Shown here: positions 1 through 64,000 of the stretch, in pieces
How positions within the stretch are numbered: position 1 is the stretch's first letter
Layout of the letters: every line of letters begins with the position of its first letter
Notes under the pieces: model-generated
Seen by the model: only the letters and a program-made list of their open reading frames with translations
Told to the model about the DNA's origin: nothing
Databases searched by the model: none
From: Labilithrix sp.
Lineage (GTDB): Bacteria; Myxococcota_A; Polyangia; Polyangiales; Polyangiaceae
Length of the DNA stretch: 64,000 nucleotides
Assembly: GCA_019637195.1 (NCBI GenBank)
Contig: JAHBWA010000032.1
Span: forward strand, 1 to 64,000
Reading direction: 5' to 3'
Program-made: the position numbers and the translations under genes

Positions 1-543
1 CCCGGTGACCGTGTACGTCGCGCCGACCGAAGGCACGATCGAGCCGCACCCCGGCTGCAGATCGGTCGGGACGAAGCCACCGGCGGGATCGCGCTCGATC
101 GGCGCAGTCGGCGCCTTCGCGCCGCCGTGGAACGAGAGGCGGCGCGATCGCGTCCGATACGCAACATACGAGGCCCGCGCCTCGGCGTCCCCGAGCATGA
201 GCCGGTCGGTCGCGAGCCGCGGAGCCGCGCCTTCGTTCACGAGCGATCGACGGAGCAGCGGCAGCTCGAGCGAGAGGAGGACGTCCTCGCCCGGCGCGAT
301 CGACGCGCCGGGGACGAGCCTGAGCTCGACGACACGCAGCGGCGCGTGCCGCGCAGCGAACGCCGCGGCGCGGCCGTCGAGCGTCGCGCGAACGCGCCCT
401 GCGAACGGCACCTCCTCGCCGCGCGCGGCCAGCGTCCTGTCCGCGGCCCCGCAGACCGCGCATGCCGCCGCGGTGCGCGGGGCGAGCGCGAGCAGCATGA
501 CCAGGGGCAGGAGCCATACGATGCAGCGAGGACACCGGAGCAC
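1..543 (-). CDS. secreted protein, C-terminus cut off by the window edge
   Basis: The minus strand stays open from a GTG at 543 to base 1, so the 3' end of the gene lies outside the window. The first residues form a signal peptide (basic start, hydrophobic core with LLPLVMLLALAP, then AAA), followed by a CAVCG (CxxC) motif directly after the likely cleavage site. An in-frame ATG at 498 is an alternative start but would shorten the signal peptide. The rest is a mixed alpha/beta extracellular-looking sequence with no motif I recognise. Secreted proteins beginning CAVCG occur next to cytochrome genes in related bacteria, and the next two genes here are cytochrome-like, but they lie on the other strand. 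Function unknown; the coding call rests on the open frame and signal peptide. Confidence 0.6.
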   Translation of the reverse strand, partial: MLRCPRCIVWLLPLVMLLALAPRTAAACAVCGAADRTLAARGEEVPFAGRVRATLDGRAAAFAARHAPLRVVELRLVPGASIAPGEDVLLSLELPLLRRSLVNEGAAPRLATDRLMLGDAEARASYVAYRTRSRRLSFHGGAKAPTAPIERDPAGGFVPTDLQPGCGSIVPSVGATYTVTG

Positions 544-711
544 GATCGGTGAGTGGGGCAAGACGCGACGCTTTATGAAGCTCGCCGTCGGCGAACGAGG
601 ACGCGCCGACGCTCCGGCACGTCGGCACGCCCCGACATGCGCGGGCGATTCGTCATCGCGCTTGGCGCGATCGCCTCGACGTGCCAGTTAAGAGGTCGGA
701 TTGGAGCCGTG

Positions 712-1161
712 ATGCGCGCGCCTCGCGCCTTTCTCTTCGCAACCGCCTCGGTATGGACGCTCTCGAGCTCGCTCCTGTCGAGCTCGCTGGGGTGCTCCAG
801 TCCCAGCGCGCCCGCGCCCGCGCCCGTTTGCCTCGACGCCGGGGTCGACCCGTCGTGCACGCCCGCCTTCGAGCCGACGTACGACGCGCTCTACGCCAAC
901 ACGCTCCAGCCGAGCTGTGGCCTCGGCGGCGCGGCCTGCCACACGTCGAGCGGCAAGCAGGGCGGCGTCGACTTCAGCGATCCCGACGTCGGCTACGCCG
1001 GCATCACGAGCAAGCTTCGCGCGGGCGAGCCGGCGTGCAGCGTCGTCGTCCACCGCGTCCTCGCGACGGACGGTACGGTCCGCATGCCGCCGGGGCGCGC
1101 GCTCTCGGACGGCGAGAGCTGCGCGATCATCAAGTGGATCGCAGACGGAGCCCGCCGGTGA
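712..1161 (+). CDS. lipoprotein with cytochrome c-like CX6CH motif
   Basis: A 149-residue lipoprotein. The N-terminus is a lipoprotein signal peptide ending in a lipobox at LGC. The mature part carries a CGLGGAACH motif, which resembles a heme-binding CxxCH stretched to CX6CH, followed by about 80 residues ending in a MPPG...CAIIKWI block. That block recalls the distal methionine region of small c-type cytochrome domains in planctomycete and myxobacterial lipoproteins. Its stop overlaps the GTG of the multiheme cytochrome gene (GTGA), so the two are translationally coupled and probably work together. Whether this odd motif binds heme cannot be decided from sequence. ATG 712 was chosen because it directly precedes the signal peptide. 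Confidence 0.8.
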   Translation: MRAPRAFLFATASVWTLSSSLLSSSLGCSSPSAPAPAPVCLDAGVDPSCTPAFEPTYDALYANTLQPSCGLGGAACHTSSGKQGGVDFSDPDVGYAGITSKLRAGEPACSVVVHRVLATDGTVRMPPGRALSDGESCAIIKWIADGARR

Positions 1162-2513
1162 GGACGCGCATCACCGTCGTCGTGTCGGCGCTCGCGGCCG
1201 CGGCCCTCGCCGCGACGTCCTGCGACAACGAAGAGCCCGGGCCGAAGATCACCCTCACCGGCCAGGCCCTGCTCGATCCGAACAACTGCCTGCCGTGCCA
1301 CGACGAGCAGTTCCGCGAGTGGTCGAGCAGCATGCACGCCTACGCCGCCGAAGATCCCGTGTTCATCGCGATGAACAAGCGGATGCTCCGCGAGACCAAC
1401 GGTGAGTCGGCGGACTTCTGCGTCGGCTGCCACGCGCCGATGGCGCTCCGTCTCGGCCTCACCAAGGACGGCTCGAACCTCGCCGAGCTCCCCACGGCCG
1501 TCCGCGGCGTCACCTGCTACTTCTGCCACGCGGCCGACGCCGTCGAGGGCACGCACAACAACCCCATCCGCCTCGCCGACGACGGCGTGATGCGCGGCGG
1601 CATCCGCGATCCGATCGCGTCGATGCCCCACCGCGGCGCGCACTCGCCGCTGCACGATCGCGAGAGCCCCGAGTCGTCCACGCTCTGCGGCGCTTGCCAC
1701 GACGTCGTCACGCCGCACGGCGCCCACATCGAGCGGACCTTCGACGAGTGGAAGAACTCGCTCTACTCGCAGCCCGGCCAGCTCTCGTGCGGCAAGTGCC
1801 ACATGGACGGCCGCGACGGCCCCGCGGCGCTGGTCGACGGCGCGCCGGTGCGCAAGCTCCACGATCACTCGATGCCCGCGGTCGACATCGCGATCACGCC
1901 GTTCTTCGGCGTCGAGGCCCAGCGCGAGATGGTGCAGCGACTGCTCGATCAGACGCTCGTGACGAAGCTCTGCGTCAAGCAGACCCCGCTCGGCGTCGTC
2001 GCCGACGTCACGCTCGACAACGCGTTCGCCGGCCACGAGTTCCCGAGCGGCGCGACGCAGGACCGGCGCGTCTGGGTCGAGATCTTCGCCTACAAGGACG
2101 GCCAGGTGATCTTCTCGAGCGGCGCCGTCGAAGATCGCAAGCCCGCCGCCGCGCTCGACGATCCGCACCTCTGGCTGCTGCGCGACAAGAACTTCACGAC
2201 GGACGGCCGCGAGACGCACCTTTTCTGGGAGGCCGCGCGCGTCGAGGAAGAGCAGCTCCCGGCGGCGGTGACCGCCGACCCGCTCGATCCGCGCTTCATC
2301 CACTCGGTCACGCGCTCGTACCCGCTGCCCGCCGCGCCGGACCGCCTGACGATGCGCGTCCGCATGCGGCCGCTCGACTTCGATCTGCTCGACGATCTCG
2401 TCGCCTCGGGCGATCTCGATCCCGCGCTGCTCGAAAAGATCCCGACCTGGAACCTCGCGAGCGGCAGCCGTGAGTGGACCTCCGAGATCGGCTTCGCGCG
2501 CTGCCTCGACTAA
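1158..2513 (+). CDS. five-heme c-type cytochrome lipoprotein
   Basis: A 451-residue exported protein from a GTG that overlaps the upstream stop by four bases. A signal peptide ends at a lipobox (ATSC). Five CxxCH heme-attachment motifs are visible: CLPCH at about residue 44, CVGCH 88, CYFCH 120, CGACH 177 and CGKCH 211. The second half, from about residue 240, has no heme motifs and looks like a beta-sandwich domain. This arrangement fits the cytochrome c-554/multiheme cytochrome group that carries electrons in the periplasm or at the outer membrane. The electron donor and acceptor cannot be read from the sequence. The upstream coupled lipoprotein is the obvious partner. Confidence 0.88.
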   Translation: MRTRITVVVSALAAAALAATSCDNEEPGPKITLTGQALLDPNNCLPCHDEQFREWSSSMHAYAAEDPVFIAMNKRMLRETNGESADFCVGCHAPMALRLGLTKDGSNLAELPTAVRGVTCYFCHAADAVEGTHNNPIRLADDGVMRGGIRDPIASMPHRGAHSPLHDRESPESSTLCGACHDVVTPHGAHIERTFDEWKNSLYSQPGQLSCGKCHMDGRDGPAALVDGAPVRKLHDHSMPAVDIAITPFFGVEAQREMVQRLLDQTLVTKLCVKQTPLGVVADVTLDNAFAGHEFPSGATQDRRVWVEIFAYKDGQVIFSSGAVEDRKPAAALDDPHLWLLRDKNFTTDGRETHLFWEAARVEEEQLPAAVTADPLDPRFIHSVTRSYPLPAAPDRLTMRVRMRPLDFDLLDDLVASGDLDPALLEKIPTWNLASGSREWTSEIGFARCLD

Positions 2514-2670
2514 GACGAGGCGGCCTGTCCGCGCGCGCTCGCGCGGCAGCCGGGCGTCTCACCCCGTCGGACCGTCACCCGGCGAGGAGGCTCCGCGCCG
2601 CCCGCGGCGCGGCCGCCGGCGCGCTGCCTCGACGGGCGCCGCGGCCCCGGGCCCTCTGCCCGCGGCGCGA

Positions 2671-3147
2671 TCAGCCGTCGAGGCAGAACTGGAACGTCGC
2701 CTCTTGCAGCACGCCGCCGGCCGCAGGCTGCACGGAGACCTTGATCTCCCAGAGGCCCGCCATCGCGAGGTAGACCTTCTCGACGGAGTACCTGCCGCCC
2801 CCCAGGCTCGTCACCTCCGGCTTCACGGCGCTCCCGTGAGCGTGATCCGGCATCCACGGCGTCACGGTCACCGTGGCGTCGTCGACGGGGCGGCCCTCGG
2901 CGTCGAGGAGCTCGAGCGTCATCGCGTTCGTGCCCTTGATCGGGGGGCCCGGCGTGGCCTCGACGAGCTTCACGGTGAACGTCCCGGCGGGCTTCGTGAG
3001 GCCCGCCGCGTAGATGTCCTTGCGGCCGTCCGCCGCGCAGCCCGTCGCCGGCGTCGCGCCGCTGCCACCGTCGTCGTCGCTGTCCGAGCAGGCCGCCGCG
3101 AAGACCAGGCTCGAGAGAGCCATCGAGACAACGAGCAGACGTCGCAT
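2671..3147 (-). CDS. YtkA-like domain lipoprotein
   Basis: A 158-residue lipoprotein. ATG at 3147 has a good ribosome site (AGGTG, about 7 bases upstream). The signal peptide ends AAAC and is followed by an Asp/Gly-rich linker. Residues of about 45-150 read as a YtkA-like immunoglobulin-fold domain: a PAGTFTVKL strand, NAMTLELLDAEGRPVDDATV, the characteristic WMPDHAHGS, then YLAMAGLWEIKVSV. These domains are found in envelope proteins tied to metal handling and respiratory oxidases, but the exact role is not established. It sits next to two Cys/His-rich lipoproteins and the nickel locus and could belong with either those or the cytochromes. Confidence 0.82.
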   Translation of the reverse strand: MRRLLVVSMALSSLVFAAACSDSDDDGGSGATPATGCAADGRKDIYAAGLTKPAGTFTVKLVEATPGPPIKGTNAMTLELLDAEGRPVDDATVTVTPWMPDHAHGSAVKPEVTSLGGGRYSVEKVYLAMAGLWEIKVSVQPAAGGVLQEATFQFCLDG

Positions 3148-3185
3148 TCCAAGCACCTCGCAGCGTAGCTTCCCGACTCCGTACG

Positions 3186-3203
3186 CCGGAGGTGACCCTC
3201 CGG
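3186..3203. other. inverted repeat upstream of the YtkA-like gene
   Basis: CCGGAGG and CCTCCGG arms separated by four bases lie about 40 bases upstream of the ATG at 3147. There is no T-run on either side, so a factor-independent terminator is unlikely. It could be a regulator site or a 5' leader hairpin. Confidence 0.35.
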
Positions 3204-3351
3204 TTTCACGGCAGACGACGAGCCTAGCACGCACCTCCGACGACGCTCGCGCCGGCGGCCGAGCGTGGTGAAGCGCCACGACCGCGGAGCGCGCGGGCAC
3301 GCGAGCTCAGCGGTTCCGCCGATCTCACCTCGCGATCGCCGCGCGCGGCGA

Positions 3352-3858
3352 TCAGTGACAGGCCACGTCGCCGCTCGCGTGCTCGCAGTCGTGCGCCGGA
3401 TCCGACGCGGTCTTGGCGTCCTCGCAGTGCGTCGAGTAGCACGTGAAGTCCTCGTCCGAGAACGCGCCGCAGGTCGCGAGGCACGCCGCCTCGTTCGCGA
3501 ACTTGCTCGCGCACGTGCTCAGCATGCACGCGCAGTAGTCGGAGCATCGATCGGCCGGAGCGTCGCGACCGGCGTCGTCGCTGCCGGCGTCGTCCGCCAC
3601 GTGGCCCGCGTCCTCCGCGTCGTTCTTCGGGCACGCGGCGAGGCACTCGGCCCTGCGCGGCCCGCACTTGGCGTCGTCACCGTCGTGGCCGAGGTCGTGG
3701 CACTCGTCGCCGAGGGGCGTGCCCACGCCGTGGCACCGTGACGCCAGCTCCTGGCACGCCCCCGCGTAGTCGGGGGAGCTCGGCGTCGACGACGAGCTGC
3801 ACGCGATGGCGAGGGCGATCGACACGATCGACGCGGACACGCTGAAACGAAGGTTCAT
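3352..3858 (-). CDS. Cys/His-rich lipoprotein, paralogue A
   Basis: A 168-residue lipoprotein with a strong ribosome site (AGGAG upstream of ATG 3858) and a lipobox at AIAC. The mature protein is Cys- and His-rich: CQELASRCH, ECHDLGHDGDDAKC and ECLAAC in the first 80 residues, then an Asp-rich spacer and a second Cys cluster (CSDYCACMLSTCASKF, CYSTHC, CEHASGDVACH). The first block aligns by eye with the neighbouring lipoprotein at 3984-4328, so the two are paralogues. The regular Cys/His spacing could mean disulfides or metal binding. Given the nickel transporter and NikR nearby, metal binding is a reasonable guess but not shown. Function unknown. Confidence 0.8.
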   Translation of the reverse strand: MNLRFSVSASIVSIALAIACSSSSTPSSPDYAGACQELASRCHGVGTPLGDECHDLGHDGDDAKCGPRRAECLAACPKNDAEDAGHVADDAGSDDAGRDAPADRCSDYCACMLSTCASKFANEAACLATCGAFSDEDFTCYSTHCEDAKTASDPAHDCEHASGDVACH

Positions 3859-3983
3859 GACGATCTCCTGGGTAGACAGAGCGATGGACGCGCGCCGCCG
3901 CGCTCGATGCCCGAGCGCGGCGAGCGCCGCCCGGCGGGGCGCGCTCGCGAGCCGCTCGGCCGCGGCGCCTGGAGTCTCGGTGA

Positions 3984-4328
3984 TCAGCCGCCGTCGCGAT
4001 CGCCGGCGTCGCCGCCGCCACCGCCGCCGTCCACCTTGGCCTCGGCGCAGATCTGGAGGCACCGGTCCTTGATCGGCGTGCAGTCGCCGTCGCTCTTGGC
4101 GTCGTGCGCGGTGCTATGGCAGTCGTTGATCTCGCCCGCGCCCGTGTCCACCTCGTGGCACGAGGCGACGATCTCGTTGCACGCAGGGTACGGGCTCGTG
4201 TGTCCGCCGCCGCTCGCGCCGTGGTTGCCCTCGTCGTGGCTGTCGCAACCCGTCCACGCGAGCGCTGCCGTGGCCGCCGTCGCCATCGCCATGGCCATCA
4301 GCTTCGCCTTCGTCGAATCGACCTTCAT
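3984..4328 (-). CDS. Cys/His-rich lipoprotein, paralogue B
   Basis: A 114-residue lipoprotein, start at ATG 4328 with GAGG six bases upstream; an ATG at 4334 would have no room for that ribosome site. The signal peptide ends WTGC. The mature part has HDEGNHG, then CNEIVASCHEV, DCHSTAHDAKSDGDC and DRCLQIC, matching the CH...CH-x3-HD...C...C pattern of paralogue A at 3352-3858 but without the second Cys cluster. It ends in a Gly/Asp-rich tail. It is transcribed divergently from the NicO transporter, and the NikR-type operator at 4517-4544 lies in the shared 228-base intergenic region, so the two could be co-regulated. Function unknown. Confidence 0.78.
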   Translation of the reverse strand: MKVDSTKAKLMAMAMATAATAALAWTGCDSHDEGNHGASGGGHTSPYPACNEIVASCHEVDTGAGEINDCHSTAHDAKSDGDCTPIKDRCLQICAEAKVDGGGGGGDAGDRDGG

Positions 4329-4516
4329 CGTCATCCTCGTCCGTTCGCAAGAGACACTTCGGCCCTCTCGGGCACGGCGCGACGGCCCTGCTTCGAACGC
4401 TCCGGGCTTGCCGGAGCCGCGCGGACCTCCGTGGGACCTCGTGGGGCGCGACCGCGAGCTGAACCTAGCACGCGCCCTCACGGCCCGCCCTTGACAGGTT
4501 GTCGCGGGGGTGAATC

Positions 4517-4544
4517 GTGCCACGCGCTCTCTGCATCGTGCTAC
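4517..4544 (+). promoter_or_regulatory. candidate NikR operator, NicO promoter
   Basis: GTGCCAC at 4517-4523, a 14-base spacer, and GTGCTAC at 4538-4544, ending 12 bases before the transporter ATG. The same 7-N14-7 layout occurs before the TonB-dependent receptor (9535-9562) and the lipoprotein at 5200-6087 (6174-6201). From memory, NikR of other deltaproteobacteria binds GTGTTAC-N13/14-GTAACAC, which has the same geometry. A site this close to the start would block transcription when occupied. Confidence 0.65.
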
Positions 4545-4556
4545 GCTAGCGCGCCG

Positions 4557-5186
4557 ATGGGCCCCGCCCTCCTCGCTGGACTGACCGGAGTGATCCAGGG
4601 CGCCCGCCACGCCCTCGAGCCCGATCACGTGACCGCGGTCGCCACGGTCATGGTGGAGGCGCCGTCGCCGCGCCGCGGGATCTTCTACGCCGCATGCTGG
4701 GGGCTCGGGCACGCGTCGATGCTCGTCGTCGTCGCCGGGCCGCTCGTCATCCTCCGCGTCGAGGTGCCCGACCTCCTGACGACGGTCCTCGAGGTCTGCG
4801 TCGGCGCGATGCTCGTCTACCTCGGCGTCCGGACGCTGCGGGCGCACAGGGCCGCCCCGCCCCCGGCAGCGAGCGCGTCGCAGCCGCTCCTCGTCCGCGG
4901 TCGCCGGCCGTTCGTCATCGGAGTGATGCACGGGCTCGCCGGGAGCGGCGCCCTCGCCGCGCTCATCGCGCTCGGCGCGCCGACGATCGCCACGGGCATC
5001 GCGTCGCTGACCCTCTACGCCGTCGGCACGGTCGTCGGGATGGTCGCGCTGGCCGCCGCCGCCGGCCCTGTGCTCGCGCGCGCGGGGCGCCTTCCGAAGG
5101 TCGCGTCGGTCATCGCGCAGGTCGCCGGCGTCGCGTCGATCCTCGTCGGCGTCGCCTGGGTCGCCCGCACCCTCGCCGGCGAGTGA
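4557..5186 (+). CDS. NicO/UreH-family nickel (cobalt) transporter
   Basis: A 209-residue inner-membrane protein with about six hydrophobic segments. Helix I carries HALEPDH, the HX4DH signature of nickel/cobalt transporters of the NicO, HoxN and UreH type, and a second conserved patch, GVMHGLAGSGAL, sits near residue 125. A charged, Pro/Ala-rich loop (about 95-115) separates the halves. This family moves Ni2+ or Co2+ across the cytoplasmic membrane. Nickel is favoured here because the promoter carries the operator motif also found at the TonB receptor and a NikR gene lies in the same locus. ATG 4557 is the only start that leaves the first helix whole. Confidence 0.85.
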   Translation: MGPALLAGLTGVIQGARHALEPDHVTAVATVMVEAPSPRRGIFYAACWGLGHASMLVVVAGPLVILRVEVPDLLTTVLEVCVGAMLVYLGVRTLRAHRAAPPPAASASQPLLVRGRRPFVIGVMHGLAGSGALAALIALGAPTIATGIASLTLYAVGTVVGMVALAAAAGPVLARAGRLPKVASVIAQVAGVASILVGVAWVARTLAGE

Positions 5187-5199
5187 CCGAGCTCGCGGC

Positions 5200-6087
5200 T
5201 CACCTCGCGCGCGCGGTGCACTCGCCTTCGCCGCGGAAGTGACCGATGTTGCGCGCCAGCGCCTCGTGGAACGCGCGCAGGTCGTTGATGTTCGACGCGG
5301 TGCCGGTGCCGTACGTGCCCGCCGTGATCTTCGTCCGGTCGGCGAGCTCGACGGCGGCGAGCTCTTCGAGCGTGACCTCCCCGTCACCGTCCGCGTCCGC
5401 GTTCGCGATGTTGTCCACGCGGATCTTGGCGTCGGGCGACTGGAGATCGTCGTAGAAGAGGTGATCGCCGTGGATCGTCAGCTCGACGGCGTCGTTGCCG
5501 CCGTTCGTGACGACCACGCCGTCGGTCTCCTTCCCCGAGATCTCGGCCTTGCACCTGTCGTAGAGCGTGTTCGTCGAGAAGCCCCAGGCGAACGTCTTCG
5601 TGGCGCCGTCCTTGAGGAAGCTCCCCGCGACGTACACGCTGTAGCCGTTCTGGATCATGAGCTGCTTGTCGGCCTCGGTCGCCCCCTCACCGAGCTCCGC
5701 GACGGCGGCCTGCGGAGCGATCGCGAAGCCGACGTTCGTGTACGGCTTGCCCGGGAGATCGGTGAACGCGACGACCGGCTTCGGGCCGGGGACGTGCATG
5801 TCGAAGAGCTTCGGCGTCGCGAGCTTCGCCGCGGGCTCCTTGCCCTCCTCGCCGACGTTCACCTCGGAGATGACGACCAGGAACTTGCTGAACTTGATCG
5901 TCCAACCGTCCTCGACGATGACCTCGCCGTCGTCGTCCTTCGGCGGGATCTCCTGCTCGATGAACTCCTCACCCCAGGTCGTGAAGGTGACCGCGCCCTT
6001 ACCGTCCGCGGCCCCGTCGGAGTCCGAGGAGCTCGAGCAAGCGGCGGCGACGACGGCCGCGAGGGCGGCAGAGGCGATCTTCTTCAT
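5200..6087 (-). CDS. lipoprotein with EF-hand-like loop, nickel locus
   Basis: A 295-residue lipoprotein; ATG 6087 follows GGAGAA. The lipobox is AAAC, then a Ser/Asp-rich linker. The body begins TFTTWGEEFIEQEIPP, followed by strands containing DGWTIKFSKFLVVISEV and MHVPGPKPVVAFTDLPG. Near residue 245 is an EF-hand-like loop, DADGDGEVTLEE, that could bind calcium. The promoter has three copies of the GTGNCAC half-site, two of them with the 14-base spacing of the locus-wide operator, so the gene is likely part of the NikR regulon. The W..F..DGW..F..F pattern recalls MbnP-like proteins that accompany metal-related TonB receptors. A role as surface nickel-binding partner of the receptor is inference. 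Confidence 0.82.
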   Translation of the reverse strand: MKKIASAALAAVVAAACSSSSDSDGAADGKGAVTFTTWGEEFIEQEIPPKDDDGEVIVEDGWTIKFSKFLVVISEVNVGEEGKEPAAKLATPKLFDMHVPGPKPVVAFTDLPGKPYTNVGFAIAPQAAVAELGEGATEADKQLMIQNGYSVYVAGSFLKDGATKTFAWGFSTNTLYDRCKAEISGKETDGVVVTNGGNDAVELTIHGDHLFYDDLQSPDAKIRVDNIANADADGDGEVTLEELAAVELADRTKITAGTYGTGTASNINDLRAFHEALARNIGHFRGEGECTARAR

Positions 6088-6123
6088 CAGGTTCTCCGGC
6101 AAGAGGCCGCGTGGGGCGTTCGA

Positions 6124-6140
6124 CGAACGAGGCTCGTTCG
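6124..6140. promoter_or_regulatory. inverted repeat in the promoter of the 5200-6087 lipoprotein
   Basis: CGAACGA and TCGTTCG arms flank GGC, about 40 bases upstream of the ATG at 6087, between the start and the NikR-type sites. It directly abuts GTAACAC (6140-6146), which equals one arm of the NikR consensus I recall. It may be a second regulator site or a leader hairpin. Confidence 0.35.
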
Positions 6141-6160
6141 TAACACGCATTTCTCCTGTC

Positions 6161-6201
6161 GTGCCACTCCATCGTGACACGAAATTAATCACTTGTGCCA
6201 C
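6161..6201 (-). promoter_or_regulatory. candidate NikR operator with three half-sites
   Basis: GTGACAC at 6174-6180 and GTGCCAC at 6195-6201 are separated by exactly 14 bases, the spacing seen at the transporter and the receptor. A third copy, GTGCCAC, lies at 6161-6167. The spacer is AT-rich (AAATTAATCA), unlike the surroundings, as expected for a promoter. The sites lie 74-114 bases upstream of the ATG at 6087. Confidence 0.6.
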
Positions 6202-6258
6202 TCAGCGTTCGGACGGCGCGTCCTCGCGCCCCACCACCGGGACGGCGCGACTTCGGCC

Positions 6259-7062
6259 TCAGCGCGGCGCGTAAGCGAACGAATACGCGAGGCCGCCCTT
6301 CACACCGCGAACGAGCTGGTTTCGCGCGAGGCCGTCGGGGAGCAGCGCCGGCTCGCCCGCGGCGCCCGCGGGGACGTCGTCGAACGCGACCTGATCGAAC
6401 CACATCGGGAGCTTGACCGTGATCGTCACGGTCCCGTCTCCCTGCATGTCCGTGATCGCGAACGGGCAACCTTCGATCTGCGTCCGCCCCCGCGTGTCCG
6501 TCACCTCGTTCGGCGCGATCTCCACGCGAAAGACGCGCGACTCGGCGCCCTTCGTCGCGGTGCCCTCGAGCACGATGACGCTGGTCCCGAGCTCGGCGGC
6601 CAGCGGTCCCGCGGCGGGGGCGCCGAAGCCGAACGTCGCCGAGCGGACCACCCCCGTGACGCCGTCGCCGCGGCCGAGCAGGCCGCCCGCGAGCAGATCC
6701 GCGGACGAGGAGGCGAGCATCTCGCCCTTCGCGTTGCCGGGGACGTAGTGCCCCGGGTGCGCGAAGGCGCTCCGGACGAAGCCCCGCTGGACGCCGCGCG
6801 GAGGCGCGCCCGCGAACATCGTCTCGCCGTCGTAGAAGTAGAACGCACCGGTCGCGACGGCGGCCTTCGTCAGCGAGACGTTCCAGCCCTTGGCGTTCGT
6901 GAAGCCTCGCGACTCGGGGCTCGCCGAGATGGCGACGTCGAGCGCGATCCGCCTGCCGGTCGTACCGCTGCCTTCATCGCTGCACGCGAGCGGGCCCGTC
7001 CCGAGGACGAGGAGGACGCCGGCGACGATCGAGCACGTGGCGAGTCGGAGGAGGCTCTTCAT
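6259..7062 (-). CDS. lipoprotein downstream of the TonB-dependent receptor
   Basis: A 267-residue lipoprotein starting 14 bases after the receptor stop, so it is almost certainly in the same transcript. The signal peptide ends PLAC. The mature protein has a GRRIALDVAISAS strand, a NVSLTKAAVATGAFYFYDGE segment, a HPGHYVPG motif near residue 100 and a C-terminal KLPMWFDQVAFDDVP stretch. Lipoproteins co-transcribed with TonB receptors usually bind the same substrate or shape the receptor's extracellular side. With NikR and NicO in the locus, the substrate would be nickel or a nickel chelate. No established family recognised; the role is inferred from position. Confidence 0.8.
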   Translation of the reverse strand: MKSLLRLATCSIVAGVLLVLGTGPLACSDEGSGTTGRRIALDVAISASPESRGFTNAKGWNVSLTKAAVATGAFYFYDGETMFAGAPPRGVQRGFVRSAFAHPGHYVPGNAKGEMLASSSADLLAGGLLGRGDGVTGVVRSATFGFGAPAAGPLAAELGTSVIVLEGTATKGAESRVFRVEIAPNEVTDTRGRTQIEGCPFAITDMQGDGTVTITVKLPMWFDQVAFDDVPAGAAGEPALLPDGLARNQLVRGVKGGLAYSFAYAPR

Positions 7063-7076
7063 GACGGAAGTCCGGA

Positions 7077-9524
7077 TCAGACGTAGAGCGTGAGGGAGAA
7101 GAAGAAGGTCCGCGGCGGCCCCACGGTGACGTGACGGAAGGGCACGCGCGCCGGGGTCGCCGCGCGCGAGAAGTTCGACGCGTAGACGAACTGGCCGTCG
7201 TACCAGCTCGCGTCGAGGAGGTTGAACACGTCGATCCCGAGCTCGACCTCCTTCAGGCGGAGCGCGGCGGAGGCGTCGACGAGGAAGACGTGGCGGCCGA
7301 GCTCGCCGAACGGGAGCGGGCGACCGACGAGGCCCTCGAGCCCGGCGCCCACCCGCGCCTCGAGATCGCGCCCGAGCACCCGGCCGAGCTTCTGCTTGGC
7401 GGCGGCGTCGGTCCGGAGCACGAGCTGCGGCACGTACGGGAGCAGATCACCCTTTCCGTACTGGGAGTCCGCGCCGGTGAACGACGCGTGCGTGTAGGTC
7501 GCGCTGCTCGAGAGCAGGAGGAGCTCGCCCGCGCGCGCGGTCATCTCGGCGGCGAGCCCCCGGCGCGCCGTCCCCGGGACGCGCTCGTTGCGCGCGGTCG
7601 CGGGATCGAAGACGAGGTCCTCGGAGAGATCGGTGTAGAAGCCCGCGAGGGAGCCCGCGAGACGCGCGCCGTCGCCGTAGCGGACCCCCAGCTCGTAGCT
7701 CGACACCTCCGTCAAGAACGTGCGCTCGCCGTTCGACAGCCCGCGCGCTTGCGGCGAGCGGAAGCCGTCGCCGTAGCTCGCCACGACGTGCGTGCGCGGG
7801 AGGACGCCGTAGTCGAGCGTGAGCTTCTTGCCGAAGTGAGCGCCCTGCGCCGCGCGAGCCTGCGCCGGCGCGAGCGCCCCCTGCGCGTTCACGCGGTCCT
7901 CCGCGGCGTACGAGAGGCCGTCGACGCGGACGCCCCCGCGGATCGCGAGGCGCCGCACCGGATGGATCGCCGTATCGGCGTAGGCGGCGATGTTCGTGCC
8001 GCGCACGGCCGCGTCGACGAGCGTCTGCGTGGGGACGTCGTTGACGTCCGAGAGGCGCCGCTGCGACTGCTCGATGACGTCATGGCGCCCGTAGACGCCG
8101 ATCTCGACGGCGTCGCGCGGCGAGAGGAGGGTGACGCCCTTGCGGTACGACGCGGTCGCGCCCGCGGTGAGGCTCTCGTTCACCTGCTGGGTGTTGTCGC
8201 TGTCGAGCCGGTCGGCCCCGCCGCGCTGCGTGTCGGCGAACCATCCCGTGAAGTTCTGTCGGAGGTGGAGCGAGCGAAGCACGACGAACGGCGCGATCGC
8301 CCAGCGACCGTGGTCGTCGTCCTTGTGGAGCTCGAGGAGGAGCTGGTTGCGCGACGAGTAGCCTCCCTGCTTCGGATCGAGGGTCGCGAAGCGGTCGAGT
8401 CGACCGGACTCGACGTCCGCGGCCGGGACGACGCCCGCCGAGTCGTAGCGCCCCGCGTAGGTGGACGCGAGGACGCGCAGCGAGAGCCCGCCGTCGAAGT
8501 CGTGGGTCCCCTGCGCGATCATCGACGCTCGTCGCGCCGCGCGGCTCGGGCCGAAGCCGTCGGTCGAGTAGACCTCACCGGCCGCGAACGTCTCGTCGCT
8601 CGCGTCCTTCGGGTGGTAGGCGAGGAAGAGCCGCTTCGCGCCGAACGAGCCGACGGTCCCCTTCACCGTCGCGCCGGGCTCGGCGTAGCCGAGCTTCATC
8701 CGGATCGAGCCGGCGACCGCGAAATCCCCCTGCTTCGGATCGTAGGTGCCGGGCGTGGCCTGCACTTCGCGGATGACCTCCGGCATCACGAAATGGAGGT
8801 CGGCGTACCCCTGGCCGTGGACGTTCGACACCTCGTTGATCGGCACGCCACCGACCCACAGCTCGAGGTCCTGGCCGTGCACCGCGTCGAAGCCGCGGAG
8901 GAAGATCTGATGCGCCTTCCCCTCGCCCGAGTGCTGCGTGACGAAGACGCCGGGGACGACGGCGAGCGCGTCGCTCGCCGTTCGATGCGGAGCCGCCATG
9001 ATGACGTCACGCCCGCGGACGACCTCGGACGCGCTGCGCGGCGGCGCGTCACCGCTGACCCGCACGTCGCGCGCGTGAGCGGCGTCCTCCGCGGCGGCGC
9101 CCGTCGCTTCCGCGGCGGCGGCCGTCGTCGCCGTCGGCGACCCCGACGAGCTGGGGACGTGCCCCGCGCCCGCGCCCGCGAACCGCACGACGCTCCGGAT
9201 CTTCGCGGCGACGGGCTTGCCGTCGCGGCGCGCCGGCTCGAACGTCCACGTCCGCGCCGCCGCGAGCGCGGCTCGGTCGAGCTCCGGGCTCACGTGCACC
9301 TCGACCTCGGCGCTCGACACGCGACCGTCCTCGCCGACGACGAGGACGACCGGCACGACGACGTCGTGGGTCTCGGCGCGCCCGCCTGGCCACGTCGGCG
9401 CCGGCTGCGTCTTCGCCTGCGGCTGGACGACGTCATGGGCGCGCGCCGGCCGGGCACCGAGCGTCAGCCAGGACGCGAGGAGGAGGAGCGCGAGCGCCCA
9501 GCGCGAGCGGTCCGGACGTCGCAT
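7077..9524 (-). CDS. TonB-dependent receptor with N-terminal TonB-C-like domain (probable nickel uptake)
   Basis: An 815-residue outer-membrane receptor. After a signal peptide (about 1-29) comes a TonB C-terminal-like domain, about 45-115: VVPVVLVVGEDGRVSSAEV, LDRAALAAARTWTFEPARRDGKPV. An Ala-rich linker follows, then the plug (about 165-280: SDALAVVPGVFVTQHSG, IFLRGFDAVHGQDLELWVGG, EVQATPGTYDPKQGDFAVAGSI) and the 22-strand barrel to the C-terminal FFFSLTLYV. Receptors pull substrates through the outer membrane with TonB energy. Nickel is proposed because the promoter carries the NikR-type operator 10 bases before the ATG and the locus has NikR and a NicO permease. The TonB-C domain is normally on the energising partner, so the fusion is unusual, though seen in other myxobacterial receptors. 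Confidence 0.88.
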   Translation of the reverse strand: MRRPDRSRWALALLLLASWLTLGARPARAHDVVQPQAKTQPAPTWPGGRAETHDVVVPVVLVVGEDGRVSSAEVEVHVSPELDRAALAAARTWTFEPARRDGKPVAAKIRSVVRFAGAGAGHVPSSSGSPTATTAAAAEATGAAAEDAAHARDVRVSGDAPPRSASEVVRGRDVIMAAPHRTASDALAVVPGVFVTQHSGEGKAHQIFLRGFDAVHGQDLELWVGGVPINEVSNVHGQGYADLHFVMPEVIREVQATPGTYDPKQGDFAVAGSIRMKLGYAEPGATVKGTVGSFGAKRLFLAYHPKDASDETFAAGEVYSTDGFGPSRAARRASMIAQGTHDFDGGLSLRVLASTYAGRYDSAGVVPAADVESGRLDRFATLDPKQGGYSSRNQLLLELHKDDDHGRWAIAPFVVLRSLHLRQNFTGWFADTQRGGADRLDSDNTQQVNESLTAGATASYRKGVTLLSPRDAVEIGVYGRHDVIEQSQRRLSDVNDVPTQTLVDAAVRGTNIAAYADTAIHPVRRLAIRGGVRVDGLSYAAEDRVNAQGALAPAQARAAQGAHFGKKLTLDYGVLPRTHVVASYGDGFRSPQARGLSNGERTFLTEVSSYELGVRYGDGARLAGSLAGFYTDLSEDLVFDPATARNERVPGTARRGLAAEMTARAGELLLLSSSATYTHASFTGADSQYGKGDLLPYVPQLVLRTDAAAKQKLGRVLGRDLEARVGAGLEGLVGRPLPFGELGRHVFLVDASAALRLKEVELGIDVFNLLDASWYDGQFVYASNFSRAATPARVPFRHVTVGPPRTFFFSLTLYV

Positions 9525-9862
9525 CGGGAGCTACGTAGCATGAATTTGGGAGAGCGTGCCACGCTCCAGCCTGGTTGGCGCGTCCTCCGACACGACCGGC
9601 CGTATCGGTCAAGGCTCGAGGCCCGATTGGCAGAGCGTCGCCCGGCGGCGCACCTCGCGATCTCCATCTGCGAGCGCGACCGCGACCGCCGACTCGCGCG
9701 CCGCGGATCCCGCCCCGCGAACCCCGGGCGCGCTCGCAGCCCCCGCCCTCCCCCACGCGAGCCCGGGGACGGAGCCCCCAACGGGATCCTGGCCGCCGCG
9801 GGATCACGGGACGTGCTCCGCACCGGCCGTGCCCGCCGCGCTGGCCGCGCGGCCCCCTCGCC
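9525..9862. other. intergenic region between nikR and the TonB receptor
   Basis: It holds the operator at 9535-9562, which includes a 7-bp inverted repeat (GAGCGTG-C-CACGCTC, 9552-9566). The rest is GC-rich with no convincing gene, T-run terminator or repeat. The open frames crossing it on both strands lack ribosome sites and recognisable domains. Confidence 0.5.
9535..9562 (-). promoter_or_regulatory. candidate NikR operator, TonB receptor promoter
   Basis: On the coding (minus) strand this reads GTGGCAC, 14 bases, ATGCTAC, ending 10 bases before the receptor ATG. It aligns with the transporter site over its whole length: both continue GC-x-CTCTC after the first arm and both end TGCTACG followed by TAGC. 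The matching spacing, flanks and distance to the start codon make a shared regulator likely. Confidence 0.65.
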
Positions 9863-10465
9863 CTACGTCCGCCGGCTGCGCCCGCTCGCCTTCCGCCCCG
9901 CCGCGCTCCCCTCATGCCCGTGCCCGTGCCCGTGCCCGTGCCCGTGCCCGTGCGAGTGTCCGTGCCCGACGGCGCCGCCCCGCCGCTTCTCTCCCTTCCC
10001 GGTCGCGCTCGCTTTGCCGGAAGCCCCCGGCTTCACCGCGCCCGCGCCTGTGCCGTTCGCCGGCTCGATCGCGATGAGCTCCATCCCGCCGTGCTTCACC
10101 CCGCGCGTCGCGAGGAGCTTTCCGCCCGCGCGCTTCAGCTCGTCGGACGGCCCCTTCATCACGATCACCTCCAGGCAGTGATCGTGGTCGAGGTGCACGT
10201 GCAACGCGGAGTTCACCTTGTCGCCGAGGGCGTGCTGGAAGTCGGTGAGTCGCTCGGTGAGGTCGCGGACGTGATGATCGTAGACGAGCGTGAGCGAAGC
10301 GACGGCGTTGGCTCCCGTCGTCACGCGCGCGCGCGTGATCTCGGCACGCACGAGATCGCGCAGCAGCTCCGAGCGTGTCCCACCACGCTCCGCGACGAGC
10401 GCGTCGAACTCCTCGAGCAGCGATCCCTCCATGGCGACCCCGAAGCGAACCAGCGAGTCCTTCAT
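9863..10465 (-). CDS. nikR: nickel-responsive regulator NikR with His-rich C-terminal tail
   Basis: A 200-residue protein. Residues 1-45 are a ribbon-helix-helix DNA-binding domain (VRFGVAMEGSLLEEFD, GTRSELLRDLVRAEI). Residues 55-135 are the ACT-like nickel domain. H78, H89, H91 and C97 have exactly the spacing of the four nickel ligands H76, H87, H89 and C95 of Escherichia coli NikR, and LHVHLDHDHCLEVIVMKG is close to the canonical sequence. The last 60 residues are extra: Gly/Ala/Lys-rich, then HGHSHGHGHGHGHGHGHE, a nickel-buffering-type tail absent from standard NikR (about 130-150 residues). It probably represses the receptor, lipoprotein and transporter genes when nickel is plentiful. 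No copy of the operator is visible before its own start. Confidence 0.93.
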   Translation of the reverse strand: MKDSLVRFGVAMEGSLLEEFDALVAERGGTRSELLRDLVRAEITRARVTTGANAVASLTLVYDHHVRDLTERLTDFQHALGDKVNSALHVHLDHDHCLEVIVMKGPSDELKRAGGKLLATRGVKHGGMELIAIEPANGTGAGAVKPGASGKASATGKGEKRRGGAVGHGHSHGHGHGHGHGHGHEGSAAGRKASGRSRRT

Positions 10466-10800
10466 CTCGGCGCCATCCTAGTACCGCGCCCCCCAGGTTC
10501 GCACCGGGTTTGGGCCGAGGCGCCCAGCTGGCGGCGTGAGGCGGGCCTGCCCCGCGTCGCGAAGAGCCCCGACGCCCCGGCGTCGCGAAGAGCCCCGACG
10601 CCCCGGCGTCGCGAAGCGCCCCGACGCCCGCGCCGCGCGGCGGGCCCGGTCTCGCGTCCGTCCACCGATCCGCTCCGGCGGCTCGGGCGTAGCCTCTCCC
10701 AAAGCCCGTCCGCAGAGCGCGACCCGGCCCGCACCACCCCCACGACACCGAAATGGACCGGAGCGCCGCTCCACCCCTTGGTGTAAGCTCGGATAGGACC
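10466..10800. other. intergenic region with GC-rich repeats
   Basis: No gene seen. It contains the 26-bp tandem repeat listed at 10555-10632. The promoter of the downstream gene probably lies near 10740-10795. Confidence 0.5.
10555..10632. repeat. 26-bp tandem repeat, three copies
   Basis: Copies start at 10555, 10581 and 10607. The first two are identical and the third differs at a few positions. Each unit contains CGTCGCGAAG and CGACGCC. At each junction CGACGCC-CC-GGCGTCG forms a 7-bp hairpin (10571-10586, 10597-10612). Confidence 0.85.
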
Positions 10801-11418
10801 GTGAGCGATTCGAACCTCGGCCTCGAAGACCTCCTCCAGCGGCGTTTGCCGTCGGCCGTCTCGCGCGACGACGCGTCGCTGGCGGAGTCCGGTGTCGCCG
10901 ACGCCGACCTCGCGGGCACGAAGGACGCAGTCGCGGCGGTCGGTCTCGCGACCTCACCGGCCGCCCCTCCTGCGGCCCTCCGCGAGCGGCTGCTCGCCTC
11001 GCGCGAACGACCGGGCCGGTACGGCATCTTCGCGGACCGCGTCGCGCGCCTCTTCGACCTCCCGCTGGCCGACGCCGAGGCGCTCATGGGGCGCATCGAG
11101 AGCCCGAGCGAATGGACGGCCTTCCTCGTCGACGGCCTCGAGATGATCCCGGTGATGGCCGGACCGTCGTGCGCCGGGGCGGTCGCCACGCTCGTCCGCA
11201 TCCAGCCGGGGGCGACCTTCCCGGACCACGCGCATCGGGGCGACGAGACGATGCTCGTGCTCGACGGCGGCTTCCGCGAGCCCGCCGTCGGCGGCGAAGA
11301 GGTGTGGCGGGGCGACGAGGTCTTCCGCGGCGACGGCACCGAGCACGCGCTCGTCGCGCTGCCGGGCGTGCCTTGCGTCGCCGCGGTGGTGATCTTCGGT
11401 CACGCCGACCTCCGCTGA
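10801..11418 (+). CDS. ChrR-like cupin protein (anti-sigma factor-type), no adjacent sigma gene
   Basis: A 205-residue cytoplasmic protein from GTG 10801. Residues of about 60-110 match the N-terminal region of ChrR-type anti-sigma factors (ALRERLLASRERPGRYGIFADRVARLFDL). The C-terminal half is a cupin: FPDHAHRGDETMLVLDGGFRE with two His and a Glu placed as metal ligands, then GTEHALVALPGVPCVAAVVI. ChrR proteins hold ECF sigma factors inactive and release them on singlet oxygen or similar stress. The zinc-binding N-terminal HxxxCxxC of true ChrR is not visible and no sigma gene adjoins it. It may act on a distant sigma factor or be a stand-alone ChrR-like cupin. An upstream ATG (10753) gives an unlikely N-terminus. 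Confidence 0.75.
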   Translation: MSDSNLGLEDLLQRRLPSAVSRDDASLAESGVADADLAGTKDAVAAVGLATSPAAPPAALRERLLASRERPGRYGIFADRVARLFDLPLADAEALMGRIESPSEWTAFLVDGLEMIPVMAGPSCAGAVATLVRIQPGATFPDHAHRGDETMLVLDGGFREPAVGGEEVWRGDEVFRGDGTEHALVALPGVPCVAAVVIFGHADLR

Positions 11419-11449
11419 TCCCGCGCGCCAGCGCAGGGATCGGAGGACG

Positions 11450-11668
11450 TCACCACGCGTAGCGCGCGTCGCTCTCGTCGACGATGACGACCTCGGCCTC
11501 GGTCGACGGCGGGGTGACGAGCGCCCAGCGCCAGTGCCCGCGCGCGTGGACCTCGCAAGCCCACTCCTCGTGCGGTGGCTCGTCCTCGCCCGCGATGAGG
11601 ATGATCCACGGCGCGGGAGCGCCGCAGTCGAAGCACCGGCCGGGATCGGTGTCGTTTTCGAACGCCAT
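11450..11668 (-). CDS. small CxxC protein of unknown function
   Basis: A 72-residue protein. It begins MAFENDTDPGRCFDCGAPAPW, so a CxxC knuckle is present, and a later Cys (EWACEVHARGH) with two His could complete a single zinc site. The rest is acidic with many Val residues. No family recognised. The frame is clean, and the composition (no long Arg/Ala runs) looks coding, unlike the overlapping frames. Confidence 0.6.
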   Translation of the reverse strand: MAFENDTDPGRCFDCGAPAPWIILIAGEDEPPHEEWACEVHARGHWRWALVTPPSTEAEVVIVDESDARYAW

Positions 11669-11775
11669 ACGGGGAACATGTGCAACGCACGTGCCCTCCG
11701 CAGCGGCGCGCGCGACGCTCGCGCTCGGCCGTCGCGCGCCGCCCGCTCGGCCGTCCTGCGCCATCCGCCGCGCGC

Positions 11776-12597
11776 TCAGCCGCCGCGCGCGCCGAGCAGG
11801 ACACCGCGCTCGCCGAGATCGGCCAGGAGCCGAGCCGCTCCCGCGAGCACGGCGTCGTCGAGCGGATGCGCCTTCGCCGCGCACGCAGCGACCAGCGCCG
11901 GACCGAGGGCGTCGCCCGCGAACAACCGCTCGAGGATCACGGCCGCGAGCGGGGTGAGCTCGAGGAACCGCGATCGATGCTCGCCGTCGCGGTACACGAG
12001 GATCGACACCGGGCGCGCCGCCGGCTCCGCGTCGAGATCGTCCGACGGGACCTCGTTCACCGCCCAGGCGAGCTGGATGAGCTGCTTCGGCTCGGCGAAG
12101 ACGAGCGGCAGCTCGGCCGACACCTCCGCCAGCGGCGGCGGAGGGAGCGGCCGTGGAGCGATGCCGATCGTGAAGTCGAGCAGCTCGAGCTCGGCGTAGT
12201 CGGCGATCCAGCGCGGCAGACGGGCGTCGGCGCGCCACCGCGGCGCGGCCCACGCGACGAACTCCGACGGCACGTCGCGGAGGTGGGGCGTGCGCGGACC
12301 GACCTGGTCGAGGAAGGCAGACATCGCACGGTCGAGCTCGCCAGGGACGCGCCGGTCGAGGCGCGCGCGTGTTCGCTCGAGCATCCGCGCGATCACACCT
12401 GTCACGTTGTGGCGGACGAGTCGCCGGTAGAGCCCCAGCCGCCGCGGCGCCGCGAGGAGCGCCTCCGCGTCTTCGCCCGCGACGCCGTGGGCGGCGAGGA
12501 ACGTCGCGAGATCGGCGTCGACGGCGGCGCCGTCCTCACCGAGGCAGGCGCTCGCGAACATCGCCTGCAGCCGCTCCGTCGCGCGCGCGTCGCTCAT
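11776..12597 (-). CDS. DUF2063-family partner of the MNIO enzyme (BufC/MbnC-like)
   Basis: A 273-residue protein whose ATG overlaps the MNIO stop (ATGA, 12594-12597), so the two are translated together. The N-terminal half fits DUF2063: GLYRRLVRHNVTGVIARML near residue 55, then LRDVPSEFVAWAAPRW and IADYAELELLDF. In known MNIO pathways (methanobactin MbnC, bufferin BufC) this protein recognises the precursor leader and forms a complex with the iron enzyme. The C-terminal half, with LVYRDGEHRSRFLELTPLAAVIL and a helical end, resembles the winged-helix-like part of such partners. It presumably presents the lipoprotein precursor encoded at 13681-14148. Membership of DUF2063 is by pattern, not search. 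Confidence 0.8.
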   Translation of the reverse strand: MSDARATERLQAMFASACLGEDGAAVDADLATFLAAHGVAGEDAEALLAAPRRLGLYRRLVRHNVTGVIARMLERTRARLDRRVPGELDRAMSAFLDQVGPRTPHLRDVPSEFVAWAAPRWRADARLPRWIADYAELELLDFTIGIAPRPLPPPPLAEVSAELPLVFAEPKQLIQLAWAVNEVPSDDLDAEPAARPVSILVYRDGEHRSRFLELTPLAAVILERLFAGDALGPALVAACAAKAHPLDDAVLAGAARLLADLGERGVLLGARGG

Positions 12598-13547
12598 CGC
12601 GCGATCTCCGCTCCCGCGAGATCGCGGTGCGCCTCGCCCCGGGCGGCCGCGTGGGCCGCGACCGCGCGCTGCCACACCTCGTCGACCCGGCGCACCTCGT
12701 CGACGAGCTCTGCGAGCGGCGGGATCGACTGATCGCGCTCGAGCAGCACCGGCACGGGGCCGGTCTTCACGAGGACGCGCTCGAGGAGCGCCATGACCTC
12801 GCTCGCGACGTCGCTGCCGTGCGTGTCGACGATCAGCAGTCCCTCGCGCGCCGCGAGGTCGCGCGGGCGCTCCGCGAGGACGAGCTCGGCCTCCGTCTCG
12901 GAGAACCAGTCGTGCCCGGCGACGTGCATCTGCACGACGCGCTCGAGCGGGACGGTGCGCATCCACGCGTCCACGTCGTAGCCGAAGTTCGTCGCGTTCA
13001 CCCAGGCGTTGTTGACGTCGAGCATCAGCCCGCAATCGGCCGCCTCGCAGACGCGCGCGATGAACTCCGCCTCGGACATCTCGCGCTTGCCGGGGTGCAG
13101 GTAGAAGCTGACGTTCTCGATCGCCATCGGACGGCCGATCGCGTCCTGGGCGCGCTTGATCCGGTCGGCGATGCGCGTCACCTCCGCGCGCTTGAACGCG
13201 ACCGGCAAGAGCTCGTGGAGGACGACGCCGCCGTGCGTGCTGAAGCAGAGGTGGTCCGAGTGCCACGGGCTCCCGACGCGCGCGATGAAATCACGGAGCC
13301 CCGCGAGGTACTCGCGGCGGAGTGGATCGACGCCGCCGAGGCTCATCGTCAGGCCGTGGGTGACGATCGGCCAGACGTCGCGCGCCCGCTCGAGGGCCTC
13401 GTCGTAGTAGCCGCCGCGCCCCATGTAGTTCTCGGGCGAGACCTCGAGGAACGCGATCGCCGGCTTCTGCTCGAGGATCTCGTCGATGAAGTCCCACCGG
13501 AGGCCGAGGCCGACGCCGTCGATCTTCTGGCTCCGCGCCTCCGTCAT
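12594..13547 (-). CDS. MNIO (DUF692) multinuclear iron oxidative enzyme, RiPP-modifying
   Basis: A 317-residue TIM-barrel enzyme of the DUF692/MNIO family. The metal-binding signatures are all present in order: SPWHSDHLCF, AIENVSFY, LMLDVNNAWVNATNFGYD, VVQMHVAGH, LLIVDTHGSDV and LLERDQSIPPLAEL. Family members use two or three iron ions and oxygen to remodel cysteines or other residues of ribosomally made peptides (MbnB makes oxazolone-thioamides; BufB makes thiooxazoles). The gene follows the Cys-repeat lipoprotein precursor and overlaps the DUF2063 partner, the classic three-gene set. ATG 13547 gives a normal N-terminus (IDGVGLGLRWDFIDEIL). All visible catalytic residues are intact, so the enzyme should be active. 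Confidence 0.93.
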   Translation of the reverse strand: MTEARSQKIDGVGLGLRWDFIDEILEQKPAIAFLEVSPENYMGRGGYYDEALERARDVWPIVTHGLTMSLGGVDPLRREYLAGLRDFIARVGSPWHSDHLCFSTHGGVVLHELLPVAFKRAEVTRIADRIKRAQDAIGRPMAIENVSFYLHPGKREMSEAEFIARVCEAADCGLMLDVNNAWVNATNFGYDVDAWMRTVPLERVVQMHVAGHDWFSETEAELVLAERPRDLAAREGLLIVDTHGSDVASEVMALLERVLVKTGPVPVLLERDQSIPPLAELVDEVRRVDEVWQRAVAAHAAARGEAHRDLAGAEIAR

Positions 13548-13606
13548 CGCGTGAGCCTCGGCATCGCGCCTCCGGCGGCCCGAGGGCGAGCGCCACGAAA
13601 CACGAC

Positions 13607-13644
13607 CCGGCCGGGCGAGCGCTGACGCGCGCCGTCCCGGCCGG
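13607..13644 (-). other. hairpin between precursor and MNIO genes
   Basis: Arms CCGGCCGGG (13607-13615) and CCCGGCCGG (13636-13644) can form a 9-bp all-GC stem with a 20-base loop in the transcript. It has no T-run. Stems of this kind between an abundant precursor and its enzymes often lower downstream expression or protect the precursor mRNA; that role is inferred. Confidence 0.45.
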
Positions 13645-13680
13645 TGCTCGAGCCCGCGAGCCGGCGCGCGCCGGCCCCGC

Positions 13681-14148
13681 TCATTTCTTGTTGGCGCAGG
13701 TGCCGGCGCCGCAGCTCGCCGCGCCGCCCTTCTTGGCAGCAGGCGCAGCCGCCGGCTTCTTCGCGTCCGCCGGCTTCTTCGGCGTCGCGTCCGGAGCCGA
13801 GGCCGCGGCCGCGGTGGTCGCGGGCGCAGCCGCCGGCGTCGCGTCGGTCGCCGGCGCGGCCTCCCCCGTCTTGCCCTCGGGCTTCGCGCCGCAGCCGCCT
13901 TCGCCGCCCTTGTGCGCGCCGCAGCCGCCTTCGCCGCCCTTGTGCGCGCCGCAGCCGCCTTCACCACCCTTGCCCGCGCCGCAGCTCCCCTCGCCGGGCT
14001 TGGCTTCGCTGCCCGCCGCCGGGGTCTCCGTGGAGGTCACCGGCGACTCCGCCGGCTTGTCGCCGCCGCCGCATGCCGCCATGACCACGCTCGTACCGAG
14101 AACGGCGAGCGCTCCGGCAATCTTCTCTACGGACAGGTTCGGTCGCAT
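13681..14148 (-). CDS. lipoprotein precursor peptide with EGxCGA repeats (bufferin-like RiPP)
   Basis: A 155-residue protein with a strong ribosome site (AAAGGAG, 8 bases before ATG 14148). The signal peptide ends in VVMAAC, a lipoprotein-type site with C26. The core, residues 52-90, holds four Cys motifs at exact 10-residue spacing: EGSCGA then three EGGCGA, with C56, C66, C76 and C86, two of them followed by HK. A Pro/Ala/Lys-rich stretch leads to a C-terminal SCGAGTC with C146 and C151. EGxCG repeats behind an export signal, next to a MNIO and a DUF2063 gene, match bufferin precursors, whose modified cysteines bind copper in the periplasm. Here the product would be membrane-anchored, which is not the usual form. 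The 30-bp DNA repeat behind the core is perfect in two units. Confidence 0.85.
   Translation of the reverse strand: MRPNLSVEKIAGALAVLGTSVVMAACGGGDKPAESPVTSTETPAAGSEAKPGEGSCGAGKGGEGGCGAHKGGEGGCGAHKGGEGGCGAKPEGKTGEAAPATDATPAAAPATTAAAASAPDATPKKPADAKKPAAAPAAKKGGAASCGAGTCANKK
13891..13980. repeat. 30-bp in-frame tandem repeat encoding the Cys core
   Basis: Units 13891-13920 and 13921-13950 are identical; 13951-13980 differs at four or so positions, and a fourth, more diverged unit follows. Each encodes one ten-residue EGGCGA block of the precursor peptide, so core copy number can change by slippage without frameshift. Confidence 0.9.
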
Positions 14149-14268
14149 ACCTCTCACTCCTTTGGTTGATCGTCACGAACGGTCAGCACCACGAGCGCGC
14201 GTGTCGTCTGCACGAATCGCCGCGCGGCCGGTGGGGACGAGAGCCCCCCGCAGCGGCCGAAGACGTTA

Positions 14269-15087
14269 TCACGGCTCCGCTTTCGCCCGGATGTCGAGCG
14301 AGATGTCGGCGTTGTCCGCCACCTTCGTCCCGAGCAGGTGGAACGAGCTCTTCGCGATCTTGCCGAAGCCGTCGCGCGGCTTGACGTCGTGCTCGGCGAG
14401 CACCACGCGGAGCGGCTTCTTCGTCTTGATCCAGAGGGCCTTCGGCTGGTCGGCCGGCGCCCCGCCGTCGTACCGGAACGACACCTCGAGGTCGGCGTCA
14501 CGCTCGACCTTGTGGCCGTGGACGAGGAGCTCCCCCTTCGTCGTCAGCGTCACGGCGCGGACGTCGTCGGCGCCGTCCTTCGTCGGCGCGACCTTCGTGA
14601 TGTCGGTCGCGCTCGCCGCGTCGATCGCGCGGATCGCGTAGACGGCGTAGCGGTTCGCCTGCTTGACGGGCTCCTCGAGCTTGCCCTTCTCGCCGTCGGC
14701 GACCTCGAGCCAGGTGCGCGCGTGGAGCGTCTGCGACGCGTTCTTCTCTGCCTCGGGGAACGTCGTCATCGCGATCGTCGAGAGATCGAGCTTCACCTCG
14801 CCGCGCGAGCTCGCGAGGTTCGCGAGGTCGACCGAGAGCGTCCCGGCGCCGCCGGTGGTCGTCGCCTTGATCTTCTCCTTCGGCGCATCCATCTCGATCG
14901 AAGTCTTGCTCTCGCCGTCGACGGCGAACTTCTTCGTCGACGCGCCGGGCGGCGGCGTCGACGACGCGAGCGCGCTCGCGACGGGCGCCAGGTCCGGCTT
15001 CTTGTCCTCACACCCCGCGAGCAGGAGCCACGCGACCGCGGAGAGCCCAGAGGCGATGCCCCTCGCGACCTTGCACTTGTTCGTCAC
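14269..15087 (-). CDS. YceI-like domain lipoprotein
   Basis: A 272-residue lipoprotein from GTG 15087, preceded by GAGAGGGAGAAG. The lipobox is LAGC. After a Ser/Pro-rich linker, residues of about 65-270 read as a YceI-like lipocalin fold: FAVDGESKTSIEMDAP, GAGTLSVDLANLASSRGEVKLDLSTI, then VTLTTKGELLVHGHKVERDADLEVSF and a C-terminal strand NADISLDIRAKAEP. YceI proteins bind isoprenoid-type lipids in the periplasm and often sit near respiratory or copper genes. It lies 120 bases upstream of the MNIO precursor on the same strand, so it may be the first gene of that transcript. Whether it takes part in the pathway is unknown. Confidence 0.78.
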   Translation of the reverse strand: MTNKCKVARGIASGLSAVAWLLLAGCEDKKPDLAPVASALASSTPPPGASTKKFAVDGESKTSIEMDAPKEKIKATTTGGAGTLSVDLANLASSRGEVKLDLSTIAMTTFPEAEKNASQTLHARTWLEVADGEKGKLEEPVKQANRYAVYAIRAIDAASATDITKVAPTKDGADDVRAVTLTTKGELLVHGHKVERDADLEVSFRYDGGAPADQPKALWIKTKKPLRVVLAEHDVKPRDGFGKIAKSSFHLLGTKVADNADISLDIRAKAEP

Positions 15088-15396
15088 GCGTCTTCTCCCT
15101 CTCGAGGCGTTCGTCGCGGGCGGCAACGACGTCGCCGGACCGCGGCTCTGCGGCTCCCAGCACCGCTCGAGCCCTGCGCGCCGCCCTCGCCTTCGCGGCA
15201 GGTACTCTACGCCCAACCCCCGCCGGAGGTTTCGCGATTGTGCGGAGTCGCCGCCGAGCCTCGAGCGCATGCTCGCCAACCATCCGATACAACAAAACTT
15301 TCCAACATCGTCAAAGAACGCGCCGCGCACGGATGAGCCTCGCGCGCTCCTCCGAAGCGCCGGACGCTTCGAGCGCCCGCGGTAGGATGGCGGTGC

Positions 15397-16254
15397 ATGC
15401 TGACGGTCTACGACGCCGTGACGACGCACCGGGTGTGCCCGTGCGACTGCTTTCGGAACCTCACGGTCGCCGAGCGCGTCGCCGGGATCCGCGCGGTCTA
15501 CCACCTCGACGACGCGCTCCGCGGCTGGGGCTACACGCCGATCTACGACGTCCACGGCGACCTGCTCTTCAAGCAAGCGCAGCAGAAGGGAGACCCGTCG
15601 TACCGCGGCGTGGCGGTGCGCTTCGGCGAGTGCATCTACCGCCGGCTGCTCGGGAGCCTCGTGCACGAGTGCCTGCACGCCGTGTGCGGCGACGTCACCA
15701 AGGCGAACTACGGCATCCTCTTCGGGCTCCCCTACGGCGTCCCCCCCGAGGTGGCGCCCACCGACGAAGAGGCGTTCCTCGAGCCGTTCAACTTCGGCGA
15801 GGCCCGCGCGTGGGCCGGCGTCTGGATCGTCGGCAAGAAGATGTTCGGCGTCGACTGGGACCTCCGCACCGCGCGCGACGTCGGCACCTACTGCTTCACC
15901 GGCGGCAACGCGCTCGTCTCCGTCCCCGCGGGCTACCGCGCCGTCGCCCACGTCGATCGCACCCATCACCCGGAGCGCTACTACGCGAAGGGACGCAGGC
16001 TCGAAGAGCGCGCCCGCGCGTGGTTCGCCGAGGACGACAACCTCGCGGAGGTGATCGCGCGGATCGACGCCGCGGCGGCGCTCGGCAAGGAGAAGCGTCC
16101 ACGCCGGTACCCCGACGCGGAGACGATCGCCAAGACGGCACCGAAGCGGATCGAGCGCAACGATCCGTGCGTCTGCGGGAGCGCCAGGAAGTTCAAGGAG
16201 TGCTGCGGTCCCCGCGGGACGCTCGAGCACTTCCTCCCCGTCAACGCCCGCTGA
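15397..16254 (+). CDS. SEC-C motif protein with HECLH motif
   Basis: A 285-residue cytoplasmic protein. The C-terminus is a textbook SEC-C zinc motif (RNDPCVCGSARKFKECCG, about 256-273), the module that binds zinc and often contacts SecB or ribosomes. The rest is unusual: an N-terminal CPCDCF cluster and LGSLVHECLHAVCGD near residue 95. HECLH resembles an HExxH metallopeptidase motif, but no clear third ligand stands out. Charged and aromatic residues dominate the middle, with no membrane segment. It stands alone between the MNIO cluster and a convergent envelope gene. Function unknown beyond likely zinc binding. Confidence 0.8.
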   Translation: MLTVYDAVTTHRVCPCDCFRNLTVAERVAGIRAVYHLDDALRGWGYTPIYDVHGDLLFKQAQQKGDPSYRGVAVRFGECIYRRLLGSLVHECLHAVCGDVTKANYGILFGLPYGVPPEVAPTDEEAFLEPFNFGEARAWAGVWIVGKKMFGVDWDLRTARDVGTYCFTGGNALVSVPAGYRAVAHVDRTHHPERYYAKGRRLEERARAWFAEDDNLAEVIARIDAAAALGKEKRPRRYPDAETIAKTAPKRIERNDPCVCGSARKFKECCGPRGTLEHFLPVNAR

Positions 16255-16323
16255 GCCGCCACGCCCGCGCGCTCCGCGGGGGCAGCGCCCGGACGCCGGC
16301 GCCCGAACGCGGGCGCGCGGCGC

Positions 16324-17394
16324 TCAGAACGCGCCGCCGAGCCCGAGGCCGGCGAAGCCCGGGCTCAGGAGCGGCAGCAGCAGCGGCCTGCTCCCGCTGG
16401 CGGCGCTCGACTTCTCGGCGCCGCGCGGCGCCGTGAAGTACAGGACCGCGCCGACGCCGACGAGGACGACGGCGCCGCCGCCGACGATCCCGGCGATGAG
16501 CTGGTTGTTCTTGGCGGCCTTGCCGTGCGAGTCCGCGGACCGGTTGAGCTCGAGGTAGCGAGGCTCGTTCGTCGGCCGGTTCGTCGTCGGATCGACGAGC
16601 TCGTTGGCCTCCCTCCGTTGCTTGTCCCGATCGCGCTCCTCGGACTTCGCGAGGACGAAGACTCCGACGCCGGCGAGCCCCGCGAGCACGCCGGCGCCCG
16701 CGACGACGATGCCGACGGTGCGCTGCCCGCTCCCGTCGTTCGAGACGATCACCGGCGGCTGGTAGCTCGTGCCGTCGCCGGGCTTGACCGACTTGTCCTC
16801 GACGGGCGCGTCCTCGAGCTTCGGCACCTCGACGCGATCGGTCGCGGCGTCGTCGGCGACCTGGATGGTGGTCGACCACGGCTTCTTGCCTCGCGCCGAG
16901 ACCTCGATGCTGTGCTCACCGGGATCGATCGGCAGCGGGACCTCTTTGCCGCCGAGCGCGATCGTGACCTCGGCCCCGTCGCGCTTGACGACGAGGTCGG
17001 CGAGCGGCTCCTTCACCGAAATGACGATGTAGTTGAGCTGCGGCTTGATCCGCGCGGCCGCCTCCTGCGCCAGCTTCTCACGCTCGCCCTGGTTGCGCTG
17101 CTGCGCGAGGCCCACCGCCGAGCGGTACCACGTCCAGGCGCTCGCCCACTTCTTCTGCTTCTCGTAGCAGACCGCGAGGTTGATCTGGGTCCCCGGAGAG
17201 GGGTCGGCTTTGTTGCTCTGGGCGAACGCCTCGCACGCGACCGCGTAGTCGTTGCGCTTCATCGCGGCGAGGCCCTCTTGGAAGAGGGTCTCGGCGGACG
17301 ATTCGTCGGCCCACGCCACGGAGGGCGCCACGGTCAAGCAAGAGAGGACGAGCGCGGCGCCCGCAGCGAGGCGCGCCAAGGGAAGGCTTCCCAT
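16324..17394 (-). CDS. TPR/PEGA-type envelope protein with C-terminal membrane segments
   Basis: A 356-residue exported protein. The signal peptide ends at AWA. Residues 25-115 are TPR-like (ETLFQEGLAAMKRNDYAVACEAFAQSNKADPSPGTQINLAVCYEKQKKWASAWTWYRSAV), followed by a PEGA-like strand block (IVISVKEPLADLVVKRDGAEV, IDPGEHSIEVSARGKKPW). Two hydrophobic segments follow, one near residue 215 (TVGIVVAGAGVLAGLAGVGVFVLA) and one near 310. The same plan occurs at 56534-57514, so the two are paralogues, and related proteins are abundant in Polyangia. Function unknown, probably scaffolding in the envelope. ATG 17394 is preferred to GTG 17412 because it keeps a compact signal peptide. Confidence 0.82.
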   Translation of the reverse strand: MGSLPLARLAAGAALVLSCLTVAPSVAWADESSAETLFQEGLAAMKRNDYAVACEAFAQSNKADPSPGTQINLAVCYEKQKKWASAWTWYRSAVGLAQQRNQGEREKLAQEAAARIKPQLNYIVISVKEPLADLVVKRDGAEVTIALGGKEVPLPIDPGEHSIEVSARGKKPWSTTIQVADDAATDRVEVPKLEDAPVEDKSVKPGDGTSYQPPVIVSNDGSGQRTVGIVVAGAGVLAGLAGVGVFVLAKSEERDRDKQRREANELVDPTTNRPTNEPRYLELNRSADSHGKAAKNNQLIAGIVGGGAVVLVGVGAVLYFTAPRGAEKSSAASGSRPLLLPLLSPGFAGLGLGGAF

Positions 17395-17421
17395 GGCCGC
17401 GTTATACACCAAGCGCGATCG

Positions 17422-18997
17422 TCAGCGGCTATCCTGGAGACCGTTGCCGTTGGCCTTCGACGTCGGCTTCGGCGACGGTTGCGGCGGGTCTTTCGACGTC
17501 GGCTTCGCCTGCGGATCGCCCTTCGGGGCGGGCGGGGGCCGCGTGACCTTCCCGCCCGCCGCCGGCGCGGCGGTCGCCGTCGACGCGGCCTCGACCGACG
17601 TCGCCGGCTCGGTCGGCGCGGGCTCGGCCGTCGAAGGGGGGAGCGGCTCCGGCTGCGCTACGACCGTCGACGCGCTCGACGGCGGCGACGCGCTCCCGGC
17701 GCTCGGCTCCGCGCTTGGGTCCGTCGCGACGGGCTTGGTCGCGGACTTCGCCTTCCAGACGAGGACCGCGCCGATCGCGCCGAGCATCAACAGCACGGCC
17801 ACGACCACCGCGCCGAGCACGAGGGGGGCCCTCGACTTGGGCACGCCGGCGGCGTCGGTGCTCTGCCAGCCGCCGCTGCCGGTCTGATGCATGTTCGGCT
17901 GCGGCGTGGTCGCGCCGAGCGCGACCGTCCCTCCGATGACGCGCGGCCCCGAGCCGGTCGACGCGCCCGTCGAAGGGAGCGCCGGGGGCACCTGCTGGGG
18001 TCCGGTGGGCGCCATCGCAGGCGGGTGACCGCCCGAGCTTCCGACGAGCGACGAGCCGGCGCCCGCCGCGAGCATCGCCGTCCCACCGAGCGCGCCGCCC
18101 GCGCCCGGCTGCGCCGTCGCGAACGGGGCCAGCGCGTCGGCGAGCTCGGCCGCCGTCTGGAAGCGGTGCTCGGGGCGACGCTGGAGACAGCGGAGGACGA
18201 CCTCGTCGAGGGCCGGCGAGACCTCCGGAGCGTGCGTCCGGAGCGACGCGGGATCGGTCTCGAGGATCGCCGCGAACAGCTCGCCGAGGTTGTCGCCCAA
18301 GAACGGCAAATTCCCGGTCATGAGCTCGTACAGGATGATGCCGATCGCCCAGATGTCGGCGCGGTGGTCGACGCTCTTCGAGCTGCGGAGCTGCTCGGGC
18401 GACATGTAGGCGGCGAGCCGAGCATCGCCTTCGTCGAGGTCAACGCGCTCCGAACCGCCACGCGAGCGCGCTCGAGCCTTGCGCGGAATCCCGAAGTCGA
18501 GGACCCTTCAGCGACGACCGTCCTTGCGCTTCGCGAGGAACAGGTTCGACGGCAGAGGTCGCACGGTGGACGTCCGATCGCGTGGGCCTGCATGACATGC
18601 CAGGCGCCTGAAGCACGTAGCCGACCGCAGAGCACGTGCGGCGCGATACGGCGCGCCGGTTCACTCGAGAGCACCTGCGGGCGAGATCCTCGCAAATCCG
18701 AGCAGCTCCAGCGAGGACCATGTACGCGTACGGCTCCTCGTCGACGTCGTCGACGCGGACCGTGTCGTTCTGGATGTTCGCCGCGGCGCGCCCTCGTTGA
18801 GGAACCGCTGCGCGTGCCTCGGGGTTACTCGCGCGTCGGCGAGCATGATCTTGATCGCGACCGCCTTCGACAGCTTGATGTGCTTCGCGGCGAAGACCGC
18901 CCATGCCTCCCTGACCGAGGAGTCGGTCGAGGACGTATTTCCCCGCGATCGTGTCCCCGGGACGGGGAAGCTGCACGGCGGCGAGAGCGGCTGTCAT
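17422..18997 (-). pseudogene. Ser/Thr protein kinase disrupted by several frameshifts
   Basis: The N-terminus (VQLPRPGDTIAGKYVLDRLLGQGGMG, from ATG 18997) and the C-terminal half from MSPEQLRSSKSVDHRADIWAIGIILYELMTG (18405) onward are clearly a Hanks-type kinase. The C-terminal half includes subdomains IX-XI, a Pro/Ala/Ser linker, one membrane helix (APLVLGAVVVAVLLMLGAIGAVLVW) and a Pro/Lys tail. Between 18405 and about 18910 the kinase reading hops among three frames: pieces such as IMLADAR, RFLNEG, RAAANIQND, VLQAPGMS and LTSTKAMLGSP are each readable but not joined. HRD and DFG are not intact in any one frame. At least five indels are needed. Either the gene is decaying or this stretch is poorly assembled; neighbouring genes are intact. 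Confidence 0.8.
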
Positions 18998-19099
18998 GTG
19001 CGGTCGAGAATAGTGCTGGGCTCGCGCGGCCACAAGGCAGCCGGCTCCGGGAAGACGCGAGGTTCGTGGCTATCTCCGTGCGATTTCCTGACTTTTATC

Positions 19100-19465
19100 T
19101 CAGTCGACGCGAACGTTCTCGCCGCCGACCATCGCCAGGCTCGCGAGGCTCCGCCTCTGCCAGTGGTTCTTCGCGTCACCGACGAAGCGCGCCACGTAAC
19201 GAGGCGAGCGCTCGACCTCGAACAGCCAGGTGAGGATCGCCCGGAGGCACGCGGCGCTCATGAACTCGAGGGCGCGGAGATCGAGGACCACCTCCGCGGC
19301 TTGCGCCTCGCGCGCGACGCCGTCGATGACCTTCAGGTACGCGGCGAGGTCCTCGCGCGTGACGGACTCGGCGCTCCCGACGAGCCGGACGCCGATCCGG
19401 CCGCTCCTCACCTCGGTCTCGGTGACCAGATCGGGGGTCGCGATCTCGCAGATCTCCTCGCTCAT
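19100..19465 (-). CDS. STAS-like anti-anti-sigma factor
   Basis: A 121-residue protein whose ATG overlaps the stop of the upstream kinase-like gene (ATGA, 19462-19465). It has the STAS pattern: IGVRLVGSAESVTREDLAAYLKVIDGVA, then AEVVLDLRALEFMSAACLRAILTWLFEVE. The phosphorylated Ser/Thr of SpoIIAA-type proteins would lie in LEFMSAACL (the Ser). Such proteins bind the anti-sigma kinase and free a sigma factor or another target. With its neighbour it makes an RsbV/RsbW-type partner-switch pair. The target is not encoded nearby. Confidence 0.75.
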   Translation of the reverse strand: MSEEICEIATPDLVTETEVRSGRIGVRLVGSAESVTREDLAAYLKVIDGVAREAQAAEVVLDLRALEFMSAACLRAILTWLFEVERSPRYVARFVGDAKNHWQRRSLASLAMVGGENVRVD

Positions 19466-19959
19466 CGCCGCGCCGCTCCCTTGGTCGGAGCGAACCGGCC
19501 CTCGGCTCGGATGAGCACCGAGTCCTCCTCGAAGCGGCCGCTGAGGTCGAGCCCCGCTTCGGCGTGCACCCGCCCCAGCCCGAGGCCGGCGCCGTCGGCG
19601 ACGCGTCGCATGAGCGCGGAGTAATAGGCGCAGCGATCGGAGCTCGCCTTCATCTCGTCGAGGAGGCGGCGGAGCTCGCGCCCGCGGTCTTCATCGAGCC
19701 GGTTCTTGGTGACGATGACGACACCGACGTCACCGCCGAGGTGGTGCAGCTCGACGCGGATCCGGCTCGCGTCGCGCGTCGCGTACCGGACCGCGTTGTC
19801 GAGCAGCTCGTGCGTCGCCACGACCACACGCGCGGTGATGTCGCCGTCGGCGAGGACGCGCCCGCATAGCTCGGCGACGAAGCGGCGCACCGACGCGATG
19901 ATCGTGGGGTCCGGCCACACGCTGAGCTCGAAGGCGGTGCTCGTCTTGTCCGCGTTCAT
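19462..19959 (-). CDS. RsbW/SpoIIAB-like anti-sigma histidine-kinase-fold ATPase
   Basis: A 165-residue protein with a HATPase_c-type fold. The N box is VVVATHELLDNAVRYA (residues about 46-61), followed by IRVELHHLGGDVGVVIVTKN, and a Gly-rich C-terminal motif GAGLGLGRVHAEAGLDL. These proteins bind ATP and phosphorylate a STAS partner on Ser while holding a sigma factor. The overlapping downstream gene encodes just such a partner. It is soluble, with no sensor domain. The G1 box (DxGxG) is weak, so ATP binding may be reduced; the pair may be a divergent partner switch. Confidence 0.78.
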   Translation of the reverse strand: MNADKTSTAFELSVWPDPTIIASVRRFVAELCGRVLADGDITARVVVATHELLDNAVRYATRDASRIRVELHHLGGDVGVVIVTKNRLDEDRGRELRRLLDEMKASSDRCAYYSALMRRVADGAGLGLGRVHAEAGLDLSGRFEEDSVLIRAEGRFAPTKGAARR

Positions 19960-20252
19960 GCGCTCCTGGCCGACCCCGTTCGGGGGAGAGGGCTCGCCGC
20001 GTGAGGCGCCGCGAGCTCACTGGCGAGCCGGCACGACACGGACGACGACGAGCTCGAACCGCCAAGATACACGACGTTCACCATCCCGGTCAGGCTTCAT
20101 CGCGGGCGGGAGCATGGTCTGCGTCCGCCTCGCGCGTCAGGCGTCGAAGGACTCCGGCGCCGCAGCGCCGCGAGATACATGGTGTATCGTACGGGCGGCC
20201 CCGGCAAGCCAGAGCTGGCGACGCCCGAGCTCCACCTCGCCCGTCCGGCCGG
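19960..20252. other. intergenic region, no gene seen
   Basis: 293 bases between the tail-to-head neighbours. Open frames cross it on both strands but lack ribosome sites and domain-like sequence. No repeat or terminator was recognised. Confidence 0.4.
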
Positions 20253-20957
20253 TCAGCGTCCGACGAGGCCGCCCTCGACGAGCGCGTGGACGGCCGTCTT
20301 CGCGCGGGCGACGTCGCTCTCCGATGCGGCGCCTTCGAGCAGCTCCAGCGCCACACCTTCGAGCGCGGAGAGCAGGGCCACGTAGGTGAATCCGTCGAGC
20401 GGCGCGACGTGGCGGGTCTCGGCGGCGCGGACCAGCACCTTCAGGACCCGAGCGCGAAACCGCCGGCGGTGGCCCGCGAGCGGCGAGTCGGACCGCACAG
20501 ACTGCTCGATCAGCACCCGCAAGAGCGCCGCGTTCTCGACGTGGAAGTCCAGATAGAGCTCCACCCCCGCCCGGAGCCCGGCGAGCGGGTCGAGCGGCGA
20601 CTCCGACGCCTCGTCGAGGGCGTCGAGGAGCTCGCCCGTCGCGAGCTCGTACACCGCCGCCAGGACGTCCTCCTTGCTCGTGAAATAGCGGTAGAACGTC
20701 CGCCTGGCGACGCGCGCCTCGTCGAGCACGTCCTCCACGCGCGTCGCCGCGAAGCCGCGTCGCGCGAACACCTTCATCGCGGCGGCGACGATCGCGTTGC
20801 CCACCACGCGGGCCGTCAGCGACGGCGGAATCGTGGTGCGCGGAGGGAGCGACGCGCGCGCGCCGGAGGGGGGTGGCAGCGTCTTCGACGTCTCCGCGCT
20901 CTCATGGGCCTGCCGTCCACGCGCGGCGTTGACGGACGATCGGATGCGACGCGCCAT
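20253..20957 (-). CDS. TetR-family transcriptional regulator
   Basis: A 234-residue regulator. The helix-turn-helix is FARRGFAATRVEDVLDEARVARRTFYRYFTSKEDVLAAVYE at about residues 64-104, a good TetR match. The C-terminal ligand domain is helical (YLDFHVENAALLRVLIEQ). An unusual 45-residue basic, Ser/Pro-rich extension precedes the domain, so the true start may be further in, although no better in-frame ATG with a ribosome site was found. The regulated gene is not obvious: the neighbours are tRNA-Thr and an anti-sigma pair. Confidence 0.85.
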   Translation of the reverse strand: MARRIRSSVNAARGRQAHESAETSKTLPPPSGARASLPPRTTIPPSLTARVVGNAIVAAAMKVFARRGFAATRVEDVLDEARVARRTFYRYFTSKEDVLAAVYELATGELLDALDEASESPLDPLAGLRAGVELYLDFHVENAALLRVLIEQSVRSDSPLAGHRRRFRARVLKVLVRAAETRHVAPLDGFTYVALLSALEGVALELLEGAASESDVARAKTAVHALVEGGLVGR

Positions 20958-21093
20958 GATCCTCGATTGTCGGGGCTCCGTCGCCCCATCGCAAGCGACG
21001 TCGCGGGCGCCCAGGCTCCGCCCGACATGGCGGCAGCCTCGGTGCCCGCAGCGCGGCGCCGCACGCTTTCCTTGGTGCCAGGTTTGGTGCCGG

Positions 21094-21116
21094 CCGTGGT
21101 GCCAGCGGCACCACGG
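21094..21116. other. 10-bp-stem hairpin beside tRNA-Thr
   Basis: CCGTGGTGCC-AGC-GGCACCACGG. It lies 28 bases beyond the 3' end of the tRNA on the tRNA's strand and may serve as terminator or processing element, though there is no T-run. Two further TGGTGCC copies precede it (21074 and 21084 region). Confidence 0.4.
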
Positions 21117-21143
21117 CGTCGACTAACGTCCGGACATTGCTTG

Positions 21144-21215
21144 AGCCGCGAGTCGGGATTGAACCGACGACCTGCGCTTTACGAAAGCGCTGCTCTACCG
21201 CTGAGCTATCGCGGC
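21144..21215 (-). tRNA. tRNA-Thr (anticodon CGT)
   Basis: A 72-base cloverleaf on the minus strand: acceptor GCCGCGA paired with TCGCGGC, D-arm GCTC-AGCGGTA-GAGC, anticodon stem GCGCT/AGCGC with loop TTCGTAA giving anticodon CGT (reads ACG, threonine), and T-arm GTCGG-TTCAATC-CCGAC. CCA is not encoded. Confidence 0.97.
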
Positions 21216-21263
21216 AGGTAGAGGGCCACGCATGTAGGCCGCCGCGCGGAGAACGTCAAGCAC

Positions 21264-22868
21264 TTACGCCGCGTGACGCCTCCGGATGCGCTCGGCGAGG
21301 CGGTGCGCCGCCAGGCGGCTCATCGCCATGATCGTGTGCTGCGGGTTCACGCCCAGGTTCGTGGGGAACACGCTCGAGTCCACCACGTAGAGCCCGTCGA
21401 CGCCGTGGACCTTGAAGTCGAGGTCGACGACGGACGCCCGCGGGTCGGGCCCCATCCGCGCGGCGCCGAAGAGGTGCGTGGCGATGAAGCTGTACGAGCG
21501 CGGCTCGAGCGGAGCCTCCGCGAGGAGCTTCAGCTCGTCGATCGACCGAAGGACGCTCGGGACGCCGAACACGCCGGGCCAGACCTCGCGGGCGCCGGCC
21601 TCGAACATCATCCGGGCGATGAGCGTGCAGGCCTTCCGCGCCGCGCGCATGTCGTTCTCCGTCATCGTGAAGCGGACGCGGTCGACGCCGCCCCACCCTT
21701 CGCGCACCGTCCCCTCGGCCTCGGCGCGGACCTGCGCGGCCCAGACGGCGACGTGGCCGAGGCTCGCGAGGCGCTCCGCGAGCTCGGCGCCCACGCCGGG
21801 GACGCGCGCCGCCGCGAGATCCGGCGGCAGCGAGATCGTCTCGAGCTTGAAGCGCTCGGTCTTGCGGAAGTGGATGCTCTCGGCGCCCTGCGTCGCCCCG
21901 AACGCCATGCGGATGGGCCGATCGAACCGGCCGCCGATCGCGAGCCCCGGGTGCGCCTGAAAGTGCTCGCCGAGGGCGGCCGAGCGCACGCCGCTCCGCC
22001 GGAGGACGTTGGGGCTCTGGACCGTGCTCGCGGCGACGAGCACGGCGTGGCGCGCGTGGAGGACGACGCGGTGCCCGGTCGCCGATCGCGCGACGACCGA
22101 GACCGCGCGGGCGCCCCGGATCTCGACCTCGGAGACGCGGCACGACGTGAAGACGCGCGCGCGCCCGAGGCGGAGCGCCCACGGCACATAGGAGACGCTC
22201 ATCCCTTGCTTCGCGGCGGTCGGGCACGCGGTGATGCACATCCCCGAGCCGGTGCAGCCGCGGTCGTAGCGGCGCATCGGCGCCGCCTCGAAGCCCTGCT
22301 GCCGCGCCTGCTCGATGAAGAGGCGGTTGTTCTCGCCCATCGCCTCGGGGGCGACCTCGCGGACCGACAGCTCCGCCTCGAGCGCGGCGTAGTGAGGCTC
22401 GAGCGCGCGCGCGGAGACGGACGCGCCGAGGCCGAAGCGCGCGGACCAGTCCTCGAGCACGTCCTCCGGCGCGCGCCAGGCGATCGCCGAGTTGACGAGC
22501 GTGCTGCCGCCGACGCACCGGCCCTGGAGCATCGGCATGTACGCGCGCCCCTGGAGGACCTGCATCCCGCCGAGGCGCATCGCGCGGTGGAACGTCGAGT
22601 GGACGTCGCTCCGGACGTCGCGCGTCTTGATCCAGGGCCCCTCCTCGACGATCGCGACCTCGAGCCCAGCCGAGGCGAGCGCGTGCGCGGCGACGGCGCC
22701 GGCCGCGCCCGAGCCCACCACGACGACGTCGAACGACTCGCCGCGGCTCGACGCGATCGTCTCGCCGTCGACGAGGGCGCCCTCCGGGAGATCGTCGTCC
22801 GGGAACGCCGGAGCCGGCGCGACGGACAGGCGGTGGCGCGGCTCACTCGGCAGCGTGGCCATGGGCAT
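21264..22868 (-). CDS. GMC-family FAD-dependent oxidoreductase
   Basis: A 534-residue oxidoreductase. The FAD-binding Rossmann motif VVVGSGAAGAVAAHALASAGLEVAIVEEG is at about residues 48-76, the GMC signature GRCVGGSTLVNSAIAWRAP at about 116-134, and the C-terminal FAD/substrate segment VDGLYVVDSSVFPTNLGVNPQHTIMAMSRLAAHRLA at the end, with the catalytic His in NPQH. A CTGSGMCITACP motif near residue 205 is typical of the long-chain alcohol/cholesterol-oxidase-like branch. The substrate is probably an alcohol or sterol-like compound. The start overlaps the small upstream gene by 26 bases and the FadR-type regulator lies further up, so the three form an operon. Confidence 0.88.
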   Translation of the reverse strand: MPMATLPSEPRHRLSVAPAPAFPDDDLPEGALVDGETIASSRGESFDVVVVGSGAAGAVAAHALASAGLEVAIVEEGPWIKTRDVRSDVHSTFHRAMRLGGMQVLQGRAYMPMLQGRCVGGSTLVNSAIAWRAPEDVLEDWSARFGLGASVSARALEPHYAALEAELSVREVAPEAMGENNRLFIEQARQQGFEAAPMRRYDRGCTGSGMCITACPTAAKQGMSVSYVPWALRLGRARVFTSCRVSEVEIRGARAVSVVARSATGHRVVLHARHAVLVAASTVQSPNVLRRSGVRSAALGEHFQAHPGLAIGGRFDRPIRMAFGATQGAESIHFRKTERFKLETISLPPDLAAARVPGVGAELAERLASLGHVAVWAAQVRAEAEGTVREGWGGVDRVRFTMTENDMRAARKACTLIARMMFEAGAREVWPGVFGVPSVLRSIDELKLLAEAPLEPRSYSFIATHLFGAARMGPDPRASVVDLDFKVHGVDGLYVVDSSVFPTNLGVNPQHTIMAMSRLAAHRLAERIRRRHAA

Positions 22869-23334
22869 CTCCTTCCTCGGGCGCCTTCGCCGACGCGCGG
22901 ATCGTCACGAGGCTCTCGGCGCCGCTCGCCGCCGGCGCGGCGGCGAAGCTCGGATCGCGAGGCGTGGTCATCGCCGCGCGCGCCTCCGGTGACTGGGCGT
23001 AGAGCATCGAGCCCATGGCCTTGAACGCGACGACGAGCTGGCGAACCGCGTAGACCGGGCTCGCGAGCAGGCGCTCGAGGACGCGGCGGCGATCGTCCGG
23101 CGCGATGTCGCGGATGGTCCGCGGCCGCCGCAGGAGCCAGAGCGGCGCCAGCGCCACGATCCAGAGCGTGGCGCGGAGCCCGAGCGACTGCTCCAGCGGC
23201 GACGAGGCGACGACGTCGGCGAAGAACCGCGCCGGGTTCATCCGCGCGATCCCGTGCGGAAGCGCCGTCCCCTCCGGGAGGACGGCGTCGAATGCCGCCG
23301 CCGCCCACGCGAGCTCGAACCCGAAGAGCTTCAT
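22843..23334 (-). CDS. small partner protein of the GMC oxidoreductase
   Basis: A 163-residue protein; ATG 23334 has AAGGAGG five bases upstream, which decides it over a longer start at 23355. One hydrophobic segment is visible (LRATLWIVALAPLWLL, about residues 55-70); the rest is helical: RRVLERLLASPVYAVRQLVVAFKAMGSMLYAQ. It ends in an Ala/Glu-rich tail with HGH. Small accessory subunits of this sort accompany GMC dehydrogenases and may anchor or mature the enzyme. The genes overlap by 26 bases, which argues for coordinated synthesis. No named family recognised. Confidence 0.72.
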   Translation of the reverse strand: MKLFGFELAWAAAAFDAVLPEGTALPHGIARMNPARFFADVVASSPLEQSLGLRATLWIVALAPLWLLRRPRTIRDIAPDDRRRVLERLLASPVYAVRQLVVAFKAMGSMLYAQSPEARAAMTTPRDPSFAAAPAASGAESLVTIRASAKAPEEGDAHGHAAE

Positions 23335-23365
23335 ACCGGCCTCCTTCGAAGACAAAAGGTCCCAC

Positions 23366-23393
23366 CCGCCGGTCGATCGATCTCGATCGGCGG
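23366..23393 (-). terminator. hairpin between gntR-type gene and GMC operon genes
   Basis: 11-base arms (CCGCCGGTCGA and TCGATCGGCGG, one G-T pair) around a 6-base loop. On the minus strand it is followed within about 10 bases by CTTTTG. It could partly terminate after the regulator gene or act as an mRNA processing hairpin. Confidence 0.4.
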
Positions 23394-23447
23394 CTCACCG
23401 GGAGGAACACCTCCCTCACCTCTCTCGACTGCAAGCCGTCGGCCTGC

Positions 23448-24329
23448 TCACGTCCCGCGTGTCTTGCCCTTCTTCGGCGGCGCCTTGACCGCCGGAAGCT
23501 TCCCGAGCACGCCCGGCACCTTCGCGCGCGCGCGCTCGCTGGCTTTGCCCTCGGCGTCGCGGCCGTGGCGCGCGAGCCAATCGCGATCCATCGCGTCGAA
23601 CGCCGCCCGCAGCGCGTGGCGCGCGGCCTCGGCGTCGCCGGCGCGCACGAGCTCGACCAGGACGTCGTAGAACGGGAGCGACTCCTCGCGCCGGTCGTAG
23701 AGCTCGGCGAGGAGGTCGGGCTGCTCCTCCGGGAAGCGCGCGAAGGTGTTCAAGATGAGCTCGAAGCCGACGTTGCGGGCGGCCCGGACGATGACGCGCT
23801 GGATCGCGAGGTCGCCGCGGGCGAACGCGAGCGGGTCCGGGAGGTTCTTCGCCTGCTCGGCGGCGAGCGCCCGGATCGCGGCGAGGTCCTCCTCCGTGTG
23901 GCGCTCGGCCGCGAGCGCCACGGCCTCGGAGACGAGGACGCGCCTGACCTCGAGCAGCGACGACAAGAGCTCGAGCCACGCGGGCTCCTCGCGCTCGAGC
24001 GAGCTCATCACCATGGTGAGCGCCTCGAGCCCGGCGCGCTCCCTCCACGAGACGACCTCCGTGCCCGAACCGTGACGTGTGCTGACGAGCCCCATCGCCT
24101 CGAGCCGCGCGAGCGCCGCGCGCAGCGTGAGGCGATTGACCCCGAGCGCCAGGGACAGCTCGCGCTCCGACGGGAGCCGGGAGCCGGCGGCGATGCGTCC
24201 GGCGAGGATCTCGTTCCGCAGGCGATCGGACACGGCGTCGACGACGCTCGAGCGCGCGACCGGACCGATGGCCGCGAGGGTCTCGGTCGGATCGGTGAGC
24301 GCGGGCGGCTGCGGAGGGACCTTTTTCAT
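23448..24329 (-). CDS. GntR-family (FadR-type) transcriptional regulator
   Basis: A 293-residue regulator. The winged helix is at about residues 28-95: DRLRNEILAGRIAAGSRLPSERELSLALGVNRLTLRAALARLEAMGLVSTRHGSGTEV. The C-terminal helical FadR/FCD-like domain follows (EVRRVLVSEAVALAAERH, RGDLAIQRVIVRAARN). The tail is Pro/Lys-rich. ATG 24329 lies just downstream of a TGGTT-C-AACCA palindrome that matches the FadR-group operator, so it probably represses its own promoter and, with it, the two GMC genes downstream. The effector is unknown; an acyl or organic-acid ligand is usual for the family. Confidence 0.9.
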   Translation of the reverse strand: MKKVPPQPPALTDPTETLAAIGPVARSSVVDAVSDRLRNEILAGRIAAGSRLPSERELSLALGVNRLTLRAALARLEAMGLVSTRHGSGTEVVSWRERAGLEALTMVMSSLEREEPAWLELLSSLLEVRRVLVSEAVALAAERHTEEDLAAIRALAAEQAKNLPDPLAFARGDLAIQRVIVRAARNVGFELILNTFARFPEEQPDLLAELYDRREESLPFYDVLVELVRAGDAEAARHALRAAFDAMDRDWLARHGRDAEGKASERARAKVPGVLGKLPAVKAPPKKGKTRGT

Positions 24330-24341
24330 CGACTCATCCAG

Positions 24342-24352
24342 TGGTTCAACCA
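24342..24352. promoter_or_regulatory. FadR-type GntR operator
   Basis: TGGTTCAACCA is a perfect 11-base palindrome ending 13 bases before the regulator's ATG. It fits the T-N-GT-N3-AC-N-A consensus of FadR-subfamily GntR proteins. Autoregulation is the simplest reading. Confidence 0.6.
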
Positions 24353-24513
24353 ATCAAGCACACAACCTTGCACTGCGCAAGGTCGTTCGCACTTCGACGG
24401 GTGCTCGCGCCCATGCTCCAGATTCGTGGCGCCGAGCGCCAGCGGAAAGAGATGACCCGGCGGCGGCGCGGAGCCTCCCGCCGCGAGCCTCCTCTTTGGT
24501 ACCGTGACCCACC

Positions 24514-25551
24514 TTGATCGACGTCCGCAGCGACACCGTCACCCGCCCCACCGCCGCGATGCGCGAGGCGATCCTGCGCGCCGAGCTCGGCGACGACGTG
24601 TTCGGCGAGGATCCGACGGTGGCCGCGCTGGAAGCCGAGGCCGCGCGGATCACCGGCAAGGAGGCCGCCCTCTTCGTCACCTCCGGCACGATGAGCAACC
24701 AGCTCGCGATCGCCCTGCACACGCGACCGGGCGACGAGGTCATCGTCGGCGACGGCGCCCACGTCGTCTTCTACGAGAGCGGAGCGGGCGCGGCGCTCTC
24801 CGGGGTGCAGTTCGCGATCGCCGGGACCGGCGGGCTCTTCGACGCCGACGCCATGGAGGCGCGGATCCATCCGGTCGCGCACTGGTCGCCGCGGACGAGC
24901 CTCGTCTGCGTCGAGAACACGCACAACCGGGCGGGAGGGCGGGTCTTCCCGCAGGCCGACGCCGTCGCGATCGCCGAGCGCGCGCGCGCGCGCGGCCTCG
25001 GCGTCCACCTCGACGGCGCGCGGCTCTGGAACGCCAGCGTCGCCACGGGCCTCTCCGTCGCCGAGCTCGCGGCGCCGTTCGACACCGTGAGCGTCTGCTT
25101 CTCGAAGGGCCTCGGCGCGCCGGTCGGCAGCGCGCTCTGCGCGCCGCGGGCGTGGATCGAGCGCGCGCGGACGCTGCGCAAGCGCTGGGGAGGCGGGATG
25201 CGCCAGGCCGGGATCGTCGCGGCAGGGGCGCTCTACGCGCTCGGCCATCACGTGGCGCGCCTGCACGAGGACCACGCGAACGCGCGGCGCTTCGCCGAGG
25301 CGATCGCGAAGACGCCGGGCGTGAGCGTCGATCTCGCGGGCGTCCAGACGAACATCGTCAACGTCGACCTCGAGGCTCCCCTCTCCGCCGAGGCCGCCTC
25401 CGCGGCCGCGCGCCTCCGGGGCCTCGCGATCAACGCCTCGGGGCCGCGACGCCTGCGCGCCGTGATGCACCTCGACGTCCACCCCGACGACGTCGAGCGC
25501 GCGGTGGGCATGCTCGCCGGCGCCGTCGCCGAGCTCCGCGGGGCGCGATGA
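24514..25551 (+). CDS. ltaE: low-specificity L-threonine aldolase
   Basis: A 345-residue PLP enzyme from TTG 24514, because the protein begins [18 protein letters not shown] exactly as family members do and no ATG is available. [37 protein letters not shown] and [11 protein letters not shown] are present, the last with the PLP-binding lysine (about residue 198). The enzyme splits L-threonine (and allo-threonine) to glycine and acetaldehyde, and can act on related beta-hydroxy amino acids. It is complete, of normal length, and its stop overlaps the start of the next gene (ATGA). Confidence 0.94.
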
Positions 25552-26690
25552 AGCGGACCGCGCGCGTCGTCGCGCTCGCGCTCGTCGTCGCGCCGCTCGG
25601 CGTCGCCTGCGCGCCGAACCGCGGCGCCGCCTTCGAGAAGTCCCTCGCCGAGGCGCGCCGCGCGCACCACGCCGGCCGCTTCGACGCCGCGGCGGAGCGC
25701 TTCGACGAGGCGGCCCGCACCGCGAAGCTGCCGCGCGACGCCGTCTACGCCCGCTACGAAGCCGCGCTCGCCCGCGCGCGCGCCGGCGACGTGGCGCGCG
25801 CGGCGCGGGAGCTCCGCGCGATCGCCGAGGCGAAGCCGCCGAACGCGTACTCGGCCCAGGCGGCGTTCAAGGCGGCCGACCTCGCGTGGAAGAGCGATCC
25901 GTCGGCCGGCTACGCCGAGCTCGAGGCGGTCGCCGTCCGGTTCCCGGAGAGCGGCGTCGGGAGGGCGGCGCTCCTCCGCCTGCTGCGCCACGACGACCAG
26001 ACGGGCGGCCCCGCCGCCACGCTGGCGCACCTCGACGCGCTGGCGCCGAAGGTGGCGAAGACGGCCCTCGAGGAGGACGTCGCGTACGAGCGCGCGAAGC
26101 GCGTCGCCGAGCTCGGACGTCTGGAAGAGGCGCGGGACGCCCTCGTCGCGGTGGCCGACCGCTGGCCGTACCCCGGGGGCGCGTACTTCGACGACGCGCT
26201 CTACCGCGCGAGCGAGCTCGAGGAGAAGCTCGGACGCCCGCGCGAGGCGATCGCGCTCCTCGAGCGGATGCTCTCTTTCCGCGAGCGCTCCGTGACCATC
26301 GGGAGCTACGAGCGCCCGCGCTACGTGCCCGCCATCCTGCGGATCGCGAAGCTCTACGAGGAGCGCCTCGACGATCGCGGCAAGGCGCGCGCCGCGTATC
26401 ACCGGCTCTACGCCGACTTCAAGACGTCGACCCTCCGCGACGACGCGCTCTGGCGCGAGGCCGAGCTCTGGGAGAAGGACGGAGACCGGGAGACGGCGTG
26501 CGACCGCCTCGCGACGCTCGCCAGCGACTTCCCGGACTCGCGCTACGTCCCGTGCGCCGTCGACCGATGCCGCTCGGTGAAGCGGCCGTCGAAGAGCAAG
26601 GCGCCGAAGACCTGCCGCGCGTACCTGACGCGCGAGCCGCGCGCGGCCGAAGACGACGCGCCCACTCCGCCGGGCGACGCGACGCCATAG
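25548..26690 (+). CDS. TPR lipoprotein
   Basis: A 380-residue lipoprotein whose ATG overlaps the aldolase stop. The signal peptide ends GVAC. The rest is a string of helical TPR-like repeats: RAHHAGRFDAAAERFDEAART, YARYEAALARARAGDVARAARELRAIAE, then AKRVAELGRLEEARDALVAVADRWP and YRASELEEKLGRPREAIALLERML. The tail is Lys/Pro-rich. This is the tol-pal/YbgF or outer-membrane assembly style of repeat protein; partners are not encoded nearby. Co-transcription with a housekeeping enzyme tells little about its job. Confidence 0.82.
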   Translation: MKRTARVVALALVVAPLGVACAPNRGAAFEKSLAEARRAHHAGRFDAAAERFDEAARTAKLPRDAVYARYEAALARARAGDVARAARELRAIAEAKPPNAYSAQAAFKAADLAWKSDPSAGYAELEAVAVRFPESGVGRAALLRLLRHDDQTGGPAATLAHLDALAPKVAKTALEEDVAYERAKRVAELGRLEEARDALVAVADRWPYPGGAYFDDALYRASELEEKLGRPREAIALLERMLSFRERSVTIGSYERPRYVPAILRIAKLYEERLDDRGKARAAYHRLYADFKTSTLRDDALWREAELWEKDGDRETACDRLATLASDFPDSRYVPCAVDRCRSVKRPSKSKAPKTCRAYLTREPRAAEDDAPTPPGDATP

Positions 26691-26861
26691 CGCGGACCGA
26701 GAGGCGGCGCGGCGCCGGAGCGACCCGAAAGGCTTGGCGACGGGTCGCGCCGGGACGAGCGCCCGAGGGACGACCGGCGACGGTGGACGCCGGGGGATTG
26801 CGATCAGGAAGGCTCCCGGCGACGGATCGCGGGACGAGAACGCGGAGAGGTCGCGACGAGC

Positions 26862-27272
26862 TCAGCCGTCGTCTTCTTCTTCCTCTTCTTCGTCCTCGTC
26901 GTCGTCGTCCTCGTCGTCGTCGAGGTCCTCGTCCTCGTCGTCGAACTCCTCGACGTTCTCTTCTTCCTCTTCTTCGGCCTCGGCCGCGACCGGCTTCTTC
27001 TCGAACTTGACGTCGACGCCGATGTCGCCGAGCTGCGCGTCGAGGAGCTCGAAGAGCTCATCCACGTCGTCGCCCGACCACTCGTCGAGCATCTCGGTGA
27101 GAAACTCGTAGAAGTCGCCGTTGTCGAGGCGCCGCTCGATCTCTTCGACCTGCTCCTCGGTGAACGCTTCGAGAATGTCCTCGCGCAGCGTCTCGGTGTC
27201 CCCTTCCTCGATCGCATCCTGCGCCGAGAGACGAATCTGCCGAACCGCGCGCTTGTCGAGAACGATCTCCAT
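26862..27272 (-). CDS. small protein with long acidic tail
   Basis: A 136-residue soluble protein. Residues 1-95 are helical and acidic (VLDKRAVRQIRLSAQDAIEEGDTETLREDILEAFTEEQVEEIERRLD, DFYEFLTEMLDEWSGDDVDELFELLDAQLGDIGVDVKFEKKP). The last 35 residues are almost all Glu and Asp. The N-terminal part has a conserved-looking pattern, so it is a real domain, but no family comes to mind. Acidic tails of this kind occur in nucleic-acid-mimicking or chaperone-like proteins; nothing here decides which. The tail is coded by TCG/TCC-type triplet repeats and is prone to length change. Confidence 0.72.
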   Translation of the reverse strand: MEIVLDKRAVRQIRLSAQDAIEEGDTETLREDILEAFTEEQVEEIERRLDNGDFYEFLTEMLDEWSGDDVDELFELLDAQLGDIGVDVKFEKKPVAAEAEEEEEENVEEFDDEDEDLDDDEDDDDEDEEEEEEDDG

Positions 27273-27535
27273 CTAACCTTCTCCGAGAGCCCCGAAGTGT
27301 GCGCGCCGCTGTCCATCGCGGCGATGCAGCGCCCACGAATACGCAAAGCCATCGTGCCGTGTCAACGTGCCAGCGACGGTTTCTCTGTCATGGGGGGGTC
27401 GCGGTCGGCTGCGGAGCTCCCCGCGAGGCGGGCGGTGTATGCTCTTCGTGTGCGCGGCGCGGCGGCACGACGAGCGACTTCGACGCGGGGCCGCCGCTGC
27501 CTGCGCGCGCCGACGACGCGCGCAGGAGCGCGCGC
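27273..27535. other. intergenic region, no gene seen
   Basis: 263 bases between divergently transcribed genes, so both promoters should lie here. No repeat, operator or terminator was recognised. Confidence 0.4.
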
Positions 27536-28393
27536 GTGAACGCATCGCATCCGGCTGACCGAAGGCGGGAGCGGGCCGCCGACGCCGGACGCTCACGCCG
27601 CCGCCTGCGCGCCCGTGCGCTCGCCGGGACGATCGCGATGGTCAGCGCCGTCGCGCGCGCGCAAGCGCCCGCGGCCGACCTGCCCGCGACCGCGCCGCCC
27701 GCGACGGAGCCCACGACGGGAGCGGCCCCCGCCGCGCCGCGTCCCCCCGCGTCACCGTCGGGGAGCGACGCGCGTTCGACGACGGGAGGCGACGCGCGGC
27801 TCGCGCGCGACATCGAGACGGCGCCGCCGCCGCCGTCGCACGTCGTGTACTTCCAGTACGGCGTCGCGTTCGCGACGGAGCAGGTGCTCGCGCCCGGCCC
27901 GATCTGCGACAACGCCGGCGTCCCCTGCATCCTGGGCGCGGGCGCAGGGATCGTGGTGCGGGGGGGCTGGCGGAGCACCGGGCCGCTCTACCTCGGCGGG
28001 GCGTACGAGCTGACGAAACAGGATCCGAACAAGCTCTATCGCATCGCCCTGCTCCAGCAGGCGCGCGCGGAGGCTCGCTACTACTTCATGACGGCGCGCG
28101 TCACGGAGCCCTACGTCTCGGTCGGCGCCGGGGTGGCGGGCTACGGCAACGAGTGGGCGATCGACACGTGGGGTCCGACCGGCTCGGTCGGCGCCGGAGT
28201 CGAGTACCAGATCACGCGCGGCACCGTCGTGGGCCTCGCGGTCGCGTACCGGCTGCTGCACTTCAGCCGCTTCACGGACACGGCCGGCTCCGCGCGAGAT
28301 CCGGGCGTCGCGCAGCTGCTCGGCTTCGATCTCGTCCTCGAGCAGCGCGACGCGATCGTTCGCGCGGGCGCCGACGGCGCGCGCGCCCGCTGA
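27536..28393 (+). CDS. outer-membrane beta-barrel-like protein
   Basis: A 285-residue exported protein from GTG 27536. A basic, Arg-rich N-terminus leads into a short hydrophobic stretch (ALAGTIAMVSAVARAQA) that looks like a signal peptide, then a Pro/Ala/Ser linker to about residue 95. The rest is a run of amphipathic strands: VVYFQYGVAFATEQVL, IVVRGGWRSTGPLYLGGAYEL, ARAEARYYFMTARVTEPYVSVGAGVAGYG, TGSVGAGVEYQITRGTVVGLAVAYRLLHFS and FDLVLEQRDAIVR. This is the pattern of a small outer-membrane barrel (8-10 strands). The start is uncertain because the signal peptide lies late. Function unknown. Confidence 0.7.
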   Translation: MNASHPADRRRERAADAGRSRRRLRARALAGTIAMVSAVARAQAPAADLPATAPPATEPTTGAAPAAPRPPASPSGSDARSTTGGDARLARDIETAPPPPSHVVYFQYGVAFATEQVLAPGPICDNAGVPCILGAGAGIVVRGGWRSTGPLYLGGAYELTKQDPNKLYRIALLQQARAEARYYFMTARVTEPYVSVGAGVAGYGNEWAIDTWGPTGSVGAGVEYQITRGTVVGLAVAYRLLHFSRFTDTAGSARDPGVAQLLGFDLVLEQRDAIVRAGADGARAR

Positions 28394-28835
28394 CGGCGCG
28401 CGCGAACACCCCCGCGACGACGAGCGGCCGGGACGCCCCCCGCGACCACGAGCGGCCGGCGGACCCCCGCCCGGCGCGACGCCCCCACGACCGCGACGCG
28501 ACCACGAGAGGCGGGCGGCCGGGACGCCCCCGCGACCACGAGAGGCCGGCGGGCCGCCCCCCGCGACCACGAGCGGCCGGGCGCCCGGAGCGGCCTCCGG
28601 CGGATCGCGTCCCCCGACCGCGGCGCGCTCGCCCGCGCGGAGAACGCCGGCACGGAGGCCGCCTCCGGCTCGGGGGCCGTCGTCAAGAGCTCTTCGTGAA
28701 GCGACGCGCTCGTGCGCGGAGACACGGAAGGCCGCTTGACGGTCGCGGTGCGGTGTTGTCCCCTACGGGGAACGTGATCCGAGGGACCAGGCGACCGACG
28801 CGTGCTCGAGCCCGACGCGCAGGACGTACGACGTC
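28394..28835. other. intergenic region with imperfect repeats
   Basis: 442 bases with no convincing gene. The first 200 hold the degenerate repeat listed separately. The rest, 28590-28835, is GC-rich, with the FHA-gene promoter probably close to 28750-28830. Confidence 0.5.
28438..28580. repeat. degenerate GC-rich repeat, four copies
   Basis: GCGACCACGAG followed by C or A and GGCCGG (one copy has GGCGGG) recurs near 28442, 28498, 28532 and 28563, separated by variable runs of C. It follows the stop of the barrel gene. Origin by slippage is likely. Confidence 0.7.
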
Positions 28836-30521
28836 ATGACCTGCTCGACGTGCGGCCGCGAGAATCCGGCTCATCTGACGTTCTGCCAGGAGTGTGGACA
28901 GCGCCTCGGTCCGCGCATCGCGCCGCCGACGCCGCCCATCGGGCTCGGCGCGCAGGACAACTACGGTCCGGCCCCGGCCGCCCACGCTGCGCCTCCGCGC
29001 GCCGCGATGGCGAACGACCACACTCCCGCGGCTCCCGCGGTCGCGCCGGTCGGGGCCACGGCGGAGCGACGCTGCAAGGTCTGCGACACCGCGAACGGGC
29101 CGAACCTGCGCTACTGCACGTCGTGCGGCAGCACGCTCGACCCCGCCGGCGCGGCGCGCCCGCCCGCGGCTCCCACGGCGATCCCCTCGCCGGCGAACGC
29201 GATCGTCCCGATGGGTGTGGTCGGTCTCGCGAGCAACCCCGCGGCGGAGGCCACACGAACCTGCGGCCGCTGCAAGGGCACCGCCGACGCCTCGGCGCAG
29301 TTCTGCAAGTTCTGCGGGAACGCGCTGGGCGAGCCCGCAGCGCCGACCCCGGAGCGCGTCGAGCCGCCTCACGCGAACGGCTCGGGGGACGCCCCCCGAG
29401 GCGCGCGCGGCCCCACCTCGCCGATCGCGCAGGTCGCGCCGCAGGTGCTCGCGGCGATGCGGCCCGTTCCGGTGCAGGCCGCCCCGACCCCGTCCCCGTC
29501 CCCGATCGGGCCCGCGGCCCCCGCGCCCGCTCCGGTCGAGCGCGCCTCCGCCTACGGCGCGGCCCCCGCGCCCGCTCCGGTCGGGCGCGCCTCCCCTTAC
29601 GGGACGCCCGCTCCGGTCGAGCGCGCGTCGGCTCCCGGCGCGGCCCCTGCGCCGGCCCCGGTCGAGCGCGCCTCCGCCTACGGCGCGGCTCCGCAGGCGA
29701 GCGGAGCCGCCGCGCTCGCCGCGATCCAACCGCAGCGCGACGCCGCGCGCCTCGCTTCGCCGGCGACCGCTCCGGCGCGCGGCCGGCTGGTCGTGATCGC
29801 GAAGAGCGGCGCGGACGGGCCGAGCTACCCGTTCGGCGATCTCGTCGACATCGGGCGCACCGAGGGCAGCGTCGTCGTCGCGGAGGACCCCTACCTCTCC
29901 CCGCGCCATGTCCGGATCGTGTGGACCAACGGCAAGCTCCTCCTGCGCGACCTCGGCAGCACGAACGGCGTCTACCTCCGCCTCGCGGCGTCGCGGGACA
30001 CGAGCCCCCGGCGCGGCGCCGAGGGCCCGGAGATCGCGGTCCCGCTCGTCGATCAGGATCTCATCCTGGTCGGGCAGCAGGTGCTGCGCTTCGATATCTT
30101 GAAGGAGGCCGAGGGCGGATTCGGTCCGGCTCAGGAGCACGGCACGCTCTTGTTTGGCTCTCCTGCCGCTCCAAGGTACGCTCGCCTCTGTCAGCGCACT
30201 GTCGAAGGGATCGCGCGCGACATCTATTACATCCGGAAAGTGGAGACCGTGCTCGGTCGTGAGTCGGGAGATGTGGTGTTCACAGAGGACCCGTTCCTGT
30301 CGCGCCGCCACGCCGCGATTCGTCTCCTGTCGCGAGACGGATCGCCGTCCGGAGGCTCACGCCCACCGCCGCCCGGCGAGGCTCACTTCGCGCTCGTCGA
30401 CCTCGGATCATCGAACGGCACATTCTTGCGCATCCGGAGCGACGTCGAGCTCGCGCCGGGTGACCACTTCCGCGTGGGACAGCAGCTCTTCCGCGTGGAC
30501 TTCGACGGAGTCCATGGTTAG
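28836..30521 (+). CDS. zinc-ribbon protein with two FHA domains
   Basis: A 561-residue cytoplasmic protein. The first 165 residues hold three CxxC...CxxC zinc ribbons (CSTCGRENPAHLTFCQECG, CKVCDTANGPNLRYCTSCG, CGRCKGTADASAQFCKFCG). A Pro/Ala linker of about 140 residues repeats PVERASAYGAAP-like units. FHA domain 1 is at about 316-410 (GRTEGSVVV, PYLSPRHVRI, LGSTNGVYL) and FHA 2 at about 463-558 (LGRESGDVV, PFLSRRHAAI, LGSSNGTFL). FHA domains bind phosphothreonine, so this is a reader for a Hanks-type kinase, with the PP2C phosphatase immediately downstream completing the switch. Confidence 0.93.
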   Translation: MTCSTCGRENPAHLTFCQECGQRLGPRIAPPTPPIGLGAQDNYGPAPAAHAAPPRAAMANDHTPAAPAVAPVGATAERRCKVCDTANGPNLRYCTSCGSTLDPAGAARPPAAPTAIPSPANAIVPMGVVGLASNPAAEATRTCGRCKGTADASAQFCKFCGNALGEPAAPTPERVEPPHANGSGDAPRGARGPTSPIAQVAPQVLAAMRPVPVQAAPTPSPSPIGPAAPAPAPVERASAYGAAPAPAPVGRASPYGTPAPVERASAPGAAPAPAPVERASAYGAAPQASGAAALAAIQPQRDAARLASPATAPARGRLVVIAKSGADGPSYPFGDLVDIGRTEGSVVVAEDPYLSPRHVRIVWTNGKLLLRDLGSTNGVYLRLAASRDTSPRRGAEGPEIAVPLVDQDLILVGQQVLRFDILKEAEGGFGPAQEHGTLLFGSPAAPRYARLCQRTVEGIARDIYYIRKVETVLGRESGDVVFTEDPFLSRRHAAIRLLSRDGSPSGGSRPPPPGEAHFALVDLGSSNGTFLRIRSDVELAPGDHFRVGQQLFRVDFDGVHG

Positions 30522-30539
30522 CCGCATGAGGGTTTTCGC

Positions 30540-31754
30540 GTGACGCAACCCGAGACCCCCACGACCGCGACCGCCGACGGCGGGAGCACGGGCGAGAGCT
30601 CGAACGCCCAGGACGAGGCGCCCGCGACGGAAGTCCGGGTGCAGCTCTTCGCCCGGACCGACGTGGGTCAGGTGCGCGAGCACAACGAGGACAACTTCCT
30701 CGTCGCCGACCTCTCGCGCCGCTCGCGCGGCCTCCTCGAGGCGAACCGCGCCACCGTCATCGGCCAGCAAGGCGCCGTCTTCGCGGTCTGCGACGGCATG
30801 GGCGGCGCGGCCGCGGGAGAGATCGCGAGCCAGCTCGCGGTCGACATCATCTACGAGCGCCTGGTCGACGGCCTCGGCGACCAGCCCATCAAGCGCGACG
30901 ACCTCGCGCGCCGCCTCGTCCGCGCCGTCGAGTCCGCGGGTCTCCGCATCTTCCACGAGGCCAAGGCCGACCGCTCGCGTCGCGGCATGGGCACGACGGT
31001 CACCGCCGCCGCGCTGGTCGACGAGGTGCTCTTCTTCGCCCAGGTCGGCGACTCGCGCGGCTACATCCTCCGCGGCGACACGCTCGTCCAGCTCACGCGC
31101 GACCAGTCGCTCGTGAACCAGCTCATCGAGGCCGGCCAGCTCACCGAAGAGGAAGCCGAGACCTTCGAGCACAACAACATCATCCTCCAGGCGCTCGGCA
31201 CCTCGGACACCGTCCAGGTCGACCTCACGTACGCCGAGGTCCGCCAGGGCGACATCCTGCTCCTCTGCTCCGACGGCCTCTCCGGCATGGTCCGCTTCGA
31301 GGACATCCGCGAGACGCTCCGCTCGGGCGCCGAGCCGCTCGACATCTGCAAGGCGCTCACGGAGCGCGCGAACCAGGCCGGCGGCCACGACAACATCACG
31401 GTCATCATCGTCCAGTTCGACGGCCCGTCGCTCAAGCCGAGCGACACCGAGGGCGAGCCGCTCAAGTACCGCAAGTACACGCTCGCCGACGACGCGATGG
31501 ACGAGAAGACCGCGACGATGCCCGCGGTGACCGACCCGCTCGCGACGACGGACACCACGGCCGACGGCGTGACGCGCAGCGCGTCGACCGCCCCGACCGG
31601 ATCGCACGACGCGAGCGCGCTCGACGGCGATCACGACTACGACCGCGTCGACATCCCGGGCACGCACGTGCCGGTCTGGATGGTGATCGGGATCGTCGCC
31701 GGCGTCGTCGTCCTGCTCGCCGGGACCGCGTTCTTGCTCTTCCGCCTGCCGTAG
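30540..31754 (+). CDS. PP2C-family Ser/Thr phosphatase, membrane-anchored
   Basis: A 404-residue phosphatase from GTG 30540, 18 bases after the FHA gene. The metal-dependent PP2C motifs are present in order: REHNEDNFLV, FAVCDGMGGAAAGE, RGMGTTVTAAAL, AQVGDSRGYIL, LLLCSDGLSGMV and GGHDNITVIIV. The aspartates of DGMGG, SDG and HDN bind the metals. Residues 285-375 are an acidic Thr/Ser/Asp linker and the C-terminus is one membrane helix (VWMVIGIVAGVVVLLAGTAFLLF), so the catalytic domain faces the cytoplasm. It reverses phosphorylation by Hanks-type kinases; the FHA protein is its likely functional neighbour. Confidence 0.95.
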   Translation: MTQPETPTTATADGGSTGESSNAQDEAPATEVRVQLFARTDVGQVREHNEDNFLVADLSRRSRGLLEANRATVIGQQGAVFAVCDGMGGAAAGEIASQLAVDIIYERLVDGLGDQPIKRDDLARRLVRAVESAGLRIFHEAKADRSRRGMGTTVTAAALVDEVLFFAQVGDSRGYILRGDTLVQLTRDQSLVNQLIEAGQLTEEEAETFEHNNIILQALGTSDTVQVDLTYAEVRQGDILLLCSDGLSGMVRFEDIRETLRSGAEPLDICKALTERANQAGGHDNITVIIVQFDGPSLKPSDTEGEPLKYRKYTLADDAMDEKTATMPAVTDPLATTDTTADGVTRSASTAPTGSHDASALDGDHDYDRVDIPGTHVPVWMVIGIVAGVVVLLAGTAFLLFRLP

Positions 31755-31773
31755 CGCGGCGCGCCTCGAGACG

Positions 31774-32604
31774 TCAGCGCGCCAGGACGCCGGCGGCGAC
31801 CTGGTTCTCCTGGTCGAGCGCAAGCGCCTCGCGCGCGGCGTCGCGGGCGCCCGCCTGGTCCGCTCGCGCCAGGCGCGCCACGCCGATCCACGCCCACGCC
31901 GCCGAGGCGCGCGGCCGATCGGCGTCGTCGGTCAAAGGCGCGAGGATCTCCTCGGCCTCCGCGAACGCGTCGCGGCGGAGCAGCTGGCGGGCGACCAACA
32001 TCACGAGCTCCGGCGCGTCGCCGAAGCGCAGGCGCGCGCGACCGATGACGTCGTCGGCCTCCGCCTCGCGGTCGAGCCGGAGCAGGCACTCCGCGAAGCC
32101 GAGGTAGCCCGACAGCGCCTCGGGCGCGACCTGCGTGAGGCGGAGGTACTGCTCGCGCGACTCCTCGAACGCGCCTCGCTGGAAGAGGCGCCGCGCGAGG
32201 TTGCCGCGCGCGGGCACGAAGCCGGGATCGACCTTCAGCGCCTGGCGGTAGTGGCCTTCGGCCTCCTTGCCGATGTCGCGGCGATCGGCGAGGAGCCCGA
32301 GGGCGTGGTGCGGCGCCGGAAGGTCCGGGTTCAGATCGCGCGCCTTGATGAAGTGCTTGCGCGCGCGCTGCAGGTTGCCGCGCCGGAGCTCGACGTAGCC
32401 GAGGTTCACCCACGCCTCCGTGAATCGCGGGCTGTACTCCAGCGCGACCGAGAGCCGCGCCTCGGCGGTGGACAGATCGCCCGCGGCGAGCGCGGCGGCG
32501 CCGGTCTGGTTCAGCTCGAGCGCCTTGGGTGGCAGCGGCGGAACCGTCGAGCACGCCGCGACTCCGCACGACAGGATGGCGAGCGCGAGCAGGACGAGAC
32601 GCAT
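31774..32604 (-). CDS. TPR lipoprotein (PilF/BamD style)
   Basis: A 276-residue lipoprotein from ATG 32604. The lipobox is VAAC. The body is TPR repeats, about seven of them: NQTGAAALAAGDLSTAEARLSVALEYSPRFTEAWVNLGYVELRRGNLQRARKHFIKARDLNPDLP and so on. The pattern, ALELNQ-G...A...L..A...P..-EAW.NLGY, resembles PilF-type proteins that help assemble pilus secretin, but that would need pilus genes nearby, and none are. The generic role is outer-membrane protein assembly or scaffolding. Confidence 0.85.
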   Translation of the reverse strand: MRLVLLALAILSCGVAACSTVPPLPPKALELNQTGAAALAAGDLSTAEARLSVALEYSPRFTEAWVNLGYVELRRGNLQRARKHFIKARDLNPDLPAPHHALGLLADRRDIGKEAEGHYRQALKVDPGFVPARGNLARRLFQRGAFEESREQYLRLTQVAPEALSGYLGFAECLLRLDREAEADDVIGRARLRFGDAPELVMLVARQLLRRDAFAEAEEILAPLTDDADRPRASAAWAWIGVARLARADQAGARDAAREALALDQENQVAAGVLAR

Positions 32605-32778
32605 GGGCGCGCTGTCGGCCCCGCCGCCGCCCGGTTGCTCGGAATCGCGCGGACCGCTCCCGCCACGAGCTCGGGCGACGGACACATGGCAGCCCAAGTA
32701 GACGGATCTGCTCGGGACGGGGCGCCGTTCGGAGGCCGTGCGGCCGCCGCCGCGGTGCGCTATGTATGAGCCAGGTTC

Positions 32779-33039
32779 ATGAGCGAGCTGCCCAAGGGAT
32801 TCGTCAGCGCGAGCCACTCGATCCTCTTCGAGGAGGGCGACGAGCGCTGCAGCGTGTGCGCCGAGCTCCTCGAAGCCGACGACGACGACGACGGACCCGA
32901 GGTTCGTGGCCGCGGCCTGCTGGTCTGGGCGCGCGGGGAAGAGCGCCGCTACGAAGAGCCGCACCTCTGTCCGAGCTGCGCGTCCGCGATCGGCGTGAGC
33001 GCCCTGCAGCGCTGGGAGATCGAGGAAGACGAGGGCTGA
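32779..33039 (+). CDS. small zinc-ribbon-like protein
   Basis: An 86-residue protein with CSVC at about residue 24 and CPSC near 64, a spacing that suits one structural zinc site. An Asp cluster (EADDDDDGPEV) follows the first knuckle. Tail EIEEDEG. No family recognised. ATG 32779 is the clear start. Confidence 0.7.
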   Translation: MSELPKGFVSASHSILFEEGDERCSVCAELLEADDDDDGPEVRGRGLLVWARGEERRYEEPHLCPSCASAIGVSALQRWEIEEDEG

Positions 33040-33084
33040 GGGCGGGCGCGGACGGCGCGCCCCCTCTCACCGCGGCCCCTCTCG

Positions 33085-33900
33085 CTACTGGAGGACGTCG
33101 TCGTCGGCCGAGCCCCGCGGCGACGGCGGACGGCGCTCGAGGTGCTCGAGGCAGAGCGCGCGGAGGATGGGCGCTATGGTCGTCGAGGTCGCGACGAGGC
33201 GGAGCTCCTGGCGCACGAGCAGCCCGACGAGCGGAGCGCTGACGTCGAGCGGCGTGTCCGGGTTCAGGATGAGCGCGATCCGGATGCGCGGCCGGTGGGT
33301 CCACCGCGGCGTCCGCGCGATCTCGGTGAGCACGTCGGGGCGGCAGGGACGCCGCGACGCGAGCGAGAGGACGTCGTCCTCGGTGACCTTCGGGTTCGCG
33401 AGGAGCTGGCGGATGACGTCGGGGTGCGGATCGCGCAGGAGGCGCTCGGTCATCGCGCGATCGGGCTTGCGGGCGAGCGACTTGCGCTCCCCGAGCGTCA
33501 GCGGCCGGCCCCGGCCGTAGTCGGGGATGCGATCCTCGTCGGGCTCGGGGACCTCTCGGCCCCCCGCCCCGCGCCGAGCCGCGGCCGGCGCGATCGGACG
33601 CCGGAGGAGGCGCTCGAGCGCGAGGTGCGGGACGCCCGCCGCCTCCTCGCGCAGGAGCTGCACGAGCGCCGCGAGCGCCGGCTCCTGGAGGGCGTCGACC
33701 AGCGCGACCAGGGCCTCGCGCGCCGCGGGCTCGGCCTGCTCCGCGCGCGCGCAGAGGACGTCGAGCGCCTGGGCCAGCGGGACGACGTCCGCGCTCGAGA
33801 GGATCGAGCGCAGGTAGCTCACGCGGAGCTCGGCCTCCGGGATCGCGCGCGTCGTCCGGACGATCGCCTCGGCGCGAACGGCGGCCGAACCCGAGCTCAG
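33085..33900 (-). CDS. HEAT-like repeat protein of unknown function (start unresolved)
   Basis: The frame is well supported from residue 1 to the stop: SAAVRAEAIVRTTRAIPEAELRVSYLRSILSSADVVPLAQALDVLC, helical repeats to about 130, a Pro/Gly linker and a conserved-looking block (KSLARKPDRAMTERLLRDPHPDVIRQLLANPKVTEDDVLSLASRRPCRPDVLTEIARTPRW). The helical repeats suggest an armadillo/HEAT scaffold, and TERLLRDPHPDVIRQLLANP reads like one repeat. No ATG, GTG or TTG precedes the plausible N-terminus in frame. A CTG at 33900 overlaps the stop of the small upstream gene (CTGA) and has GGAGG seven bases before it, so a CTG start is proposed. GTG 33822 is the fallback. Confidence 0.62.
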   Translation of the reverse strand: MSSGSAAVRAEAIVRTTRAIPEAELRVSYLRSILSSADVVPLAQALDVLCARAEQAEPAAREALVALVDALQEPALAALVQLLREEAAGVPHLALERLLRRPIAPAAARRGAGGREVPEPDEDRIPDYGRGRPLTLGERKSLARKPDRAMTERLLRDPHPDVIRQLLANPKVTEDDVLSLASRRPCRPDVLTEIARTPRWTHRPRIRIALILNPDTPLDVSAPLVGLLVRQELRLVATSTTIAPILRALCLEHLERRPPSPRGSADDDVLQ

Positions 33901-34034
33901 ACCGCGTCCTCCGCCGCCTTCGTCCGCGCCGGCGCCGCCGCGGCGCGCGGCCGGCGCTGCCCGGCGTGATCCGCGATCTCGACGCCGAAGCCGAGCCGAA
34001 CCGCGACGATTGTGCTCTGTTGGACCGGCGCCAT
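33897..34034 (-). CDS. short open frame coupled to the HEAT-like gene
   Basis: A 45-residue frame from ATG 34034, with GAGG five bases upstream. Its reading is regular (VQQSTIVAVRLGFGVEIADHAGQ), then Arg/Ala/Pro-rich. Its TGA overlaps the proposed CTG of the next gene. It could be a leader peptide or the remnant of a longer frame; below the size where composition is decisive. Confidence 0.4.
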   Translation of the reverse strand: MAPVQQSTIVAVRLGFGVEIADHAGQRRPRAAAAPARTKAAEDAV

Positions 34035-34288
34035 CTCGACCTCGAACGCTCCCAGGTGAGCGACCCGCCGACCGCGCGGGGCAGCCCTCGAGGGTAACAG
34101 CGCGCCCCGCCTCGCGGAAGGAAGCGCGGAGGCCGGGGCGGTCCGCCGGAGCCGCGCTCACCGGAGCGGCGTCACAACGGGGCGACGCGCGAAGGCATCC
34201 CAATGTGCGGTGAACGGCGCGATGCCGCCCCGAGGTCTCGCCCCTGCTTGCGCGACGCCGTGGGGAACGCGAAACTAGGCGGACTACC

Positions 34289-34708
34289 TTGGCAGACCTC
34301 ACGGCGGAGCTCGTCCATACGGTGCGGCGCACACCGGAACCCCTCGACCCTCGGCGAACGCCGCTCGCGGCTTCGGGCGGCTCCGATCCGCCCCGCCCCA
34401 TCCAGACCCCTGGCGAAGGCGAGGACGTCGAGCTCGAGGACGCCCCGGTCAGCGCCGTCCCGCGGCGCTACAAGGTCATTTTTCACAACGACGACTACAC
34501 GACCCAGGAGTTCGTGATTTACGTGCTGGAGCGCTTCTTTCACAAGTCGGAGACCGAAGCGCGACACATCATGTTGACCGTGCACCACAAGGGAGCCGCG
34601 GTCGCGGGCGTCTACACGAAGGACGTCGCCGAGACGAAAGCTCAACAAGTCATGGACGCGGCCCGCGAGAACGGGATGCCGCTGCTGCTCACGACCGAGC
34701 CCGAGTAA
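34289..34708 (+). CDS. clpS: ATP-dependent Clp protease adaptor ClpS
   Basis: A 139-residue protein, start TTG 34289 (no ATG in frame). The first 58 residues are an extended, Pro-rich, unfolded leader. Residues of about 59-139 are ClpS: RRYKVIFHNDDYTTQEFVIYVLERFFHKSETEARHIMLTVHHKGAAVAGVYTKDVAETKAQQVMDAARENGMPLLLT. The HNDDYT segment and the following hydrophobic pocket recognise N-terminal destabilising residues (N-end rule). It sits 18 bases upstream of clpA, its partner, as usual. The long leader is longer than in Escherichia coli ClpS (106 residues); in ClpS the disordered N-terminus controls delivery to ClpA. Confidence 0.95.
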   Translation: MADLTAELVHTVRRTPEPLDPRRTPLAASGGSDPPRPIQTPGEGEDVELEDAPVSAVPRRYKVIFHNDDYTTQEFVIYVLERFFHKSETEARHIMLTVHHKGAAVAGVYTKDVAETKAQQVMDAARENGMPLLLTTEPE

Positions 34709-34726
34709 CCAAGGTAGACGAACACG

Positions 34727-37293
<2,567 letters not shown>

Positions 37294-37297
<4 letters not shown>

Positions 37298-37968
37298 GCG
37301 CCCGGGCGCTCCGCCTCGCTGCCGCGCCTCGCCAGGCGCGGACGACGTCGTGGGCGGCGCTCGCGCTGCTCACCGCGCTCCTCTTCGCGCTCGCCGCCTG
37401 CGGCGGCGCGAAGAAGAAGGTGCGGAGCGTCGACGACGACGACGACGACAACTCCAAGGCGTTCGCCGAGCTCGAGAAGAACGATCGCGACGACGCGAGC
37501 GGCATGCCCCCGCCCACCGGCGAGCCCGAGAAGCCGAAGGGCCCGGTCTACCCGGCGCCCTTCACCGCCGAGCAGATCCGCGACGCGACGAAGAACGGCC
37601 GCACGTACCGCTACAAGGTCGAGATGCCGAACAAGCCGACGCGCGAGTACTCGATCACCTTCCGCAAGGTGGACGAGGGCGGCGCGGAGATCTTCGCGGG
37701 CGGAGCGTCCTCGAAGCGCATGGGCTGGCTGGCGATCCAGCAGAACGCGGAGTTTCCCAAGGACCGCGTGACGACGCACAACGAGAAGCTGATGACGCCC
37801 GCGGGCAAGTTCGAGTGCGTCGTCTACGAGGTCGAGGGCGAAGAGGGCGAGGTCTGGACGTACTACTTCGCGAAGAAGCTCCCGGGCGCGCCCGTGTTCT
37901 TCTACGTCGAGCGCGACGGCAAGCGCCTGCGGACGACCACGCTGGTCGAGCACATCGCGGGTCGGTAG
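37294..37968 (+). CDS. lipoprotein translationally coupled to clpA
   Basis: A 224-residue lipoprotein; its ATG overlaps the clpA stop (ATGA). The signal peptide ends LAAC, followed by a Lys-rich then Asp-rich linker. Residues 85-220 form an antiparallel strand-rich domain: TYRYKVEMPNKPTREYSITFRKVDEGGAEIFAGG, GKFECVVYEVEGEEGEVWTYYFAKKLPGAPVFFYVERDGKRL. It resembles a generic outer-membrane lipoprotein beta domain with no named family. The overlap with clpA is probably a genome-compaction effect; no link to proteolysis is implied. Confidence 0.8.
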
Positions 37969-38152
37969 CAGCGACGAAGAGGACGCCGTCCGCCGCGGTC
38001 CCGCGCGATCGACGCCCCAGCGCAGCTGTCCCCACACGAGCAACCACGCGCGCGCCCGGGCCCTCGACTCGACGCGCAAGGCGGTCCAGGCGACGACGAT
38101 TTTGTCTCTCCGGCCCCCTCAAGTTCGGCGGCGGGCTGCCGTTCGGGTCTGC

Positions 38153-38530
38153 ATGACGGCGAGCATCTCGATCTTCCCGCGTGCGACCGAAGCCCCCCGC
38201 GCCTCCGGCCCGCTGGCGCGGCTGGCTCGCCTCGAGCAGGTGCTCGAGACGGCGATCACCACGTGCGGGTCGGACGAGCACGTCCTGGAGGGCGCGCTGA
38301 TGCGGGCCGTCGCCTCCGTCGCGTACCTCTTCGGCGCGCACGATCCGTCGATCTCGCCGAAGATGCATGACCTCATGGCCGACGCCTACGACGCGTGCCT
38401 CCAGGGGCTCTCCGCCGCGTGCGCGGGGGACGTCGAGTCCCTCTCGGAGGCGCTCGTCAACGTGCGGTCGCTGCGGCGGTCGCTCGAGTCGACCCGGCCC
38501 GGTCCGTCCGTGCTTCCCCGCGCGGCCTGA
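38153..38530 (+). CDS. small helical protein of unknown function
   Basis: A 125-residue soluble protein. LARLARLEQVLETAITTCGSDEHVLEGALMRAVASVAYLFG, then KMHDLMADAYDACLQGLSAACAGDVESLSEALVNVRSLRRSLE suggest a four- or five-helix bundle. The topology recalls FliS-type chaperones, but no FliS signature is evident and there are no flagellar genes. Start ATG 38153. Confidence 0.6.
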   Translation: MTASISIFPRATEAPRASGPLARLARLEQVLETAITTCGSDEHVLEGALMRAVASVAYLFGAHDPSISPKMHDLMADAYDACLQGLSAACAGDVESLSEALVNVRSLRRSLESTRPGPSVLPRAA

Positions 38531-38568
38531 AGCGCGCGACGCGCTCGGGGCCGCCCCGAGCCTGGACA

Positions 38569-38585
38569 CTGAACAAACGTTCGGT
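38569..38585 (+). promoter_or_regulatory. LexA (SOS) box upstream of the radical SAM gene
   Basis: CTGAACAAACGTTCGGT, with a perfect GAAC-N4-GTTC core at 38571-38582. From memory the Myxococcus xanthus LexA box is CTRHAMRYBYGTTCAGS; 13 of 17 positions agree, including the whole GTTC arm. It ends 11 bases before the GTG start, where a bound repressor would block transcription. Confidence 0.6.
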
Positions 38586-38596
38586 ACACTGACGCG

Positions 38597-39634
38597 GTGC
38601 CACGCTTTCTCCCAGTGTCGAACCCGCCGAGCCGCTTCGACGCGACGACGCTCACCTACGACGACGGCGAGGCGCCCGACGCCGAGGTCACCGTCTACGA
38701 GGACCGATCCAGGAGCATCCTCTCGGGCAACGCCTCGCCCGACGTCGGCTTCCGCTGGAGCGTGAACCCCTACCGCGGCTGCCGCCACGCGTGCGCCTAC
38801 TGCTACGCGCGGCCCTCGCACGAGTACCTCTCGTTCGGCGCCGGGACCGACTTCGAGCGGAAGATCGTGGTCAAGCCGCGCGCCCCGGAGCTCCTGCGCG
38901 AGAGCTTCGAGAAGGCGTCTTGGAAGGGAGAGCTCGTCGTCTTCAGCGGCATCACCGACTGCTACCAGCCGCTCGAAGCGAAGCTGCGGCTCACGCGCGG
39001 GTGCCTCGAGGTGTGCGCGGAGTACCAGAACCCGGTCGGGATCATCACGAAGTCGCCGGTGATCGAGCGCGACGTCGACGTCCTTCAAGAGCTCGCGCGC
39101 GTCGCGAGCGTCCGCGTGAGCGTCAGCGTCCCCTTCTGGGACGTGGACGTCGCCAAGGCGATGGAGCCGAGCGTGACGACGCCGGAGCGGCGCATGAAGA
39201 TCGTCGAGACGCTCGCGAAGGCCGGCGTCCCCGTCGGCGTCAGCGTCTCGCCGATCGTGCCGGGGCTCAACGACGAGCACCTCGGCGACGTCCTCGAGCG
39301 CGCGCGCGACGCCGGGGCTCGCCACGCGTTCTACGTGCTGTTGCGCCTCCCCGGCGCGGTGAAGGACGTCTTCGTGAAGACCCTCCGTGACGAGCTCCCG
39401 CTCCGGGCGGAGAAGGTCCTCCGCCGCCTGCGCGAGGCGCACGACGGCAAGCTCTACGACGCGTCGTTCGGCGCCCGCGGCCGCGGCCAGGGCGTCTACG
39501 CGGACACGATCCGGATGCTCTTCGAGCGGACCGCGAAGCGCTGCGGGATGAGCGCCGACGAGCTCACGAGCTACGTGACCCCGGCGACCTTCCGGCGTCC
39601 GGCCAAGCGCGGACAGACCTCGTTCGGCTTCTGA
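38597..39634 (+). CDS. radical SAM protein, PA0069/spore-photoproduct-lyase-like family
   Basis: A 345-residue enzyme from GTG 38597. The radical SAM cluster motif is CRHACAYCY (CX3CX2C) at about residues 62-69, inside NPYRGCRHACAYCYARPSHEYL, the exact signature of the PA0069 group. GLNDEHLGDVLERARDAGARHAFYVLLRLPGAVKDVF continues the barrel. It ends with RGQTSFGF-like sequence. Members are annotated as DNA-repair photolyase-like on similarity, with unproven chemistry. A LexA box sits in its promoter, which supports a DNA-damage role. Length and motifs are complete. Confidence 0.92.
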   Translation: MPRFLPVSNPPSRFDATTLTYDDGEAPDAEVTVYEDRSRSILSGNASPDVGFRWSVNPYRGCRHACAYCYARPSHEYLSFGAGTDFERKIVVKPRAPELLRESFEKASWKGELVVFSGITDCYQPLEAKLRLTRGCLEVCAEYQNPVGIITKSPVIERDVDVLQELARVASVRVSVSVPFWDVDVAKAMEPSVTTPERRMKIVETLAKAGVPVGVSVSPIVPGLNDEHLGDVLERARDAGARHAFYVLLRLPGAVKDVFVKTLRDELPLRAEKVLRRLREAHDGKLYDASFGARGRGQGVYADTIRMLFERTAKRCGMSADELTSYVTPATFRRPAKRGQTSFGF

Positions 39635-39717
39635 GGCGACGCACCGCCAGCTGGGCGCAGACCGCTCCGCCCGAACCCGGTACGAACTTCGCGCGCGAGG
39701 TACTAGCCTAGGGAGCC

Positions 39718-40338
39718 ATGCGCGAGCTCGGGCCGCACAAGACGCCTGTCGCCCTGTTCCTCGCTCTCTTCCCGGCGGTGGCCCGGCAGCTGCGCGCGCC
39801 TGCGCTGCTCGCCGCGGGCCGACGCCGCCGAGGCCGCCGCGAGCGCCTTCGGCCGCGCCGCCAGAGCGCAGCGGCAGCGGCGAGCGCCTCCGCGGCTGCG
39901 GTCGCGCGCCGCCGCCGAACCGCGGCGGAAGCCGCCAAGCTCGCGGCGCGGTCCGCGGCGACGGCCCGCGCGCGCGAGCTCGTCGACGACGTCCGCTGGA
40001 TGGTCGCGAAGGGCGTCACCATGAACCGCGACAAGGCCGGCGAGGGCGACGTCACGACGAAGTGCGACGCGCTGGAGGCCACCCGCTCGGGGCTCGGCGA
40101 CGCGCCGGATCCGGAGCTCGTCGCCGTGCTCGACGAGGGCGCCGCGCTCTGCGCGTTCGACGTCCCGCTGCTCACCGCGAGCGAGTCGCTCGATCACTTC
40201 CGCGGCAATCCCACGCAGGCGTCACGCCTCCTCATGTGCAACGTCGCCGAGCGCGAGATCGCCAAGGCCCGCGCGATTCGCCCCGGCGATCCGCGCGTGC
40301 TGCGCGCCGACGCCCGGCGCCTCGGGGCCTGCAGATAG
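39718..40338 (+). CDS. exported protein of unknown function
   Basis: A 206-residue frame. The beginning, KTPVALFLALFPAVARQ, looks like a signal peptide, then an Ala/Arg-rich low-complexity region (about residues 30-80) follows, whose composition is more like shadow coding than a folded domain. From about residue 85 on it is normal (ARELVDDVRWMVAKGVTMNRDKAGEGDVTTKCDALEATRSGL, FDVPLLTASESLDHFRGNPTQASRLLMCNVAEREIAKAR). The low-complexity part could hide a compensating frameshift or be a genuine linker. No family recognised. Confidence 0.55.
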   Translation: MRELGPHKTPVALFLALFPAVARQLRAPALLAAGRRRRGRRERLRPRRQSAAAAASASAAAVARRRRTAAEAAKLAARSAATARARELVDDVRWMVAKGVTMNRDKAGEGDVTTKCDALEATRSGLGDAPDPELVAVLDEGAALCAFDVPLLTASESLDHFRGNPTQASRLLMCNVAEREIAKARAIRPGDPRVLRADARRLGACR

Positions 40339-40427
40339 CGCGACCCGACCTCGCGACGTCGAGCGCGACGGGAGCGGCCGGAGGACCGCCAGCGGCCTGG
40401 CACCGGAGTCTGCTAACGTGCGCGTCG

Positions 40428-42410
40428 ATGCGCGCGCGAGCTCTAGCGTTCTCGACGGCCCTCGCCGCGGCGACCACGCTCGCCGCCGACGGACCGCTCG
40501 CGCTCGCCGGGCCGCCCGCGGCCGAGGACGCCGCGCCGGACGTGCCGATGGCGTCGCGCGCCGACGACGTGGCCAGCTACACGCTCCGCGCCAAGCTCGA
40601 CCCGGTCCGCCACACGGTGCACGGCGAAGGCACGATCACCTGGCGCAACGCCAGCACGAAGCCGGTCTCCGAGCTCTGGATCCACCTCTACCTGAACGCG
40701 TTCAAGAACCAGTCGTCGGCGTTCATGCGCGCTCCCATCGGCGGCTTCCGCGGCGGTCACATCCCGAACGAGTGGGGTTCGATCGATCTCGCGCGCCTCG
40801 TCCTCGTGGACGGCGACGCGCGCGACGACCTCTTGCCGAAGATCGAGCTGAGGCGCCCCGGCGACGACGACGAGACGGACGCGCGCGTGCCGCTCCCGCG
40901 GGAGGTCCCCCCAGGCGCCCAGATCACGCTCGAGGTCGAGTGGGACGACAAGCTCCCGAACATCGTCGAGCGCACCGGCTACGACGGATCGTTCCACATG
41001 GTCGGGCAGTGGTTCCCGAAGATCGCGAAGCTCGAGCCCGACGGGACGTTCGCCCATTTCCCCTTCCACCACCTCGGCGAGTTCTACGCGGACTTCGGCG
41101 CGTACGACGTCACGATCGACGTCCCGGAAGACTTCATCGTCGGCGCGACCGGCCCCGCGACCGAGACGCGCCGCGAGGGCGGGCGCCTCATCCAGCGCCA
41201 CGTGCAGCGCGACGTCCACGACTTCGCGTGGACCGCCTGGGACGGCTACCGCGTGCGCAAGGAGACGATCCTCGGCGTCGACGTCACCGTGCTCGCGCCG
41301 CCGGGCTACGACGACCACGTCGAGCGCGAGCTCGAGACGATGCGCTTCGCGCTCCCGCACTACGGCGCGCGCTACGGCAAGTACCCCTACCCCGTCCTGA
41401 CGATCGTGCATCCTCCGGCGACCGCCGCCGAGGCCGGCGGGATGGAGTACCCGACGCTCATCACGACGGGCCAGCCGTCGTGGCTCCCGCGCGGCCTCTG
41501 GTTCGTCGAGGCCGTGACCATCCACGAGTTCGGGCACCAGTACTTCTACGGGCTCGCGGCCTCGAACGAGGACGCCTGGCCCTTCCTCGACGAGGGGCTC
41601 AACTCGTACGCCGAGAACGAGGCGATGACCGCGTGGAAAGGGCCGGGCTCCGGCCTCGACTTCGCGGGGCTGACCATCGGCGACGTCGAGGCGCAGGCGG
41701 AGCGCGCCCGCCACTATGGGCACGACGAGAAGATCGCCCAGGGCGCAGGCACGTTCCGCACGGGGAGCGCCTACGGCGCGCTCGTCTACAGCCGCACCGC
41801 CACGCTCCTCGAGACGATCGCGCGCGCCTACGGGAAGGCGAAGATGGACCGCGCGCTCGGCGTCTACACGCGCCGCTTCCGCTTCGCGCACCCGACCCCG
41901 GAGGACCTCATCGCGACGATCCGCGACGAGATCGCGCCGGCGGCCGCCGAGAGCCTCCGCGCCGGGCTCTTCGAGAAGGGGTGGGTCGACTACGCGATCA
42001 CCCAGATGAGCTCGCATCCGTCGCACGGCGCCGCCGGCATGTTCGACCGCGGCGGTAAGCGTGAGACGGTCTCGCGCGACAAGACCGCCCTCCCGAACCG
42101 CTACGACGGATCGGTGCTGGTGGTCCGCCGCGGCACGCTCCGCTTCCCGGTCGAGATCGAGCTCGTCGCGGTGGACGGCTCGCGCTCGCGCGTCACGTGG
42201 GACGGCGAGGCCGAGTCCTACAGGGTCCCGTACTCGGGGAGCTCGGCGCTCCGCGCGGCCGTGATCGATCCGGACGACCGGATCCTGCTCGATGAGCACC
42301 CGGAGAACGACTTCGCCACGGCGCCCGGACATCCGACGGCGGGGGCGCCGCGCGTGCTCGAGCGCGGGATGTTCTGGGCCGCCACGCTCCTCGGAGGGCT
42401 CGCGCCGTGA
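40428..42410 (+). CDS. M1-family zinc metallopeptidase, exported
   Basis: A 660-residue exported protease. A signal peptide (about 1-27) precedes a beta-rich N domain (SYTLRAKLDPVRHTVHGEGTITWRNAS). The zinc site HEFGH is at residues 365-369 and the third ligand E388 follows exactly 18 residues later (FLDEGLNSYAENE), the M1 HExxH-X18-E pattern. A GGMEYPTLIT motif, the GxMEN-like exopeptidase signature with Y in place of N, lies about 35 residues before. The C-terminal part (540-660) is beta-rich. It probably cleaves peptides in the periplasm. The next gene overlaps its stop by four bases (GTGA). Confidence 0.88.
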   Translation: MRARALAFSTALAAATTLAADGPLALAGPPAAEDAAPDVPMASRADDVASYTLRAKLDPVRHTVHGEGTITWRNASTKPVSELWIHLYLNAFKNQSSAFMRAPIGGFRGGHIPNEWGSIDLARLVLVDGDARDDLLPKIELRRPGDDDETDARVPLPREVPPGAQITLEVEWDDKLPNIVERTGYDGSFHMVGQWFPKIAKLEPDGTFAHFPFHHLGEFYADFGAYDVTIDVPEDFIVGATGPATETRREGGRLIQRHVQRDVHDFAWTAWDGYRVRKETILGVDVTVLAPPGYDDHVERELETMRFALPHYGARYGKYPYPVLTIVHPPATAAEAGGMEYPTLITTGQPSWLPRGLWFVEAVTIHEFGHQYFYGLAASNEDAWPFLDEGLNSYAENEAMTAWKGPGSGLDFAGLTIGDVEAQAERARHYGHDEKIAQGAGTFRTGSAYGALVYSRTATLLETIARAYGKAKMDRALGVYTRRFRFAHPTPEDLIATIRDEIAPAAAESLRAGLFEKGWVDYAITQMSSHPSHGAAGMFDRGGKRETVSRDKTALPNRYDGSVLVVRRGTLRFPVEIELVAVDGSRSRVTWDGEAESYRVPYSGSSALRAAVIDPDDRILLDEHPENDFATAPGHPTAGAPRVLERGMFWAATLLGGLAP

Positions 42411-43546
42411 CCGATCGGCAGCGCGACGCGCCGGCTCCCGGCGGGAGCTCCGAGGCGGCCGGCGCCGACGCCGGCGCGACCGACGCGCGCGTCGGCGACC
42501 TGACGGAGGCGGCCGACGCCGGCGCGACCGGCCCGCGGGAGGGCGACGCGACGGCGGCCACCTACGCCGCCCTGCCACCTGCGGCCCCCAGCGCGGCCTC
42601 CACGCCCGCGCCCGACGACGAGCCGGACGCGACGAGCGCGCCTCCCCGCTTGCTCGAGCCGCGCGAGATCCGCGCTCGGCGGCGCCCGCGCGCCATCCTC
42701 CTCGTCTGGACCTGGGAGCTCGCCGGCGCCTACCTCGTCGCGACGCCGATCCACGCGTGGGCACGGAAGGTCTGGGGCGCGCACCCCGACGGCGACGCCG
42801 TCCTCTTTCGGCCCGGCGGGCACGCGCTCCTCTCGTGGCTGGGCGACGAAGGCGCCGCGCTCGCGGTCGTGCTCCGGACGGCGATCGTCACGATCGCCGC
42901 GCTCGGCATCCTCGGCCAGCTCGTGACCGGCGCGCTCGTCGCCTCGCTCGCGACGGGGATCGGCGACCGCGGGCGACCGGCGCCGACGTCGTTCGCGCTC
43001 CGCGCCGGGGCCGGCTCGTTCTTCCCGCTGCTGGGGATCGGCGTGCTCGCCGGCGCGATCGAAGGCGCCGTGCTGGGCGTCGGCCTCTTCGCGTCGTCCG
43101 CGCTCGATCACGCGCTCCAGCCCCGCCTCGGCGACGCGCGCGCGTTCACCGCGCGCCTCGCGCTGCTCGCGCTCTTCGTGGTCGCGACGCTCGCGATCGG
43201 CGTCGTAGCCGACCTCGCCCGGGTCACCGTCGCGCGCGACGTCGCGGGGGAGCTCACGCGACCGGCCGGGCCGCGCGCCTCGATGCTCGCCCACATGCGC
43301 GCCGGCGTCGTCGCGGCGGTGACGACCGCGCGGCGCGCGCTCGGTCGCGCGTCGCTCGCCTGGGGCTGGCGCGCCGCGGCGTCGATGGCGCTGATCTACG
43401 CGGGCGCCGTGGCCGGCGACCTCACGGGCGAGCGCGGCGGGGGCGCGCTCTGGCTGCTCTTCGCGTTCCACCAGCTCGTCGTGCTCGCGCGAGCCGGCCT
43501 CCGCGCCTCGTGGCTCGCGAACGCCCTGCGCCTCGTCGGCCGCTGA
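42407..43546 (+). CDS. multispanning membrane protein of unknown function
   Basis: A 379-residue protein from GTG 42407, overlapping the peptidase stop. The first 85 residues are a disordered, Ala/Asp/Thr-rich linker. Then five or six membrane segments are visible: AILLVWTWELAGAYLVATPI, AVVLRTAIVTIAALGILGQLVTGALVAS, FFPLLGIGVLAGAIEGAVLGVGLFA, LALLALFVVATLAIGVVADLA and the C-terminal pair ASMALIYAGAVAGDL and ALWLLFAFHQLVVLA. No family recognised. Coupling to the M1 peptidase suggests a shared transcript. Confidence 0.78.
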   Translation: MTDRQRDAPAPGGSSEAAGADAGATDARVGDLTEAADAGATGPREGDATAATYAALPPAAPSAASTPAPDDEPDATSAPPRLLEPREIRARRRPRAILLVWTWELAGAYLVATPIHAWARKVWGAHPDGDAVLFRPGGHALLSWLGDEGAALAVVLRTAIVTIAALGILGQLVTGALVASLATGIGDRGRPAPTSFALRAGAGSFFPLLGIGVLAGAIEGAVLGVGLFASSALDHALQPRLGDARAFTARLALLALFVVATLAIGVVADLARVTVARDVAGELTRPAGPRASMLAHMRAGVVAAVTTARRALGRASLAWGWRAAASMALIYAGAVAGDLTGERGGGALWLLFAFHQLVVLARAGLRASWLANALRLVGR

Positions 43547-43565
43547 CCGGCGCCGACGGCCCCGC

Positions 43566-44024
43566 TCAGATCTTCGACGTGGAAGGGGTCGGGTGGCAGT
43601 CCTCGTCCGACCAGCGCACGGCGCCCTCCGCCGCGAGGAGCTCGCGCTCCGCGTCGTCGAGGACCCGCACGCGGAGCGTCGTCGTCGAGCCTGGCGCCCC
43701 TTCGCCGACGTGAACCGTGAGGAGCAGCCTGGTGTTGCCGTCGTCGGTGCGCGTCAGCGAGCCCTCGACGGCCTCGAGCGAGCCGCCGAGCGAATACCGC
43801 TCGCCGCTCGGCGTCGCCGCGGCGCTCGTGCAGGTCGGCGTCTGCCCCTCCCGCGTCGCGCACGCCTCGACCGTGAGCTTGGCGGCGTCGGCGAACGCAT
43901 GAGCGACGTCGCGCGACACCTCGACCGGGTACGAGCGCGCGTCGAGCGTGCACGCGGCGTCGTCGAACACGCTCGAGCAGCCGGTCCCGGCCAAGGCGAG
44001 CGCGAGGAGGACGCCCCCACGCAT
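43566..44024 (-). CDS. small lipoprotein of unknown function
   Basis: A 152-residue lipoprotein. The lipobox is GTGC (residues of about 13-16). The mature protein has five Cys and beta-type sequence (YPVEVSRDVAHAFADAAKLTVEAC, LTRTDDGNTRLLLTVHVGEG, TTTLRVRVLDDAERELLAAEGAVRW) and looks like a compact sandwich with disulfides. It starts two bases after the end of glgA on the same strand, so it is in glgA's transcript. Convergent with the membrane-protein gene at 42407. Confidence 0.75.
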   Translation of the reverse strand: MRGGVLLALALAGTGCSSVFDDAACTLDARSYPVEVSRDVAHAFADAAKLTVEACATREGQTPTCTSAAATPSGERYSLGGSLEAVEGSLTRTDDGNTRLLLTVHVGEGAPGSTTTLRVRVLDDAERELLAAEGAVRWSDEDCHPTPSTSKI

Positions 44025-44026
44025 CG

Positions 44027-45487
44027 CTACTTGAGCGCCTTGTAGGTCTGCTCGTACTGCCGCGCCGCCCGCTCCCAGCCGCGGTCGAGCCGCATCACGC
44101 GGCGGCGGAGCGCGCCCCACCGCGGCGTCGCGTAGGCCGCGAGCGCGCGCTGGACGGCGCCGTAGAGCGCGTCGGCGGAGGCCTCGTCGAAGAGGAAGCC
44201 TGTGCCGGTCTCGAGCTTCGCGTCACAGTCGACGATCGTGTCGACGAGGCCGCCGGTCGCGCGAGCGACCGGCAGGGCGCCGTAGCGCTGGGCGTACAGT
44301 TGGACGAGGCCGCAGGGCTCGAAGCGGCTCGGTACGAGCACGACGTCCGCGGCCGCGAAGATGCGATGCACGAGCGCCTCGCTCGCGTTGCCCGCGTAGA
44401 CGGCGCGCCCGCGCGTCTTCTCGACCGCGGCGTTCAGCTTGGCGACGATGCCCGCGTCGCCCGTGCCGGCGATCACGATCTGGGCGTCGCTGCCGCGCGC
44501 GATGCGCGGGACGACCTCGGCGACGAGGTCGGTCCCCTTCTGGGACACGACCCGCCCGACGGAGGCGACGATCGGCACGTCGGGATCGACCGGGAAGCCG
44601 AGCTCCTTGCGGAGCGCGCCCTTGGAGCGCGCCTTGTTCGACGCGTCCTCGGCGTCGAAGCGCGCCGCGAGGTGCGAGTCGGTCGCCGGGTTCCAGACGC
44701 CGTAGTCGACGCCGTTGACGATCCCGAGGACGCGCGCCCCCGGCTTGACGCCCGCCCCAGCCGCGCCCTTGGCGCGGAGCACGCCGTCGAGACGGTGGCC
44801 GTGCTCGGCGGTCTGGATCTCCTTGGCGTAGGTCGGGCTCACGGTGGTCACCGTGTCCGCCGAGATGATGCCCTGCTTGAGGAGGTTGACCGATCCGTAG
44901 AACTCGATCCCACCGACCGTGAAGTCCTCCCAGGTGAGGCCGAGCGCCGGCAGCGCGTCCTTCGGGAAGATCCCCTGGTGGGCGACGTTGTGGATGGTGA
45001 GCACCGTCGGCGTCTTCACGCCGAGATCCTTCATGTACTTGGGCACGAGCGCGGTCGGCCAGTCGTTCGCGTGGACGACGTCGAACGGGGCGCCGTCGCC
45101 GGCGCGCTGCCGCGCGAGCTCCGCGGCGGCCCGCGAGAGGACGGCGAAGCGGAGGGCGTTGTCCGGGTAGTCCTCGCCCTTCTCGCCGTAGACCCCGGCG
45201 CGGTCGAACAGCCCCGGCGCGTCGACGAGCGCGAGCTCGACCTGCGACGAGAGGCGGCCGTCGTAGACGGTGACCTCGTGGGTCTGCTCGCCGAGCGTCA
45301 GCTTCAGCGGGGTGAGTCGGCGCGCCATCAGGAGGCCCGAGTCCTCGAAGGCCGCGTAGCGCGGCATGACGACGGTGACGCGGTGGCCGAGCGACTTGAG
45401 CGTCTTCGGCAACGCCGCGCTCACGTCGGCCAGGCCTCCGACTTTGACGTAGGGGGCGAGCTCGGTCGTGACGAACAGGATCTCCAT
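44027..45487 (-). CDS. glgA: glycogen synthase (ADP-glucose-dependent)
   Basis: A 486-residue GT5 glycosyltransferase. MEILFVTTELAPYVKVGGLADVSAALPKTL carries the ADP-glucose-binding K-V-G-G motif. VHANDWPTALVPKYM, TIHNVAHQGIFP and VNGVDYGVWNPATD follow in order. The C-terminal GT-B part has IVASVGRVVSQKGTDLV, VLVPSRFEPCGLVQLYAQRYGALPVARATGGLVDTIVD and the acid residues used by retaining transferases. It extends alpha-1,4-glucan chains from ADP-glucose. No other glycogen gene (glgB/C/P) lies in the window. It starts 70 bases from the divergent pseudouridine synthase. Confidence 0.95.
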   Translation of the reverse strand: MEILFVTTELAPYVKVGGLADVSAALPKTLKSLGHRVTVVMPRYAAFEDSGLLMARRLTPLKLTLGEQTHEVTVYDGRLSSQVELALVDAPGLFDRAGVYGEKGEDYPDNALRFAVLSRAAAELARQRAGDGAPFDVVHANDWPTALVPKYMKDLGVKTPTVLTIHNVAHQGIFPKDALPALGLTWEDFTVGGIEFYGSVNLLKQGIISADTVTTVSPTYAKEIQTAEHGHRLDGVLRAKGAAGAGVKPGARVLGIVNGVDYGVWNPATDSHLAARFDAEDASNKARSKGALRKELGFPVDPDVPIVASVGRVVSQKGTDLVAEVVPRIARGSDAQIVIAGTGDAGIVAKLNAAVEKTRGRAVYAGNASEALVHRIFAAADVVLVPSRFEPCGLVQLYAQRYGALPVARATGGLVDTIVDCDAKLETGTGFLFDEASADALYGAVQRALAAYATPRWGALRRRVMRLDRGWERAARQYEQTYKALK

Positions 45488-45557
45488 GGCACTCGTGCCC
45501 GCGAGGGCGCTCCCTAGATACCACGGTTCTCCCGGCGTCGCGTGGTAAGAGAGGCCC

Positions 45558-46631
45558 GTGAGCCGGCTCCGGATCTCGGACACGGACATTGACCGCCTCG
45601 CCCGGCCCGAAGGCGTGGCCGACGGCGCCGTGCTCAGCGTCTTCCGCGTCCCGCCCGAGCTCGCCGGGCAACGGCTCGACGTCTTTCTCCAGGGACAGCT
45701 CCGCCGGACGAGCCGGACCCGGACCCAGTTCATCGTCCGGAACAGCGCGTTCGACGTGCGGGGCAAGCGCCTCCGTTCGAACCACCGCGTCCAGGCGGAG
45801 GAGCACGTCCTGCTCTGGCGGCCGCCGTGGGACGAAGATCCCGTCCCCACCGTCGTCCCGATCGTCCACGAGGACGCGCATCTCTTCGCCGTCGACAAGC
45901 CGGCGCTCCTGCCCGTCCACCCGACGGCCCGCTACCACCGCAACACGCTCATCCGGATCCTGAAGGACGCGCGGCCCGGCGAGTTCGTCTCGCTCGGGCA
46001 CCGGCTCGACCGCGAGACGAGCGGCGTCCTCGTCTGCGCGAAGAGCGCCGAGTGCGACCGCGCGCTGAAGAAGCAGATCGAAGGCCGCGCGGGGATCGAC
46101 AAGTCCTACCGAGCCATCACCTGGGGCGTCCCGGACCCCGCCCGCGCGGAGAGCCTCGACGCCGTCGTCACGCCGGCCGACGACGGGCCCGGCGCCTTCC
46201 GCTTCGAGCGCTCGCTCGAGCTCGACACCGAGGGGCGCTACCGCGTCAAGATGCGGCTCGGCAAGACGCCGGACGCGCTCTCGGCCTCGACGCGTTTCCT
46301 CGTCGAGGACACCCGGACGGGGCCCGGCGGCCGCGTCTACGCGCTCGTCCGCTGCGAGCTCGAGACGGGCCGCCAGCACCAGATCCGCGTCCACCTGGCG
46401 AGCCTCGGCGCGCCGATCGTCGGCGACAAGCTCTACGGCCCGGACGAGAGCTGCTTCGCCCGCGCCGCCGACGGAGAGCTGACGGGGGAAGATCTCGCGA
46501 TGCTCGAGCTCCCGCGGCACGCGCTGCACGCCGCGCGGCTCGCGCTCGCGCACCCGATGTCGGGCGCGCCCCTCGCGATCGAGGCGCCGCTCCCGGACGA
46601 TCTCCGCGCGTTCTGGGACGCGCTCGCCTAA
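45558..46631 (+). CDS. RluA-family pseudouridine synthase
   Basis: A 357-residue enzyme from GTG 45558. An N-terminal S4-like RNA-binding region (LAGQRLDVFLQGQLRRTSRTRTQFIVRN) is followed by the catalytic domain: LFAVDKPALLPVHPT, HRLDRETSGVLVCAKS with the catalytic Asp in HRLD, then TGRQHQIRVHLASLGAPIVGDKLYG. These are the three RluA motifs. It converts uridines in rRNA or tRNA to pseudouridine; which site cannot be told. Its stop overlaps the stop of the convergent kinase by four bases. Confidence 0.93.
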   Translation: MSRLRISDTDIDRLARPEGVADGAVLSVFRVPPELAGQRLDVFLQGQLRRTSRTRTQFIVRNSAFDVRGKRLRSNHRVQAEEHVLLWRPPWDEDPVPTVVPIVHEDAHLFAVDKPALLPVHPTARYHRNTLIRILKDARPGEFVSLGHRLDRETSGVLVCAKSAECDRALKKQIEGRAGIDKSYRAITWGVPDPARAESLDAVVTPADDGPGAFRFERSLELDTEGRYRVKMRLGKTPDALSASTRFLVEDTRTGPGGRVYALVRCELETGRQHQIRVHLASLGAPIVGDKLYGPDESCFARAADGELTGEDLAMLELPRHALHAARLALAHPMSGAPLAIEAPLPDDLRAFWDALA

Positions 46632-48127
46632 GTCGTCGACGACGGCACGAGGCGGTGGAGCATGTGGAGGAGGACCTCCGGATCGAACGGCTTCCCGATC
46701 ACCTCGACGCCGGCCGGCGCCGCGCGGCTGTAGCCGCTCATCATGACGATCGGCAGCTCTGGACGGAGCGCGCGGATCCTCTGCGCGGCCTCGGCGCCGC
46801 CCATGACGGGCATCGACGCGTCGAGCAGCGCGGCGGCGATGTCCGCGCGGCGCTCGACGAGCGCGACGGCCTTTTCGCCGTCGCGCGCCTCGAGCGTCTC
46901 GAACCCGGCGCTCGCGAGCATCAGCGTCAGCGAGCGCACCAGCGACGGCTCGTCGTCGGCGACGAGGACGAGCCGGCTCCCCGGGCGCGGATCCTCCGAG
47001 CGCGCGAGCGCGGTGGGCTCGCGCCGCTCCTCCGGGAGGTAGACGGTGATCGTCGTCCCGACGCCCTTGGCGCTCTCGACGCGGATCGCCCCCCCGTGCG
47101 CGCGCACCGTGCCGAGGACGGACGGCAGCCCGAGCCCGTGCCCCGCCGACCTCGTCGTGAAGAACGGGTCGAACATCCGCGCGCGCGTACGCTCGTCCAT
47201 GCCCGAGCCGTCGTCGCTGACTCGGATGAACGCGGCTCGCCCCGGCTCGAGATCGCCGCCCGGCTCGAGCCGCGCGAGCGTCTCCGCCGTGTGCTCCACC
47301 GTCCCGACCTCGATCATGATGTGGCCCGACCGCGAGCCGATGGCGTCGGACGCGTTCGTGATGAGGTTCATGACGAGCGGCTGGAGCGCCGCCGCGTCAC
47401 CGCAGACGACGACGCGCGGCTCGGCCGTCCAGAGCACCGAGACGGTCGGCGGAAGGCTCGGCTGGAAGAGCGAGACGATCTCCTCGACCATGGCTCCGAG
47501 CTCGATGCGCGTTCGCGTCATCGGCGCCTGACCGGCGGCCGCGAGGAGACGGGCGCACAAACCGGCGGCCTTGTCGCAGGCCTGGCGGATCTCACGCAAG
47601 AACGGGCTCACCTGCCGGCCGTCCCGATCCGCCGCCTCGGCCAGCGCGCCGTTCGTCTGCACGACCGCGAGGAAGCTGCCGAGATCGTGCGCCACGCCGC
47701 CGGCGAGGAGGCCGAGGCTCTGGAGCTTCTCGCGGTGATGGAGCTCGCGCTGCAGGCGGCGCTGCGCGGTGACGTCTCGAACGAGCGCCATGACCTCGTC
47801 CCCCGGCGCCAGCGCCGCGACGAGGACCTCGACGTGGACCTTCTCCCCGCCGCCGCTCAAGAGCTCGGTCTCGAACCGTCCGGGCACGAGGAAGCGCTCG
47901 AGGTCTCGGGCGGCGTCGGGATGGACGAGCTCGGACACGTTCGCGCGCGAGAGCTCGGCCGCGTCGCGCTCGACGATCTCTCGGAAGCGCGCGCTCGCGA
48001 ACAGGAACCGTCCCTTCGCGTCGAGCTTCGCGATGCCGTCTCCGGCGTGCTGAACGAGCAGCCGGTAGTCGCGGATGAGATCGGGGCTCGGCGCCGTCTC
48101 GTCGTCGAGGTCGAGCTGGCGCGTCAC
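46628..48127 (-). CDS. cytoplasmic hybrid histidine kinase (PAS-HisKA-HATPase-REC)
   Basis: A 499-residue protein from GTG 48127. PAS domain at about 18-125 (YRLLVQHAGDGIAKLDAKGRFLFASARFREIV). HisKA/H box LAGGVAHDLGSFLAVV with the phosphorylated His at about residue 150. HATPase with LVMNLITNASDAIG (N), VSDDGSGMD (G1), MFDPFFTTRSAGHGLGL (F and G2). C-terminal receiver domain, about 380-499 (VLVADDEPSLVRSLTLML, AALLDASMPVMGGAEAA with the phosphoacceptor Asp, VIGKPFD). It has no membrane segment, so it senses something inside the cell. No response-regulator output gene adjoins it. Confidence 0.92.
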   Translation of the reverse strand: MTRQLDLDDETAPSPDLIRDYRLLVQHAGDGIAKLDAKGRFLFASARFREIVERDAAELSRANVSELVHPDAARDLERFLVPGRFETELLSGGGEKVHVEVLVAALAPGDEVMALVRDVTAQRRLQRELHHREKLQSLGLLAGGVAHDLGSFLAVVQTNGALAEAADRDGRQVSPFLREIRQACDKAAGLCARLLAAAGQAPMTRTRIELGAMVEEIVSLFQPSLPPTVSVLWTAEPRVVVCGDAAALQPLVMNLITNASDAIGSRSGHIMIEVGTVEHTAETLARLEPGGDLEPGRAAFIRVSDDGSGMDERTRARMFDPFFTTRSAGHGLGLPSVLGTVRAHGGAIRVESAKGVGTTITVYLPEERREPTALARSEDPRPGSRLVLVADDEPSLVRSLTLMLASAGFETLEARDGEKAVALVERRADIAAALLDASMPVMGGAEAAQRIRALRPELPIVMMSGYSRAAPAGVEVIGKPFDPEVLLHMLHRLVPSSTT

Positions 48128-48291
48128 GGGGACACCACGCGCGCGGGGCGCACGCCGGGCTCCGTCGGGAGCACGACCTCGGCGACATCCTGGGTCAGAA
48201 GCTGGGGAGCCCCCACGACACGCCGAGAGTACCCCAGCTCGGGGCCCTTGCGTGCACCGTTCCGTGCGCGGACGCCTCCGGGGTCGACGTC

Positions 48292-49215
48292 TCAGGCCTC
48301 GGGGAGCGGGATGTGCTCGGCGTCGTCTCCAGGCACCTTCGGGAAGCGGCCCTCCTTCCAGTCCGACTTCGCGCGCTCGATGCGCTCCTTCGAGCTCGAG
48401 ACGAAATTCCACCAGATGTGGCGCTCGCCGTCGATCGGCGCTCCTCCGAGGATCATGACGCGGGCGTCGGTCGTCGCCCGCACGCGGGCGCGCGCGCCGC
48501 CGCGGAAGACGAGCATCGTTCCCTCGTCGGCGCGCGCCGCGCCCGCGGCGTCGCCGCACTCGATCTGCCCGCTCACGACGTAGACCGCGCGCTGCTCGTA
48601 GCCGTCGGGGACCTCGAGCGACGCGCCGGCGGAGATCCTCGCATCCGCGTAGATCGTCGGGGTGAGCGTCGGGGTCGGCGCCGCCTGCCCGTACGCGCTC
48701 CCGCTGACGAGGCGGACGTCGACGCCGGGGAGCTCGATCCGCGGTAGCGAGCTCGCGGGGTGGTGGACGAAGCGCGGCTCGAGCTCCTCTTCTTCCTTGC
48801 GCAGGGCGACCCACGCCTGAAGGCCGTGCGAGCGGTGCCCCGCCGCGCGCACCTCGGGAGGCGTGCGCTCGGAGTGGACGATCCCCCTGCCCGCGATCAT
48901 CCAGTTGACGTCGCCGGGGTGGATCGCCATCGCCGTCCCGAGGCTGTCGCGGTGGAACACGACGCCCTCGAGCAGGTACGTGATCGTGGCGAGCGCGATG
49001 TGCGGATGCGAGCGGACATCCATCCCGACGCCGGCGGGCAGATCGGCGGGGCCCATGTGATCGAAGAAGATGAAGGGCCCGACGAGACGGCGGCGCATCG
49101 AGGGCAACGCGCGCCGGACAGCGAACCCGCCGAGGTCGCGCGGGCGCGCACGAATGACGAGCTCGACCGCGTCGGCCGGATGTTCCTCGCAGACCTGCTC
49201 GAAGACTTCGCTCAT
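48292..49215 (-). CDS. pirin-family bicupin protein
   Basis: A 307-residue soluble protein. The N-terminal cupin is complete: LVGPFIFFDHMGPADLPAGVGMDVRSHPHIALATITYLLEGVVFHRDSLG, with the four metal ligands (FDHM His, HPH pair, and FHRD His) and the later E of the domain (IVHSERTP). The C-terminal cupin has VYVVSGQIECGD and MLVFRGGARARV. Pirins bind iron and can act as quercetin 2,3-dioxygenase or as redox-linked transcription cofactors; which applies cannot be decided. Stand-alone gene with ATG 49215. Confidence 0.92.
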   Translation of the reverse strand: MSEVFEQVCEEHPADAVELVIRARPRDLGGFAVRRALPSMRRRLVGPFIFFDHMGPADLPAGVGMDVRSHPHIALATITYLLEGVVFHRDSLGTAMAIHPGDVNWMIAGRGIVHSERTPPEVRAAGHRSHGLQAWVALRKEEEELEPRFVHHPASSLPRIELPGVDVRLVSGSAYGQAAPTPTLTPTIYADARISAGASLEVPDGYEQRAVYVVSGQIECGDAAGAARADEGTMLVFRGGARARVRATTDARVMILGGAPIDGERHIWWNFVSSSKERIERAKSDWKEGRFPKVPGDDAEHIPLPEA

Positions 49216-49355
49216 CGGCCCATGCTACCAGCAACCTCCACCCGTACGTCGCGCGGCGACGCGCGGGCGCGAGATCAGCCGGCGCTCGGGCGACGAGCTC
49301 AGCGAGCGCGCCACGGCCCCGCGTGCGCGCGCGGCGACGAGCTCAGCGGGCGCGC
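49216..49355. other. intergenic region with a short direct repeat
   Basis: GCGACGAGCTCAGCG followed by GCGCGC occurs near 49290 and again near 49329. No gene, promoter or terminator recognised. Confidence 0.45.
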
Positions 49356-50189
49356 TCAGGGGCAGTCGGCGGCCGCGCCGGGCGTGCCCTTGTCGGATCC
49401 GGTCGTCCACGTGCCCGACGAGAGGCACCAGTTCGACTTCTGGATGCTCCCCGGATAGGTCAGCGTCTTCAGCTGAATCGAGCTTCCGCCCGGCTGCGAG
49501 AACCACCCCCCATAGGCGGCCTGCGCGATGGTGCTAGCGCCGTTGCGGAGGGAGACGCCGCCCGTCGCGCCGTTCGCGAGCTGGACTCCGGTGCTGCTCG
49601 CGAGACCCTTGCCGTACTCGTAGACGATCGCGGCCGCCGGGACCTTCGCGGCGGTCGCCGCCGCCCTGTCGCGCGCGAGGACGACGTACGCTCCCGGGGC
49701 CACGGTCAGCGATCCCGCGATGACGTGCGTGCGGTTGCCTCCGTCGACGATCGTGAGGCCGCCGAGGAGACGCGCGCCCGTCGCCCGGTTGTGGACCTCG
49801 ATCCACTCGGTCGCCGGCTCGTTGCCCGAGGGATCGTACATCACCTCGGTGATCAAGACCTCGCCCTGCGCGGGCGCGGACGCCGGCCCCGTAGGGGGCG
49901 CGACGGTGCCCGACGGGCCGGCGTCGTCGTCCGGCCCCGCGGAGGCGGGCGGCGGGCCATTCGGCGGCGGATCCTCCTCGTCCTCGGGCGGCGTCTCGTC
50001 GTCCGCCTCCGGGACCTTCGCGCTCGGCGCCTCGGGCGAAGGCGCCCACGACGCGTCCACCTCCGGGACCGTCGGGTCGATCTCCGCCGCGGCTTCGTCG
50101 ACCGCCCCTTGGGCGCAGCCCCACGCGAGCGCGACCGGCAAGAGCGGCGTCCAGGCGAGCGAGGCGACACGGCGGAGCGAGCAGCGCAT
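49356..50189 (-). CDS. lamin-tail-domain (LTD) lipoprotein
   Basis: A 277-residue lipoprotein. The signal peptide ends WGC. Residues of about 25-110 are an acidic, Pro/Glu/Ala-rich linker. The lamin-tail domain, about 110-190, reads VLITEVMYDPSGNEPATEWIEVHNRATGARLLGGLTIVDGGNRTHVI. The remainder is a beta-rich region with TYPGSIQKSNWCLSSGTWTTGSDKGTPGAA, the usual tail of bacterial LTD modules. LTDs in bacteria bind nucleic acid or other surfaces outside the cell, but most are uncharacterised. Gene alone on its transcript. Confidence 0.85.
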   Translation of the reverse strand: MRCSLRRVASLAWTPLLPVALAWGCAQGAVDEAAAEIDPTVPEVDASWAPSPEAPSAKVPEADDETPPEDEEDPPPNGPPPASAGPDDDAGPSGTVAPPTGPASAPAQGEVLITEVMYDPSGNEPATEWIEVHNRATGARLLGGLTIVDGGNRTHVIAGSLTVAPGAYVVLARDRAAATAAKVPAAAIVYEYGKGLASSTGVQLANGATGGVSLRNGASTIAQAAYGGWFSQPGGSSIQLKTLTYPGSIQKSNWCLSSGTWTTGSDKGTPGAAADCP

Positions 50190-50424
50190 GACTCGACCCG
50201 CTTTCTGCTACGCGGTGCGCCATCGCGCAAGGCCGCCCGGAGACCGGGACGTCGCGGAGACGAGGCGATTGTCCTGTAGGTCCGGACGTTTGCGCCCGAA
50301 TGTGAGCTCTGTGCGACGCGTCCGGGGCAGAACGGGCGCGGCGCGCGCCTCGGGGCTTCGCTCCGGCGCCGGGCGCTCCTCGGTGCCCGGACGCGGCGTG
50401 AAGGCGACAGCCGCGTCAGCCGCG

Positions 50425-50739
50425 TCAGAGGCCGCGCGGGACCTTGTCGAGATCGAGCTGCTCGAGCGCGACGCGGATCAGCGCGCTGCGGTTCGCCTTC
50501 GTGATCCCGCGACCTTTGAGCTCCTCGACGAGGTCGTCGAGCCGGCCGAGGTCCTTCGTGTACATCGAGATGCAGATCACCTTGTAGTGCGTCGGCTTCG
50601 CCTTGTCGGCCTTCGCGGGCGCGTCGACCACGTCGGCGTGCGCCGGCTGATAGAACGCGCCCGAGAGCACGCCCTGCACCTCGTCGCCATCGAGCACGCG
50701 TGCCGCCCCGAGTCCCGCTCCATCGTCTCGCGCTGCCAT
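50425..50739 (-). CDS. small protein downstream of the ParA gene, RHH-like
   Basis: A 104-residue protein, 67 bases downstream of the ParA-like gene on the same strand. A variable N-terminus is followed by HYKVICISMYTKDLGRLDDLVEELKGRGITKANRSALIRVALEQLDL, the beta-helix-helix of a ribbon-helix-helix DNA-binding domain. Small RHH proteins next to a ParA ATPase are the expected centromere-binding (ParB/ParG-like) partner. Chromosomal ParA/RHH pairs of this kind position other cargo too. Confidence 0.78.
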   Translation of the reverse strand: MAARDDGAGLGAARVLDGDEVQGVLSGAFYQPAHADVVDAPAKADKAKPTHYKVICISMYTKDLGRLDDLVEELKGRGITKANRSALIRVALEQLDLDKVPRGL

Positions 50740-50806
50740 CGTCTTCGTCTCCTCTCGCGTCCAGTCGAGTCCAGTGGTCGCCGCCGATCGAGCGGCGACG
50801 CGGTGC

Positions 50807-52288
50807 TCAGCCCGTCATCGCCTCGTCGCCGTCGCTCTCGTCCTTCGCGGCGGCGGCGGCGGCGTCGACGTCGGCGTCCGCGCAGCGGCCCGTGACGAGC
50901 CGCTCGACCACCCGCTGGTAGTCGAGCGCCGCGTGGGACTCGGGGGCGTGCTCGAAGATCGTCTTGCCCTGCGCCGGCGCTTCCTTGATGCGCGTCGTGG
51001 ACCGGATCGGCTGGAAGCAGCGATCGCCGAAGTGCTCCTTCAGCGTGCCCCAGGCGTCACGGCAAATGCGCGCGCGCGCGTCGTAGAAGGTCGGCAAGAC
51101 GCCGTGGATCTGCACCGGGTGGCGGAGCAGCGAGTTGACGTTCTTCACCGTCTTGATGACCTGCCTCACGCCGACGAGCGAGAGGAAGTCGCACGCGACC
51201 GGAACGAGGATCCCGTCCGCGAAGACGAGCGCGTTCTGGTTCAAGAGCGACAGCGACGGCGAGCAGTCGAGCAGGATGACGTCGTAGTGCGAGCTCGCGG
51301 CGACGAGCCGGTCGCGCAGCACGCGGTCGCGGTTCTGGCGACCGGCGAGGTAGAGCTCGGCGGCGGCGAGGGTCTCGTTCGACGGGAGGACGTCGAGGTT
51401 CTCGCGCACCTTCACGGCGACGTCCTGCGGCTTCAAGCCCATGACGAGGCAGTGGTAGAGCGTCTTCTCCGCCTTCACGCCGAGCGAGACGCCGACGTTG
51501 CCCTGGGAGTCGGTGTCGACCAAAAGGACGCGGTACCCCTTGAGCGCGAGGCCGGCCGCGACGCTCACGCTCGTGGTCGTCTTGCCGGTGCCGCCCTTGT
51601 GGTTGAAGATCGCCATCCGGCGCGGGCCGCTGATCGTCCGCATCGCCGTGACGCGCGCCTGCGACTCGACCACGGGCGCCGGCGGCGGCGTGGGCGCGAG
51701 CTCGCTGGCGGCGAGCGCGACCGGCGTCGCGGGACCCGCGGCCGGGCTCTGCGCAGCGCGCGGCGGCGTGACCGACGACGGCGTGACCGCCACCGGCGGG
51801 AGGACCGAGACCGGCGGTAGACCGGACCGGCGGCGCGACCACGACGGGCGGCGCGACCGCGGCGACGGCGCGACCGCGGCGGGCGCCGGGCGCATGGCGA
51901 CGCTGGGGGCAGCGGAGCGGGCCAGGCCGGCGCGGCGACCGGCGCGGGCGGGCCGGGCCGGCGCAGCGATCGGCGACTCGCACACGGAGACGGGCGCCAT
52001 CGCGCTCCCGAGGCGAAGACCGCCGGCCTCCGCGAGGAGCTGGCTGCGGCAACCCTCGGAGCACGCGTACCTCGCCTCCCCCTTGATCCGGACGACCTGC
52101 GAGACGAGGTCGACGACGAACCGCTTGTTGCAGCAGTCGCAGACGACACCGCTCGTAGTCTCTCCCCGCAGGCTCTTGCCGTGGCACGCCTGGGAGCAGA
52201 AGAAGGAAAACGCGTTGTCGCGCTCCTCCATCTGGTAGCGGAACTGGACCTCGAACCCTCGACCGCACACCGTGCAGGTCTCGCTCAT
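50807..52288 (-). CDS. ParA-like ATPase with two N-terminal TRASH-like zinc fingers
   Basis: A 493-residue protein (start ATG 52288; ATG 52297 would add three residues). Residues 5-35 and about 48-80 each match C-x2-C-x22-C-x3-C: CTVC...CSQAC and CDCC...CSEGC, the TRASH/MYM-type zinc-finger spacing. A Pro/Ala-rich linker runs to about 220. The ATPase has the deviant Walker A of Par[14 protein letters not shown], with [17 protein letters not shown] and [18 protein letters not shown]. The C-terminus is Ala/Asp-rich. ParA proteins bind DNA with ATP and partition or position cargo. The RHH gene downstream is the likely partner. The zinc-finger fusion is unusual, as TRASH fingers sense metals. Confidence 0.9.
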
Positions 52289-52297
52289 GCCGGCCAT

Positions 52298-52569
52298 GCA
52301 TCCACGGGTGCCATACCCGGAGCCGGTGGGCCAAATAAGTGGCTACATGAGATCGCTTCTCTGGCACCCGGCGGCGGGGCCCGACCTACGGCTCGCGGCT
52401 GGCACGGGGGCGCCGGAGGACGGCAGGCGGGCCCGCTTCCTCGCGAACAGGCAGACCGACGCGCACGCCCCGAAGCTCCGCGAAGCAGGGCGGCGGCTGA
52501 CGAAGCGCTCACCGAACGCTGAGCGAGTGAGCTCGCCCCTCCGTGCGATGGTCGCGCGTGGAGGTCATC
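52298..52569. other. intergenic region, no gene seen
   Basis: 272 bases between the divergent ParA and lipoprotein genes. Both promoters should lie here. No motif or repeat recognised. Confidence 0.4.
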
Positions 52570-53427
52570 ATGAAGTCATCACTCGTTCTGACGAAGGCGG
52601 CCGTCGTCACGTCGCTGGCGCTGTGTATCCCCGCCTGCGCGGCACCGACCGAAGGCGACGACGCGCCCGAGGACACGAACCTCGGCAGCAGCGCCGACGA
52701 GCTGTCGATCCTCGGCACCGTCGGGTGGGGGGGCACCACACCGCTCAACATCGGATCGGCGAGCAACCGCACCTGCTTCCTCACTGGCGTCCACGGGGAG
52801 CTCTGGGGCACGGACAACTACGGAAACAACGACGAGGCCAGCGTCAAGGTCTTCATCTCGGGAGGCAGCTGGTTCATCCAGGCCGATCCGGGCAACGGCG
52901 CGGGCATCATCGGTCACGCGACGTGCATCCCGACGTCGGCGGCCGTCAACGCGACGCGGACGTTCCATGGCGTCTCGGCGCTGAAGCCGAACGTGTCCGA
53001 GACGTTCCACACGCGCGGACCGAACGAGCAGTGCTTCATCACCGAGCTCGCGGGGACGAGCGGGTGGGCAGCCTGGAACACGTCGGCGGCGCGTACCACC
53101 CGCACGACGCGCTGGATCGGCGGCGTCCTGACGCCGGTCTGGTTGAACACGCTCAACGTCGGCGACCAGGCGCACCCGGGGAAGGTCTACGCGCGGATGT
53201 CGACGGTCTGCTTCGACCTCGCCGTCAACGCGACGCACCACGGCCAGCTCACGGGCGCCACGGCGAACACGAGCCTGCCGAACGCGGCGTGCGGGCTCAC
53301 GGGCGTCGCGGGGAACTTCCGGGACGCGCCGCTGAGCACCGGCGTCGAGGTCTTCCCGAACTCGAGCGGCACGTGGACGATGACGGCGAGCCCGGGTGAG
53401 ACGATCTGGATCGACTGCCACCAGTAG
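52570..53427 (+). CDS. lipoprotein of unknown function
   Basis: A 285-residue lipoprotein. The signal peptide ends IPAC. After a short acidic linker (EGDDAPEDTNLGSSADELS) come tandem beta modules of similar pattern: SNRTCFLTGVHGELWG, NEQCFITELAGTSGWAAWN, PNAACGLTGVAGNFRDA. Each holds C-[FG]-[LI]-T and a following Gly, so the protein is probably a three-fold repeat of a small beta unit; each also has a further Cys (HATCIPT, STVCFDL, WIDCHQ) that could make a disulfide. No family named. Confidence 0.78.
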   Translation: MKSSLVLTKAAVVTSLALCIPACAAPTEGDDAPEDTNLGSSADELSILGTVGWGGTTPLNIGSASNRTCFLTGVHGELWGTDNYGNNDEASVKVFISGGSWFIQADPGNGAGIIGHATCIPTSAAVNATRTFHGVSALKPNVSETFHTRGPNEQCFITELAGTSGWAAWNTSAARTTRTTRWIGGVLTPVWLNTLNVGDQAHPGKVYARMSTVCFDLAVNATHHGQLTGATANTSLPNAACGLTGVAGNFRDAPLSTGVEVFPNSSGTWTMTASPGETIWIDCHQ

Positions 53428-53430
53428 GGA

Positions 53431-55035
53431 CTACCGCCGCGGGAGCCGCGCGCGGAGCTGCGCGGCCTCCGCCGGACGCGCGTGGACGACGAGCTCGTCG
53501 GCGAGCCTCGTCCAGCGGGCCACGGCGGCGGCGTCGCCTCGCCGCCCGGCGTCCGCCAGCGCCAGCGCCAGGTAGTCGGCGGCCTCGGTCGGCGACCCGA
53601 CGGGGGCGGCGAGCGTGAGGTGGTGCGCGATCTCGTCGGCGCGCGCCCTCGCCTCGTCGCCCCAGTACTCGATCAGCGCGCGGCCGACGCGCGCGTGCAG
53701 CTTCGCCTTCTCGCCGTCGAGGAGCGTCCGGTAGAGCGCGTCGCGCACGAGCGGCTGGGTGAACCGGTACGTTCGAGGAGCGTCGTCGCGCGAGACGACG
53801 CCCTGCTCCACCGCCGCGTCGAGCCGGTCGATGAGCGCGGCCTCGCTCGTGCCGGCGGTCATCGCGAGCGGACCGAGGACGAAGGTGTTCCCGAACGCCG
53901 ACGCGAGCGCCAGCGTCTCCTGGAGCTCGACGGCGAGGTGAGCCACCTGTTCGGCCACCGCCTCCTTCACCGAGCTCACGCCGAGCAGCGCCGACGTCCC
54001 GGGGGCGTCGAGGTCGAGCGCCGCGAGGACGGGGGCGATCTGGACGAAGAGCGACGGCGTACCGCCCGTCTTCTCGAGGACGCGATCGACGACGGGATCG
54101 CTCGGCGCGCGGCCGACCACGGCAGCGACGAGCGCCGCGATCTCGGCGCGCCCCAGGCGCTGGAGCTCGATCGTCACGACCTCCGGCAGCCGCGCGAGGG
54201 CGCCGCCCTTGCGTCCGCGCTCGCCGCGCACGGTCAGCACGACGAGGACACGCGCGTCGTGGAGCTCCTGCGCGAGCAGCTTCACGAGGTCGAGCGACGC
54301 GGCGTCGGCCCACTGCAGGTCTTCCAGGACGAGGACGAGCGGCGCCTCGCGCGCGCTCCCGAGGACGCGGCGCAGGATGACGTCGCCCACACGAAAGCGT
54401 CCGCGGGAGCTGCCGAGGTCCTCGTCGAGCGGATCGCTCTCCAACCCGAGACGTCGGCCCACCTGGATCCACGGCCAGAGCGGAGGAGCACCTTCGCCGG
54501 AGAACGCGTGCCCGCGCACGAATCGTGTCCCGGTGAGGCGGGCCTCCAGCTCCTCGACCAACCTCGTCTTCCCGATCCCGGCCTCTCCGCGGACGAGCGC
54601 GATCCTCCCGCGACCGTCGAGCGCGCTTCGCGCCGCGCCCTCGAGCGTCGCCAGCGCGCCCGCCCGCCCGACGTGCGGGTGGCGCGGCGCTCGGTGCCGC
54701 TCCTCCCGCGCCCCCTCCACCACCGCGGCGGCGCGGACCGGCAGGGCGATGCGGTAGCCGCGTCCCCGCACCGTCTTCAAGACGAGCGGCTCCGCGCCGT
54801 CGTCGGCGAGGGCCCGGCGGGCTCCGAGGATCGCTTGCGACAGCGCCTGCTCGGAGACGACGACGCCAGGCCACACCGCCTTGAGGAGCTCGTCCCTCGT
54901 CACGACCGCGCCGCGCGCCCGGACCAGGTGGAAGAGGAGGTCGAGCGACTTCTTCTGGATCGGGACGACCTCGCCCGCGCTTCGCAGCTCGTAGAGCTCG
55001 TCGTCCAGCTCGAACGATCCGAAGCGGAGGATCAC
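53431..55035 (-). CDS. transcriptional regulator: winged helix + AAA-type ATPase
   Basis: A 534-residue regulator. Residues 1-100 are an OmpR/Trans_reg_C-type winged helix (FGSFELDDELYELRSAGEVVPIQKKSLDLLFHLVRARGAVVTRDELLKAVWPGVVVSEQALSQAILGARRAL). A P-loop ATPase follows: ARGEAGIGKTRLVEELEARL-type Walker A near 145-155, LVLVLEDLQWADAASLDLVKLL Walker B, then helical STAND-like repeats to the end (DAVLAYWGDEARARADEIAHH-style). This is the adenylate-cyclase-like/CadC-style one-component regulator with ATPase sensor found in many actinobacteria and myxobacteria. Target genes unknown. It is convergent with the lipoprotein gene at 52570, the stops lying three bases apart. Confidence 0.86.
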   Translation of the reverse strand: MILRFGSFELDDELYELRSAGEVVPIQKKSLDLLFHLVRARGAVVTRDELLKAVWPGVVVSEQALSQAILGARRALADDGAEPLVLKTVRGRGYRIALPVRAAAVVEGAREERHRAPRHPHVGRAGALATLEGAARSALDGRGRIALVRGEAGIGKTRLVEELEARLTGTRFVRGHAFSGEGAPPLWPWIQVGRRLGLESDPLDEDLGSSRGRFRVGDVILRRVLGSAREAPLVLVLEDLQWADAASLDLVKLLAQELHDARVLVVLTVRGERGRKGGALARLPEVVTIELQRLGRAEIAALVAAVVGRAPSDPVVDRVLEKTGGTPSLFVQIAPVLAALDLDAPGTSALLGVSSVKEAVAEQVAHLAVELQETLALASAFGNTFVLGPLAMTAGTSEAALIDRLDAAVEQGVVSRDDAPRTYRFTQPLVRDALYRTLLDGEKAKLHARVGRALIEYWGDEARARADEIAHHLTLAAPVGSPTEAADYLALALADAGRRGDAAAVARWTRLADELVVHARPAEAAQLRARLPRR

Positions 55036-55051
55036 CGCGGTCGATCTTCGC

Positions 55052-56476
55052 TCAAAAGCCGGGATCTCGAAAGAGCGTCCGCGACGCGGGCGACGCCGGT
55101 CCTGGAGCCGGAGCCGCGGAGACGCTCGCCGCCGCGGGAGCCGCGACGCTCGTCCTCGCGCGCGCCGGTCGCGGAGAGGCGCTCGCGCCGGTGACGCCGA
55201 CGGCCCGGACCGTCTCGCTGGTCTCCGCGGGGCCGAGCGCGATCGTCGGAGCGGGCGAAGGCGCCGCCAGCGCGCCGGAGGACGTCGTCACCGACGGCGG
55301 AGCGCCATCGACCCGCGCGCGATCCGTTCGCGCCCACACGAACGTCCCGCCCAGCGCCGCCGCGAGCACGGCCGCGAGGACGAGGCTCCGCGCCCGCCGG
55401 CGTCGCGGGCCGGAGGAGGACACGACGTGCTTGCGTGGATCGCCGAGCGCGGACATGGCGGTCGCGAGTCGGATCGCGCGGCTCTCCCGACTCGGCGCGA
55501 GGAGCGGCGCGAGCACCCCTCGAAAGCGCTCGAGGTCTTCGCCCGCGCTCGATTCCGCGAGCAGCGCCTCGAGGTCCGTGGCGAGCTCCGCCATGCTCGC
55601 GTACCGCGCCGCCGGCGCCTTCGCGAGCGCCCGCATGACGATCGCCTCGAGCTCCGGCGGGTACGCCGGAACGAGCTCGGAGGGCCGGCGGGCCGGATCG
55701 GTGCTCGAGACCGCGAGGAGCGTCGCGAGATCGCTCGCCGCGCGGAACGGGTGACGCCCCGTCGTGAGCTCGTAGAGGACGACGCCGAGCGCGAAGACGT
55801 CCGTCCGCGCGTCGACGGCGTCGCCGTTGACCTGCTCGGGCGCGACGTAGCCGACCTTGCCGCGGATGACACCGGACTGCGTGCTCTGCTCTTGATCGAG
55901 CGCGGCCTTCGCGACGCCGAAGTCGACGATCTTCACGGCCCCGTCCGCCGACACTAGGATGTTGTGCGGCGAGACGTCCCGGTGGACGACGTCGAGCCGC
56001 CGGCCATCCTCGGAGCAGAGCTCGTGCGCCGCGTGGAGGCCACGGGCGGCCCGTGCGGCGATCGTCGCCGCGACGGCGTGCGGGACCCGCTCACCGCCAC
56101 GAGCCGCGTCGGTGAGGACGGAGAGCGGCTCGCCGTCCACGAGCTCCATCGCGAGGTAGAGGATCCCTCGGTCCTCGCCGAGGTCGAGGATCTCGCAGAC
56201 GTTGGGGTGTCGGATGCGCGACGCGATCGTGGCCTCGGTGAGGAACATCCGCTCGAAGCGCGGGTCCGCCGAGAGGTGCGGGAGGATCGTCTTGACGGCG
56301 ACCAGCTTCGAGAAGCCCCGCGTACCGCGGAGGCGCGCCGTCCACACGATCGCCATTCCACCCTTCGCGAGGGGAGCGAGCAGCTCGTAACGCCCGAGCG
56401 TCCGACTCGCGTCGAGCGGGGCGAGCAGGGCGAGCAGCGTCGCGTCTGCGAGCTCGCGGGCGTTCCTCGTCCCCAC
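55052..56476 (-). CDS. Hanks-type Ser/Thr protein kinase with C-terminal membrane helix
   Basis: A 474-residue kinase from GTG 56476. The glycine-rich loop is LAKGGMAIVW, the ATP lysine VAVKTI, the catalytic loop VVHRDVSPHNILV, the metal-binding DFGVAKAAL, and the activation-loop end VGYVAPEQVNG. The kinase domain is about 25-305. After a basic region comes one membrane helix (SLVLAAVLAAALGGTFVWA) and an Ala/Pro/Ser-rich periplasmic tail, so it may sense envelope signals. It is divergent from the TPR protein gene at 56534. The general class matches the partly decayed kinase at 17422-18997. Confidence 0.94.
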   Translation of the reverse strand: MGTRNARELADATLLALLAPLDASRTLGRYELLAPLAKGGMAIVWTARLRGTRGFSKLVAVKTILPHLSADPRFERMFLTEATIASRIRHPNVCEILDLGEDRGILYLAMELVDGEPLSVLTDAARGGERVPHAVAATIAARAARGLHAAHELCSEDGRRLDVVHRDVSPHNILVSADGAVKIVDFGVAKAALDQEQSTQSGVIRGKVGYVAPEQVNGDAVDARTDVFALGVVLYELTTGRHPFRAASDLATLLAVSSTDPARRPSELVPAYPPELEAIVMRALAKAPAARYASMAELATDLEALLAESSAGEDLERFRGVLAPLLAPSRESRAIRLATAMSALGDPRKHVVSSSGPRRRRARSLVLAAVLAAALGGTFVWARTDRARVDGAPPSVTTSSGALAAPSPAPTIALGPAETSETVRAVGVTGASASPRPARARTSVAAPAAASVSAAPAPGPASPASRTLFRDPGF

Positions 56477-56533
56477 CGCGCGATCCTACATTAGAAATGA
56501 CCTCGATCGACGCCGCTGCGCTAGGCTCGCCAC

Positions 56534-57514
56534 GTGTCGCGTGGGGCGTCGTGGCTGCTGTTCCTCTGCGTGGTCGTCTGGCCCGGACGAGCCTGGGCCG
56601 ACGACGCGCCGAATCCGACGAACGACGCACGGCCGGACCTCGAGGAGGCGCGGCGGCTCTTCCACGAGGCCGTCGAGCTGCAGGAGAGCCACGACGTCAC
56701 GGGCGCGCTCGAGCGGTACGCGCGCGCCCGAGCGATCGCGGTCTCGCCGCAGCTCCTCTTCAACATGGCTTCGTGCGAGGAGGCGCTGGGGCGGTACCTC
56801 GACGCATCGCGGGCTTACGAGGAGGCCCGCGCCGAGGCCGCGCTGCGCGGGAACGAAGACGTCGCGCGCGCGGCCGCGTTCCGGATCGATCACCTGTCCA
56901 AGATCACGCCGCGCCTCGTCGTCCGTCTCCCCGAGCGGGCCCCCGACGCGACGCTGACGCTCGACGGACGCGCCATCGCGCCGACGTCGGAGCCCCGCCC
57001 GATCGATCTGGGCGAGCACCGCGTCGTCGCCTCGAGCGAGCGCGCAGGCTCCTTCGAGCTCGTGTTCACCGCGACAGCGGGCGAGTCGCGCGTCGTCGAG
57101 GTCGTCTTCCCCAAGGGGGTCGGCGCGCGGATCGACGAGCCGAGAGCCCCGGCCACGCCGGCTCCGCGACCGGCGCCGAGCTACCTCGCGGCCGGGATCG
57201 CCGCGGGGACCTCGGTCGTCCTGGCGAGCTTCGCCAGCGCGACCTTCGTGGCGGGGCGTGCCTACAAGGACGACTACGACGCGTTGAACGCGGCGCCCTC
57301 CGACGCGAACGCGGCGGATCGCCGTCGTCTGAAGGCGGACGGCGAGACGATGTACGTCGCCAGCACGACGCTCGGCGTCGCGGCGGCGCTCGCTGCCGGC
57401 GCCGCCGTGTTCTTCTTCGTTCGCGCGCGCGTGGCCAGGTCACCGAAGAGCGCGCTCTGGCTCGCTCCGTCGTACGCGTCGGGCGGCGGCGCCACGCTCG
57501 GGGGCGCGCTGTGA
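56534..57514 (+). CDS. TPR/PEGA-type envelope protein with C-terminal membrane segments
   Basis: A 326-residue exported protein from GTG 56534. The signal peptide ends WA. TPR-like repeats (LEEARRLFHEAVELQESHDVTGALERYARARAIAVSPQLLFNMASCEEALGRYLDASRAYEEARAE) are followed by a PEGA-like block (LVVRLPERAPDATLTLDGRAIAP, DLGEHRVVASSERAGSFELVF) and two membrane segments near 225 and 280 (AAGIAAGTSVVLASFASATFVAG, YVASTTLGVAAALAAGAAVFFFVRA). It shares this plan with 16324-17394. Its stop overlaps the next gene's GTG (GTGA), so it and the propeller lipoprotein are co-translated. Confidence 0.85.
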   Translation: MSRGASWLLFLCVVVWPGRAWADDAPNPTNDARPDLEEARRLFHEAVELQESHDVTGALERYARARAIAVSPQLLFNMASCEEALGRYLDASRAYEEARAEAALRGNEDVARAAAFRIDHLSKITPRLVVRLPERAPDATLTLDGRAIAPTSEPRPIDLGEHRVVASSERAGSFELVFTATAGESRVVEVVFPKGVGARIDEPRAPATPAPRPAPSYLAAGIAAGTSVVLASFASATFVAGRAYKDDYDALNAAPSDANAADRRRLKADGETMYVASTTLGVAAALAAGAAVFFFVRARVARSPKSALWLAPSYASGGGATLGGAL

Positions 57515-59127
57515 GCGCGTCGGCGTCCCGCCGCGCGATCGCGTGCGCCCTGCTCCTATGGCCGGCGGCGTGCCTGCTCGTCGATCCGTTCGACGAGCTC
57601 GCCGGCAGCCCCCCGGCTCCAACGGACGACAGCGGCCCGATCGGCGCGGACGACGATGCGGCGGCGGACGCGGCGAACGACGCCGACGACGCGCGATGCG
57701 CCCCCGGGACGACGCGCGCGTGCGCCCGTGCGACGTGCCACGGCGAGCAGCGCTGCGACGACGCCGGGCGCTGGGACCGCTGCGACGCGCGGGACGCCTC
57801 GCTCGAGATCTGCTCGACGACCGAGAGCGAGAGCTGCCTCGGCGACGGACTCTGCACCGGCGCTCCGGCCTGGGGGCTGGCGCTCGGCGACGGGGTCGCG
57901 CAGCACGCGGCTGACGTCGCCGTCGACGCGGACGGATCCATCTACGTCGTCGGTACGTTCCGGGGCTCGGTACCTCAGCTCGGTCTCGTCCGCGACGGTG
58001 GCTCCGAGCCGATCGCTTCGTTCGTCGCCAAGCTCGCTCCCGGGGGCGCCGTCGTCTGGTCGCGCCAGCTCACCGACGCGACGCTCGTCCGGGTCGCGCC
58101 TGCGCCCGACGGGATCGTGGTCGCAGGCAACCTCCACGGCGACCTGGCGTTGGCGGGCTGCTCGGCGCTCGCGAGCTCCGGATCCGCGGACGGGCTGGTG
58201 GTGCGTCTGTCGCGCTCGGGCGATTGCCTCGTCGCCGCAAGCTTCGGTCGGGGCTCCACGCTCAGGGGCGTCGACGTCGACTGGACCACCAACGACGTCC
58301 TCGTGGCCGGGCAACTCGACGGCACGGTGTCGTTCGGCGGACCCGACGGCGGCGTCGTCCTCACGAGCGAGAGCTCGCAGGTATACTACGTCCGGCTCGA
58401 TCCCGCGCTACGCGGCCGTCGCGGCCACGTCGTCCCGTCGACGGGGCGTGTCGCGACGAACGGCGTCGTGGCGTCGCAGTCGGGGTGGGCGCTCGCGTAC
58501 GGATCGTTCACCGGCTCGATCTTCGGCGCGCCGGCAGGTGGCGTGGAGGAGGGCTTCACGCTGATCTTCAACGCCGACGACGTGATCGTGAAGATCTCGA
58601 GGTTCGCCGGGCCGATCGCGGCGGCGAGCTTCGATCCGAGCGACCGCATGCTGCTCGTCGGCACCTTCGGCGGCGTGATGGACCTGACGTCGATGGGGGG
58701 ACCTCGCATCGAGGCGAAGCGACCCAACGAGCCCTTTCTCGTCCGGCGACGTCTCGCGCTCTTCACCGATATCGACGCCGTCGGCCTCGACGTCCCCGTC
58801 CACCCGCGCGCGGTCGCCGCCGACGGCGCCGGCCACGTCCTCGTCGCGGGCGACTACGATCATCCCGAGGCGGGCGTGCCCGGAAACGCGAGCGACGTCT
58901 TCGTTGCCAAGTACGACGCGACCTCGCTCTCGCCGCTGTGGTCGCGCCTCTTCGGCGACCAGCGCCGCCAGCAAGGCTTCGGCGTGACCGCCGACGCCCT
59001 CGGGAGCGTCATCGTCGCCGGCACCTTCAGCGGAGCGCTCGACCTCGGCCCAGGCCTCCCCTCGCTCGCCGCCAACGGTCCGGGCAGCGTGAACCCCGAC
59101 GCGCTTGTGTTGAAGCTCCTGCCGTGA
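57511..59127 (+). CDS. beta-propeller-like lipoprotein
   Basis: A 538-residue lipoprotein from GTG 57511. The signal peptide ends in a lipobox at AAC, and a Cys-rich acidic region follows (CAPGTTRACARATCHGEQRCDDAGRWDRC). From about residue 125 the sequence is a series of strand motifs like VAVDADGSIYVVGTFRGSV, FVAKLAPGGAVVWSRQL, PDGIVVAGNLHGDL and SVIVAGTFSGALDLG, the SBBP-type repeat of beta propellers. A polar or sugar-surface role is guessed. It is coupled to the TPR protein upstream. Confidence 0.85.
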   Translation: MSASASRRAIACALLLWPAACLLVDPFDELAGSPPAPTDDSGPIGADDDAAADAANDADDARCAPGTTRACARATCHGEQRCDDAGRWDRCDARDASLEICSTTESESCLGDGLCTGAPAWGLALGDGVAQHAADVAVDADGSIYVVGTFRGSVPQLGLVRDGGSEPIASFVAKLAPGGAVVWSRQLTDATLVRVAPAPDGIVVAGNLHGDLALAGCSALASSGSADGLVVRLSRSGDCLVAASFGRGSTLRGVDVDWTTNDVLVAGQLDGTVSFGGPDGGVVLTSESSQVYYVRLDPALRGRRGHVVPSTGRVATNGVVASQSGWALAYGSFTGSIFGAPAGGVEEGFTLIFNADDVIVKISRFAGPIAAASFDPSDRMLLVGTFGGVMDLTSMGGPRIEAKRPNEPFLVRRRLALFTDIDAVGLDVPVHPRAVAADGAGHVLVAGDYDHPEAGVPGNASDVFVAKYDATSLSPLWSRLFGDQRRQQGFGVTADALGSVIVAGTFSGALDLGPGLPSLAANGPGSVNPDALVLKLLP

Positions 59128-59278
59128 CCCCGCGCAGGTCGGTCCCGCGCGACGGCCGGGGCGAGCGCGGACGCTCCCACGCGAGCGCAACCGCGCTGAC
59201 GACGCTTCTCGTCGTGCTCGAGAGTTGTGGTGCTTGAAAGACCGCGGAGCCTGCGCTATTCGTGTGCGCTCTCGATTC

Positions 59279-59350
59279 GGGCGCATAACTCAGCGGTAGA
59301 GTGCGACCTTCACACGGTTGAAGTCGGGGGTTCAAGTCCCTCTGCGCCCA
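59279..59350 (+). tRNA. tRNA-Val (anticodon CAC)
   Basis: A 72-base cloverleaf: acceptor GGGCGCA/TGCGCCC, D-arm ACTC-AGCGGTA-GAGT, anticodon stem CGACC/GGTTG with loop TTCACAC giving CAC (reads GTG, valine), T-arm GGGGG-TTCAAGT-CCCTC. CCA is not encoded. Its 3' half is duplicated 2,190 bases downstream, which marks it as an integration site. Confidence 0.97.
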
Positions 59351-59351
59351 C
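59308..59351 (+). repeat. left copy of the 44-bp tRNA-Val repeat (attL-like)
   Basis: This spans the anticodon loop to one base past the tRNA's 3' end. It matches 61498-61541 at 43 of 44 positions. Integration into the 3' half of a tRNA, restoring the gene, is typical of tyrosine-integrase elements. Confidence 0.75.
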
Positions 59352-59536
59352 GAATTAGCCGGAGTTTTTGAAGATTTTCCGGGCCTCCGGGCCAGCGAGC
59401 TCCGGGCGGCTCGGGAAGGTCTGGTGAAGAGGTCTCCGAGGTCCCGGAGACGTCGAACGTAGAGCTGCTGGGCATCGGCTCTACGTCGGCGTAGCTGACC
59501 AAGGCGACGCGCTCCGAGCGAGCGCCGCGGCCGCGG

Positions 59537-60163
59537 TCAGCTGCTTCGGCGCGCCCATCGCTCGAGCTCGCGCGCGACGAGCGCGAAGTCGAAGGCCTTT
59601 GGATTGATCCCGAGCTGGGCGGTCGCGCCGATCACGAACGCGGTGACGATCCGTGCTCCGGCGGCGGGATCGAGGTCGGCGCGCAACTCCTTGCGCTCGA
59701 TCCCGCCCCGGATCACCTCCTCGACCACGCCGTTCCAGAACGAGTGGAGTGTCTTCAGGGCGCCCCGCGCGGCAGGATCGCGCTGAGCCCGCGCGAGGAG
59801 CTCCTGGAGGATCACCGAGAGATGTGGCGCCGTCTGGAAGCTGCGCCACGCCGACTCGAGGTGGGCTCGCAGCGTCTCCTTCCCGGGTTCGCGCCCTGAT
59901 TCGCGCTGCGTGAACGTATCGCGCACGCGCTCGACGACCGCGACGAGGAGCTCCTCTTTCGTCCCGAAGTAATAGTGGAGGGTCGAGATGTTCACGCCCG
60001 CGCGCGCGGCGATGTCACGCGTCCGCAGGCCCTCGAGCCCCTTCTCCGCGATGAGGGTGTAGGCAGCGTCGAGGAGCTCGCTCCGGCGTTCGTCTCGCGG
60101 GAGCTGGCTCTCGCTCGGGGCCTCGCGCTTCTTGCGAGCTCCCGCTCGGGCTGTTCGGGGCAT
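59537..60163 (-). CDS. TetR-family regulator on the tRNA-Val segment
   Basis: A 208-residue regulator; ATG 60163 was chosen because it gives a normal basic N-terminus (MPRTARAGARKKREAPSESQLP). The helix-turn-helix is LLDAAYTLIAEKGLEGLRTRDIAARAGVNISTLHYYFGTKEELLVAVVERV, about residues 33-83. The ligand domain is helical (LRAHLESAWRSFQTAPHLSVILQELLARAQRD). It faces the DUF2141 gene across a perfect palindrome, so it probably represses both directions and responds to a small ligand. Confidence 0.9.
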   Translation of the reverse strand: MPRTARAGARKKREAPSESQLPRDERRSELLDAAYTLIAEKGLEGLRTRDIAARAGVNISTLHYYFGTKEELLVAVVERVRDTFTQRESGREPGKETLRAHLESAWRSFQTAPHLSVILQELLARAQRDPAARGALKTLHSFWNGVVEEVIRGGIERKELRADLDPAAGARIVTAFVIGATAQLGINPKAFDFALVARELERWARRSS

Positions 60164-60233
60164 CCCGGCGGACGCTAAGCGAGCCACCGCCGCCGGAGCA
60201 AGTCCTTGACTTCGGTTCGACCGTTCGTAGAGC

Positions 60234-60247
60234 CAATCATATGATTG
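60234..60247. promoter_or_regulatory. TetR-type operator palindrome
   Basis: CAATCATATGATTG is a perfect 14-bp palindrome, with a related imperfect copy (AATCAAATGATT) ten bases on. Its right half contains the ATG (60241) of the DUF2141 gene. It lies in the intergenic space of two divergent genes, one of which is a TetR regulator. Confidence 0.6.
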
Positions 60248-60711
60248 AATCAAATGATTGCACCGCATCGACACCGTCCCGACGGGTCGCCCAGTGCGGC
60301 ATCGCGTTGATCGTCCTCGCGTCGCCCGCATTCGCGGAGGAGAGCGGGACACTGACGGTCCGAGTGATGGGCCTGCGGTCGAGCACGGGGCGGGTCGGTT
60401 GCACGATCTTCGACGGGCCGCGTGGCTTCCCCGTCGACCCGACGGCCGCGCTGAAGCAGCGGTGGTGCCCTATCGAGGGCTCGACCTCGTCGTGCCGCTT
60501 CGAAGCGCTCACGCGTGGGACGTACGCGGCCGCGTGCTTCCACGACGAGAACGGCAACGGCGCGCTCGATCGAGGTGTCTTCGGGATCCCGAAGGAGGGC
60601 ACCGTCGCCTCGAACCACGCGAGGGGGACACTCGGCCCTCCGCGCTTCGCCGACGCGAGTTTCGCGTTCTCGGGCACGCCCGCCGATCTCGCTCTCCGGA
60701 TGGGGTACTGA
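60241..60711 (+). CDS. DUF2141 exported protein
   Basis: A 156-residue protein. A signal peptide is visible after a 15-residue polar start (CGIALIVLASPAFA), ending AFA. The rest matches DUF2141 closely: GTLTVRVMGLRSSTGRVGCTIFDG, RGTYAAACFHDENGNGALDRGVFGIPKEGTVASNHARGTLGPPRFADASF. The HDENGNGALD-type segment may bind calcium. Function of the family is unknown. Start is uncertain; ATG 60241 overlaps the operator. It is followed two bases later by the VOC gene, in the same operon. Confidence 0.85.
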   Translation: MIESNDCTASTPSRRVAQCGIALIVLASPAFAEESGTLTVRVMGLRSSTGRVGCTIFDGPRGFPVDPTAALKQRWCPIEGSTSSCRFEALTRGTYAAACFHDENGNGALDRGVFGIPKEGTVASNHARGTLGPPRFADASFAFSGTPADLALRMGY

Positions 60712-60713
60712 CC

Positions 60714-61307
60714 ATGCACGACCTCCTACGCGTCCTTCGAAACGGGACGATCGCCGCCGGCTTCGGCCTCTTCATGTGGTACCTGCGCGCAAAACATCGC
60801 GCCCGCGCGCTCGTGCGGCCGGGGCTCGGCTACGTCGACCACGTGACGATCCCGGTGCATGATCTCGACGTCGCCCGGCGCTTCTATTGCGACGTGCTCG
60901 GTGCAGCCGAGATCATGACGATCGACGCCGAGGCACTTCGGAGGTTCGGCCGCCCGCCCGCACCGAACGGAGGCGACGGCGTCTTTCACGTCTCGCTGTG
61001 CGTCGGCGGCACGACGCGGCTCGACCTCTTCCTGCAGCGCCGCGGCCAGCCCGCTCTTGTCCAGGGACACCCGCACTACGCATTCCGGGTCTCCCCACGC
61101 GCGATGCGGGTATGGAAGCGCCGTCTCGAGTCCTTCGGAGTCCCGACCGAAGGTCCGCTGCAGCTCGGGTTTCCGGGGCAGGCATCGCTCTACTTCAACG
61201 ATCCGTCGGGCAACCACCTCGAGATCGTCTGCCACGGCTTCTGGCACGAGATCCCGATCCGCCCACCGGTCATGACCGGCCTCGCATGGCGGCCGACCGA
61301 GGAGTAG
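60714..61307 (+). CDS. VOC-superfamily protein with N-terminal membrane helix
   Basis: A 197-residue protein. One hydrophobic segment at about 10-25 (NGTIAAGFGLFMWYLRAK) could anchor it. The VOC (glyoxalase/bleomycin-resistance) fold follows: YVDHVTIPVHDLDVARRFYCDVLGA with a His metal ligand, LDLFLQRRGQPALVQGHPHYAFRV with a second, and YFNDPSGNHLEIVCHGF with Glu as a third. So a metal site is likely. VOC proteins range from glyoxalase to dioxygenases; the substrate is unknown. It is co-transcribed with DUF2141. Confidence 0.87.
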   Translation: MHDLLRVLRNGTIAAGFGLFMWYLRAKHRARALVRPGLGYVDHVTIPVHDLDVARRFYCDVLGAAEIMTIDAEALRRFGRPPAPNGGDGVFHVSLCVGGTTRLDLFLQRRGQPALVQGHPHYAFRVSPRAMRVWKRRLESFGVPTEGPLQLGFPGQASLYFNDPSGNHLEIVCHGFWHEIPIRPPVMTGLAWRPTEE

Positions 61308-61497
61308 GGGTGGGACGGTCGCGAAGCGAGATGCGTGCATTTCGCACGGTCCTCCCCGCTTGGCCCGCAATCTCCCCTCCGTCCTCCCCACTTGGGCCGT
61401 AACGCACCGTCACGCATGGAGCGCTCGGGTAACACCTTTCAGCGGAATTTCCCTGCTTTCGTAACGGCTCGTCACGCCCAGAGACGGGGTTTCTCCT

Positions 61498-61541
61498 CTT
61501 CACACGGTTGAAGTCGGGGGTTCAAGTCCCTCCGCGCCCAC
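61498..61541 (+). repeat. right copy of the tRNA-Val repeat (attR-like)
   Basis: The same 44 bp, one mismatch (C at 61533 for T). Upstream bases do not form the 5' half of a tRNA, so this is a fragment. It is followed 20 bases later by a strong factor-independent terminator, which was presumably the original tRNA-Val terminator. Confidence 0.75.
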
Positions 61542-61560
61542 CCAAAGCCACGTGACAGGA

Positions 61561-61593
61561 GCCGGTTGAGGCCCCCCCTCAGCCGGCTTTTTT
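61561..61593 (+). terminator. factor-independent terminator
   Basis: GCCGGTTGAGG pairs with CCTCAGCCGGC (one G-U pair, 11 bp) around a CCCCC loop, then six T. It stands 20 bases after the tRNA fragment and would have ended the tRNA transcript before the insertion. Confidence 0.9.
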
Positions 61594-61677
61594 CGAGGCG
61601 CACCGCGTTCGGTAGCTGGCCGCCACGACCGCCCGCTGCGCATCGCGATCGAAGCCGCCGTGTGCGACCATTCGAGC

Positions 61678-61917
61678 ATGCTGGAGCTACGTCCGAGCTG
61701 TGAGTGTTGCGGGCGCGACCTTCCGCCCGACTGCCGAGACGCCCTCATCTGTTCGTTCGAGTGCACCTTCTGCGCGGAGTGCGCCGAGTCGCCGCTGAAC
61801 GCAACGTGCCCGAACTGCGGAGGCGAGCTTGTTCCTCGCCCTCGCAGACCTGCAAGCAAGCTGGCGAACCATCCTCCGTCGCAGCGTCGCGTCGTCCGTC
61901 CTCATGGCTGCGCGTGA
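61678..61917 (+). CDS. DUF1272 small zinc-ribbon protein
   Basis: A 79-residue protein beginning MLELRPSCECCGRDLPPDCRDALICSFECTFCAECAESPLNATCPNCGGELVPRPRR, an almost exact DUF1272 sequence. Nine cysteines (CECC, CSFECTFCAEC, CPNC) form zinc-binding knuckles. Function of the family is unknown. A GTG at 61660 is possible but unnecessary. Confidence 0.92.
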   Translation: MLELRPSCECCGRDLPPDCRDALICSFECTFCAECAESPLNATCPNCGGELVPRPRRPASKLANHPPSQRRVVRPHGCA

Positions 61918-62001
61918 CGGAGGACACGTGGCGCGACCCAGCGCGGCGACGGCATCCTCTGCCGGTAGCCGTCGCCATCCCGTTCCACCCGGCGGTCGGC
62001 T

Positions 62002-62093
62002 CGACTCACCGGCCGTCGTGACGACTCACCGGCCGTCGTGACGACTCACCGGCCGTCGTGACGACTCACCGGCCGTCGTGACGACTCACCGGC
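62002..62093. repeat. 20-bp tandem repeat, about 4.6 copies
   Basis: Perfect copies of CGACTCACCGGCCGTCGTGA start at 62002, 62022, 62042, 62062 and, partly, 62082. Each junction makes the palindrome GTCGT-G-ACGAC. The last partial copy reaches the stop codon and 3' end of the alpha/beta hydrolase gene (TGA at 62086-62088). Confidence 0.95.
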
Positions 62094-62955
62094 GCGCGGG
62101 GGTCCGCTCGGCGTGCGTCGCGCTGCCGTCGCAGGGATAGAGGCCGCCCTGCGCCTTGAGCGTGCCGCTGCCGTCTTGCCGGAAGAAGCGGACGGCCGCT
62201 TCGACGTCGCTCGTGGTCAGCGCCGCGCTGCCGCCGCGCGGGCAGTAGCCGTGCGCCCAGCTGGCCTGCGCGAGGGTGTCGTGCAGCGCCTTCGTCTTCG
62301 CCGAGGGCTCGGGCTCGTCTTGCCCCGCCACGAGGAGCACCGGGCGGGCGTCGGTCTTGGGTGAAGGCGCGCCGAGCGCGCCACCGTTCACCACCGCGTA
62401 GGCCTGACCGGGAAAGATCCGGTGGGTCGCGAGGTAGGCCGCGAAGAAGCCGCCGTTCGACGAGCCGAGGACGTAGCGCTTGTGGGTGCCGCCCTCGAGC
62501 AGCGCGTCGACCTGCCAGAGGACGCGCTCCCACTCGCCGACGATGCCTTTCATCGTCGGCGTGTCCTCGGCGTCCAGCGGCCAGCAGTAGTGGTCCTTGA
62601 GCTCCGCGCGCCACGCGCAGAGGCCGCGCTTGCCGCGGGGGATGACGACCGCGAACCCGCGGTCGAGCGCGACGCTCACGGCGGCCCACTCCTCCGGCGA
62701 GCCGTGGCCCGTGTACATGCCGTGGAGGTAGACGAGCACCGGCGTCTCCTTGCTCGGGTGCTCGGGGATCGCGAAGCAGGTGTCGGAGGGCCCGGCCTCG
62801 AAGCGGTCCGGGCACCACGTCTCGCCGGCGTGCGACAAGGTCGGCGGCTTGCCGTCCGCCGCGGCGGAGCCCTGGCAGCCGCCGGCCACCACGGCGAGCG
62901 CAGCGGCTCCCGCGACGGCGACGACAGTGGCGAGCGGCCCCCGGAGCATCTTCAT
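62086..62955 (-). CDS. alpha/beta-hydrolase lipoprotein
   Basis: A 289-residue lipoprotein, ATG 62955, four bases after the ysxC stop. The signal peptide ends GGC. The hydrolase body has PVLVYLHGMYTG (oxyanion region), VIPRGKRG, the nucleophile elbow GSSNGGFFAAYLAT (Ser), and VLLVAGQDEPEPSAKTKAL around the Asp. The His was not placed with certainty. The substrate is unknown; the fold is PHB depolymerase/esterase-like. The tandem repeat overlaps its 3' end. Confidence 0.85.
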   Translation of the reverse strand: MKMLRGPLATVVAVAGAAALAVVAGGCQGSAAADGKPPTLSHAGETWCPDRFEAGPSDTCFAIPEHPSKETPVLVYLHGMYTGHGSPEEWAAVSVALDRGFAVVIPRGKRGLCAWRAELKDHYCWPLDAEDTPTMKGIVGEWERVLWQVDALLEGGTHKRYVLGSSNGGFFAAYLATHRIFPGQAYAVVNGGALGAPSPKTDARPVLLVAGQDEPEPSAKTKALHDTLAQASWAHGYCPRGGSAALTTSDVEAAVRFFRQDGSGTLKAQGGLYPCDGSATHAERTPARR

Positions 62956-62959
62956 CAGT

Positions 62960-63826
62960 CTACACGAGCTCCTCGGGTGACACGACCTCGGGTGACGCAA
63001 CCTCGTCCGCGCGACACGCATCGAGGATGCGCGCCCAGAGCACCTCGCGCCCCGCGCCGGTCTCGGCGCTCGTGCCGACGACCGCGAGGCGTTCGCCGTC
63101 CGGACCGCGCGCCAGCTTGGCCAGCGCCGGCTTCTGCGCCGAGAGGGAGAGCTTGTCGACCTTCGTCGCGGCGACGATGACCCGGATGCCGGGGCGCTCC
63201 GCGAGGAACTCGACGAGGTCGGCCTCCTCGTCCTCGAGGCCACGCCGGACGTCGACGAGGACCACCACCGCGCGGAGCGTCGGTCGCTCGTGGAGGTAGC
63301 CCTCGAGCAGCTGCTTCCACGCCGTCGCCTCGCTCTTCGAGACCTTGGCGTAGCCGTAGCCCGGGAGATCGACGAAGACGAGCCGCGGCGGCACCTCGAA
63401 CTTCTCGTTCGCGGCGAGGTGGATGTCGAAGAAGTTGATCTGCCGCGTGCAGCCGGGCGTGTTGCTCGTGCGCGCGAGGCCCTTGCGCGAGAGCATCATG
63501 TTGAGCAGGCTCGACTTGCCGACGTTCGAGCGTCCCGCGAAGGCGATCTCGTGAGCGTCGTCGAAGAGGCTCGTCGCCGGGACCTGATCGCGCCGCGCGG
63601 CGCCGGCGGCGAACTCCGCGTCCGCGACGCGCACGCCGCCCTCGCCCTTCCCCGCAGCGAGCTTGCCGGCGCTCGCGCCCTTCCCCGCGGCGGGCTTGCC
63701 GGCGCTCGGCGCGCCCTTCCCCGCGGCGGGCTTGCCGGTGCCCGCACCGCCGCTACCGGCCTTCGAGGGGCCCGGTCGGGCGACGTTCTTCTTGGCGGTC
63801 ACGTTCTTCGAAGCCACGGTGCTCAC
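62960..63826 (-). CDS. ysxC: YsxC/EngB ribosome-assembly GTPase with repetitive N-terminus
   Basis: A 288-residue GTPase from GTG 63826. G1 FAGRSNVGKSSLLNMMLS at about 93-110, then NTPGCTRQINFF (G2), VFVDLPGYGYAKVS (G3), IVAATKVDKLS (G4) and a G5-like segment. EngB acts late in large ribosomal subunit assembly and is usually about 200 residues; here a 75-residue Lys/Gly/Ala extension (SAGKPAAGKGA-like, 4-5 units of KPAAGKG) precedes the domain. Complete and probably essential. Confidence 0.93.
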   Translation of the reverse strand: MSTVASKNVTAKKNVARPGPSKAGSGGAGTGKPAAGKGAPSAGKPAAGKGASAGKLAAGKGEGGVRVADAEFAAGAARRDQVPATSLFDDAHEIAFAGRSNVGKSSLLNMMLSRKGLARTSNTPGCTRQINFFDIHLAANEKFEVPPRLVFVDLPGYGYAKVSKSEATAWKQLLEGYLHERPTLRAVVVLVDVRRGLEDEEADLVEFLAERPGIRVIVAATKVDKLSLSAQKPALAKLARGPDGERLAVVGTSAETGAGREVLWARILDACRADEVASPEVVSPEELV

Positions 63827-64000
63827 GCCTTACAACCGTCGCCGTCCAGCGGCTAGCGCTACCTGCCGCGCGCGGCGACGCCCGCGCGGCGACGCCGAGC
63901 TCGCGGCCCGCGCGCGCCGACGCCGGCGCGCGGACGAGGCGATGGCGCGAGCGCGCGACGCCGCGCCTGAGCGAGCCGACTTTGCGGTACTGTCGGGGTA
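63827..64000. other. terminal region, no gene seen
   Basis: 174 bases upstream of ysxC. It is very GC-rich, with CGGCGACGCC-type repeats, and any gene further right would be cut off by the window edge. Confidence 0.4.

Follow-up and report, generated by a model that had tools for sequence, protein, structure and literature searches.

The DNA that we analyzed, a 64,000-nucleotide stretch of the Labilithrix sp. contig JAHBWA010000032.1 (hereafter the window), carries what we judge, at a probability of about 0.68, to be a captophorin (oxazolin-type) RiPP cluster that would make a lipid-anchored thiooxazole copper chelator beside a lipid-binding antioxidant lipocalin. The genome (G000) comprises 10.1 Mb, with the cluster on contig C246; among named organisms, Labilithrix and other Polyangiaceae MAGs are closest to it. 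The features of the locus, in reading order along the minus strand, are as follows.

14269..15087, minus strand: YceI-like lipocalin lipoprotein of 272 aa with the lipobox LAGC, assigned from a fold model, its relatives and its linkage to MNIO genes
13681..14148, minus strand: precursor lipoprotein of 155 aa, with a signal, a lipobox, Cys repeats, an Ala/Pro/Lys linker and an SCGAGTC tail
14071..14148, minus strand: signal peptide and lipobox Cys of the precursor (residues 1-26), unusually conserved, the probable recognition leader
13882..13998, minus strand: tandemly repeated 30-bp unit that encodes the Cys repeats (TRF row 13885-13996)
13696..13713, minus strand: codons for the conserved CGAGTC motif (C146-C151), of a tail type present in 39 of 49 precursors
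12594..13547, minus strand: MNIO (DUF692) enzyme of 317 aa, HvfB-like, matching PF05114 at 309.6 bits
11776..12597, minus strand: PME1 partner (DUF2063 plus NGO1945_C/RRE) of 273 aa, assigned from Pfam matches

A sequence-only reading of this DNA had described three genes, an MNIO enzyme with a DUF2063-like partner and a Cys-rich precursor, and all three are present at the coordinates it gave, on the minus strand, in the families it named and with the ATGA overlap (12594-12597) that joins the MNIO gene to the DUF2063 partner gene. What it missed is a fourth gene, as the cluster reaches further upstream to the YceI-like lipoprotein gene, and the reading order is YceI-like lipoprotein, precursor, MNIO, DUF2063/RRE partner. 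The precursor ATG at 14148 stands behind a strong AAGGAGTGA ribosome site, which is kept in relatives; no other DNA element ahead of the precursor proved conserved among the relatives compared. A sigma-70 promoter scan, uninformative at the G+C of the locus, returned none, and no copper-response element was identified at the locus. Divergent from the YceI-like gene is a gene for a SEC-C motif protein (15397-16254, plus strand) that lies near the cluster in most Labilithrix-group loci. In L041, L042, L049 and L055, the DUF2063 partner gene is opposite in strand to the MNIO gene, a rearrangement of an operon that is elsewhere fixed.

Translation of the precursor confirmed the seven Cys originally listed: C26 in the lipobox MAAC; C56, C66, C76 and C86 at a spacing of exactly ten; and C146 and C151 in the tail SCGAGTC. 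There are indeed four repeat units (CGAGK, CGAHK, CGAHK and CGAKP), but the His-Lys spacing ascribed to all of them occurs in only two. They are EGSCG/EGGCG repeats with one Cys per ten residues, as opposed to the repeated EGKCG (two per 17 residues), and the Lys before Cys that is typical of EGKCG is absent from the window precursor. The exact ten-residue spacing is explained by a recent 30-bp tandem duplication in the DNA (3.7 copies with 89% matches by TRF), and the copy number of the repeat varies among close relatives. By its sequence, MAAC is an SPII lipobox and lipidation of C26 is predicted; the membrane anchoring first proposed appears to be right. The precursor gave no Pfam match at E 1, including none to DUF2282, the profile singled out earlier as a check, and no credible match in NCBIfam.

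The precursor gene is no chance ORF, as 49 loci (the window included) across the Polyangia carry a counterpart of the same gene type at the same place upstream of the MNIO gene, and the family is present in cultured species too (Nannocystis, Plesiocystis and Enhygromyxa). Since these 49 precursors were collected from ORFs upstream of MNIO genes in relatives with a lipobox required for selection, the presence of a lipobox in 49/49 is partly by construction; lipobox-like sequences are also present in those Cys-rich upstream ORFs which this filter had passed over (L044, L066, L068 and L069). The lipobox Cys is followed by Gly at +2 in 39 of the 49 precursors. A C-terminal CG[AEQP]G[TSG]C or near variant (the CGxGxC type) was likewise found in 39/49, while the count of internal Cys ranges from 0 to 6, with none at all in 9/49 loci; for L058, which carries at least 7 repeats, the count is too low owing to a downstream start choice. 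The residue after Cys is Gly, Ser or Ala for 97% of 210 precursor Cys, against a background of 50%. In nine Labilithrix-group precursors, the mean identity to the window was 85% for the signal and 80% for the last 14 residues, compared with 38% for the repeats and 44% for the linker. The four repeats, formerly taken as the hallmark of the product, are therefore its most variable part, whereas what is conserved is the signal peptide with its lipobox and the CGxGxC tail at the C-terminus, and the precursor keeps its place directly upstream of the MNIO gene down to 41% MNIO identity. In a Nannocystaceae group (L050-L054, L068, L071, L073 and L076), we observed repeat-only precursors (EGSCGG, EGSCKG, DGSCGA) that have neither the C-terminal motif nor the YceI-like gene.

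The conservation of the signal peptide was compared with that of the neighboring YceI-like lipoprotein as a control. The precursor signal is 95, 91 and 77% identical to that of the window in L034, L035 and L039, whereas the signal of the neighboring lipoprotein is only 50, 5 and 9% identical in the same loci; the mature parts behave in the opposite way, that of the neighboring lipoprotein being better conserved than that of the precursor. Since the precursor signal is far more conserved than its neighbor's, the export machinery is probably not its only reader, and the comparison suggests that it doubles as the recognition leader for the MNIO enzyme. For bufferins, the signal has been proposed to be part of the enzyme recognition sequence (PMC12452194). 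With a strongly constrained signal peptide and repeats that come and go, the family offers a natural experiment on enzyme recognition.

The MNIO enzyme matches PF05114 at 309.6 bits, above the cut-off, with residues 11-291 covering profile positions 1-261 of 263, and the nearly full profile upholds the description of a complete DUF692/MNIO enzyme. Its best PDB match is 3bww (E 4.7e-52), which is 72% identical to HvfB (PMC13419390). Residues H64, H99, E144, D177, N179, N180, H208, D241, H243 and E270 are invariant in 70 enzymes; by alignment, D241, H243 and one of N179/N180 correspond to the HvfB residues D242, H244 and N175, the loss of each of which abolishes activity (PMC13419390). Among the NCBIfam models, the enzyme scored 279.4 bits against BufB (NF050167; cut-off 310), 270.7 bits against HvfB (NF003818; cut-off 360) and only 55.5 bits against ChrH (cut-off 600), and because the HvfB and BufB equivalog cut-offs are both missed, the reaction could differ. 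The DUF2063-like partner was also correctly recognized from the sequence, since DUF2063 (PF09836, 32.7 bits) and NGO1945_C (PF22106, 48.4 bits) are both over their cut-offs; it further matches NCBIfam HvfC at 101 bits, below the cut-off of 142, and PDB 3dee at E 1.9e-4.

In an MNIO tree of 70 rows (quick search with SH-aLRT support, no bootstrap), for which the BufB1 and BufB2 references were identified by DUF2282 or Buf2-like neighbors, 56 Myxococcota-type enzymes, that of the window among them, adjoin 3BWW and a Woeseiaceae enzyme and, together with these two, are split from the BufB1/BufB2 references at 99. The window enzyme thus groups with the HvfB-type (oxazolin/captophorin) MNIOs, away from BufB. 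The exact rank of the Myxococcota clade is unsure because its support is 89 and the HvfB side has two references only, 3BWW (a partial sequence from an alignment) and the Woeseiaceae enzyme, L089. The bufferin-like class assigned in the sequence-only reading is not supported: EGxCG repeats mark the oxazolin/HvfA (captophorin) class, the precursor is no DUF2282 protein, the BufB cut-off is missed, and the enzyme lies across the split from BufB1/BufB2.

The YceI-like window protein scores 18.7 bits against PF04264 (cut-off 23.7), and homologues in other clusters score 27.8 and 25.1. In its AlphaFold model (pLDDT 80), the best 15 Foldseek PDB matches are all of the YceI family, BcnA among them, with E values from 8.8e-9 to 2.1e-5, so the product is predicted to have a YceI/lipocalin fold. 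The window genome has one copy of this subfamily and five canonical YceI matches elsewhere. Across 58 genomes, 19 of 32 YceI-like copies are within ~1.1 kb of an MNIO gene on the same strand, 17 of these 19 upstream of it, compared with a chance expectation of ~0.2% per copy. The other 13 copies are away from MNIO genes, several on broken contigs, but some stand well apart, so that the gene can function on its own. On the MNIO tree, only 2-3 independent pairs were available for comparing the tail with the YceI-like gene, too few to judge by. We found no paper joining YceI and MNIO in the literature searched; the survey of Antoine et al. (PMC12452194) admitted an unrelated gene only if it lay no more than 10 bp from a cluster gene, so a gene ~120 bp away, as here, would escape it.

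Beyond the cluster, a regulator of the NikR type whose long tail is rich in His (9863-10465, minus strand) adjoins a TonB-dependent receptor (7077-9524, minus strand) that also bears an N-terminal TonB_C domain. Of the relatives, only L034 and L084, the two closest, keep this neighborhood beside the cluster, and NikR is absent from all other cluster loci. A nickel link through NikR and TonB was for this reason rejected as part of the core, as was a ChrR-cupin regulator, likewise kept only in L034 and L084. DoxX, a usual companion in clusters of the captophorin class, had no match in the window genome and was not seen beside window-type MNIOs on the contigs compared; of 24 Lactamase_B_2 (PF12706) matches, none falls on contig C246. 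In some relatives, DoxX occurs near other MNIO loci.

We hypothesize that the N-terminal signal of the precursor, doubling as the leader, is bound in the cytoplasm by the MNIO enzyme together with the DUF2063/RRE partner, and that these then oxidize the Cys in the xGxCG repeats and in the CGAGTC tail, 5-thiooxazoles being the most likely products. Copper-binding 5-thiooxazoles are what MNIO-PME1 enzymes of the captophorin class make from precursors with Cys-Gly repeats, and one such pair, FonBC, accepts Ala, Arg or Thr before the Cys and requires the next residue to be Gly or Ala (PMC13097082). Window-type sites obey this after-Cys rule (Ser occurs at some sites in relatives), which makes six Cys, the four of the repeats and the two of the tail, the probable targets, with C26 probably reserved for lipid. 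The modified precursor would then be exported by Sec and lipidated at C26, and the Gly at +2 would probably direct the lipoprotein to the outer membrane, where the modified Cys may hold Cu(I). Alongside it, the YceI-like lipoprotein would probably act on those membrane lipids or quinones that are open to peroxidation driven by copper; we propose this joint role because BcnA, a YceI lipocalin of Burkholderia, shields the envelope from lipid peroxyl radicals (PMC9113575). Like the BcnA-type proteins, which belong to a periplasmic lipid-binding family, the neighboring gene product has a predicted YceI fold; it differs in its lipid anchor, in its divergent subfamily and in its linkage to an MNIO cluster rather than to cytochrome b561. 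Beyond the gene content, the families, the modelled lipocalin fold, the conservation pattern and the linkage that we observed, we infer the chemistry, Cu(I) as the metal, the outer-membrane location and the shared task of the lipocalin; the metal binding proposed earlier is likewise probable. That lipid-anchored thiooxazole proteins across the Polyangia have an essential CGxGxC tail and form a unit with a YceI-type lipocalin lipoprotein that protects outer-membrane lipids from copper-driven peroxidation is a bolder proposal, which we put forward only tentatively. If it is true, the cluster would pair a metallophore with a lipid carrier of antioxidant function, a pairing absent from the literature searched; through the lipocalin partner, copper chelation may be connected to the damage of membrane lipids, a connection that can now be tested directly.

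The conservation pattern also bears on where the enzyme acts. With the tail in 39/49 precursors, nine precursors lacking internal Cys, and the NCBIfam HvfB and BufB cut-offs both missed, the tail might be the true target of some other modification, such as a cross-link or macrocycle as in the CPACGMG motif of ChrH, the repeats being auxiliary or unmodified. We consider this unlikely, as the Nannocystaceae members have repeats without the tail and their MNIOs fall inside the same clade, the score against ChrH is far below its cut-off, and in HvfA the EGKCGEGKCG sequence, whose Cys are five apart like those of the tail, is converted to thiooxazoles (PMC13419390). A plain Cys-rich lipoprotein that is exported unmodified as a thiol buffer, with the MNIO enzyme acting elsewhere, would fit the very few Cys of some precursors; such a protein would hardly be expected to stay fixed upstream of the MNIO gene, with a constrained signal and small residues after its Cys, and we regard this explanation as very improbable.

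The modification could also be the one we propose while the main job is to sequester another soft metal (Ni, Zn, Au or Hg), since thiols and thiooxazoles may bind several of them and the NikR and TonB receptor genes are next door; given that L034 and L084 alone among the relatives retain this pair and that the metal known for the class is copper (PMC13097082, PMC12452194), we hold such a role to be quite unlikely. That the family has already been catalogued is unlikely, too; the candidate would be the precursor group that Antoine et al. call CxxxxC (Cluster X in a RiPP-lipoprotein survey). CGAGTC fits CxxxxC, and the group has signal peptides (lipoprotein signals in Cluster X members) and is entirely from Pseudomonadati, the kingdom that includes Myxococcota; against this, 54% of CxxxxC clusters have Lactamase_B_2 and the core includes DoxX, neither of which is on the window contig, and the published profile gathered only 76 proteins (PMC12452194). 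The published group and the window family may nevertheless overlap.

Captophorin assignment is our preferred reading, and in the oxazolin/HvfABC systems (captophorins, the EGKCG group; FonABC, gonophorin) the likeness extends to the order precursor-MNIO-DUF2063, repeated Cys-Gly pentads, a Sec-type signal, an enzyme that falls with HvfB in the tree and the HvfB-critical iron-site residues. The window cluster differs in having a lipobox, x-x-[GS]-Cys-Gly in place of Lys-Cys, a single Cys per 10 residues where the others have two EGKCG per 17, a conserved CGxGxC tail and a YceI-like lipocalin gene, and in having no DoxX. The NedABC system shares the lipoprotein signal, the repeated Cys-Gly motifs and the MNIO with its partner, and NedA of Neisseria dentiae is triacylated and modified in E. 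coli; its repeats, however, are EGKCG, and in the portion of that report available to us a CGxGxC tail and a YceI-like gene are not described (PMC12636315). Bufferins (BufABC; Buf1/DUF2282 and Buf2) likewise combine MNIO, DUF2063 and an exported precursor whose signal is a suggested recognition element, and they sequester copper by thiooxazoles; the window precursor is neither DUF2282 nor Buf2-like, and its enzyme lies across the 99-supported split. About 16% of Buf2 bufferins have a lipobox (PMC12452194), so that, together with lipidated NedA, the lipobox is not the novelty that it was first taken for, although the idea of a separate subclass stands. With the CxxxxC family/Cluster X (PMC12452194, PMC12636315), the cluster shares a signal peptide or lipobox, a CxxxxC motif and a PME1 partner, and it differs in lacking a Lactamase_B_2 or DoxX neighbor.

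MNIO clusters, oxazolin-type repeats and lipidated members were thus already known. Apparently unreported in the literature searched are the family itself, which spans the Polyangia, its combination of a conserved tail with repeats that it can do without, and its lipocalin partner. Lipidated MNIO products, until now isolated cases from other phyla, thereby gain a family that is conserved in myxobacteria.

The same genome contains two further MNIO loci. A second HvfB-like locus (L002, G000:C19:27543-28379) has a lipoprotein precursor with two CGAGTC motifs and PGKCGG, near the EGKCG type, and is without the YceI-like gene of the window subfamily. At the third (L003, G000:C326:3028-3633), an upstream ORF (L003:955-1317) encodes a lipobox precursor that ends in CPACGLG and is chryseobasin-like, scoring 20.3 bits against an NCBIfam ChrA-related model, below the cut-off of 40. 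Chryseobasin (ChrA/DybA) is, like the product proposed here, an MNIO-modified lipoprotein; with its CPACG motif and its other enzyme subfamily, it does not correspond to the window cluster. In L102, on a Pseudoalteromonas piscicida plasmid, a Cys-rich ORF with no evident signal peptide precedes the MNIO gene and fits no bufferin type.

Follow-up and report, generated by a model that had tools for sequence, protein, structure and literature searches.

The locus described here raises the question of how a short three-gene segment without an integrase gene came to lie between a tRNA gene and a displaced copy of its 3' part, and whether it can still move. The window, that is, the whole stretch of DNA analysed, comprises 64,000 nt of Labilithrix sp. 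(GCA_019637195.1, contig JAHBWA010000032.1, positions 1–64,000, forward strand). The features of the locus are as follows:

59279–59351, + strand: tRNA-Val(CAC) (ARAGORN), whose 3' part (59308–59351) is the left attachment copy (attL)
59352–59536, no strand: left end of the element, without integrase and without iterons matching the right end (8-mer comparison; remnant search)
59537–60166, − strand: TetR-family regulator, cargo (Pfam PF00440, E = 1.6e-16)
60241–60711, + strand: DUF2141 protein, cargo (Pfam PF09912, E = 1e-27)
60714–61307, + strand: VOC/glyoxalase-family protein, cargo (Pfam PF00903, E = 5e-12)
61369–61492, + strand: conserved right end, ~125 bp (models R1, R2 and nhmmer: E = 5e-35, 1.8e-23 and 1.4e-27)
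61498–61541, + strand: displaced tRNA-Val 3' part, the right attachment copy (attR; repeat match 43/44)
61558–61594 (approximate), + strand: terminator originally 3' of the tRNA gene (directly after tRNA-Val in the congener G006)

The tRNA-flanked segment and its empty site

The tRNA-Val(CAC) gene and the displaced 3' copy lie in the same orientation at opposite ends of the ~2.15-kb (2.2-kb) segment. A preliminary description had claimed 44-bp near-perfect repeats, one in the tRNA and one before a terminator, and both ARAGORN and a repeat search confirmed this: the direct repeats (59308–59351 and 61498–61541) are 44 bp long, identical at 43 positions, and 2190 bp apart. Within the tRNA, the repeated part opens with the final base of the 5' anticodon stem, takes in the loop and all that follows, and extends one base beyond the discriminator. 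The same description had a T/C missing at 61533; the divergence at that base is real, but it is a substitution (T59343 versus C61533), the sole mismatch, and no base is missing. In the displaced fragment, this substitution would break an acceptor-stem pair, as expected for a copy free of selection. The second copy is followed by a GC-rich hairpin and a T run (AGCCGGTTGAGG...CCTCAGCCGGCTTTTTT, about 61558–61594). Since a 44-bp match to the tRNA 3' half stands just 5' of the tRNA's own terminator, a chance origin is excluded. The G+C content is ~0.68 within the segment versus ~0.73 outside.

Between the repeats, the TetR, DUF2141, and VOC genes are intact and nothing further is recognisable, and the Pfam results thus agree with the gene content first reported. 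The VOC gene starts 2 nt past the DUF2141 stop, and an N-terminal hydrophobic stretch of the DUF2141 protein, judged by eye, suggests export. Of the 11 congeners, 10 have no VOC relative at E ≤ 1e-25, and one (G001) has a match of only 40%; the finding named beforehand as speaking against an insertion, namely the same genes in place in every relative, was therefore not obtained. The closest VOC relative, 72% identical and with an adjoining TetR gene, is found in G120, and the divergent TetR-VOC pair is present in G117 and G113 as well. Movement of the cargo with the right end elsewhere was considered and rejected, as the VOC locus of G120 has neither a right end nor a tRNA nearby and yielded no donor element.

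The congener G006 has the same tRNA and the same upstream 40–50 bp, followed directly by the same terminator, and the cargo is absent. Joining the window tRNA to the sequence after 61541 reproduces this arrangement, which is what had been anticipated for relatives lacking the segment. Given this empty site, the segment is an insertion, or it was lost precisely in G006. Site-specific integration, as proposed at the outset, is backed by the empty site together with integrase-bearing relatives (see below), one of them in the same tRNA-Val(CAC). Of the features that mark tRNA-integrated genomic islands, the segment has the tRNA with its 3' fragment and the empty site, and lacks the integrase gene. 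Repeats of a tRNA part could also arise by tandem or segmental duplication around resident genes, an origin that drew support from no tool result. It is contradicted by the empty site in G006, and neither a conserved right end beside differing tRNA halves nor integrase-bearing copies at the same tRNA would be expected from it; we regard duplication as extremely improbable.

The region 59227–62085 (tRNA-Val, element, terminator, and a DUF1272 gene) is inverted relative to the adjoining genes for a hydrolase (62086–62956) and an engB-like GTPase (62960–63826); the relatives checked have the tRNA downstream of the hydrolase and GTPase genes, in the same orientation. The inversion is either real or an assembly fault, and a 20-bp tandem repeat (GACTCACCGGCCGTCGTGAC, about 4–5 copies, 61989–62093) is located at its breakpoint by the hydrolase gene.

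The conserved right end and its integrase family

The right-end block consists of two to three iterons, which share a CCAC(C/T)T end and vary in their 5' part between elements, and a better conserved part with CGTNACG repeats about 10–11 bp apart. In the window, the iterons are of the CCTCCCCACTT type, with further copies upstream from about 61347, and the CGTNACG repeats follow; this right end is undecayed (85 bits, third best of all). The models R1 and R2 are sequence-only. Right ends were detected at E ≤ 0.01 in 32 of 108 Polyangiaceae genomes, most of which are fragmented MAGs with frequent contig breaks near element ends; the right end was itself the search key, and elements without one go uncounted. 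Most strong matches were followed by the 3' half of tRNA-Val(CAC), tRNA-Val(GAC), or tRNA-Gly, and the block of G005 stands before a tRNA-Val(GAC) fragment. Folding of the right end as RNA was no better than that of shuffled sequences (z = −0.02) and covariation was negligible (3 sequences); an RNA structure was thus rejected, and the right end was treated as a set of DNA sites. The iterons were also suspected of resembling IS21-type ends, a lead made needless by the association with an integrase.

Three right ends (L085, L090, and L100, in G096 and G068) are followed only by the tRNA anticodon-stem core (e.g., CCTTGACGCGGTAGGGGT) and then by unrelated sequence; these are secondary sites or rearranged arrays. 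A second right end in G011, shortened and without a tRNA half, was not counted as an element.

The PF00589 matches near several right ends belong to one tyrosine-integrase family (A3) of 430–480 aa, most full copies of which show 37–65% identity. This family was found in 30 of the 108 Polyangiaceae genomes and, phylum-wide, in 25 of 377 genomes (E ≤ 1e-40). Its named records come from Polyangiaceae and Myxococcales, with Minicystis rosea DSM 24000 among them. The gene lies directly beside the tRNA 3' end and reads toward the tRNA in most complete copies, the adjoining tRNAs being Val-GAC, Gly-GCC, Gly-CCC, Val-CAC, and Arg-TCG. A tree of 21 copies indicated that close relatives can occupy different tRNAs (G066 at Val-CAC beside G091 at Gly). 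An integrase of G014, on a contig bearing tRNA-Val(CAC), was discarded as a case of insertion at CAC, as it sits at tRNA-Val(GAC). Five elements were complete with both ends on one contig (7.7–44 kb), all with an integrase:

G066: 7.7 kb, with integrase, in tRNA-Val(CAC) of another genus than the window's
G011: 25 kb, with integrase
G091: 35 kb, with integrase
G055: 39.5 kb, with integrase
G083 (Minicystis rosea): 43.8 kb, with integrase

Full members, which are annotated only in part, have, from the tRNA outward, first a terminator and then iterons particular to the element, an integrase gene directed toward the tRNA, and cargo; the cargo is followed by the same iterons with the conserved CGTNACG block and then the tRNA half. 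The cargo of G011 includes type I restriction genes, a Prim-Pol protein, and a Dsr1-like protein. Each integrase-bearing element has one iteron type at both the tRNA end and the right end, and this type differs between elements. For six pairs, 8-mers common to an element's own left and right ends gave a diagonal sum of 61 versus a permutation mean of 20, the best of 720 assignments; one pair (G000 C364/C86, from the window's own genome) was itself joined by iteron type, and without it the true left-right assignment was still the best of 120. Judged only by position, pairing, and repeats, the paired iterons are most likely arm-type binding sites of the integrase.

On contig C86 of the same genome (4484–10570; L180, L214), a right end with a tRNA-Gly half is followed 5.9 kb further on by another tRNA-Gly half. 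This unit has other paired iterons (CTGGTGTGGCGAGTGGTGTGG-like) at both ends and is possibly a second element family in tandem.

The missing left arm and the history of the segment

The absence of the integrating enzyme from the segment, noted from the start, held under closer search: no integrase gene was detected by Pfam, and no tyrosine-recombinase remnant was found in six frames with filters off (best E = 4). The left 300 nt and the right 160 nt share 0 8-mers, compared with 4–17 in integrase-bearing elements. The segment thus has a right end abutting a tRNA 3' half, as expected of the family; because same-type left iterons and an A3 integrase beside the tRNA are absent, it is called a derivative and not a full member. 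In shared 8-mers, its right end comes closest to the left ends of three integrase-bearing elements, G091, G066, and G011. In the window's own genome (G000; a fragmented assembly of 381 contigs, in which a cognate integrase may be missed), no integrase with matching iterons was found, and the only A3-family integrase, on C364, has GGAGCACAC iterons, another type than the window's.

Contig C319 of this genome (L091:32–3202) carries a right end of the same element family, ending in a tRNA-Val(GAC) half, and, 1.8 kb from it, another tyrosine integrase (405 aa, ~23% identity). It was rejected as an own-genome helper, since this integrase belongs to a different family and the contig breaks off short of its tRNA.

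A second integrase-less insertion, of 1.8 kb, occupies the same tRNA-Val(CAC) in the congener G009. Its cargo is unrelated to the window's and comprises a winged-helix/nucleotidyltransferase pair matching PADLOC PDC-M21A/B, a candidate defence system (L037:10385–11664). As in the window, there is a right arm only: the element's own ends share no 8-mers, no integrase remnant was found in the segment, and G009 has no A3-family integrase at all. Over the last 150 bp before the tRNA fragment, the two congeners are 79% identical, a similarity of noncoding right ends no lower than that of the coding genes next to them (72–75%).

Related states occur elsewhere in the family. In G055, a tandem second unit of 40 kb retains only an integrase remnant, G019 also contains an integrase remnant, and a 15-kb unit in G062 has no detected remnant; in G041, G094, and G083, a right end is followed by a neighbour's integrase. 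The remnants beside or inside other elements point to repeated integrase loss in the family.

We consider it probable that the window segment is an integrase-less, CIME-like derivative of this Polyangiaceae integrative-element family that has lost its left arm and integrase; we infer the loss of the integrase from the relatives, as the segment itself holds no remnant. A parent element would have recombined, through a tyrosine integrase, with the anticodon-loop/3' part of the tRNA-Val(CAC) gene; its own copy would have restored the tRNA, and the original 3' part was moved with the terminator to the element's far side, a displacement made visible by the empty site. It counts against this reading that the left arm and integrase must be supposed to have been lost twice (in the window and in G009), or else once in a common ancestor, with the cargo replaced afterwards. 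With its left iterons and integrase lost and its right end well preserved, the segment would be immobile by itself, and its movement would presumably require a related integrase whose arm specificity is of the CTCCCCAC type, acting either on the segment alone or on a tandem formed with a new element at the same tRNA.

As a special history within this explanation, the segment may be the downstream unit of a tandem array from which an upstream integrase-bearing element was excised. The two units of G055 and the junctions in G041, G094, and G083 attest to such arrays in the family; however, no partner is left at the site, and one present-day locus cannot tell this history, which we hold to be conceivable but rather improbable.

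A true satellite would consist of a right arm and core only, integrate in trans through a related integrase, and spread with changing cargo. The one-armed architecture that the window and G009 share, with unrelated cargo in the same tRNA of two congeners, would suit such an element, as would the undecayed right end and the similarity of the noncoding right ends relative to their coding neighbours, which points to constraint or recent exchange. However, an integrase with matching iterons was found in neither genome (G000 or G009), every integrase-bearing copy known at both ends has left iterons, a sign that these are required, and no identical integrase-less element was seen at two places; we therefore think a satellite unlikely. 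The first reading had left "mobilisable satellite cargo or relic" side by side; because the segment lacks left iterons and its genome yielded no integrase with iterons to match, a stranded remnant is likelier than an active satellite, and neither is proven. As an integrase-less derivative, the segment is probably stranded and possibly movable by the integrase of a related element.

A broader and more doubtful conjecture is that Polyangiaceae carry minimal one-armed elements of ~2 kb (cargo, right iterons, and tRNA core) mobilised in trans by the integrases of larger relatives. These would be the tRNA-based equivalent of integron cassettes that lack an integrase, and the variable paired iterons would serve as address tags for a specific helper.

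Comparison with known systems

The kind of element is known, and a description of the family was not found in the literature searched, which left most subscription journals outside. As a derivative, the window segment is of an ordinary kind. It leads to a Polyangiaceae family of integrative elements that target tRNA genes, with the cultured Minicystis rosea among the hosts; a type I restriction system and a Dsr1-like defence gene are examples of the cargo in full members. As the end iterons match within an element and differ from one element to the next, helper specificity is open to direct testing.

Tycheposons and other phage satellites are inserted in tRNA genes, use a tyrosine recombinase, and carry variable cargo, in some cases with defence genes. 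The likeness to tycheposons considered here is one of general features, and their hosts belong to another phylum. The window segment contains no packaging, capsid-hijack, or helper-induction genes by Pfam. Tycheposons and other phage satellites are listed in PMC11389934.

Islands in the Islander catalogue likewise have a tRNA and a displaced 3' fragment at their ends and a tyrosine integrase in full members (PMC4383910). Islander drops candidates without an integrase or shorter than 2 kb (PMC4383910), so the integrase-less class of the window segment is absent from it.

The segment resembles a cis-mobilizable element (CIME), as defined in PMC5704250, in being att-flanked at a tRNA 3' end, in lacking integration and transfer genes (only the TetR, DUF2141, and VOC genes lie inside, by Pfam), and in its derivation from an integrase-bearing element, in a family that shows tandem accretion. 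Both core copies (43/44) and the right arm are retained. It differs in lacking left arm-type iterons, and the missing left arm makes a functional attL doubtful; moreover, its parents are known as integrase-bearing elements, not as ICEs or IMEs.

The Dehalococcoides ssrA islands, about half of which lack an integration module, use a serine recombinase and a tmRNA target, in contrast to the tyrosine integrase, several tRNA targets, and paired iterons found here (PMC3146451). They share with the present family an RNA gene and a 3' repeat as bounds, a conserved motif abutting the repeat, and integrase-less members (PMC3146451).
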